A stretch of DNA of 34,733 nt from Bryobacteraceae bacterium. Its GTDB lineage: Bacteria > Acidobacteriota > Terriglobia > Bryobacterales > Bryobacteraceae. Of this stretch, positions 1 to 34,733 are shown one piece after another; positions within the stretch are counted from its first letter, which is position 1; every line of letters begins with the position of its first letter. The notes below the pieces were generated by a model. The model searched no databases. It saw nothing but the letters and a program-made list of their open reading frames with translations, and was not told the DNA's origin. The translations under genes were made by a program, and so were the position numbers. The stretch lies in NCBI GenBank assembly GCA_030041035.1, contig JASHOO010000551.1:1-34733 (forward strand), in the 5' to 3' direction.

Positions 1-230
1 GACTTTCACCCACTGTTCATGCCAGCCTTCGCTGGACGCACACTTCCCGTTCCTAATCCGGAACCTTGTACGAGTGGCCGAAAATCGCTCAGTGCGCGGC
101 AGAACAACCCGGCTCATTTTGATGGAACGGCGTTTCCAGGACTAATCCCTTTTGTTGGACGGAAGAGGGTTCGGAAAGAGCTATGGCCGTGCGGTCCGGC
201 GGTAGAATGGGGAGCGCAATAAACTAGCCC

Positions 231-2924
231 ATGGCTCTTTCTGCCGGCACGCGTCTGGGCCCCTACGAGATTCAGTCTGCTCTCGGCGCCGGAGGAATGG
301 GCGAGGTCTATCGCGCCAAGGACACGCGCCTGGAGCGCACCGTCGCCGTCAAAATCCTGCCCGAGCATCTTTCCAGTGACCCGCAACTGCGCGAACGTTT
401 TGACCGCGAGGCCAAGGCTATCTCCAGCCTGAGTCATCCCCACATCTGCCCTCTGTACGACGTTGGCCACCAGAACGGGATCGATTACCTGGTCATGGAG
501 TATCTTGAGGGCCAAACGCTGCGACAGCGCATCGCGGCCAAGCCGCTGAAGGTCGGAGAGATTCTCGATCTTGGGATCCAGATCGCCGACGCGCTCGACG
601 CCGCACACGCCAAGAGCATCGTGCATCGCGATATCAAACCATCGAACATTTTCGTCACGACACGCGGTGAAGCCAAAATCATGGATTTTGGCCTCGCGAA
701 GCTTGCCCCCGAACGAACGAAACCTGCCTTGCCGAGTAATGTGGGCACCGAGGAACTGCTAACGAGTCCCGGTTCGGCTGTGGGAACGGTCGCCTACATG
801 TCGCCCGAACAGGCGCGCGGCGAGGAATTGGATGGCCGCACGGATCTGTTCTCTTTCGGCGTGGTTCTGTACGAGATGGCCACGGGCCAGCGGCCGTTTC
901 AAGGCAATACCACCGCCGTTGTCTTTGACGCCATTCTCAACAAGACACCCATCTCACCTGTGCGCCTGCGGCCGGATCTGCCCGCCGGTCTCGAACTCAT
1001 CATCAATAAGGCGCTCGAGAAGGACCGGGAGGTGCGCTGCCAGACAGCGTCTGACCTGCGGGCCGAGCTGAAACGGCTGAAGCGGGACACCGATTCGGGA
1101 AGGTCCGCCGCGGCGGCCGCACTCGTCTTGCCGGCACCGACAACACGCCGGCGGCCGTTATGGCTCGCGGGCATGCTGGCCGTGGTCGCGATCGGGCTCG
1201 TTGTAACGTGGTTCGTCTCGCGCCAATCGCAGGCGCCGCCGGAATTGCGCGAACTCAGGTTGACTGCCAATCCTGCCGACAACCCGGTAACCAGTGCCTT
1301 GATTTCAGCCGACGGAAAATACCTCTCTTACTCCGACCTGGGCGGAATCCAACAGAAGCTGATCGCGACGGGAGAGACAAGCACCATCCCTCACACTGAG
1401 GGGTGGACGGTTACCTCCTGGTTCCCTGACGGATCGAAGCTACTGGCCAACGGCCCCAACGCAGAAAAGCCGGGCGTCTGGGTGATTTCCGTTCTGGGCG
1501 GAACGGCGCGCAAATTGCGGGATCACGGTAGCAGCGGCCTGGTGTCTCCGGATGGTTCACAAATTGCATTTCTGGACGGCACCGGCGGTCGAGACATCTT
1601 AAATGAAATTTGGGTGATGGGAGCTGGTGGAGAGGACCCACGGAAGGTTTTTACTGCTCAGGAAGGTGAAGGGATTCAGCTGCAGGCTTGGTCCCCAGAC
1701 AGCAACCGCATCGCTTATCTCCGGGCTCCTGCTTCCTTTGGGCTTACGGCCAGCTTTGCGGCCCTTGAAAGTTTCGACCTCAAGGCCCGCCGAGTCACCA
1801 CGCTCCTGTCTGATCCACAGTTGGCGGATTTCGCTCAGCACGGTCCGTTTTGCTGGTTGCCAGGCGGGCGCATTTTCTACCCCCGCCACGAACCGCCTCC
1901 CAACGCTCGCGATTCCAACCTTTGGGAACTCAGAGTGAATTCGGACGCAGGCAAACTGGTGGGCAGTCCTAGAAAGATCACCCACTGGAGCGGCGCCCTG
2001 GTCTGGAGCGCGAATACCAGCGCTGACGGCAGGCGCCTAGCCGTCCTGAAGGTCAATTTTCAGATGGATGTTTATATCGGGCAGCTTGAAGCCCACGGAA
2101 CACGAATGAAGGCATCCCGCCGTCTGACACTCGATGAGCGCAATGACGTCGCTGGCCCCTGGATGCCCGACAGCAAAACAGAGATTTTCTCCTCGGACCG
2201 CAACGGGAGTTGGGATATCTTCAAGCAGGCGGTCGACCAGCCCTCCGCTGAACCACTGGTCACCGGGCCGGATGACGAATTTGTAAAAGCTGTAACGACG
2301 GACGGGTTGTGGCTTCTCTATACCGTTCAGAAACAGGGAGATCCTTCCGCTCCAATAAAGCTCATGCGCGTGCCGATCTCGGGCGGCTCCCCTGAGTTCC
2401 TTCTCGATGTGGGGGTCAATCTAGTCGACATCGCATGTGCCAAGCATCCGCCATCCACCTTGTGTGTCGTGGCAAAACTAGATCCAAAGGGGATGGTCTT
2501 TTCCTCTTTTGACTTGTCCACCCGCCAACAGCGTGAGTGGGCCAAGGTCGAGAACGCTTTTGATTGGGACTTTTTCCACGATGGCTCTCGCATCGCGGTG
2601 CTGATCAGAGATCAGGGCAAGAGCCGCGTACGCATCGTTCGCCCCTCGGGAGAAACGGAACGTGAATTCATCGTGGAACGGCCCGGGATCGGGGGCGGGG
2701 GCATATATTGTTCCGCGGATGGAAAAGGTCTCTACCTGTCGGCCACACCGCAGCGTGGCGTTTCCACGCTTTATTACACGGATCTACTGGGCCAAGCCCG
2801 CGTGTTCTGGCAGCAGAAAGGCAGTTTTCCGTTGATTGGGCTTCAGCCCTCTCCCGATGGCCGCTATATGGCCGTGACGGATGCATCGACAGCCAGCGAC
2901 GCGTGGCTGATTGAGAACTTCTGA
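231..2924 (+). CDS. Transmembrane Ser/Thr protein kinase with TolB-like propeller sensor
   Basis: This is an 897-residue Hanks-type kinase. The N-terminal catalytic domain (about residues 10-285) has the glycine loop GAGGMGEVY, catalytic Lys41 in VAVKIL, the HRD loop with Asp134 ([10 protein letters not shown]), DFG with Asp152 and the APE-region motif [10 protein letters not shown], so it should be active. An Arg-rich stretch precedes one transmembrane segment (about 310-329). The remaining 560 residues contain repeated 'SPDG/SADGK' blades typical of TolB/WD40-like propellers, which should lie outside the membrane. Kinases of this architecture are greatly expanded in Acidobacteriota. The propeller presumably senses a ligand or cell-wall state and the kinase phosphorylates cytoplasmic targets, but no substrate can be named from the sequence. 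It is transcribed alone, and the next gene is on the other strand. The start is the ATG at 231; no strong Shine-Dalgarno sequence is seen. Confidence 0.93.
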
Positions 2925-3290
2925 TGCGGTGGGCTCTTTTGGCTGCAAACACGTGATAACCGAAGGGTGCGCAAGGGACGCTCAACATTATTCCTGTGAT
3001 GTCGCCGTCACGTCATCCTGGTATCCCGACTAGCACTCCTTGCCCGTTCGCCCTCCGGAGGTGAGCAGTTATGCTTCGGTCGAAATACGGGCCACTCGGA
3101 CGAAGGCTTGTACATGCTGGCAGCAGGGATTGGGAACGGTAAACGCCCCAGGGTCTTGAAAACCGCATGAGCGAACAGACGCCGAGTCGTCGAAGTGGCC
3201 TCGGCAGCAGACTCGCGGCAGACTAGTCCCCCCAGCTTTACTGACCAAGCCAAGAAATATCGGCGCTAGCCAACGCGCAAGCAGACTTCA
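2925..3290. other. Intergenic stretch between convergent genes, no gene recognised
   Basis: These 366 bases separate the stop codons of the kinase and the minus-strand SDR gene. An 81-codon reading frame exists on the minus strand (3008-3253), and a plus-strand frame runs from about 3031 to a TGA near 3170, but neither resembles a known family or has a convincing ribosome binding site. I see no clear T-tailed hairpin. It could be a decayed gene. Confidence 0.5.
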
Positions 3291-4055
3291 CTACACCGTA
3301 AACATCCCGCCGTTGATCTCGATGGTCTGGCCGTGAATGTAGCGTGCCGCCGGCGAGCACAGAAACACGATCGTGTCGGCGACCTCCTCGTTGGTGCCCA
3401 GCGCTCCCGCGGGCGTCGCCGCCACCACCGTGTCCAGAATCTGGCGGGTGGAGAACTGCGCGTGGAAATTGTTGTCCACCGTCCCCGGCGAAACCGCATT
3501 CACGCGAATGCCGTGCGGCGCCAGCTCCTTCATCATGCCCTTGGTCATGGCGGAAACGGCTGCCTTTGCCGCAGCGTAAATGGTGGCGCCGATGCCCCCT
3601 CCATTGCGCGCGGCGATGGAACTCACGTTCACTATAAAGCCGCTTTTGCTTTCGATCATGTACGGAGCGACCGCTTGCGCAATGAACCAGGCGCTTTTGA
3701 AATTCAAGGTGATCACGCGGTCGAACAGTTCCGGGGTGAAATCCGCGAGTTTCGTCCGCTGAACGAGCGACCCGGCATTGTTCACCAGAATGTCGACGCC
3801 CAAGCCGGTAGCGTTCAGGTTTTGGAGAAAGGATTGGAGCCCGGACCTCGAGCCGAGATCCGCCTGGATCGCCGAGGCTTCCGCTCCGGCCTTTTGGGCC
3901 GAAGCAATCACCGCGTCGATACCCGGCTGGTAGGAGTTGTAGTGCAGAATCAGCCGCCTGGCGCCGTGTTGCGCCAAAGCAACAGCAGTGGCAGCGCCGA
4001 TTCCGCGCGAGGCGCCCGTGACTAGCGCAGTCTTTCCGATGAATTCCCGGTCCAC
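3291..4055 (-). CDS. SDR family NAD(P)-dependent oxidoreductase
   Basis: This 254-residue protein has the usual length of a classical short-chain dehydrogenase/reductase. The cofactor motif TGASRGIG is at residues 13-20, NNAG at 92-95, the catalytic Ser in NVSS (145-146), and the YxxxK pair is Tyr160/Lys164. The C-terminal 'PGTVDNNF' and 'INGGMFTV' regions are typical of the FabG-like branch. The substrate cannot be told from sequence; 3-oxoacyl-ACP reductase or sugar/alcohol dehydrogenase activity are both possible. The start is a GTG at 4055. The gene lies about 39 bases downstream of the Crp/Fnr gene on the same strand and is probably co-transcribed with it, although a TATACT hexamer just upstream of the start could also be a promoter element. 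Confidence 0.9.
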   Translation of the reverse strand: MDREFIGKTALVTGASRGIGAATAVALAQHGARRLILHYNSYQPGIDAVIASAQKAGAEASAIQADLGSRSGLQSFLQNLNATGLGVDILVNNAGSLVQRTKLADFTPELFDRVITLNFKSAWFIAQAVAPYMIESKSGFIVNVSSIAARNGGGIGATIYAAAKAAVSAMTKGMMKELAPHGIRVNAVSPGTVDNNFHAQFSTRQILDTVVAATPAGALGTNEEVADTIVFLCSPAARYIHGQTIEINGGMFTV

Positions 4056-4094
4056 GCTATCGAGTATAAATGGACGCGGGTATCCTGCGCGGCC

Positions 4095-4775
4095 CTACGA
4101 GGCCGGCTGGCGGAGCCATTCCTTCAGCGCATCGCGATAGAGCGTAATCCCCTTGCGCGAATAGCGCAGATAGCCCTGGCGCCGGAACTGGTTCATATAG
4201 TGCGTGACGATCTCTCGCGAGGTGCCGACGTACTGTGACAGCAGCTCGTGCGTGAACGGCATCATCTGCACCGAACCATCCTCGCCGTGCTGGCCTAGCC
4301 GCTGCGAGAACCGGATCAGGGTGCGCGCCAGACGCCGCGCGATGTTGTCCACCGAAAAGCTCTCGATGCGGTGTCCGTACTCCATCGAACGCTGGGCCAG
4401 GATTTGCAGCAGGGCGATCGAGAGGCGCGGGCGGCGCATCACCAGATCCTCGATCTCGGATGTGCTCCAGGTCATGGCTTTGGTGTTTTCGATCGCCACC
4501 GCCTGTTCATCCCGCGGAATCGAGCTGAGGAAGGCGGATTCCCCGAAAAATTCATCTGTTTGGTAGATATCTACCACTACTTGGCGCCCGTCATCCGCCA
4601 GACGGCAAACCTTCACTTTTCCGTCGATGACGAGGTAAATGTTGCTGGATGGTTGATCCTGGCCATAAATGACCTGACCTTTGCGGTACTCCAGGATGCT
4701 GGAACAGGGCAGGTGCGCCAGCGGATCTTCCAATTGCTTCTGCGGTACGGCGAATACGGTAGGGCTGGTTACCAT
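4095..4775 (-). CDS. Crp/Fnr family transcriptional regulator
   Basis: This is a roughly 226-residue cytoplasmic DNA-binding regulator. The N-terminal half (about 20-130) is a cyclic-nucleotide-binding-like beta roll, with 'YLVIDGKVKVCR' and 'FFGESAFLSS' in the places expected for the effector pocket. The C-terminal quarter holds a Crp-type winged helix with recognition helix 'YVGTSREIVTHYMNQF'. There is no cysteine cluster of the FNR kind, so it is not obviously an oxygen sensor. Two in-frame ATGs exist. The second, at 4775, is chosen because GGAG lies six bases upstream of it, whereas the first ATG (4787) has no ribosome binding site. It heads a likely two-gene operon with the SDR gene and is divergent from the phosphoesterase gene, which could be its target. 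Confidence 0.9.
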   Translation of the reverse strand: MVTSPTVFAVPQKQLEDPLAHLPCSSILEYRKGQVIYGQDQPSSNIYLVIDGKVKVCRLADDGRQVVVDIYQTDEFFGESAFLSSIPRDEQAVAIENTKAMTWSTSEIEDLVMRRPRLSIALLQILAQRSMEYGHRIESFSVDNIARRLARTLIRFSQRLGQHGEDGSVQMMPFTHELLSQYVGTSREIVTHYMNQFRRQGYLRYSRKGITLYRDALKEWLRQPAS

Positions 4776-4787
4776 AGCTTTCTCCAT

Positions 4788-5134
4788 TTTAGCGCCGCCG
4801 TTGCAGGTGAACGCCCTCCGCGCCTGTGCGCCTGCAATGTAACGACGCGGCCCGTGTCACTGAGCGTGTGCTTCACCGGGCTTGGCAGCACTCCCGGCAA
4901 ACCGAAGCATGTAATGTGCCAAATCTTACGCCTTATCCCGTGAAAACGCAATAAACTTTGCATCGCTCACCAGCAAGTGCAACATCCCGGGTGAATTACA
5001 CGATCTTTATTTTCCCGAGAAACGCTGTGGCCTGAAACTTTGTGTGCAAGTTTTAACGCTCGAAGCCGCCAGTTTTTACGCTGTCGAGTCAGTTTGGGCA
5101 CCGGCTGCTAATCTGTTAGATTCCGAACGGTGGT
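4788..5134. promoter_or_regulatory. Divergent regulatory region between crp-like gene and phosphoesterase gene
   Basis: About 350 bases lie between two divergently transcribed genes and no convincing ORF is seen. The region is visibly more AT-rich around 4940-5130. It contains two imperfect dyads: one at 4854-4884 (GCCCGTG ... CACCGGGC) and AAACTT-N7-AAGTTT at 5035-5053. It must carry the promoters of both genes. Binding of the adjacent Crp/Fnr protein here is an inference from position only. Confidence 0.5.
5035..5053. repeat. Inverted repeat AAACTT-N7-AAGTTT, candidate operator
   Basis: A perfect 6-base inverted repeat with a 7-base centre (TGTGTGC) lies about 80 bases upstream of the phosphoesterase start in the divergent intergenic region. 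Its size suits a dimeric regulator, and the neighbouring Crp/Fnr protein is the obvious candidate. It does not match the canonical TGTGA-N6-TCACA CRP site. Confidence 0.25.
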
Positions 5135-7801
5135 ATGAAGGTTATCTGGTTCCCTACATTTTTTTTTGCAATCTGCGTGACCGCTGCCGATTACAGCGCT
5201 CCGGCAGGCGCCCGGCCGGTCATCTGCCACCGCGGATTACCCAGTATTCTTCCCGGCGGCCGCATCATCGTGCCGGCGGGACGACAGATCATCACCGGAC
5301 CTGGACCGTTCGGACTCGCCATGAGCCCGGACCACAAAACCCTGGTAACGGCGAACAGCGGTCCCGAGCGTTTTTCGGTCACCGCCATCGAACTCGGCCA
5401 AAATGCACCGGTATCGCGCAACTTCGTGGCTTCGGTCGAGCGCCCGAACGGCGATGAGCGGGAGGATGCCGAGCAATGGCGGAGCGTTTTCATGGGGGTA
5501 GCTTTCGCCGGTAATCACACGGCGTTCATTTCGGAGGGGAACTCGGGGCGCGTGCGGCTCATCGATGTGGGATCGGGCGAACGCCGCAAACTATACGATC
5601 TAAACCAGAACGGATTTTCCGACAGCTATACCGGCGACCTGGCTTTTGACGCTCACCGGGACCTGCTCTACGTGCTCGACCAGGCGAACTTCCGGTTGGT
5701 GACCATCGATACCCACAAAGGGCAGATGGTTGCCACTTTACCGGTCGGCCGCCTGCCGTTCGCCATAGCCCTTTCGCCGGACAAACGCACCGCCTACATC
5801 ACCAACATCGGCATGTTTCGGTATAGTGCGATACCCGGTGCAGACCGGAAGTCCCCACAGCAGACAGGCTTACCGTTCCCGGCATTCGGCTTCCCTTCGC
5901 CCGAGGCCGTCAACGGAGTGCGGCGACAAACGGCGCGTGGTGCGGTGAATGTTCCGGGGCTGGGCGAGCCGAATGTTCGGGAGTCGAACTCGTTGTACGT
6001 GGTCGATTTGAACAATCCGGCTGAGCCACGAATCGAGGCTGTCATCCGGACGGGGCAGCCGGTGGGAGGCGGAGTAGAAGGCGGCAGCAGCCCCTGCGGC
6101 GTGCTGGCCACCTCCGACCGGGTCTTTGTTTCCAACGTACACGACGACTCGATTACCATCATCGACACTTCGACGAAGACGATTACCGGAGAAGTGGCCA
6201 TTCGTATTCCGGGGCTGGAGGCGTATCGGGGGGTGATGCCGGTGGGGATGGCATTCGAACCGAAGACGGGATGGCTACTCGTGGCAGAGGCGGGAATCAA
6301 CGCGGTAGGGGTGATCGACACCCGCCAGATGCGGGTGCTCGGCCATATTCCGGTGGCGTGGTTTCCGACGCGGATGCTGCTGGATGAAGGCAACGTGTAT
6401 GTGACGAATGTCAAAGGACATGGGACGGGGCCGAACGTGTACCTGCGGCTGGGAGAAGAGGGTTTCATGGATGTGCTACGGCGGGGATCGGTGTCGGTGT
6501 TTCCGGTGCCGGATGCGGCTTCGCTGGTGCACTCGACGGCCATCGTTATGGAAGCAAACGGTTTCCTGCCGCGTCCCAGCCCGTTCACGGCGATACCGTC
6601 GGATATCCGACACGTGGTGTTGATTGTTAAAGAAAATCGAACGTTTGACGAGGTTTTCGGGGATCTGGGGCAGGCTTCCAACGGTCCCGTAGCGGGGGTG
6701 CCGGCACTGGCCCGGTTTGGGATGAATGGGTACGCGTACGGGGGGAAAGTTCGGCTGAGTCTGAAAGACATCGCGGTGACGCCGAACCATCACGCCATTG
6801 CGAAACGCTGGGCGTTCAGCGACAACTTCTACGCGGATTCAGAAGTGAGCGTGGATGGGCACCATTGGCTGGTGGACGCGTATCCGGACATCTGGACGGA
6901 AAGTTCGCTGATGGCGTCCTACGCAGGGGGGAAAGATTACCGGTTTCCGACGACGGCGCCGGGGCGGCTGCTGTTCGCGGACAGCAACTCGTCGGTGCAC
7001 CCGGAAGAGCAGGCGGAGGGTGGCACGCTGTGGCACCACCTGGCACGGCATGGCATTACGTTTCGCAACTTCGGAGAGGGATTTGAGCTGGCGGGAAACG
7101 AAGAGGAGCCGGGCGAGAAGCCGACCGGCGCGCGGTTCCTGACGAACGTTCCCATGCCGCTCCCGCTCTATGAGAATTCTTCACGGGAGTATCCGGGATT
7201 CAACACCAACATTCCCGACCAATTCCGCGCGGATGCGTTCATTCACGAGATTCGGGAGAAATACGAAAAGGGAGGAGAGCCGTTCCCGCAGTTCATTTAC
7301 ATGCACCTGCCGAACGATCATATGGCCCAACCGAGGCCGGAGGACGGTTACCCGTTCGCGGCGTCGTATGTGGCAGATAACGATTATGCGCTGGGACGGA
7401 TCATCGACTTTCTCTCGCATTCGGCGTGGTGGAAGGAGATGGCGGTGTTCGTCACGGAGGATGATGCGCAAGGCGGGCGGGACCACATCGATTCGCATCG
7501 CACGGTGCTGATGGCAGCGGGGCCGTACATCAAGAGGAACTATGTTTCGCATGTGCATTCGAGTTTTCCGGGGCTGCTGAAGACGATTTTTCGCGCGCTG
7601 GGGCTGCCGCCGCTGAATCTTTACGACGCAACGGCGTCGGATCTATCGGATTGCTTCACGACTTCGCCGGACTTCACGCCATATCAAGTTATGCCGGTGG
7701 ACGAGCGGTTGTTCGATCCGGCCGAGGCGCGGGATCCGCTCGACCCGAAGCCGGGGCCGAAGATGGATGATCCGGCGGTGGTGCGGGAGTTGCAGAAGTA
7801 G
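5135..7801 (+). CDS. Secreted YVTN beta-propeller / alkaline phosphatase-like phosphoesterase fusion
   Basis: This 888-residue exported protein has an N-terminal hydrophobic signal sequence (about 1-18) with a probable cleavage after CVTAA. Residues of about 40-480 form a YVTN/Lactonase-type propeller with repeated blades such as 'ALSPDKRTAYITNIG' and 'VFVSNVHDDSITIIDTSTKT'. The C-terminal 400 residues are a phosphoesterase-family (AcpA/phospholipase C-like) domain: 'VVLIVKENRTFDEVFGDL' is the first metal/nucleophile region, followed by 'FYADSEVSVDGHHW' and the late metal motif 'VFVTEDDAQGGRDHIDSHR'. Proteins of this fusion type are known in Acidobacteriota and probably hydrolyse phosphoesters in the periplasm or outside the cell. 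Base use changes inside the gene at about 6.18 kb, where the coding strand becomes much richer in G. It stands alone and is convergent with malQ. Confidence 0.85.
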   Translation: MKVIWFPTFFFAICVTAADYSAPAGARPVICHRGLPSILPGGRIIVPAGRQIITGPGPFGLAMSPDHKTLVTANSGPERFSVTAIELGQNAPVSRNFVASVERPNGDEREDAEQWRSVFMGVAFAGNHTAFISEGNSGRVRLIDVGSGERRKLYDLNQNGFSDSYTGDLAFDAHRDLLYVLDQANFRLVTIDTHKGQMVATLPVGRLPFAIALSPDKRTAYITNIGMFRYSAIPGADRKSPQQTGLPFPAFGFPSPEAVNGVRRQTARGAVNVPGLGEPNVRESNSLYVVDLNNPAEPRIEAVIRTGQPVGGGVEGGSSPCGVLATSDRVFVSNVHDDSITIIDTSTKTITGEVAIRIPGLEAYRGVMPVGMAFEPKTGWLLVAEAGINAVGVIDTRQMRVLGHIPVAWFPTRMLLDEGNVYVTNVKGHGTGPNVYLRLGEEGFMDVLRRGSVSVFPVPDAASLVHSTAIVMEANGFLPRPSPFTAIPSDIRHVVLIVKENRTFDEVFGDLGQASNGPVAGVPALARFGMNGYAYGGKVRLSLKDIAVTPNHHAIAKRWAFSDNFYADSEVSVDGHHWLVDAYPDIWTESSLMASYAGGKDYRFPTTAPGRLLFADSNSSVHPEEQAEGGTLWHHLARHGITFRNFGEGFELAGNEEEPGEKPTGARFLTNVPMPLPLYENSSREYPGFNTNIPDQFRADAFIHEIREKYEKGGEPFPQFIYMHLPNDHMAQPRPEDGYPFAASYVADNDYALGRIIDFLSHSAWWKEMAVFVTEDDAQGGRDHIDSHRTVLMAAGPYIKRNYVSHVHSSFPGLLKTIFRALGLPPLNLYDATASDLSDCFTTSPDFTPYQVMPVDERLFDPAEARDPLDPKPGPKMDDPAVVRELQK

Positions 7802-7912
7802 CGGACGGTTAGTGGGGGAACCGCTCCCTCTGGTCGCGGCTCGGTTGGGTCGTGGCTCGGTCACGCATTGCGTCCTCGCGGCGGCGGTAGTCGCGAGTGG
7901 CGCGGACGACGG

Positions 7913-10132
7913 TCAACGCCGGTTGGCGCGGGCAGTGCGCTCGATCCAGTGGCGGAACATCTGGACGAAGTCGGTGGCCTGCTTGGCGGAGTAGAGCTCG
8001 TCGGTGCGGAAGTGCATTTTACGGCTCCAGTTGGGGTACTGCCAGGTGGTGCCGGGAAGATTCTGCTGCGCGGTCTCCTTGGTCAGGTCTTCCTGGTTGA
8101 CCAACAGCAGCATTGAAGGCGTGGAAGCGAGGAAACCGATGACGGCGTTGTGCAGTTCCCCGGTGAGCTCGGGGATATCGCGAGCAAAACGCGGATACCA
8201 GGAAGGAAGCAGGCCTGCGGCGAGGAGCGCATCCAGCATCTTCTGCTTTTCGACTTCGCGCGCGGCGCGCTGTGCCTGGTAATTGGCCTCATCGGGAATG
8301 ACGCCGGCGCGGCGACGCTCCTCGATATCGCGGTGAATCCAGAATCCGGCGAGCGTGGGGAGATCGTGGGTGGTAGAGGAGACGAGCGCCTGAGGAGAAT
8401 AGTCGGACGGTTTGCGAAAGTTGCCCTGCCCATCTTTTTCGAAATACAGAAGCCGGTAGCTCAGGATGCCGAAGCGCGCGAGAGTCTGGCGCACCTCGGG
8501 CTCAACGGTGCCCAGGTCTTCGCCGATCACGATGACTTTGTGGCGGACACTTTCGAGAGCGACGATGCGGATAAGGTCATCCGAATGGTCGCGGACGTAA
8601 GCGCCGTGGGCGGCGTCGGCACCATCGGGGATCCAGTAGAGGCGGAAAAAGCGCATGACGTGGTCGATGCGGAGGGCGCCGCCGTAACGGCAGTTTTTGC
8701 GAATGGATTCGACGAAGAGCTGATAGCCGGATTCCTGGTGGCGGGCGGCGTTGGGAGGAGGAAAGGCCCAGTCCTGGCCCTGAGGGGAGAAATCGTCCGG
8801 TGGCGAACCGACGCGGCAGCCGGCGGCGAAGAAGGAGCGGTGGGCCCAAAGGTCCGAACCAAAGCGGTCGGTCGCGAGGGCAAGGTCGTGATAGAGGCCG
8901 ATGGCCAGGCCTTTATCGCGGGCGTGCTGCTGAGCGGCGGCGAGCTGCACGCTGATCTGCCACTCCAGGTACTGATAAAACAGGACCAGGCGCCAGTGTT
9001 TCTTGCGGAAGGCTTCGGTTTCCGGGGAATCGGGATTGCGAAAAGGCTCGGGCCATTCGGTCCATAACCAGACGTCCGGCTTGCGGCTGTGAATCCATTC
9101 GTCTAATGCGCAGTAGGTGGCGAAGCGGCGCAACAGATCGCCTTCGCGCTCGACGTACTGCTGAAACTCGCGTGCACGGGCGGAGCCGGCACGGTACTCG
9201 CGCAGGAAGGCGGCGAACAGGGGCTTCAGGAAGCGCATTTTGAGCGCGTGGACGCGTTCGTATTCGACGAATTCGGAGTCGCGCAGGGCGGAGACTTCCT
9301 GCTGAATTGCGGGCTGCGCCCAAAGACGCTGCGCACGCGGGCAGGCGGCGAAATCGGGAATGCCCTCGACATCGAGATAAAGCCAGTTCTGATAATAGAT
9401 GGAGTTGGGCAGGTAGGGGCTGGTGTTGTAGGGACGACGGTTGTGGATAGCGTGGAGCGGGTTGAGAGCGACGAAGCCGGCGCCGACTTCATCGGCCACC
9501 CAATCCAGAACGGCCTGGAGATCCCGAAAGTCACCGCATCCCCAATTGCGTTCGGAGCGGATGCCGTAGAGCGCGATGGCGATGCCGGCGGCGCGGAGGC
9601 CTTCAGGCCGATAGGCGCAGTCGGGCGCCACGATGAGCCGCATGGAGGCGCAGGCGCCACCGACCCGGACCTCGACATCGTGATATCCGAGCGGAAGTTC
9701 GTCGGCGAGCGGCACGAATTTGCGCACGTGGCCAGTTCCGTTGAACTCCATGGTCGCGGCGACAGGAAGGCCGCGAAGCGGTACCTGAGAAACGGCCGGC
9801 GAGCCATTTTCCGGCTTCACGGTGACCTGGGCGTCGAGATCGGCGAGATCGGCGGGGAGGTTGAGGGCAAACTGCCGGGGGCGCTGGCTCACACTGATCA
9901 CGAGACAGGGCGCGACCAAGCGCGACCACTCCTGGCGAGCGTGGGCAGCGATCGCTTCATCTAACTCCTGCTTGCTACCGGTGGAGACGCCCAGCGAATG
10001 GAGGATGGCGCGTTTGGTTTCAGGGGGCGTAACGTGTGGTTTGCCCCAAATATCCCAATAGTCCGGCTGGATGCCCCAAAGTTCAGCGGCACGGTCGAGG
10101 GCTTGATCGTAGTTGGAGGAGGCGGTCGGCAC
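7913..10132 (-). CDS. malQ: 4-alpha-glucanotransferase (amylomaltase, GH77)
   Basis: This 739-residue cytoplasmic enzyme moves alpha-1,4-glucan segments between maltodextrins or glycogen and acceptors. The N-terminal 170 residues are the extra beta-sandwich region seen in long MalQ proteins. The GH77 barrel follows, with '[16 protein letters not shown]' (about 188-202), '[17 protein letters not shown]' (224-240), the nucleophile region '[12 protein letters not shown]' (Asp490), the acid/base '[13 protein letters not shown]' (Glu538) and the transition-state Asp590 in 'STTHDLPTL'. All three catalytic carboxylates are present. The start is a GTG at 10132, 66 bases from the divergent nuoB gene. 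No other glycogen or maltose gene is adjacent, so its regulation is not evident. Confidence 0.95.
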
Positions 10133-10198
10133 GCGGCTCTTTCGATTCTAGCAGCGGCTCGCGGCAAAACCGCAGTCTCACCGTGCGAAAATAGAGGT

Positions 10199-10750
10199 AT
10201 GGAAGACAGTCCACTGGCGAGCGGTCCACCGGAGTTATTCGCGCGCATCGATAATGAGTTTCTGGAGCGGTCGGCGGCGTCGGAAGGGCTGATTCTGACG
10301 ACGCTGGACAAGGCCATTAACTGGGCGCGCAAGAACTCGATCTGGCCGATGTCGTTTGGCCTCGCGTGCTGCGCCATCGAAATGATGTCAATGAGCGCGT
10401 CGCGATTCGACATTGCGCGTTTCGGCGCGGAGGTGTTTCGCGGCTCGCCGCGGCAATCGGACCTGATGATCATCGCGGGGCGGGTGGCGCAAAAGATGGC
10501 GCCGGTGATCCGGCACCTGTACCAGCAGATGCCGGAGCCGAAATGGGTGATCTCGATGGGCGCATGCGCGACTTCGACCGGTGTGTTCAACAACTACGCG
10601 ATAGTTCCGGTCAACCAGGTGATTCCGGTGGATGTGTTCGTGCCTGGATGCCCGCCGCGGCCCGAGCAACTGATTCACGCGCTGATGATGCTGCAAGAGA
10701 AGATTCAGGCGCAGAGCGGAACGCTGAAGCAGGTTTTGAATCTGGGCTGA
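10199..10750 (+). CDS. nuoB: NADH-quinone oxidoreductase subunit B
   Basis: This 183-residue protein is the peripheral-arm subunit of respiratory complex I that carries iron-sulfur cluster N2 and passes electrons to quinone. The four cluster ligands are present: Cys57 and Cys58 in '[11 protein letters not shown]', Cys123 in '[16 protein letters not shown]' and Cys151 in '[12 protein letters not shown]'. The length is normal for the family. The frame is open far upstream; the ATG at 10199 is chosen because the family begins shortly before '[15 protein letters not shown]' and an AGAGG lies just ahead, though with very short spacing. No nuoA, nuoC or nuoD is adjacent. The gene is followed only by a small membrane protein, so this may be a detached or second copy. 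Confidence 0.93.
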
Positions 10751-10783
10751 AGGCTGCGCCGGGGCGCAATCGACAATCGACAC

Positions 10784-11332
10784 ATGAAGGCGACGCGTTT
10801 TGAGTGGCAGCACCAGACGCTCCTGCATTTGCTGGTGGTGGGGGCGGCGGCGCTGACGTATCTGCGCGATCAGGTGGACATCGTGTGGGGGCTGGTGCGC
10901 GGGCATGCGGACCCCGCCTTGCTGGAACGAGTGGTGTTCGGCGCGGGGGCTCTGATGATGCTTGCGTCGGCGATGGTGGAGACGTGGGCGCGGGCAAGCG
11001 TCCGAAGATCAGCCGCGCCGCTCTGGCTGGGGCGAATCCTGCTGGCACTCACGGTGGGACTGCTGCTGCCACGTTCCGGAATGATTCTCCTGTTAGCGTG
11101 TGAGTCGATACTGATCTTGCGGCTGTATCTACGAGAGCGGGAAAGCGGTGCGCCGGGGAGCGTTATGGTTTCCTGGAGACGCGCGTTCCAGGCCACCATC
11201 TCAAAATGGGGACTTGCGATCACCATGATTCTGTTTGCGTGGACACTGCAGGACAGGATTGCAGAGATCGGAGCGGTTTTCAGCGTCAGTTTGTGGCTGG
11301 CAATGAACGCGCGCCGGGGTCTGCCTGCGTGA
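10784..11332 (+). CDS. Small multi-pass membrane protein, function unknown
   Basis: This 182-residue protein is not recognised. It has about five hydrophobic segments: near residues 14-26, 47-66, 81-112 (a long stretch that could be two helices), 145-158 and 162-175. Positively charged clusters lie between them, which suits an inner-membrane protein. It begins 33 bases after nuoB on the same strand, so the two are probably co-transcribed. That does not show that it belongs to complex I, since it lacks similarity to NuoA, H, J, K, L, M or N that I can see. The start is the ATG at 10784. Confidence 0.65.
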   Translation: MKATRFEWQHQTLLHLLVVGAAALTYLRDQVDIVWGLVRGHADPALLERVVFGAGALMMLASAMVETWARASVRRSAAPLWLGRILLALTVGLLLPRSGMILLLACESILILRLYLRERESGAPGSVMVSWRRAFQATISKWGLAITMILFAWTLQDRIAEIGAVFSVSLWLAMNARRGLPA

Positions 11333-11472
11333 TTCAGCTTCCGGATCCCGTCATTAACCATCGATAACGAAAAAAATTATTACGGCTGGGAACGTGTGAA
11401 ATCCGGGGAAAGGGTTTATTCTGGGCATAAATCGGCGTTGCGTGACAGCAGACGCCCGATTGATGCGCACCA

Positions 11473-12075
11473 ATGGCTGATTCTTACCTTAAAAATATGG
11501 TTGCAGTGGTCGCGATGGCGGCCGGAAGTATGGCGGTGGGTTGTTCGTCGGACCCACAGCCGGCCGATCTCACCACGATTGTAGCCAGCAATCTCATCGC
11601 GCAAAGGTGGTCGCGAGACGAGTTGAATCACTTCGCGGTTTCCTTCAATTCCGATACGCTGATCGGATGCGGAGTGGAACACGATCTTTGGAAGCCGATC
11701 GAGATCACAGACCGAGGTTTTACGCGCAGCACATATCAACTGACGGAGCGAGGGAATAAAGCGCTGTTTGCGATTGATCTGAAGGAATCCGGAAAACTGC
11801 ATGAGATCACGCTGCGGGGGCCATATCGCTTCGACGTGACGGGCATCACGCCGGGGGCCGATCCCGATGCACGGCAGGTGGAAATTCACTGGGAGATCGA
11901 CTGGGACAAAGCCTCGGCGGATCTGAAGGCATGTGTACCGAAATTCGAATTGTCGGGAACCCAGATGGCGCTGTTCAAGCTCTTCGGTTTGGAGTGGCGA
12001 TTTCTTTCGTACATGAAGCCCGAAGATGTGACCGCCCCACCACAAGGCACGGCCGTGTCCGTCGACAAAATCTGA
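11473..12075 (+). CDS. Putative exported lipoprotein, function unknown
   Basis: This 200-residue protein has a short charged start, a hydrophobic stretch and then 'MAVGCSSDP' at about residues 20-28. That resembles a lipobox but has Ala instead of Leu at position -3, so lipid anchoring is likely but not certain. The mature part is mixed alpha/beta with no motif I recognise. A start at the internal Met9, directly ahead of the hydrophobic segment, is also possible. It is separated from the membrane-protein gene by 140 bases and converges on the patatin gene with a gap of under 40 bases. Confidence 0.6.
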   Translation: MADSYLKNMVAVVAMAAGSMAVGCSSDPQPADLTTIVASNLIAQRWSRDELNHFAVSFNSDTLIGCGVEHDLWKPIEITDRGFTRSTYQLTERGNKALFAIDLKESGKLHEITLRGPYRFDVTGITPGADPDARQVEIHWEIDWDKASADLKACVPKFELSGTQMALFKLFGLEWRFLSYMKPEDVTAPPQGTAVSVDKI

Positions 12076-12112
12076 GGTCCAACTTCAGCACCTGCACACA
12101 TCGAAAGGGACA

Positions 12113-13021
12113 TCAGCCGGCCAATTCGGCGGGCAGGGGATGGCTAGCGGCGGCGATGTAGGCGGGCGCGAGCCAATTTCTGATTTGCGGGAGCACGGTC
12201 TCGGCGGCGTGCTCGCCGGCCTCGATCATTTCCCCGGCGCTCTTGAAACCATCCCAGGCGACGGCGGTCACGTCGGGCGCCATGATGAGATCGGAGTGGC
12301 GGCGCCAGCCGTCCTCGCTGCGGCTTTGCAGAATCTGGAAGCAGCGATTCACCACTTGCAGCATGTTGCCAGGGACGACGGCGGGCCCGTGCATAGGCAG
12401 GCAGGAGGAAATGACGTGCGTGGCGCCCATCAAGCGGGCGAGCTGCGCGGGGACTTCCATGCACATGGCGCCATCCACCAGCAGCCGGCCTTGATGGCGA
12501 ATGGGTTGAAATAAACCGGGATAGGAGCAACTGGCACGGATGGGCAGGATGACGTCGCCGGAGTCGCGGAACAAGACGGGCTCACCGCTGCCGAGGTCGG
12601 TGGCCAGTACGCCCAGGGGGATCTTCATTTCTTCGAAGGTATATTTCTGGAGCAGGCGCCTGAGGAATGCGGCCATGCGTTCGCTTTGCAACAGCCCGAG
12701 ACGGCAGAGGGTCCAACGGGCGACATCATTAAAACGCATGGCACAGGCGACGCGGACAATTTCCTCGACGTCGGTGCCGCTGGCATAGGCCGCGGCCACG
12801 ATGGAACCGGCGCTCACGCCGGTAATGCAATGGAGGGGAATTCGCTCACGCTGGAGGACCTTGAGGATGCCGATGTGCGCCACGCCGCGGGCAAAGCCGC
12901 CGCCGAGAGCCAAGCCGATTTTAGGTTGCTGAGGAAGGGCCGGTAGAACTCTGGCGACCGGTTTGGAACTGGATAAGCGTCGCCAGGCAGCGCGCAGCGA
13001 CCGCAGCACGGGAGATCTCAA
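12113..13021 (-). CDS. Patatin-like phospholipase family protein (RssA-like)
   Basis: This roughly 302-residue serine hydrolase has a Ser-Asp dyad. Numbered from the longest frame, the oxyanion motif is 'LGGGFARGVAHIG' (46-58), the nucleophile elbow 'GVSAGS' has Ser77, and the catalytic Asp190 is in the DGA motif ('LLVDGAMCMEVP'). All elements are intact. The family includes cytoplasmic or membrane-associated acyl hydrolases of the RssA/YchK group; the natural substrate is unknown. The frame opens at a TTG at 13042, but a TTG at 13021 is preferred because a perfect GGAGGAGGT sits seven bases upstream of it. It is divergent from the PIG-L deacetylase gene with about 50 bases between starts. 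Confidence 0.9.
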   Translation of the reverse strand: MRSPVLRSLRAAWRRLSSSKPVARVLPALPQQPKIGLALGGGFARGVAHIGILKVLQRERIPLHCITGVSAGSIVAAAYASGTDVEEIVRVACAMRFNDVARWTLCRLGLLQSERMAAFLRRLLQKYTFEEMKIPLGVLATDLGSGEPVLFRDSGDVILPIRASCSYPGLFQPIRHQGRLLVDGAMCMEVPAQLARLMGATHVISSCLPMHGPAVVPGNMLQVVNRCFQILQSRSEDGWRRHSDLIMAPDVTAVAWDGFKSAGEMIEAGEHAAETVLPQIRNWLAPAYIAAASHPLPAELAG

Positions 13022-13072
13022 GGGCGCCACCTCCTCCGGCAAGCCACCCCGAATGGTCTACTATTAATTTCG

Positions 13073-15622
13073 ATGAGCATTTTCCGTGCCAGGTTTCCCC
13101 TGCTCCCACTATTTTGGTTAATTCCGGTTGCGGTTCATACCAGTCTTATCGTCCCGTCGTACGGCCAGCGTACACTTTCAGGGACGCCGGAAATCGAGCT
13201 GGCCATGCATAAACTCAACGTTCTAGGGAGCGTTCTGATGATCGCCGCCCACCCGGACGACGAGAACACGGCGCTGCTGGCCTACTTCGCGCGGGGGCGA
13301 TCGATGCGCACCGGCTATCTTTCGTTAACCCGCGGCGAGGGCGGGCAGAACCTGATCGGGCCTCAGCAGGGCGACCAGCTAGGTGTCATAAGGACACAAG
13401 AGCTGCTGGCGGCGCGCCGTATTGACGGGGCGGAGCAGTTCTTCACGCGGGCCATTGACTTCGGTTATTCGAAAACCGCCGATGAGGCGCTGGAGAAGTG
13501 GGGGCGTGAAAAAGTGCTGTCGGACATCGTTTGGGTGATCCGAAAATTCCGGCCGGACATTATCGTTTTGAGGTTTTCCGGGACGCCACGCGACGGACAC
13601 GGGCACCACCAGGCGTCGGCGATTCTGGGAAAGGAAGCGTTTTTCGCTGCCGCAGACAAGAATCGGTTCCCTGAGCAGTTGCGCTACGTACAAACGTGGC
13701 AGGCCAAGCGACTGTTCTGGAACGTGTTCAGCTTCACACCGGATCAGGAGAAGGAAGCGCAGGCGCTGCCGCATAAGGTGGAGGTGGATGCGGGTGAGTT
13801 CAACCCGGTGCTGGGGAAATCGTACGCCGAGATCGCGGGGATCAGCCGCAGCCAGCATCGCAGCCAGGGATTCGGAGCGGCGGAACGGCGCGGGCCGGCC
13901 AAGAATTTTCTGGCGACGATCGGCGGCGAGCCGGCGGAGCGCGATCCGTTTGACGGCGTCGATACGACGTGGGGCCGCGTTGCGGGCGGAGAAGCGGTGG
14001 CTGCGATTCTGGCGGAAGCGCTGAAGACATTTATCCCTGAGCAACCGGAGAAAAGCATTCCCCTGCTGCTGAAGGCGCGTCCGTTGATGGCGGCGATGGA
14101 TGACCCGTGGGCCAAGCGTAAGCTGGAGGAACTGGATGAAACGCTGGCGTTGTGTGCGGGGTTGTGGCTGGACGCGACGGCGGACCGTTATGCGGCGGTG
14201 CCGGGATCGACGCTGAAGATCACGCTGGAGGCCATCAACCGGTCGGACTTTCCGGTTAAAACGGACGGTATCTGGGTAACGGGGATGGGTGCCGGGGATC
14301 AGGGCACGGGGATGTCGGCGGCGGTTCTGAAGTACAACGAGCCCTTTCAAAAGGACCTGACCTGGACGGTTCCGGCGGATGCGCCCTACTCGCAGCCCTA
14401 TTGGCTACGCTACCCTCCTATCGGGAACACGTACGACATTCGCGACCAGGAACTGGTCGGGCTGGCGGATACTCCGCCGAACCTGGTAGCGGGCTTTTCG
14501 CTCGAATTTGGCGAGGCGAAGGTGATTCTGAAGCGGCCGGTGCGGTATCGCTATGTAAATCCGACCGAAGGCGAGCTGACACGGGCGATTGTGGTTGTGC
14601 CTGAAGTTGCCGTAGATGTTGCGGAGCCGGTGGATGTGTTTCCCAGCGAGTCAGCGAAGAGGATCGAGGTGCAGGTGAAGGCCAACACAGCAGACATGAA
14701 CGGTGACTTGCGGCTGGATCTGCCGCCGGACTGGCGTGCGGAGCCGGCTTCTCAGCCGTTCCGGCTGGCGCAACCCGGAGACGAGCAGACGATGGCGTTC
14801 TCAGTCAGGCCGCCGGAGAGCGATACGCAGGGCAAGCTTCGAGCGGTGGCGCATGTAGACGGGAAAGAGATTTCCTCCGGCGAGACGGTGATTGCATTTC
14901 CGCATATTCCGCCGCAGACTCTGTTTCCGGCCGCGGAGGCTAAACTCGAGCGTGTGGACGTGAAGCTCACGGCGCACAAGATCGGCTATGTGATGGGAGC
15001 AGGAGACGAGGTGCCGGACGCGCTGCGCCAACTGGGCTGCGAGGTCACGCTGCTTTCGGCGCAGGACCTGGCGGAGGGAGACCTATCGGGATTCGATGCG
15101 GTGGTGACCGGCGTGCGGGCCTACAATGTGCGGCCGGACCTGCGTGTGAATCAGCAGCGGCTGATCAACTACGTCAAAAACGGCGGGACGATGATCGTGC
15201 AGTACAACGTGGCGGAGGGAGGTCCACTGGGCGGGCGGCGCACCGGCGAATTGGAGAACATCGGCCCGTATCCGCTCAAAATCGGCCGCCCGCGCGTGAG
15301 CGTGGAGGAATCGCCGGTGAAGTTCACCCATCCCGACAATCCGCTGCTGATTTGGCCGAACCACATCACCGAGCGGGATTTCGAGGGCTGGATTCAAGAG
15401 CGCGGCTTGTACTTCGCTTCCGAGTGGGACGGACGTTACGAGCCGATGCTGGAAACCCACGATCCGGGAGAGAAGCCACTCGATGGCGGCATGCTGTATA
15501 CACGATACGGCAAAGGCATTTACATTTTTACCGCGTTTTCCTGGTTTCGAGAGTTGCCTGCGGGCGTGCCCGGAGCTTACCGAATCTTTGCCAATATGCT
15601 CAGCGCGCGGAGCAGCCGCTGA
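13073..15622 (+). CDS. Secreted PIG-L family deacetylase with large C-terminal extension
   Basis: This 849-residue exported protein has an N-terminal hydrophobic signal segment (about 8-28). The PIG-L/LmbE zinc deacetylase domain follows: 'MIAAHPDDENTALLAYFARG' carries His60, Asp62 and Asp63 for zinc binding and general base, and 'GTPRDGHGHHQAS' supplies the third zinc histidine. Typical PIG-L enzymes are about 230-300 residues. Here a beta-sandwich-like middle region and a C-terminal region resembling a glutamine-amidotransferase/ThuA-like fold follow ('VGAGDEVPDALRQLGCEVTL', given approximately, then 'YVKNGGTMIVQYN'). The family removes N-acetyl groups from N-acetylglucosamine-like sugars, so a role in extracellular amino-sugar polymers is plausible. 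It is transcribed alone. Confidence 0.87.
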   Translation: MSIFRARFPLLPLFWLIPVAVHTSLIVPSYGQRTLSGTPEIELAMHKLNVLGSVLMIAAHPDDENTALLAYFARGRSMRTGYLSLTRGEGGQNLIGPQQGDQLGVIRTQELLAARRIDGAEQFFTRAIDFGYSKTADEALEKWGREKVLSDIVWVIRKFRPDIIVLRFSGTPRDGHGHHQASAILGKEAFFAAADKNRFPEQLRYVQTWQAKRLFWNVFSFTPDQEKEAQALPHKVEVDAGEFNPVLGKSYAEIAGISRSQHRSQGFGAAERRGPAKNFLATIGGEPAERDPFDGVDTTWGRVAGGEAVAAILAEALKTFIPEQPEKSIPLLLKARPLMAAMDDPWAKRKLEELDETLALCAGLWLDATADRYAAVPGSTLKITLEAINRSDFPVKTDGIWVTGMGAGDQGTGMSAAVLKYNEPFQKDLTWTVPADAPYSQPYWLRYPPIGNTYDIRDQELVGLADTPPNLVAGFSLEFGEAKVILKRPVRYRYVNPTEGELTRAIVVVPEVAVDVAEPVDVFPSESAKRIEVQVKANTADMNGDLRLDLPPDWRAEPASQPFRLAQPGDEQTMAFSVRPPESDTQGKLRAVAHVDGKEISSGETVIAFPHIPPQTLFPAAEAKLERVDVKLTAHKIGYVMGAGDEVPDALRQLGCEVTLLSAQDLAEGDLSGFDAVVTGVRAYNVRPDLRVNQQRLINYVKNGGTMIVQYNVAEGGPLGGRRTGELENIGPYPLKIGRPRVSVEESPVKFTHPDNPLLIWPNHITERDFEGWIQERGLYFASEWDGRYEPMLETHDPGEKPLDGGMLYTRYGKGIYIFTAFSWFRELPAGVPGAYRIFANMLSARSSR

Positions 15623-15682
15623 TGGAAGCGCCGCGTGGTGCCGGCGTCTAGTGCGCTGTTTGACGACCGCCCGCGGACCGGA

Positions 15683-16201
15683 TCAACTGCGCACATAAAT
15701 TTCGAACTCATCGAGCCGCATACCGTCGAGGAGTTCATCCGGCGCGTGGGCGCCGCGCAACATATCCACGGTATGGGGAGACCAGTGCAGGCGCCGGTCG
15801 CGTGATCCTGCGAACCCGGTAACGGTAAATTTTCCCTGGCCGTTGCCGGCTGCACGCAGGAATCCTTCGGGGGTTCTCCAGGCCAGCACTATGACCTGTT
15901 CGCCGAGTGAGTAGGGTATTGCCTCATTGGAGCGCGTGGTGATGCCGCCGGACGTGCCGCCGGGTTCGCTGACCGTTATGGTGCGTTCCACCGGCGTGGG
16001 TGCCTTCAACCACTCCGTTACGGAAAGTTCATAGTGCGTCCACACGAACTGGTGCATGGGGTCCCATCCCGTCCAGGAGCCCAGGACGCTACCCTCGACG
16101 ATGTACTCAGAACCGAGCGCCATCTCCGCCAGAGACAATCGCGGAGCCGGAGTGGCGCAGCAGGCTGTCGAGATCCAGACGAAAACCGGCAGCCACCGCA
16201 T
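15683..16201 (-). CDS. Secreted hypothetical protein
   Basis: This roughly 172-residue protein begins with a short signal sequence ('MRWLPVFVWISTACC', cleavage probably near residue 17). It continues as a beta-rich domain with segments such as 'SEYIVEGSVLGSW', 'HYELSVTEWLKAP', 'ERTITVSEPGG' and 'LGEQVIVLAWRTPEGFLRA'. This pattern resembles small periplasmic proteins of unknown function found in Acidobacteriota and Bacteroidota in which a beta barrel handles secreted factors. I do not recognise a catalytic motif. A GTG one codon upstream of the chosen ATG is an alternative start. It is convergent with the PIG-L gene, 60 bases away. Confidence 0.6.
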   Translation of the reverse strand: MRWLPVFVWISTACCATPAPRLSLAEMALGSEYIVEGSVLGSWTGWDPMHQFVWTHYELSVTEWLKAPTPVERTITVSEPGGTSGGITTRSNEAIPYSLGEQVIVLAWRTPEGFLRAAGNGQGKFTVTGFAGSRDRRLHWSPHTVDMLRGAHAPDELLDGMRLDEFEIYVRS

Positions 16202-16314
16202 CACCCATCAGATCGGCGGAAAGGGGGAAAGACTGTGGGCCAGATCGAGTAGGGAGTTTGCTCGATTGTTGGCCGCGGGTGGGTATTCATAAACTTGGTT
16301 TTGGTGTACTGACG

Positions 16315-16596
16315 ATGGTTGTACCGAACACTCCCCGGGCTCACGAGCGGTTCCGCATCCGCTGCTGGTTAACTATATCTGTAAACCGTCGCAGATTGCC
16401 GGCACGCGCGATTGACCTGAGCGGTTCGGGCGCGACGGTGGAATCCCTATTCCAGGTTGCGGCGGGAGCCTGGGTGCGAGTGCAGTCCCGCATTCCGCTT
16501 CTGAGCGGGCAGGCTTGCGTACGTTATTGCAAGCGGTGCGGGCTGGTATACCGGATTGGACTCGAGTTCAGCCGTCCATTGGCAGCGCGTTTCTGA
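16315..16596 (+). CDS. Small PilZ-domain protein
   Basis: This 93-residue protein is little more than a single PilZ domain, the common receptor for cyclic di-GMP. The N-terminal 'RAHERFRIRC' supplies an RxxxR-like motif, followed by 'AIDLSGSGATVES', which matches the D/NxSxxG signature, and a C-terminal beta strand 'VYRIGLEFSRP'. Both ligand-binding parts are present, so it could bind c-di-GMP. The open frame runs far upstream; the ATG at 16315 is chosen because the domain starts directly after it. The neighbours give no clue to its partner. Confidence 0.7.
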   Translation: MVVPNTPRAHERFRIRCWLTISVNRRRLPARAIDLSGSGATVESLFQVAAGAWVRVQSRIPLLSGQACVRYCKRCGLVYRIGLEFSRPLAARF

Positions 16597-16650
16597 GTCT
16601 GCCTTTCTTCTTCGCCGGGCCATCGTAAAATAGGGTCACAGTATTCAAAC

Positions 16651-16656
16651 AGGAGG
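16651..16656 (+). promoter_or_regulatory. Strong ribosome binding site AGGAGG
   Basis: A perfect AGGAGG lies five bases before the ATG at 16662. It fixes the start of the DUF6526-like gene and suggests strong translation compared with most genes in this window. Confidence 0.8.
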
Positions 16657-16661
16657 TTGCG

Positions 16662-17099
16662 ATGGCCTCGCAGAACCGGCAAAACTACTCGAACCACGTA
16701 CGCCTGGACCCGCTGTTTCACATGTTCCTGCTGCCGGTGGCAGCCCTCAACATACTCGCCGCCATCTGGAACGTGATTCGCAACCCGAGCCTGGGGCCGG
16801 CGTGGCTCGTGATCCTGGCCCTGGCGGCAGCCGTGGCGGTTGTCAAAATCAGGACCTATGCGCTCAAGGTTCAGGATCGTATCATCCGGCTGGAAGAACG
16901 GCTCCGGCTGTCGCAACTGCTTGGCGATCCTCTGCGCAGCCGCATTGGAGATCTCACCGAGGCGCAGCTCATCGCACTGCGATTCGCCTCTGACGCCGAA
17001 GTTGCCGGTCTGGTAGAGAAGGCGCTGAGCGGAACGATGGTCCCGCGCGAGCTCAAGCAGGCGGTGGTCGACTGGCGTCCGGATTATTTTCGGGTTTGA
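16662..17099 (+). CDS. DUF6526-like membrane protein
   Basis: This 145-residue protein starts with 'QNYSNHVRLDPLFHMFLLP', the conserved beginning of a small family of unknown function that I place with DUF6526 from memory. Two transmembrane helices (about 18-38 and 46-62) are followed by a cytoplasmic helical domain of about 80 residues rich in Arg, Glu and Leu ('RIIRLEERLRLSQLL'), ending with 'LKQAVVDWRPDYFRV'. The start is fixed by a perfect AGGAGG five bases upstream. It converges on the Gfo/Idh/MocA gene with only nine bases between stop codons. Function is not known. Confidence 0.75.
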   Translation: MASQNRQNYSNHVRLDPLFHMFLLPVAALNILAAIWNVIRNPSLGPAWLVILALAAAVAVVKIRTYALKVQDRIIRLEERLRLSQLLGDPLRSRIGDLTEAQLIALRFASDAEVAGLVEKALSGTMVPRELKQAVVDWRPDYFRV

Positions 17100-17108
17100 A
17101 GCGCGGAA

Positions 17109-18422
17109 CTACACCTTTTCCGGAACGACGAACGGCTCACGGTACTTGCGGCGGAACATGGCGTTGGCTTCCTCGTCGCCGATGCAGGAATAGGAATCGG
17201 CATCGAAGTGCAGGGTTCGGCCAAGACGGTACGAAATATTCGCCAGGTGCACCAGCGTGGTGGAGATCGCGCCCTCTTCGATGGGTGCATTCAAATCCGA
17301 ATGCTTGCGGGTGCGAAGAGCGTCGATGAAGTTGGCCCAGTTGTTGCCGGGGTCGTGGCCTGACGGCCCGGGCTGCTGCTCCCGGCCCAGGAACGTATAG
17401 TAGGTCGCGTGGTCCTCATCGGTTACGGCCATATAGCCCTTCGAGCCGTAGAAAATGGCGCCTACCGTGTTGATCTCTTTCTTTTCACCGGTTTCATTGA
17501 TGCCGGCCTCGTGATTGGTGATCCAATGGCGCACTTCAAACTCCATGAACTTTTTCTTGCCGTTGTCATCGAATTCGTAAGTGGCCGTCAGGGTGTTGGG
17601 CGTTTCCTGATCGTCGTCGAACATGAAATGACCGCCGATGGCGCTGATTTTCGCCGGATACTTCACGCCCAGGCCCCAGCGCGCCACATCCACCTGATGG
17701 ATGCCCTGGTTGCCCAGATCGCCGTTACCGTAATCCCAAAACCAATGCCAGTTGTAATGGAAACGGTTGCGCGTGAAGGCGTGCTCGGGAGCAGGACCGA
17801 GCCATAGATCGTAATGCACGCCCGCAGGCACGGGCTCGACCGGCTTGCGGCCTATGGTGTCGCGCCACTTGAAGCACAAACCGCGCGCCATATAGACATC
17901 GCCAATGACACCTTCGCGCAGCTTCTGCACGGCCTCACGGGCGATTCCGGAGCGGCAATTGGTGCCATGCTGCACCAGGCGATCGTACTTCTGCGCCGCC
18001 GCCACAATTTGCCGCGCCTCGAACATGTCGTGGGAGCAGGGCTTTTCGACGTAGACATCCTTACCCGCCTGGCAGGCCCACACGACTTGCAGCGTGTGAT
18101 TGTGGTTGGGGGTGGCGATGGAGATGGCGTCGATGGATTTATCTTCGAGCAGCTTGCGCAGGTCGGTGTATCCCGCCGGGCGCTTCTTCCCCAATTTCTC
18201 GACATCGGCGAGGCGCGCATTCAGGACCGACTCATCGATATCGCAGATAGCAGCGATTTCCACGTTGTCCATGGGAGCGTAATGGTGGATGTGTGCCCGG
18301 CCCTGTCCGCGCACGCCCACGCAGGCCACACGTACGGTGTCGTTGGGGCTGGCGAGGCTGCTGGAACGCAGGGCGGCTGTTCCCGCCGCAACGGAACTCA
18401 TCAAAAAATGGCGTCGATTCAT
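17109..18422 (-). CDS. Tat-exported Gfo/Idh/MocA family oxidoreductase
   Basis: This 437-residue NAD(P)-dependent oxidoreductase has a twin-arginine signal, 'MNRRHFLMSSVAAGTAAL', at its very start. The Rossmann domain has 'VACVGVRGQGRAH' (GxGxxG, about 33-44) and the hallmark EKP motif at 126-128 ('DVYVEKPCSHDM'). The C-terminal alpha/beta domain follows, with 'WFWDYGNGDLGNQGIHQVD'. Exported members of this family usually act on sugars or sugar derivatives in the periplasm, sometimes in glycoside breakdown by oxidation-elimination; the substrate here is unknown. The ATG at 18422 is chosen because the Tat motif begins there and AAGGAA lies six bases upstream; the frame itself extends to 18479. 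Confidence 0.9.
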   Translation of the reverse strand: MNRRHFLMSSVAAGTAALRSSSLASPNDTVRVACVGVRGQGRAHIHHYAPMDNVEIAAICDIDESVLNARLADVEKLGKKRPAGYTDLRKLLEDKSIDAISIATPNHNHTLQVVWACQAGKDVYVEKPCSHDMFEARQIVAAAQKYDRLVQHGTNCRSGIAREAVQKLREGVIGDVYMARGLCFKWRDTIGRKPVEPVPAGVHYDLWLGPAPEHAFTRNRFHYNWHWFWDYGNGDLGNQGIHQVDVARWGLGVKYPAKISAIGGHFMFDDDQETPNTLTATYEFDDNGKKKFMEFEVRHWITNHEAGINETGEKKEINTVGAIFYGSKGYMAVTDEDHATYYTFLGREQQPGPSGHDPGNNWANFIDALRTRKHSDLNAPIEEGAISTTLVHLANISYRLGRTLHFDADSYSCIGDEEANAMFRRKYREPFVVPEKV

Positions 18423-18510
18423 AGACATTTCCTTTTTCTGCATCGTACCGCAGGACGGTGCCTGGCAGATTTGTAACAACTATCACATTGGGCGCGGGTC
18501 CGGCAAATGA

Positions 18511-19188
18511 CTAAGAGCTTGGCGCTGCCTCCGGGATCTTGCCTGCCAAGCCTGCGACCATGGCGACGCGAATGAGGCCGGCCACGTTGTTCACGCCCAG
18601 CTTCTTCATCATGGTCTTGCGATAGCTGCGCACGGTTTCAACGCCCAGGTTGAGCAGGACGGCGATTTCCTTGCTGGCCTTACCCTCGACGATCATCCCC
18701 AGCACCTGAAACTCGCGCGGCGTCAGTTGGGAAAGCAGCGGATGCCGGTCGGCTGGTTCCACATCACCGCGGCGGATCCTGGCCAGCAGTTGCTCCGACA
18801 CATGCGGGCTCAAATACGAGCCGCCGCGCGCTACCGCACGCAATGCATCCAGCAAATCTCCCGAGGATGCGCGCTTCACCACATAACCACGGGCGCCGGC
18901 GCGAATGGAATTGACCACCGACTCCTCGTCATCGTACATAGAAAGCATGATGACTTTCAGAGCGGGGGAGTGCCGTAACAGCTCGGTCGTGGTATCGACC
19001 CCGTTCAGCCCGGGGAGGCCGATGTCCATCAGAACCACGTCGGGCCGCGTTTCATGGCACAATTGGACGGCTTCCGAGGCTGTTTCCGCGTCGCCTACAA
19101 CGGTGAATTCACCGCTTCGATCGAGCAGCGCGCGGATGCCCTCCCGCATGATTTTGTGATCTTCGACCAGAAGCACGCGATAGGTCAT
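18511..19188 (-). CDS. LuxR/NarL-type response regulator
   Basis: This is a 225-residue two-component response regulator. The receiver domain (about 3-120) has the acidic pair Glu9/Asp10 in 'LLVEDHK', phospho-acceptor Asp55 in 'VLMDIGLPG', Ser83 and Lys105, so phosphorylation should be possible. The C-terminal LuxR helix-turn-helix starts at 'LTPREFQVLGMIVEGKASKE' with recognition helix 'NLGVETVRSYRKTMMKKLGV'. No histidine kinase gene is adjacent, so its partner must be elsewhere. A TTG directly before the ATG at 19188 is an alternative start; GGGAGG lies at a suitable distance for either. Confidence 0.93.
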   Translation of the reverse strand: MTYRVLLVEDHKIMREGIRALLDRSGEFTVVGDAETASEAVQLCHETRPDVVLMDIGLPGLNGVDTTTELLRHSPALKVIMLSMYDDEESVVNSIRAGARGYVVKRASSGDLLDALRAVARGGSYLSPHVSEQLLARIRRGDVEPADRHPLLSQLTPREFQVLGMIVEGKASKEIAVLLNLGVETVRSYRKTMMKKLGVNNVAGLIRVAMVAGLAGKIPEAAPSS

Positions 19189-19288
19189 CAAGCAATCCTC
19201 CCGCTGGTCCAGAAGCGCTTATACCATGTTGCGGGCAGCGGAGCAAACCGGCCAGGATTAGACAGGCCCGCCGTTGCCCGGTGGGTGA

Positions 19289-19666
19289 CTATTGATGCGA
19301 AGAGTACTGCGCTTGCGGCGGGTTCAGCTTCACCTCAATGCTTTTCTGCTCTTCTTCGACTTCGAACTTCTCTCCGAAGGTCTGGTATCCCTTGGCAATC
19401 ACCTGCACCAGGATGGTTCCCTGGGGAACGGGAGGAATCTTGGCGATCCCCTCCTGGTTAGTCCGCTGCTCCCAGGAGGTCATGACCTTCTTACCGAGCT
19501 TCGCTTTCGATCGGCCCTTGACGAACTTTACAACCACACTGGCGTTGTCGACCGGGTTGCCGAGCGGAGTCTTGACCGTCACGGTCAGTGCGGTCAGATC
19601 GACCGCCAGCGCCGAGCCCGCGAGAAGCGTGATGAGAACGGCGATCTGCCATAAACGATTCCGCAT
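19289..19666 (-). CDS. Secreted carboxypeptidase-regulatory-like domain protein
   Basis: This 125-residue protein has a clear signal peptide (residues 1-21, cleavage after SALA) followed by a single beta-sandwich of the carboxypeptidase-regulatory/transthyretin-like kind. Indicators are 'LTVTVKTPLGNPVDNASVVV', then 'RTNQEGIAKIPPVPQGTILVQVIAKGYQTF' in outline, which is the usual 'd-ANG-G-a-f-p-v-G-y-v-v-A-GY' pattern. The C-terminal tail is charged and then Gln/Pro-rich. It probably acts as a small envelope protein that binds a polymer or a larger protein; no catalytic residues are seen. It sits between hpnE and the response regulator, on the same strand. Confidence 0.7.
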   Translation of the reverse strand: MRNRLWQIAVLITLLAGSALAVDLTALTVTVKTPLGNPVDNASVVVKFVKGRSKAKLGKKVMTSWEQRTNQEGIAKIPPVPQGTILVQVIAKGYQTFGEKFEVEEEQKSIEVKLNPPQAQYSSHQ

Positions 19667-19702
19667 TTTTCGATTATGACAAAGTAAACGGGCGGCGGTG
19701 CA

Positions 19703-21028
19703 CTAAGCGATATCCGGCAACACAAACCGCACCGGATGCCCGCTCGCCGCCGTCACGGCTTCCGCCGCATAGTATCCGCTGCGCACCGCACCTTCCATGG
19801 TGGCGGGCCATCCCGAACGCGTCCAATCCCCGGCGAGAAAAACATTGGGGACGCGGGTGGCAGCGGCCGGGCGCAGAGCTTCCATGCCGGGATGCGCTGA
19901 ATACGTCGCCCGAACCTCCTTGATGACCTGCGCTCGCTCGACCTTGGCTTCGCGCACGCGCGGAAAAAACTCGGCGGCCTCGGCCAGAGCCAGGTCAACG
20001 ACCTCGGCGCGGCCCATCTCGACCAGGCGGCGCGAGGCGCTGACCACGAACTGCACGTAGCGGCCGTGGTCCTTATTGAACATCCACTGGATGGTGCGAT
20101 CGAGCAGCGCGGCGTGAGGCAGATCGGTCACCGGACGGTCAAACCAGACGTGAATGCCGGTGATGGGGGAATGCTCGAAGCCGGACGTTAAGATTCCCAA
20201 TTCCGGCGCCAGCGCGTCCAGCCGTTCGAAGGGCACGGCGCAGATGTGGTAGTCGGCTGAATGCACGCTGCCGCCGGTTTGCAGGGCGTAAGCAGAGCCC
20301 TCACGAAAAACCACGCGATCCACCGGTGCGCGGCTGTGAATCTTGACTTGCCCGATTTTTTTCCAGGCGTCCGCGCTATAGAGGTCACGCAGAGGAACAT
20401 CCGGGATGCCCATTTCGTAAGAATCGCGGCGCGCCAGCATCCCCAGCCAGAAGACCTGGAAACCGTGCTGCGCGGCCATACGGTCGAGCTCTTCGTTGAT
20501 CGCGCTGACCAGTACCTGGCTCCAGAAGCGCTCGATCGCCCGCTCGGGTTGCTGGTTTTCGCGCAGCCAGTCGAGCATGGTGATGCGGTCGAGATCCTTG
20601 CGCCGGCGGCGCTGCCGTATGAGGGCCAGCATGGCCCGGCCGATGGCCAGCTTGTCGGCTGCACCTAAGCACGGCATGCGTAGAAACGATCCCGCCATGT
20701 GCAGCGGCGCAGGCAGCCACCCGCGTCCGAGTTTCGAGCAACGGCCACCCGGTTCCAAAAATGTAAACTCACGATAGAAACGGATGCGATCGGCGACACC
20801 CAGCCGTCTATAGAAATCGAGAAGATTGACGCAGCAGCGCAGCAGCACGTGCTGGCAGTTATCAATCAGCTCGGCATCATCGTCACCCGGGGTGACCGGG
20901 AAGGAGGTGGCGCGGCCGCCCAGGAACGGACGGGATTCGAACAGATCCACGGTGAAACCTTTGGATCCTAATGCCGCGGCTGCGGCAAGGCCGGCCAGTC
21001 CTCCGCCAACGATATTTACCGAGGGCAT
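19703..21028 (-). CDS. hpnE: Hydroxysqualene dehydroxylase HpnE
   Basis: This 441-residue FAD-dependent amine-oxidase-like enzyme reduces hydroxysqualene to squalene in the HpnC-HpnD-HpnE route that feeds hopanoid or carotenoid synthesis. The N-terminal dinucleotide fold is 'VNIVGGGLAGLAAAAALGSK', followed by 'FESRPFLGGRATSF' and the family-typical 'LIDNCQHVLLRCCVNLLDFY'. The C-terminal FAD contact 'VFLAGDWTRSGWPATMEGAV' is intact. It starts 21 bases after the DNA ligase stop, so it could be read through from the repair genes. HpnC and HpnD are not adjacent here, whereas hpn genes are often clustered. Confidence 0.9.
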   Translation of the reverse strand: MPSVNIVGGGLAGLAAAAALGSKGFTVDLFESRPFLGGRATSFPVTPGDDDAELIDNCQHVLLRCCVNLLDFYRRLGVADRIRFYREFTFLEPGGRCSKLGRGWLPAPLHMAGSFLRMPCLGAADKLAIGRAMLALIRQRRRRKDLDRITMLDWLRENQQPERAIERFWSQVLVSAINEELDRMAAQHGFQVFWLGMLARRDSYEMGIPDVPLRDLYSADAWKKIGQVKIHSRAPVDRVVFREGSAYALQTGGSVHSADYHICAVPFERLDALAPELGILTSGFEHSPITGIHVWFDRPVTDLPHAALLDRTIQWMFNKDHGRYVQFVVSASRRLVEMGRAEVVDLALAEAAEFFPRVREAKVERAQVIKEVRATYSAHPGMEALRPAAATRVPNVFLAGDWTRSGWPATMEGAVRSGYYAAEAVTAASGHPVRFVLPDIA

Positions 21029-21049
21029 TTCCGCCCGAACATAGCGCGT

Positions 21050-22645
21050 TTACGGCTCCCGAGGCAATAACGCGCGGATGGTCTCGAGGCTGTCCGCCTG
21101 CTCCGCGGTCTTGTCGGTGCGCCAGCGCGCCATGCGCGGGAAGCGGACGGCAATGCCGGAGCGGTGGCGCGACGAACGCTGGATGGCTTCGAAGGCCAGC
21201 TCAAATACCAGCTCGGGCTTGACGCGGCGCACCGGTCCGAATTTCTCGATGGTATTGTTGCGGACAAACGCATCGACCTGGCGGATCTCTTCATCGGTCA
21301 GCCCGGAATAGGCTTTAGCGAACGGCACCAGTTCGCCGCCGTCCCATACACCGAACGTGTAGTCGGTAAACAGGCTGGCGCGCCGGCCGTTGCCCGGTTG
21401 CGCGTAAATCAGCACGGCGTCCACCGAATAGGGATTGATCTTCCACTTCCACCAGTCGCCGCGCCGGCGGCCTACGCGGTAAATCGAACCCCGCCGCTTC
21501 AGCATGAATCCTTCGACGCCGCGCTCCCGCGCTTGGCCGCGCGTCCGCTTTAGGTCCTCCCAGGACGCGCCTCCGACAATCGGTGAAGCCACCAGATGGC
21601 TCTCCTCGCCCAGCGCACCGAGTATCCGCTCGAGTTCGGCGCGACGCCAGTCAAGAGGCTGCTCCCGCACATCGCGGCCACCGTGCTCGAGCAGATCGAA
21701 GGCCACCAGCACCACCGGGACCTCCGCCAGAATTTTCGTACCAAGCTCCTTGCGCCCGATGCGCCGCTGCATCTGCGTGAAGGGAAGCGGCGCGCCATCC
21801 TTCCACGGCAAGACCTCACCATCGAGCACCGTGCCCTCCGGCAACAAGGCGCCCGCCGCGGCCAGTTCCGGAAACCGGTCCGTCATCAACTCTTCCCCCC
21901 GCGACCACAGAAACGTGCGCCAGGCACGCCGGATCAGTTGCGAGCGAATGCCGTCCCATTTCCATTCGATTTGCCAAGCGCGCACATCGCCCAATTCCTC
22001 AACTTCGCCTTCCAGCGGATACGCGAGGCAGAACGGATACGGCCGGCTCACATCGGCATCGGCGGTCTCCTGAGCGAGAATCTGCGCAGCGAAACCGGCG
22101 GTCGGCTGCCAATCACCCATCAACCGGTGGGCGAGGACATTGGCTTCGACTCCGCTTGCTTCCGCGAGAGCGCGCACAACCAGATTCTGCGAGACGCCTA
22201 CGCGAAACTCGCCCGTGATGAGCTTGTTCCAGGCAAAACGCTGACGCTCGCTCATCTCACGCCAGGCTTCAATCATCGAATTGCGCCGCGCTCGGTCGTC
22301 CCAATCGCGCATCGGCAGCAGCCGTTCCTCCACCCAATAGCGCAGCGGTTTCTGACTTGAAGCATTCGCGGCAGGGAGCAGCAGTGCGATGGTTTCCGCC
22401 AGATCGCCCACCGCCTGGTAGCATTCGCCGAACATCCAATCGGGCATTTCGGCTTCTTGGATGGCCCATTCGACCAGATCACGCGTCGGAATAAGCCGTT
22501 TCGGCCGCCGGCCGATCAGAAAGTGCACTGCCCAGGCGATGTCTTCAGATGGAGCCGACCGGAAATATTGCGACATCGCCGCGATTTTTTCATTGGTTTT
22601 GGTCGTCGCGTCGAGCGCGGCGTACAGATCGGCAAAAGCTTTCAC
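21050..22645 (-). CDS. ATP-dependent DNA ligase
   Basis: This 531-residue bacterial ATP-dependent ligase is of the LigB/LigC-like type found beside a metallo-beta-lactamase exonuclease. It joins nicked DNA using ATP. Residues of about 1-200 are the DNA-binding domain. The nucleotidyltransferase motif I is 'EWKWDGIR' with Lys229, motif III-like 'LDGEVLPWKDG' and 'LVAFDLLEHGG' follow, motif IV is 'EGFMLKRRGS' and motif V 'WWKWKINPYSVDAVL'. An OB-fold domain ends the protein. The start is a GTG at 22645 that overlaps the exonuclease stop codon by four bases (GTGA), which shows translational coupling. No Ku gene is present. Confidence 0.93.
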   Translation of the reverse strand: MKAFADLYAALDATTKTNEKIAAMSQYFRSAPSEDIAWAVHFLIGRRPKRLIPTRDLVEWAIQEAEMPDWMFGECYQAVGDLAETIALLLPAANASSQKPLRYWVEERLLPMRDWDDRARRNSMIEAWREMSERQRFAWNKLITGEFRVGVSQNLVVRALAEASGVEANVLAHRLMGDWQPTAGFAAQILAQETADADVSRPYPFCLAYPLEGEVEELGDVRAWQIEWKWDGIRSQLIRRAWRTFLWSRGEELMTDRFPELAAAGALLPEGTVLDGEVLPWKDGAPLPFTQMQRRIGRKELGTKILAEVPVVLVAFDLLEHGGRDVREQPLDWRRAELERILGALGEESHLVASPIVGGASWEDLKRTRGQARERGVEGFMLKRRGSIYRVGRRRGDWWKWKINPYSVDAVLIYAQPGNGRRASLFTDYTFGVWDGGELVPFAKAYSGLTDEEIRQVDAFVRNNTIEKFGPVRRVKPELVFELAFEAIQRSSRHRSGIAVRFPRMARWRTDKTAEQADSLETIRALLPREP

Positions 22646-23670
22646 GGCTCCGCCTCCACGGCTTCTACTGCCGCGGACTCCTCATAGCGAGTCTCGATCG
22701 CGTGCGCATCAGAGCCGTTCTCGGCCAACCACCGGGCCAGCGGTGCGCGATAACCGTGCGTCACCCAAACGGTCCGCGCTTGAGAGGCGCGAACGGCGGC
22801 GAGGAGCGCAGGCCAGTCGGCATGGTCGGAAAGCACGAATCCGCGATCGATCGATTGCCGCCGGCGCGTGCCACGAATCCGCATCCACCCGGAAGCCAGG
22901 CCGGTCGAGAAATCGCCGAACCGCCGCAGCCACGGTGAGGCTTTGGCCATTGGCGGAGCCAGGATCAACGCTCGTGTCCAGTCGGTCTTGGTTGGGGCGG
23001 ATCGCGCATACGCGGTCGGCGGCAGCGCCACGCCGGAGTCGCGGTAAATGCGATTGAACTGCTCGACGGCGCCGTGCGTATAAATGGGGCCAATCGAGGG
23101 GTCGATGCCGGCCAGCACGCGCTGCGCCTTTCCCAGGGGATAGGCAAAGAGCACGCTGGCCTTGCCGGCCTGTTGGTTCGCGCGCCACCATTCGTTCATT
23201 TCACCGAGCACTTCGGCCGGCACCGGCCAGCGAAAAACCGGTAGCCCAAACGTGGATTCCGTCACGAATGTGTGACAACGAACCGGTTCGAAGGCCGGAC
23301 AGGTTGGATCGGGTGCCAACTTGTAATCGCCCGACACCACAAACGTCTCGCCGCGATGCTCTATGCGCACTTGCGCCGAACCCAAAATGTGACCCGCCGG
23401 ATGAAACGAAACGCGCACGCCGTTGCGTTCAATGGTCTCGCCGTAATCAACTGACTCGATCGCCGCCTCGGCGCCTAGCCGCAACCGCAACAGCGGCGTG
23501 CAGGGACGCACGCACAGGTATGCCTTCGACCCTGGCACCACATGATCCGCGTGGGCATGCGTGATCACAGCGCAGTCCACGGGATTCCATGGATCTACAT
23601 AAAAGCCGCCTGCCGCGCAATAGAGGCCATGCGAATTCCGCTCGAGGAGATTTTCCACCGGTTCTGCCAT
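22642..23670 (-). CDS. Ligase-associated DNA exonuclease (metallo-beta-lactamase fold)
   Basis: This 342-residue protein belongs to the SNM1/Artemis-like beta-CASP nucleases encoded next to ATP-dependent ligases. The zinc motif HxHxDH is at residues 38-43 ('VITHAHADHVVPG'), with further metal ligands in 'FHPAGHILGSAQV' and 'VVSGDYKLAPDP'. The beta-CASP half contains 'FVLSDHADWPALL' and 'VWVTHGYRAPLARWL'. It probably trims DNA ends for the coupled ligase. Its start codon is only 20 bases from that of the divergent AlkD-like gene, leaving a very short shared control region with a TATACT hexamer on its coding strand. Confidence 0.9.
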   Translation of the reverse strand: MAEPVENLLERNSHGLYCAAGGFYVDPWNPVDCAVITHAHADHVVPGSKAYLCVRPCTPLLRLRLGAEAAIESVDYGETIERNGVRVSFHPAGHILGSAQVRIEHRGETFVVSGDYKLAPDPTCPAFEPVRCHTFVTESTFGLPVFRWPVPAEVLGEMNEWWRANQQAGKASVLFAYPLGKAQRVLAGIDPSIGPIYTHGAVEQFNRIYRDSGVALPPTAYARSAPTKTDWTRALILAPPMAKASPWLRRFGDFSTGLASGWMRIRGTRRRQSIDRGFVLSDHADWPALLAAVRASQARTVWVTHGYRAPLARWLAENGSDAHAIETRYEESAAVEAVEAEP

Positions 23671-23690
23671 TAGTATAAAGTGCGAAGACG

Positions 23691-24434
23691 ATGACTCCCC
23701 GCCAGTTGGCGCAACGCGCGCAGGCTGAAATCCGCAAATCCGCCGACCCCGGATTCGCCGCGCAACAGAGCGCGTACTTCAAGAAATGGGAGAAAGTACT
23801 CTTCCGCGGGCTCAAGACGCCGGACCTGCGCCGCATAGAGCGCGCTTTATATCAAGAGGTTCGCAAACGGTGGACCTATGCCGACGCAGTAGCGTTTTGC
23901 GAGCAGCTCATGCCCGACCGCTACCTTGAAACCAAGGCGCTCGCCCTGATGCTGCTCATGCGCTACCGCCGGCAATTCGAACAGAATCTCCTGCAACGTG
24001 CGAAAAGCTGGCTGGAGCGTGGCCTGTGTGACAACTGGGCCGTTACGGATCACCTGGCTACGCGGATTATCAGCAGTCTGATCGATAAGTTCGAGCCGCT
24101 TGCCGCAACGGTCGAATCCTGGAATCGATCACCCAATCTCTGGGTGCGCCGCTCGAGTGCGGTGGCGTTCGTAAAGCCGGCGGGCAAAGGCCGCCATCTC
24201 GACCGCGCCTACCGCGTGGCGACCGCGCTTCAAGCCGATGATGAGGATCTCATCCACAAAGCCTGCGGCTGGTTGCTGCGCGAGTGCGGCAAGGCCGACG
24301 CGAAACGGCTGGAATCCTATCTGCTGGAACACGGCCCAGCCATCCCCCGCACGACCCTGCGCTATGCCATTGAGAGATTTCCGGAAGCCAAGCGGCGCCA
24401 AATGCTGGAGGCCACGCGCATGAGCCGGCGGTGA
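23691..24434 (+). CDS. DNA alkylation repair protein, AlkD-like glycosylase
   Basis: This 247-residue all-helical HEAT-like repeat protein belongs to the AlkD family, which removes bulky or positively charged alkylated bases without flipping them out. The key pair is seen as Trp116 and Asp120 in 'CDNWAVTDHLATRI', with the spacing known from characterised AlkD. Also present are 'LWVRRSSAVAF' (about 150-160) and 'IHKACGWLLRECG', whose Trp would be the third active-site aromatic. The length is normal. It is divergent from the exonuclease-ligase genes and probably part of the same repair neighbourhood. It converges with the anti-sigma gene with two bases between stops. Confidence 0.9.
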   Translation: MTPRQLAQRAQAEIRKSADPGFAAQQSAYFKKWEKVLFRGLKTPDLRRIERALYQEVRKRWTYADAVAFCEQLMPDRYLETKALALMLLMRYRRQFEQNLLQRAKSWLERGLCDNWAVTDHLATRIISSLIDKFEPLAATVESWNRSPNLWVRRSSAVAFVKPAGKGRHLDRAYRVATALQADDEDLIHKACGWLLRECGKADAKRLESYLLEHGPAIPRTTLRYAIERFPEAKRRQMLEATRMSRR

Positions 24435-24436
24435 GC

Positions 24437-25609
24437 TTACTCCCGCGTCCAGTGCTTGCCGTCCTCGCTCCTCCATGACTCACCTGAAACGGTCGTGATG
24501 GTTACTTGAGTCGGACCACGCAGATCAATTCTAACGATGTCGTCTGCTAACTTCCGGTTCTCGTTCACGACCTGGATCTCCGCCCAATGCGCGCCGTCAT
24601 CAGACGAATAGAATAGTGTTCCCTCAGAGCCACCCACCCACACATCGGGCCCCGAGTTGGCCACTGAGCGAAAGCTGATCTGTTCGCTCAGAGGCACCAC
24701 TTGCCAACTCTGACCGGCATCCGTCGAGCGCTCGACAACCCCGCGCGGTATTCCCGCCCTATCCGCCGAAGCATTGATGCTCCACAGCACGCGAGGAGGT
24801 TGTGCTGCTGCCACCACGAGTTTCGTCCGCTCCATGACCTTGAGCCCTGGCTTGATGGTGAAACTCGGAGCCACTGCCGTCGGGCCTGGCCGGCGGGCGA
24901 ATAGCTTCGCAGAGCTTGCGGATCGAGCCTGCTTTTGCAGTGCGTCACGCTGCTCGGGTTGAACGAAAGACGAGACTGAATCTGCCTCGGGGGACGGCAA
25001 ACGATTCAACACTTCTGCGTTTTCGGCCGGCTGCGCAGGGGGTGCGCTTGCAATCGCCGAGGGCGTTAGGTTATTCACGATGCCCGCTGGCGCAACTTCC
25101 TTTCCCGCCGCTCCCAAAACCGGCGCCTCTTTCCGGCTACGCGGTAGCGCCTCAACTTTCCGCATGTGGCCCAAGGAGCGAGGAACCAACGGTGCAAGCG
25201 ATTGAGGCGGCAGCTTGCTGACGGCCTCAAGCTCGGCAGGCTTCGAGTAATCTTTCACCGCGGGCACTCGCGCGGGCGGAGCGCCGGAATACTGCAAGGT
25301 CACTGCCACGAGGCAGCAGGCCGCTGTGGCTGAGGCGATCCATCGCCATTCGCGGAACCAGCCGCGAAATCCCGCTGCGGCGGAGCGCTGTGCAACCTGG
25401 GCCGCCTCCGGTTCTGCTACCGCACAAGCCAACGCCACACAGTCGCGGCAATCCGCGCACTCCATCAGATGAGCCGCCACGGCCGCACGTTCGCGCTCCG
25501 GCAGTGCATGCTCCGCAAATGCAGCCAGCAGGTTCGCATCCGGATGCGCAGAGTTCTCCAGCGTCTTACGCGCCAACCTAGCCTGGACAACTTCAGGCAT
25601 CTTTTCCAT
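24437..25609 (-). CDS. Membrane anti-sigma factor with Ycf48-like extracytoplasmic domain
   Basis: This 390-residue protein follows the sigma-factor gene by 44 bases on the same strand. The N-terminal cytoplasmic part has a zinc-binding anti-sigma (zf-HC2) motif, His47-x3-Cys51-x2-Cys54 in 'AHLMECADC'. One transmembrane helix lies at about 90-107. A low-complexity Pro/Ala linker follows. The last 120 residues carry sialidase/BNR-like or Ycf48-like repeats ('ERSTDAGQSWQVVPL', 'LFYSSDDGAHWAEIQ', 'SWRSEDGKHWTRE'). It should hold the sigma factor at the membrane and release it on an envelope signal. The first ATG (25609) is kept because AGGGG lies upstream of it; a second Met is at residue 4. Confidence 0.87.
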   Translation of the reverse strand: MEKMPEVVQARLARKTLENSAHPDANLLAAFAEHALPERERAAVAAHLMECADCRDCVALACAVAEPEAAQVAQRSAAAGFRGWFREWRWIASATAACCLVAVTLQYSGAPPARVPAVKDYSKPAELEAVSKLPPQSLAPLVPRSLGHMRKVEALPRSRKEAPVLGAAGKEVAPAGIVNNLTPSAIASAPPAQPAENAEVLNRLPSPEADSVSSFVQPEQRDALQKQARSASSAKLFARRPGPTAVAPSFTIKPGLKVMERTKLVVAAAQPPRVLWSINASADRAGIPRGVVERSTDAGQSWQVVPLSEQISFRSVANSGPDVWVGGSEGTLFYSSDDGAHWAEIQVVNENRKLADDIVRIDLRGPTQVTITTVSGESWRSEDGKHWTRE

Positions 25610-25653
25610 GCGCAGCCCCTGCGATCGGTTCCCCTTCTATATAGATAGAACGC

Positions 25654-26556
25654 TCATGCATCGTTTCCTTGCACGAGGCGGCTGCGAACGTCCACCAGGA
25701 CATCGCGCACATCCACCTCCATGGCCTCCTCAGCCGCCCGCGCATCCATGCCACGCCCGCGTAGGCCGCGCAGAATGCGCTTCCGCAGCGATGCCGTGAT
25801 CTTGTCAAGGCGCCGGCTGACGGTTGATTCGTGCACGCCCAGCATGCGTGCGATCTCGGCCAGCGTTCGTCCGTCCAAATACCATGACGCCAGCAGAAGC
25901 CGCTCGTCCGCCGGCACTTCGCCCAGCGCCTCATCGACGGCCTGCTCCAGTCGGGAATCCACGCGAACCACAGCCTCGGATTTCAGCTCAAATTGCTCGC
26001 CTCGCCGACTTCCCTCCTCGAAACTCACCAGCCGGCGCACACTGCGGTACCGGTTGACATACTCCTGCGCCAAGACGGTTCTGAGCCAGCCTTCGAGCGA
26101 GCCGCGTCCGGTATAGGAGGCCAGTTTTGAAATCCGCTTACCGTTTGCACTTTGCCGTGTCCCAAACAGATCAGCATAGACACCATCGGCCAGTTCGCGC
26201 GCGGCCGATTCTTCCTTCGCCATCGCGGCCGCCGCCAGGAACAACTTCGCACGGTACTGATTCAAGAAACATTCCCAGGCCAGCTCATTACCGCAGGCGC
26301 ATGCACGCGCCAGTACCAGATCCTCCAGCCGCAAGCTGCGATGCAACTCTGCAGCTTCAGCCTGGGAAGCATGCGGAGATAAATACCGCCCACTCACCTC
26401 CTGAAGGATCAGTGCAAAATTCTGCAAGCTCAAGCCGAATCTGTGCCCACCCGATTTCGCATACAGCTCAGCCAAATAGGGTGGGTAACCCGGCGACGCG
26501 GCGCACGCCCCTGCGCCTTCCTCCTCGATTCCAGCGATGGTGCCGCGATTCCGCAT
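25654..26556 (-). CDS. RNA polymerase sigma-70 family factor with long N-terminal region
   Basis: This protein of about 300 residues is longer than a usual ECF sigma factor of about 180-200. Region 2 is near 85-165 ('ACGNELAWECFLNQYRAKLF' through 'YTGRGSLEGWLRTVLAQEYV'). Region 4 is near 210-260 with 'VPADERLLLASWYLDGRTLAEI' and recognition helix 'MLGVHESTVSRRLDKI'. The first 85 residues are an extra helical region. The following gene encodes a zinc-finger anti-sigma protein, which supports an envelope-response role. The frame opens with TTG at 26559; the ATG at 26556 is preferred, but neither has a clear ribosome binding site. Confidence 0.88.
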   Translation of the reverse strand: MRNRGTIAGIEEEGAGACAASPGYPPYLAELYAKSGGHRFGLSLQNFALILQEVSGRYLSPHASQAEAAELHRSLRLEDLVLARACACGNELAWECFLNQYRAKLFLAAAAMAKEESAARELADGVYADLFGTRQSANGKRISKLASYTGRGSLEGWLRTVLAQEYVNRYRSVRRLVSFEEGSRRGEQFELKSEAVVRVDSRLEQAVDEALGEVPADERLLLASWYLDGRTLAEIARMLGVHESTVSRRLDKITASLRKRILRGLRGRGMDARAAEEAMEVDVRDVLVDVRSRLVQGNDA

Positions 26557-26650
26557 CAAAAAATGCCCGCAAAAAACCGGAGGGCCAGCGTTCTTATGAC
26601 GAGCAGGGAGTCAAACCCGTTACTGGGAATGGCCCCCGGAAGGATGAACC

Positions 26651-27778
26651 ATGACTACCGTTGCGCGCGCTGGCTGTCTGGCCACGACCATTATCCTGCT
26701 GTTCGGCGTTCGAATTGAAGGGGGTCCTAAGACCGTAGGCGCCACATACAAGGTCCTCGATCCCGTGACTCAGCATAACCTCACCGTGTTCCCGGTTGTG
26801 ACAGAGTCGAGTTATGACACACACAGTTTCTTGACGCTCGATGAGGGGTTTCGTTCCGGAACTGTGGTGGTCACTGAAGAAGGAGGATCGCCAGGCCTGA
26901 TACGTCCGAGGCCGCCCCGCCCGCCTGGCGTCTGGGAAGACTATCCGCCACCGGCAAATCCAATTCCGCGGCGCGGAGCCGAGGTCAATCGTTTGATGCT
27001 GACCAACAACTCTGAAAAGCCGCTGATTCTCCTGGCAGGGGAGATCGTGACCGGAGGCAAGCAGGATCGCGTCGTGGGCAAAGACCGCATCATCCCGGCG
27101 AAGAGCGAGCCCATCGACCTGAATGTCTTTTGCGTCGAACCACACCGTTGGGTAGAAACCTCTGCGCGATTCGGCGGTCTTGGCTTCGCCATGGCCCAAC
27201 CCAGCGTCCGCATCAGAGCGATGGCGGACAAAGATCAGCAGGCGGTGTGGGAAGAGGTCGCCCGGTCGAAGGAGTCAGTCGCCGCGGCTGTTCCAGCGCC
27301 GAGCGCCCAAATGCTCGCCGCCACATCGTCGTACGCCAAGACTATGGAGAACAGCGCGGTGCAGGATCGTGTGGATGCCGTCGCTCGTCCCATCGAGCGT
27401 TCCTATGGCAGGCTGATGAGCGAATTGCGCGCGCAGAAGGCGGTGGGCGCAGTGGTCGCAATCAACGGAGAGATTGTGTGGGCCGACATTTTCGCCAGTG
27501 CATCGCTGCTCGAACAGTACTGGCCGAAGCTGGTCCGCTCCTACGCCGCGGAAGCGGTCTCGGCGCGGACCGGCCGGGCGAAGTGGCCATCAGCACCATC
27601 TGTTGCCGAAGCGCAAAGTTTCTTGGACGACTTCGATGCGCGGCACGAGACCGTAGAAAGCGAGCTCGGTGTCTATCGCAACACGGAGATGATGGGGCGC
27701 GACTTCGATGCCTTCATCCTGACATCGCTGTTGCCGAACACGGGATTTAACGTGCACATCGCGCAAATGCGCCGGTGA
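26651..27778 (+). CDS. Secreted ARPP-1 / DUF6569 domain protein
   Basis: This 375-residue protein has a probable signal peptide (about 1-22). The central region matches, from memory, the ARPP-1 or DUF6569 family: 'HNLTVFPVV', 'FLTLDEGFRSGTVVVTEEG', 'VNRLMLTNNSEKPLILLAGE', 'IVTGGKQDRVVGKDRIIPA' and 'LNVFCVEPHRW'. The family has no defined biochemical role. A helical C-terminal half follows, ending in 'TEMMGRDFDAFILTSLLPNT'. The ATG at 26651 has GGAAGG seven bases upstream. It is divergent from the sigma gene with 94 bases between starts, so it could be a target of that sigma factor. Confidence 0.8.
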   Translation: MTTVARAGCLATTIILLFGVRIEGGPKTVGATYKVLDPVTQHNLTVFPVVTESSYDTHSFLTLDEGFRSGTVVVTEEGGSPGLIRPRPPRPPGVWEDYPPPANPIPRRGAEVNRLMLTNNSEKPLILLAGEIVTGGKQDRVVGKDRIIPAKSEPIDLNVFCVEPHRWVETSARFGGLGFAMAQPSVRIRAMADKDQQAVWEEVARSKESVAAAVPAPSAQMLAATSSYAKTMENSAVQDRVDAVARPIERSYGRLMSELRAQKAVGAVVAINGEIVWADIFASASLLEQYWPKLVRSYAAEAVSARTGRAKWPSAPSVAEAQSFLDDFDARHETVESELGVYRNTEMMGRDFDAFILTSLLPNTGFNVHIAQMRR

Positions 27779-28185
27779 AAGCGTACCGCTGTATCCGTAG
27801 AACGCCTATGGGGCACATGCGACTCCAAGTAGCGCTGCTCATAGCTCGGGAAGCGTAATGCTAACGCTGGCATAGGTTTTTGCTGGTAGCCTAGTGGAGT
27901 GTTGAAATACAGCTAGACCACTACCGGACACCTGAAACGCATTTCTAGCCACGTTTCCGCTCGAAGTTTTCAACGTTTACGCGGTGTCCTGGATCTCTGT
28001 AAACCATACATCCAGGCTGACTTAGGTCCTTGCCGCCGCGCCGTCTTTTGTGCCGAACGCTGGAATTCCAATTCTGCGATGCGGAGCGGTGCCACGCGCC
28101 ATTTCCGTACACGCCAAAAATAAACTTTCCCCCCGCTAATTGTTCCCTTCCACGGCGCATGTAGAGAGTGAGGGAGGTAACACAA
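27779..28185. other. Gene-poor stretch before the leader-peptide gene
   Basis: In these 407 bases no reading frame resembles a protein. Base composition is more mixed than in the flanking genes. A weak stem AGCGT...ACGCT occurs near 27856-27873 without a T-tract. The part nearest 28186 should hold the promoter of the peptide gene; AT-rich bases at 28115-28130 are the only hint. Confidence 0.4.
28173..28180 (+). promoter_or_regulatory. Ribosome binding site GGAGGTAA
   Basis: A near-perfect anti-16S match sits eight bases after GGAGG before the ATG at 28186. It decides this start over the upstream GTG at 28168 and is strong evidence that the small peptide is translated. Confidence 0.75.
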
Positions 28186-28395
28186 ATGGAAGACCTCAAG
28201 AAACAGGAATCTGCGGTGGATTCAACCGAACTCACAGGCGAGCAGTTGGATGCGGTGAGCGGCGGCGATTTATTAGAATACACATCTGTTCAAGGCCTAA
28301 CAAACGTTTTTTGTCCTGCGTGCACGACCGACGACGCCATCGGCGCGATCGCCTCCGTGGGCGCGGCAATAGTGAGCACGGTGAAGAACCTGTAG
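28186..28395 (+). CDS. Double-glycine leader peptide, candidate bacteriocin/RiPP precursor
   Basis: This 69-residue peptide has the layout of a secreted peptide precursor. Residues 1-27 form an acidic leader ending in 'ELTGEQLDAVSGG', the classical pattern cut after Gly-Gly by C39-type peptidases. The remaining 42-residue core starts at Asp28, carries a CxxC pair in 'NVFCPACTTDD' (Cys43 and Cys46) and ends in a small, hydrophobic, Gly/Ala-rich helix ('AIGAIASVGAAIVSTVKNL'), as in class II bacteriocins. A strong GGAGGTAA precedes the start. No exporter, peptidase, modification enzyme or immunity gene is in the window. It could be a bacteriocin-like peptide, a RiPP with a disulfide or thioether, or a signalling peptide; the exact family is not determined. 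Confidence 0.75.
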   Translation: MEDLKKQESAVDSTELTGEQLDAVSGGDLLEYTSVQGLTNVFCPACTTDDAIGAIASVGAAIVSTVKNL

Positions 28396-28449
28396 TACGG
28401 CCCCGTCACCCCACACACACGGAGCGGTGGTGCTACAAAGGATGCTGGC

Positions 28450-28620
28450 GTGATCAACACGGGCGCGGGTAGCGCCGCACACTTTGTCTTGATTAAGCTT
28501 CAGAGTGAGAAGCCTCAGCACTCGCAAGCCCCGACAAACGACGAGTGTGAGCTCACAGACGCGGACTTCGAAAACGTGGCGAGAGGAAAATGCCCAACGT
28601 CTGGCCACGCTCCACAGTGA
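28450..28620 (+). CDS. Second leader-like small peptide (GTG start)
   Basis: This 56-codon frame lies 54 bases after the first peptide on the same strand. Residues 34-46 read 'ELTDADFENVARG', matching the leader of the first peptide in spacing (ELT-x6-V-x2-G), although the first Gly of the pair is Arg. Only ten residues follow ('KCPTSGHAPQ'), so the core is either very short or the gene has been truncated. The GTG at 28450 has AAAGGA seven bases upstream; a TTG at 28489 would give 43 residues. I infer a decayed or unusual paralogue of the first peptide. Confidence 0.4.
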   Translation: MINTGAGSAAHFVLIKLQSEKPQHSQAPTNDECELTDADFENVARGKCPTSGHAPQ

Positions 28621-29009
28621 TCACACCGGATATGGAGCACAGAAGATTGAATGCAACGCGCGGATCTCGACGGTTTGGCAGCTGCCGCGCGAATTGCGAA
28701 TGACGACCGCTGCCACGATTCTGCGGTCCTGCGTGGCCACCCCATGGCTTATCAAAGTGATGGAGCATTTTATGAAATATTTAGAACTCCCTTATGCCTT
28801 CTTTATGAGCCGTGGGCTAATGTCGTGGCTGAGGTAAGCTTTCCGCGATTTGCCCTCACGAGGGAATTGCAAGACCTTCGTAATGGAGAAATATTGCGAA
28901 GCTAACGCTTGAACGATGGGTAATCCCCCATACGAACGCAAGCAGCCCGGGGAAGTTTTCTTCCGCGAGCTGCGCCTAACCAAACACTCCAGTCAGCCTG
29001 AAGCCAGCA
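28621..29009. other. Gene-poor stretch, one doubtful 84-codon frame and a long hairpin
   Basis: A frame from ATG 28651 to 28905 (84 codons, same frame as the two peptides) and an overlapping frame to 28837 exist, but neither resembles a known protein and both lack a good ribosome binding site. At 28942-28973 the transcript can form a long stem: GCAGC pairs with GCTGC, enclosing CGGGGAAG-TTTT-CTTCCGCG with one mismatch. The region ends at a terminator hairpin ahead of the aspartate kinase. Confidence 0.4.
28942..28973 (+). other. Long RNA hairpin upstream of aspartate kinase
   Basis: The arms GCAGC/GCTGC and CGGGGAAG/CTTCCGCG (one G-G mismatch) close a TTTT loop, giving about 12 base pairs. 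It lies 38 bases before the T-tailed terminator. It may be part of a regulatory leader; I could not match it to a known riboswitch. Confidence 0.35.
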
Positions 29010-29032
29010 AGCGGGACGCTCGTCCCGCTTTT
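29009..29032 (+). terminator. Intrinsic terminator hairpin ahead of lysC
   Basis: AAGCGGGACG and CGTCCCGCTT are perfect inverse complements around a CT centre, followed by a short T-run (TTTT at 29029-29032, shared with the stem end). It has the form of a Rho-independent terminator. It ends any transcript coming from the peptide region, or acts as an attenuator for the aspartate kinase that starts 35 bases later. Confidence 0.65.
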
Positions 29033-29067
29033 GCATTGCGGCCAATATCTCAAAGGAGCCATTCAAA

Positions 29068-30531
29068 ATGATTGTCATGAAATTCGGCGGATCTTCGGTG
29101 GAGTCTGCAAGCGCTATTGAAAAGGTAGCGTCTATCGTCAAGGCTCATCAGGATCGCCGGCCCGTAGTGGTTGTGTCCGCCATGGGAAAGACAACCGACG
29201 GCCTGGTAGCCGCCGCGGACCACGCTGCTCGCGGCAATTCGTACTTGGCCTGGCGCCAATTGGGCGAGCTCCGCAATTTCCACATCCAGGAAGCGCAGCG
29301 CCTTCTACGCAGTCAGGCGCAAGTTTTTATCGAGCAGCACATCAACCCGAAATTCCGCGAGCTCCATGTACTGCTGACCAGCCTCGCTGAAGGTGACCGC
29401 CAGCTCACGCCGGAGTTAAGAGACGAGATCCTAAGTTACGGCGAGCGGCTTTCCAGCCAGATCGTTGCCGCAGCATTCAATCGTCTCGGAATCAAGGCCG
29501 CTCACCTCGACGCGCGCCGGCTGATTCTGACCGATAACCAGTTCACGCACGCCGAGCCGTTGTACTGGGAAACCTATGCGAAGCTGCGCCGCACCCTTCC
29601 CTATCTGGGCGAGGACACCGTAGCCGTCATGGGTGGATTCATCGGCGCGACCGAAGCCGGCGCCACCACTACGCTGGGCCGCGGCGGCTCGGACTTGACC
29701 GCGTCCATTGTCGGCGCCGGCATCTGCGCCGACGAAATCCAGATCTGGACCGACGTGGATGGTATGCTCACCTGCGATCCGCGCGTCCTCGAACGCGGCC
29801 ATCGTGTGCGCACGATCTCCTATCGCGAAGCGGAAGAGATGGCGCGGCTGGGAGCCAAAGTGCTGCGCCCGGCGACCGTGGCGCCGGCCATCCGCCAGCG
29901 AATTCCCATTTCTATTCGCAACACGCGCCGGCCGGAGGTCGAAGGTACCCAGATCGTAGCTAAGGCCAACGGTTCAAACGGCACCGTGAAGTCGATCGCT
30001 TGCAAGAAGAACATGACCGTCGTCCATCTCGATGTGCGTCATGTAGGCGTCTTGCCGAGCATTACGGAGGGATTGGGAAGCCTGTTTGCACGCCACAACA
30101 TTACGGTGGAACTCGTGCAGGCACGCCCGGCCGGGGTCTCGTTCGCCATTGCCGACTCGGCCGTGTTGCCCGAGTTGCTGCACAAAGTGGATCACTCGGT
30201 GCAGGTGCGCGTAGAAGAAGAGCGCGCGGTGGTTGGTCTGGTCGGTGAGGGGGTTGGTTCCACGCCTTCTCTGATGTCTCGCGCGCTTTCCGCGTTGAAA
30301 GGCATTAACGTGCGCATGCATTCCCAAGGATCTTCGCTCTCCACCCTCTGCTTTGCCGTGCCGGAAACGGATCTGCCCGGTGCCGTGGAGTGCCTGCATC
30401 GCGAATTTTTCTCTGCCGTAGACCCCGAAGTCTTCGCCGCGGCGCGCGAAATCGTCGAAGTCGCTCCCGGCGCTGACAGACAACGCTCGTTGGTGCTGGC
30501 CGGCGGCAGCAGAACCGTCCCCGCGCTTTAG
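29068..30531 (+). CDS. lysC: Aspartate kinase
   Basis: This 487-residue enzyme phosphorylates aspartate, the first step toward lysine, threonine and methionine. The kinase domain starts with 'MIVMKFGGSSVESASAIEKV' (KFGGSS at 5-10), followed by 'GRGGSDLTASIVGAGICADE' and the 'IWTDVDGMLTCDPRV' loop. Two ACT domains follow in the last 160 residues ('MTVVHLDVRHVGVLPSITEG' and 'VVGLVGEGVGSTPSLMSRAL'), where end-product inhibition usually acts. It is monofunctional, with no homoserine dehydrogenase part. The start has AAAGGAG upstream. The terminator hairpin 35 bases before the start raises the possibility of attenuation. Confidence 0.95.
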   Translation: MIVMKFGGSSVESASAIEKVASIVKAHQDRRPVVVVSAMGKTTDGLVAAADHAARGNSYLAWRQLGELRNFHIQEAQRLLRSQAQVFIEQHINPKFRELHVLLTSLAEGDRQLTPELRDEILSYGERLSSQIVAAAFNRLGIKAAHLDARRLILTDNQFTHAEPLYWETYAKLRRTLPYLGEDTVAVMGGFIGATEAGATTTLGRGGSDLTASIVGAGICADEIQIWTDVDGMLTCDPRVLERGHRVRTISYREAEEMARLGAKVLRPATVAPAIRQRIPISIRNTRRPEVEGTQIVAKANGSNGTVKSIACKKNMTVVHLDVRHVGVLPSITEGLGSLFARHNITVELVQARPAGVSFAIADSAVLPELLHKVDHSVQVRVEEERAVVGLVGEGVGSTPSLMSRALSALKGINVRMHSQGSSLSTLCFAVPETDLPGAVECLHREFFSAVDPEVFAAAREIVEVAPGADRQRSLVLAGGSRTVPAL

Positions 30532-30573
30532 GCGGAATCCGCTCGAGCGCCTGCGCTATCCTGCATTCTAGGA

Positions 30574-31185
30574 ATGCCGCTGGCGGAAATCGACGCTCGC
30601 GACGGGCAACTGATTCAGATCGTAGACGCCGCCATGGCCGAGGCCGCGCGCCGCGCCGGCCCCTGGTTGGTGTGCCGCCTGGGATGTACGCAGTGCTGCG
30701 TGGGCCCGTTTCCCATCACCCAAGTTGACGCCCGCCGTTTGCGGCGCGGGCTTGCCGAACTCGATGCCAGCGACCCTGAACGCGCCCGCCACGTGCGAGT
30801 GCGCGCCCGCGACTACGTGACCCGCGTCTCGCCGGATTTCCCTGGCGACCCGGCTACCGGCATCCTCGATCAAACCCCCGAAGGCGAAAAGCGATTCGAA
30901 ACCTTCGCCGATGACGAACCTTGTCCCGCACTCGATCCCGAAACCGGCGCTTGCGATCTTTACTGCGCTCGTCCCCTGACCTGCCGCACCTTCGGCCCGC
31001 CCATGCGCGCCGATGAAGAGCTGGCAGTGTGCGAATTATGCTTTGACGGCGCTACCGACGACGAAATCGAAAGCTGCGCGGTCGATTCCGATCCGGACGG
31101 CCTGGAGACCACGCTCAAACAAGATTTGGCGAAAATCGATGGCACCACCGGTCAAACCATCGTCGCTTACTGTCTGGCCTCCTGA
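30574..31185 (+). CDS. YkgJ-type cysteine-cluster protein
   Basis: This 203-residue protein is of the YkgJ/Fe-S-oxidoreductase-like cysteine cluster family, thought to bind zinc or an iron-sulfur centre. The first cluster is 'VCRLGCTQCCVGPFPIT' and the second is 'ACDLYCARPLTCRTFGPPMR' plus 'LAVCELCFDG', about ten cysteines in all. The biochemical role is unknown. It follows lysC by about 40 bases on the same strand and may be read from the same transcript. It converges with the dioxygenase gene with seven bases between stops. Confidence 0.8.
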   Translation: MPLAEIDARDGQLIQIVDAAMAEAARRAGPWLVCRLGCTQCCVGPFPITQVDARRLRRGLAELDASDPERARHVRVRARDYVTRVSPDFPGDPATGILDQTPEGEKRFETFADDEPCPALDPETGACDLYCARPLTCRTFGPPMRADEELAVCELCFDGATDDEIESCAVDSDPDGLETTLKQDLAKIDGTTGQTIVAYCLAS

Positions 31186-31192
31186 GCAAGCG

Positions 31193-32140
31193 TCAGGATC
31201 TCCACGACCGCAGTCCCAGCAGCCGTTCGCCTAACTCGGTCAGCTCCGCACGCCCATAGCGCGTCTGCTCCCACCCGCGCGGATCACCGGGGAATGCGGG
31301 ATCGTCGGGGATCTCGCGCTCACGCCACGATCGAATCCGCTGCTCTCGCACCGCCGCATTCCCTTCATCGGCTGGATACATGGAAATGTACTGCGCCATG
31401 CGCGCGCGGTCCGCGCTAACGTTGGGCCGGATGCCGTGCGCCAGCAGCGTGTTCCAAATCAGCAAATCCCCAGCCTTCAGCGGCACGAATTTGATCTCGA
31501 ACCCTGTCGTATCCGGAAAAAACGGATGCCGGTCGGCCGGTTGCGCAGCCGTCCACGCATCGAAATTCCGGAACAGCTCCGGCACGCACTGGAATCCGCC
31601 GATCTCCGGGTCCGTATCCACGAGCGACAACACACCCTGCACATTCACCGGCAGCGGGCGCGCCTTCGTGTCAGAGTCCCAGTGTATGAATCCCCCGAAG
31701 GGGCGCACACCGCGATTCGGCGGGTTCAGGTTTGCGCGGTCAATCGTGACCCAAAGGTCTTCCCGATCCCAGATGTCCACGAAGGCGTTGTAAATGCGCG
31801 GTTGCTGGCGGTCGTCCCAAAGATACTGGTGATTGTAGATCTCGACCATGCCGCTGTTGTTCAGCTCCGGCATTTGGTGGTCGCGAAGTTGTGGCCGGTC
31901 CCAGCTCCCGGGGTCTGCCGGATCTAGTTCCTGGAACTCCCACAGCAGCGCTTTCAGCCGCTCGATGTTCTCCGCCGGCACCGCGTTCGGCACAATCACA
32001 TGGCCCCAGGTCGTCCAGTGGCGCCAGTCCTGGTCCGACAGCACGCGCAGCGGCAAATTTTTCTGAATGTCCTTCAATTGGACAGCAAAAGTGAGCGATT
32101 GATTCCCTTCATGTTCGTAGACAAAAGCGGGTTCGGCCAT
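31193..32140 (-). CDS. Phytanoyl-CoA dioxygenase (PhyH)-like Fe(II)/2-oxoglutarate enzyme
   Basis: This 315-residue enzyme has the double-stranded beta-helix of the PhyH family. The iron facial triad is visible as His153 and Asp155 in 'FIHWDSDTK' and His235 in 'LLAHGIRPNVSADRARM', followed by an Arg that can bind 2-oxoglutarate. Members hydroxylate small molecules, natural products or amino-acid derivatives; the substrate cannot be deduced. The N-terminal region contains 'LRVLSDQDWRHWTTWGHVIV', common at the start of bacterial PhyH proteins. It is transcribed alone, away from the SpoIIE phosphatase gene, with a repeat element in the shared upstream region. Confidence 0.87.
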   Translation of the reverse strand: MAEPAFVYEHEGNQSLTFAVQLKDIQKNLPLRVLSDQDWRHWTTWGHVIVPNAVPAENIERLKALLWEFQELDPADPGSWDRPQLRDHQMPELNNSGMVEIYNHQYLWDDRQQPRIYNAFVDIWDREDLWVTIDRANLNPPNRGVRPFGGFIHWDSDTKARPLPVNVQGVLSLVDTDPEIGGFQCVPELFRNFDAWTAAQPADRHPFFPDTTGFEIKFVPLKAGDLLIWNTLLAHGIRPNVSADRARMAQYISMYPADEGNAAVREQRIRSWREREIPDDPAFPGDPRGWEQTRYGRAELTELGERLLGLRSWRS

Positions 32141-32175
32141 CGCGTTCCCTCGTCCGAAAATCTGACTCCGCCAAG

Positions 32176-32253
32176 TATCGCAAAAGGACGGGCACCGTGC
32201 AAAAAGTCTGACACCTGAAATCTGACACCTGGCACCACGTCCTTCTTGCGATA
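32176..32253. repeat. 78-base palindromic repeat element (REP/MITE-like)
   Basis: The ends TATCGCAAAAGGACG (32176-32190) and CGTCCTTCTTGCGATA (32238-32253) are inverse complements apart from one extra base and one change. Between them lie two tandem 14-base units beginning TCTGACACCTG (32207 and 32221) and two copies of GGCACC. No target-site duplication is obvious. It fills most of the 122-base divergent region and ends ten bases before the phosphatase start. Confidence 0.55.
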
Positions 32254-32262
32254 TCCTGAAGC

Positions 32263-34215
32263 GTGTCGCCCCGCTTGAAAAAACTCGCGGATGTTTTGGG
32301 ACGCCTGGGGATCGCGTTCGCTGGCCTGCTGGTCGTCTACGCCGCGCTGAGCTTCCTCGCTCCGCATTCCGAAATCACGCGGCTGGCCGCACTGGCGTTC
32401 TACATCACCGGAATTCTGTTCTCGGTGCAATTCGCGCGGCGCAACGCGCGGCGCGTCATCTGGCGCCTGCGCAATCGCCTGATCGTCGCCTATCTTTTCA
32501 TCGCGTTCGTCCCCATCGCCCTGATTGCCATTCTCGCTGCTCAGGTGGGCTGGGAGCTTGTGGGCGGGACCGCGGTTTACCTCGTGAGTTCCGAACTGGA
32601 CCGCCGGACCAGCGCCATGGACGGCGTGGCGCACTTGCTGGCTCAGGCGCCGGCTGAAGAGCGCGAGAACACGATTCACGACGTCATCCCTTACATGGAA
32701 CACCTCTTCCCGGGTGTGACACTCGCGATTCGCGGCAGCGAAACCTACAACTATCCTGCCGCCTCGGACGCGCCTTTCGCGCCGCCGGGCTCGAAGGAGG
32801 CGAGCGGGCTGGTCATGAAGGACGGCTTATTACATGCCTGGGCGCATGTCACACAGGCCGGAACCGATGTCACACTGCTGGCGCCGGTCACCCCCGATCT
32901 GCTGGCGGGGCTGGCGCCGGACATCGGACAGGTTTCGCTGATCTCGTTCAGTTCTTCCGGCCCGGGGTCCATGCAGAAGAGTACGGGCCTCGCAAACCGC
33001 CGCGCACGCTTACCCGATCCGGTCAATCGTCTGGATATCGCCATAGACGGCTTCCGGCCGGTATATTTCTCCTATTGGAATACGCCCGACAAACAGGATA
33101 AGTGGCTCCTCATCGTGCGCACGCGGCCTTCGATTGTCCTCGGAACCGTGTTCGGGCAGGTAGATTGGGCACAAGGCCTGCTGGCGCTGTTCGTCATCAC
33201 CTCTGGCACCCTGCTGCTGGTGTGGGTGGTCTCGTTTCTTATGGGCATCTCGCTCACCCGTACCATCACCGGCGCCGTTCACAATCTCTACGAAGGCACT
33301 GAGCGCGTCAAGGGCGGCGATTTTTCGCATCGCATCGCTGTCGAGGGCAACGACCAGCTCGCCGAGCTCGCGCGCTCGTTCAACGGCATGACGGAGAATC
33401 TCGAGCGCCTTATCGTGGTCGAGAAGGAACAGCAACGGTTGCAATCCGAACTCACCATCGCGCGCGAAGTGCAGAGCCAGCTGTTTCCACGCGCTGCGCC
33501 GGCCATGAAAACTCTGGAACTGGCGGGAGTCTGCCATCCCGCCCGCATGGTTTCGGGTGATTACTACGACTTCGTACGCGTGCACGAGTCTAACGTCGCA
33601 ATCGCCATCGGTGACGTCGTGGGCAAGGGAATCTCAGCGGCGCTGCTGATGGCCTCCATCCAGTCCATCATGCGCACGCAGTTGACCGCCGGCGTTCCCG
33701 TGCATGCGGCAATGCCCCACGGTGGCGGCAATCATGGCGCTCCCGCAGAGCTTTCCGCCGCCGAGCTGGTGTGGCAACTCAACAAGCAGGTGTGCGCCAA
33801 TACCTCGCCGGAAAAATTCGCTACGTTCTACTTCGGCATGTACGATGACGCAACCCGCGTGCTCACCTACACCAACGCCGGTCACCTGCCGCCCATTCTC
33901 ATGCGCGACGGAAAGGCGGAACGGCTCGAGGTCACAGGCATCGTCGTCGGTGCGTTTCCTTTTGCCCGCTATGAAGAGAAAAAGGTGGAGCTGCGCCCCG
34001 GTGATCTCCTGGTCGCCTTCACCGACGGCATTGTGGAACCGGAAAACGAGTACGGCGAGCCTTTCGGCGAGGACAACCTGGTCGATCTCCTGCTGCGCTA
34101 CGGGCAACGTGAAACCAAGGAAATTATCAGTCGCGTTATGGAGACGGTGGAGCAGTGGACAGGGTCTTCGGAGTTATACGACGACATGACGCTGCTCGTG
34201 GCGCGCGGCGTCTGA
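32263..34215 (+). CDS. Membrane sensor with HAMP and SpoIIE-type PP2C phosphatase domain
   Basis: This 650-residue protein has membrane helices at about 12-32, 39-57 and 73-94, an outside sensor region (about 95-300), a fourth helix at about 303-329, a HAMP linker (330-385), a short coiled coil ('EKEQQRLQSELTIAREVQSQ') and a PP2C/SpoIIE phosphatase domain (about 410-650). Metal-binding acids are seen in 'SGDYYDFV' (Asp433, Asp436), 'IGDVVGKGISAALLM' (Asp451), 'FTDGIVEPEN' and 'YDDMTLLVA'. Such RsbU-like proteins dephosphorylate anti-sigma-antagonist proteins in partner-switching control. No anti-sigma or antagonist gene is adjacent. The start is a GTG at 32263. Confidence 0.92.
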   Translation: MSPRLKKLADVLGRLGIAFAGLLVVYAALSFLAPHSEITRLAALAFYITGILFSVQFARRNARRVIWRLRNRLIVAYLFIAFVPIALIAILAAQVGWELVGGTAVYLVSSELDRRTSAMDGVAHLLAQAPAEERENTIHDVIPYMEHLFPGVTLAIRGSETYNYPAASDAPFAPPGSKEASGLVMKDGLLHAWAHVTQAGTDVTLLAPVTPDLLAGLAPDIGQVSLISFSSSGPGSMQKSTGLANRRARLPDPVNRLDIAIDGFRPVYFSYWNTPDKQDKWLLIVRTRPSIVLGTVFGQVDWAQGLLALFVITSGTLLLVWVVSFLMGISLTRTITGAVHNLYEGTERVKGGDFSHRIAVEGNDQLAELARSFNGMTENLERLIVVEKEQQRLQSELTIAREVQSQLFPRAAPAMKTLELAGVCHPARMVSGDYYDFVRVHESNVAIAIGDVVGKGISAALLMASIQSIMRTQLTAGVPVHAAMPHGGGNHGAPAELSAAELVWQLNKQVCANTSPEKFATFYFGMYDDATRVLTYTNAGHLPPILMRDGKAERLEVTGIVVGAFPFARYEEKKVELRPGDLLVAFTDGIVEPENEYGEPFGEDNLVDLLLRYGQRETKEIISRVMETVEQWTGSSELYDDMTLLVARGV

Positions 34216-34220
34216 CGCTC

Positions 34221-34733
34221 ATGAAGGTTCTCACCGCTCGACAGATGCGCGAAGTTGACCGCCGCACCGTGGAGATGGGTGTACCCGGCGCCGTGTTGAT
34301 GGAACACGCGGGCGGCCGCGTGGTGGAATTCCTTGAAGCGAAATTCTCGCCGCTCGCCGACCAGAAAATCGTCATTTTCTGCGGCAAAGGCAACAACGGC
34401 GGCGATGGCCTGGTGGTGGCGCGGCAGCTTTTTGAACGCTATCGCCCATGGACATTGAGCGTGGTGTTGGTGGCCGCACCGGAGGAGATGAAAGGCGAGG
34501 CTGCCGAGCAGTATCGCCGTCTCATCGAGACCGGCTGCCCGGTGTTTCGCGAACTCCCCGCGGATCTCAGCGGCGTGACGCTCGTCATCGATGCTCTGCT
34601 CGGCACCGGACTCAGCGGGCCGGCCAAAGGCGAAATGCTCGATTGCATCCGGCGCATCAATACCGGATTCCCAGGTGCGAAGGTTGTGGCCGTCGACATC
34701 CCTTCCGGTCTCGCCAGCGACACCGGGCAAATC
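34221..34733 (+). CDS. nnr: NAD(P)H-hydrate epimerase/dehydratase, N-terminal part (cut by window end)
   Basis: The first 171 codons of a YjeF-type protein, open to the end of the window. It begins 'MKVLTARQMREVDRRTVEMG' and contains 'VLMEHAGGRVVEFL', 'VIFCGKGNNGGDGLVVARQL', 'VIDALLGTGLSGPAKGE' and 'VVAVDIPSGLASDTGQI', the standard epimerase-domain signatures. The enzyme repairs damaged hydrated NAD(P)H. Whether the C-terminal dehydratase domain follows cannot be seen here. It starts five bases after the phosphatase stop, so the two genes are probably co-transcribed. Confidence 0.93.
   Translation, partial: MKVLTARQMREVDRRTVEMGVPGAVLMEHAGGRVVEFLEAKFSPLADQKIVIFCGKGNNGGDGLVVARQLFERYRPWTLSVVLVAAPEEMKGEAAEQYRRLIETGCPVFRELPADLSGVTLVIDALLGTGLSGPAKGEMLDCIRRINTGFPGAKVVAVDIPSGLASDTGQI

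What the first reader, a model, noticed from the sequence alone, without database searches (positions are those of the whole stretch)
28186..28395. Orphan double-glycine leader peptide with CxxC core
Seen directly: a strong ribosome binding site, a 27-residue acidic leader ending in LDAVSGG, and a 42-residue core with a CxxC pair and a Gly/Ala-rich hydrophobic tail. Known: such leaders are cut by C39 peptidase ABC exporters in class II bacteriocins and several RiPP classes. Inferred: this is a secreted antimicrobial or signalling peptide. No exporter, peptidase, modifying enzyme or immunity gene is in the window, so maturation must occur in trans or the peptide belongs to an undescribed type.
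Basis: partly seen in the sequence, partly recalled or inferred. Interest (0 to 1): 0.75.

Follow-up and report, generated by a model that had tools for sequence, protein, structure and literature searches.

The report
Scattered peptide family sharing one leader
This is a real gene for a small, probably secreted peptide, one of five in this bacterium that share the same switch-on region and removable front part but have unrelated active parts, and that are probably all cut and exported by a single pump encoded elsewhere in the genome.

Summary
In detail: 28186-28395(+) encodes a 69-aa peptide with a 27-aa double-glycine leader (…STELTGEQLDAVSGG) and a 42-aa core. It is the only leader-like ORF in the window (shuffles give 0.04). 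It is not an orphan in the genome. Four more genes on three other contigs share its ~70 bp of upstream DNA and its leader. Leader codons are under purifying selection (dN/dS about 0.1-0.2). After the GG all similarity ends: the cores are unrelated and only this one contains cysteine. A sixth peptide has a related leader but a different upstream region. Exactly one C39-peptidase ABC exporter was found in the genome, an NHLM/NHLP-type export locus on two other contigs with no precursor gene beside it. Its C39 domain is intact and closest to LahT. The best explanation is a dispersed family of promoter-plus-leader units with different cores, cleaved and exported in trans by that system. Neither the leader nor the upstream element was found in any other genome searched. 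Core modification and biological activity are unknown; the CxxC is a feature of one member, not of the family. Known logic (NHLP, prochlorosins, class II microcins), new leader family and arrangement.

The parts
28116..28185 (+). Conserved upstream element (presumed promoter and 5'UTR): A-tract, AACTTTCCCCCCGCTAATTGTTCCCTTC, GCGCATGTAGAGAGTGAGG, RBS
   Evidence: Aligned with four paralogues; GCATGTAGAG invariant and CTAATT/CCAATT present in all five. Pattern found 5 times in the own genome, 0 in 398 other genomes of the class, control 0. DNA match to the C21 copy runs from about 28116 into the leader. Not resolved into -35/-10; no sigma-70-like site found.
28186..28266 (+). 27-aa double-glycine leader MEDLKKQESAVDSTELTGEQLDAVSGG
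   Evidence: Paralogues at E 2.6e-8 and 1.2e-4 by single sequence and E<=2.2e-14 by profile. dN/dS 0.10/0.88 against C376, 0.25/1.15 against C21. L(-12), L(-7), V(-4), G(-2), G(-1) match published C39 recognition positions (PMC6363468); position -8 is Q, not E.
28267..28392 (+). 42-aa core peptide with FCPAC and a Gly/Ala-rich hydrophobic tail (stop codon 28393-28395)
   Evidence: Translation. No detectable similarity to paralogue cores (shuffle test). Only member with Cys. AlphaFold helix 48-67 at low confidence, pLDDT 55.

Best explanation
The gene encodes a precursor of a small secreted peptide. It belongs to a dispersed family of at least five single-gene loci in one genome. Each locus has the same ~70-bp upstream element and the same short double-glycine leader, followed by an unrelated core. 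The leader is probably recognised by the C39 domain of the genome's only C39-ABC exporter, an NHLM/NHLP-type type I export system (C39-ABC, second ABC, HlyD) encoded elsewhere. That system would cut after GG and release the 42-residue core outside the cell. Shown: ORF, leader conservation under purifying selection, shared upstream element, core divergence, exporter with intact C39 domain and no precursor beside it. Inferred: co-regulation, cleavage by this exporter, secretion. Open: whether the core is modified and what it does. A microcin/bacteriocin-like role in competition is the likeliest guess, a signal the next.
For: Leader paralogues within the genome. Shared upstream element specific to the family. 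Leader codons: 9 synonymous against 3 non-synonymous differences between C490 and C376+. Cores unrelated. One C39-ABC exporter: strong C39 hit on C414, TIGR03796 C39-ABC partial at a contig edge, TIGR03794 HlyD and TIGR03896 above their cut-offs, TIGR03797 above its cut-off on C175. The four other C39 hits are 225-389-aa soluble C39-like proteins. C39 domain most similar to LahT (6mpz), aligned through Cys, His and Asp-Pro motifs. No leader peptide gene found beside the exporter.
Against: No physical link between precursor and exporter. That C414 and C175 are one locus is inferred from complementary fragments of the same protein. No outer-membrane channel was sought. No homologues outside the genome, so the core cannot be tested by comparison between species. 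Leader family models (NHLP, Nif11, bacteriocin signal) match P0001 only below their cut-offs or not at all.
Confidence: 0.74

Rival explanations
1. The precursor is a lanthipeptide or other RiPP substrate modified in trans by one of the genome's LanM enzymes, then exported; the CxxC and Ser/Thr residues of the core become thioether rings.
For: Class II LanM on C514 (TIGR03897, 1016 bits), with no precursor recognised in the 12 kb examined, and LanM fragments on C384 and C515. The core has two Cys and several Ser/Thr.
Against: The three C384 precursors beside a LanM have a different leader ending in SGA. None of the other family cores seen has a Cys, so thioether rings cannot be a family function.
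Confidence: 0.12
2. A peptide pheromone or signal for population sensing, exported by the same system, without antimicrobial activity.
For: Shared upstream element suggests co-regulation. No immunity gene recognised nearby. Acidic core.
Against: Signals are usually conserved, whereas these cores are unrelated to each other. No receptor gene adjacent.
Confidence: 0.1
3. A decaying or chance ORF: a dispersed repeat element carrying promoter and leader that happens to run into random sequence at each site, so that the cores have no function.
For: Cores are unrelated and the family is restricted to one genome. Second-frame leader-like stretches lie downstream of two members. The C612 relative is frameshifted.
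Against: The leader is under purifying selection and leaders plus GG are intact in all five. Each complete core is an open frame of 27-42 codons, but this is short enough that chance is not excluded for a single core.
Confidence: 0.12

Closest known systems
NHLP / Nif11-type leader RiPP precursors with the NHLM export cassette (TIGR03793/03798 with TIGR03794/03796/03797; PMC2887384)
   Same: GG leader conserved, hypervariable core, the exporter thought to be what conserves the leader, many precursors per genome; the export cassette itself is present in this genome.
   Different: The leader here is 27-35 aa, not the long nitrile-hydratase- or Nif11-like leader; the NHLP model matches only its last ~14 residues, below cut-off; no modifying enzyme is tied to it.
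Prochlorosins (ProcA/SyncA; PMC10783134)
   Same: Many precursors with one conserved leader and unrelated cores served by one maturation system.
   Different: Prochlorosins have long Nif11 leaders, Cys-bearing cores and ProcM; the other family members seen here lack Cys, and no LanM is linked.
Class II microcins / class II bacteriocins with double-glycine leaders (bacteriocin_sig TIGR01847, Bacteriocin_IIc PF10439)
   Same: Short leader ending in VSGG, Gly/Ala-rich hydrophobic tail, C39-ABC with HlyD export.
   Different: Core is acidic; Pfam Bacteriocin_IIc matches below cut-off (15 against 27.1 bits); no adjacent exporter or immunity gene.
Cyanobacterial bacteriocin precursors (CTB family NF038167 and those of PMC3140520)
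   Same: Double-glycine leaders, very little core conservation, HlyD and C39-ABC export.
   Different: NF038167 matches below cut-off (14.5 against 32 bits); the cyanobacterial precursors surveyed in that paper were those near their transport clusters.

Membership tests
Double-glycine-leader (C39-processed) peptide precursors | Leader ending in GG/GA with hydrophobic residues at -4, -7 and -12 | tested here: met
   L-12, L-7, V-4, G-2, G-1 in C490; same pattern in all paralogues (positions from PMC6363468). The reported E at -8 is Q here and E in C21.
Double-glycine-leader (C39-processed) peptide precursors | A C39-peptidase ABC exporter in the genome | tested here: met
   NHLM ABC1 on C414 with C39 at E 2.4e-34, TIGR03796 partial, Cys/His/Asp motifs aligned to 6mpz
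Double-glycine-leader (C39-processed) peptide precursors | Cleavage after GG by that exporter | not testable with these tools
   Needs the purified C39 domain or mass spectrometry
NHLP RiPP precursors (TIGR03793) | Nitrile-hydratase-related leader, score above 50.9 bits | tested here: not met
   12.2 bits, only the last 14 positions match
Nif11-type precursors (TIGR03798) | Nif11-like leader domain above 32.3 bits | tested here: not met
   Not listed for P0001 at E<=10
Class II bacteriocin, Bacteriocin_IIc (PF10439) | Score above 27.1 bits | tested here: not met
   15 bits, E 0.025
Class II bacteriocins / microcins | Antimicrobial activity and cognate immunity protein | not testable with these tools
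   No candidate immunity gene recognised nearby: the neighbours are an ARPP-1 protein and an aspartokinase-like protein
Lanthipeptides | Precursor with Cys linked to a LanM/LanB/LanKC | tested here: inconclusive
   LanM enzymes exist elsewhere; the core has two Cys; no linkage; other family cores lack Cys

The most novel reading that the evidence does not exclude
A previously undescribed, species-restricted system in which one promoter-plus-leader unit is copied around the chromosome and joined to ever new core peptides, so that one exporter and one regulator display a changing repertoire of secreted peptides from scattered single-gene loci.
Probability: 0.3. Interest if true: 0.7.

Novelty: new variant of a known kind. 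Interest (0 to 1): 0.5.

Why it matters
RiPP and bacteriocin mining usually starts from an exporter or enzyme and looks next door. This family would be missed, because its genes stand alone and are recognisable only by a shared upstream element and leader. If confirmed, it offers a compact natural case of core-peptide diversification behind a constant leader, in a poorly explored group of bacteria. The shared upstream element gives a direct way to collect further cores and to ask what turns them all on.

Tried and rejected
Single-sequence search of 150 relatives: only chance matches, mostly inside long frames. Leader profile in 236 other family genomes and 395 other phylum genomes: no full-length leader; weak partial hits such as G033, G167, G035, G323 are other GG-leader peptides or chance. 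Two scans of 84,980 species genomes, leader patterns and upstream DNA pattern: nothing confirmed; the leader scan's tblastn cut-off may miss a 27-aa match, and records close to the window's genome may be left out. Empty-site comparison: rejected, because the aspartokinase orthologues of relatives are only 49-52% identical and the upstream ARPP-1 gene is not beside them. Sigma-70 promoter and terminator scan: nothing above chance. Structure prediction of the precursor: pLDDT 55, not used for a fold search. The other C39 hits as exporters: rejected, they are soluble proteins. A further weak DNA match on C621 holds no leader ORF. A first attempt to read three of the C39 frames used the wrong strand and was repeated.

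Full report
Observation. The ORF at 28186-28395(+) is present as described: 69 residues, a 27-residue acidic leader ending in LDAVSGG, a 42-residue core with FCPAC, and a strong RBS. A leader of this type with an RBS occurs once in the window. Markov-shuffled windows give 0.14 on average, 0.04 with a strict GG.

The gene is not alone. A search of the window's own genome (6.85 Mb, 780 contigs) found the leader in four other genes: C376:1996(+) MEDFKKQESTVDSTELTGEQLDKVSGG; C21:21485(-) MEDLKKQESTVASTELVQAELDKVSGG; C376:1802(-) and C215:16177(+) MED(L/F)KKQ…SEVLSENQLETISGG. The two C376 genes are head to head, their start codons 193 bp apart. The C215 copy is cut off by the contig end. A sixth gene, on C138, has a related leader (MSEQTKSKGSSEELTKEQLEGVSGG) but no shared upstream DNA.

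What is shared and what is not. Upstream, about 70 bp align in the five genes, with an invariant GCATGTAGAG and a (C/T)AATT block. The pattern of upstream element plus start codon occurs five times in this genome and in none of 398 other genomes of the class. The leader is under purifying selection: C490 against C376+ shows 15 identical, 9 synonymous and 3 non-synonymous codons, dN/dS 0.10/0.88. The leader is therefore translated and matters as protein. Directly after GG the similarity stops: pairwise core scores are no better than shuffles. C376(-) and C215 are a recent duplicate pair, with 7 differences in 147 bases.

The exporter. Among five C39 domains in the genome, four are similar 225-389-aa soluble C39-like proteins. 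The fifth, on C414, is the N-terminal half of an NHLM C39-ABC exporter (TIGR03796, partial at the contig edge), next to the NHLM HlyD protein (TIGR03794, above cut-off) and a cyclic-nucleotide-binding transport-associated protein (TIGR03896, above cut-off). Contig C175 starts with a fragment that fits the missing C-terminal half, followed by the second NHLM ABC subunit (TIGR03797, above cut-off). That the two contigs are adjacent is an inference. The C39 domain is closest to LahT among solved structures and aligns through the Cys, His and Asp-Pro motifs. LahT is described as tolerant of many double-Gly leaders (PMC6363468). No leader peptide gene was recognised beside the exporter, so its substrates are probably encoded elsewhere. 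The leader has the positions reported for C39 recognition: L(-12), L(-7), V(-4), GG.

Modification. The genome has class II LanM enzymes. One is preceded by three precursors with its own leader family ending in SGA. Nothing ties the MEDLKKQ leader to a LanM, and cysteine-free cores cannot carry lanthionines. Most likely the cores are unmodified, or at most disulfide-bonded in C490, but this is inference. YcaO and radical-SAM enzymes were not searched for genome-wide.

Distribution. The leader profile found no full-length match in 236 other genomes of the family or 395 others of the phylum. Scans of 84,980 species genomes confirmed none. Within these limits the family is restricted to this species or its very near relatives. 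Other GG-leader peptides of different leader families exist in this genome (C746, C582, C612) and in relatives (G033, G167, G035).

Comparison with the known. Conserved leader, hypervariable core and a shared exporter is the logic described for NHLP/Nif11 precursors (PMC2887384) and prochlorosins (PMC10783134), and low core conservation is known from cyanobacterial bacteriocins (PMC3140520). By model scores the peptide belongs to none of these named families. What appears new is a short-leader family of lone genes that carry a common upstream element. I know of no description of this family; two paper searches returned none by title or abstract, which is a limited test.

Verdict. A real, secreted-peptide-type gene; maturation in trans is well supported by inference; activity unknown. 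Interest 0.5, new variant of a known kind.

Noticed in passing
28451-28621 (+): Just downstream lies a second small frame (GTG start, VINTGAGSAAHFVLIKLQSEKPQHSQAPTNDECELTDADFENVARGKCPTSGHAPQ) with a degenerate leader-like stretch (ELTDADFENVARGK); it resembles the end of a long leader in relative G035 (E 0.026) and may be a decayed precursor.
   Followed up: partly
L050 1519-1692 (-) (C376): In another frame overlapping the end of the C376(-) peptide there is a second leader-like sequence, ELSANELENVAGG, followed by TFRITNIRVNATGPIPPSGTLTAA, with no start codon seen in its own frame: a frameshifted or overlapping second precursor, or an assembly error.
   Followed up: partly
L088 2215-2865 (C384): Three tandem precursors (leader …LSEADLESVSGA or similar, cores with Cys) upstream of a LanM that is cut off by the contig end: a probable class II lanthipeptide cluster.
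   Followed up: partly
L073 near 9504-9545 (-) (C612): Leader-like …LEELTNEQLDQVVGG|LTNGTICSVALPTQRPVAFLPVDGEV close to genes that look like pqqB, pqqC and pqqE (not scanned); its MSEQTK start is in another frame, so it looks frameshifted.
   Followed up: partly
L071 7498-7930 (C746): Two adjacent leader peptides with almost no core: …DEISQEDLSKISGG|RQHKP and …GELTGKQLEDVAGG|QSATDDWQV.
   Followed up: no
L052, L053, L054, L055 (C602, C438, C252, C326): Four paralogous soluble proteins with a C39-like domain, three of them seen to continue into a cysteine-rich zinc-ribbon-like region; function unknown.
   Followed up: no
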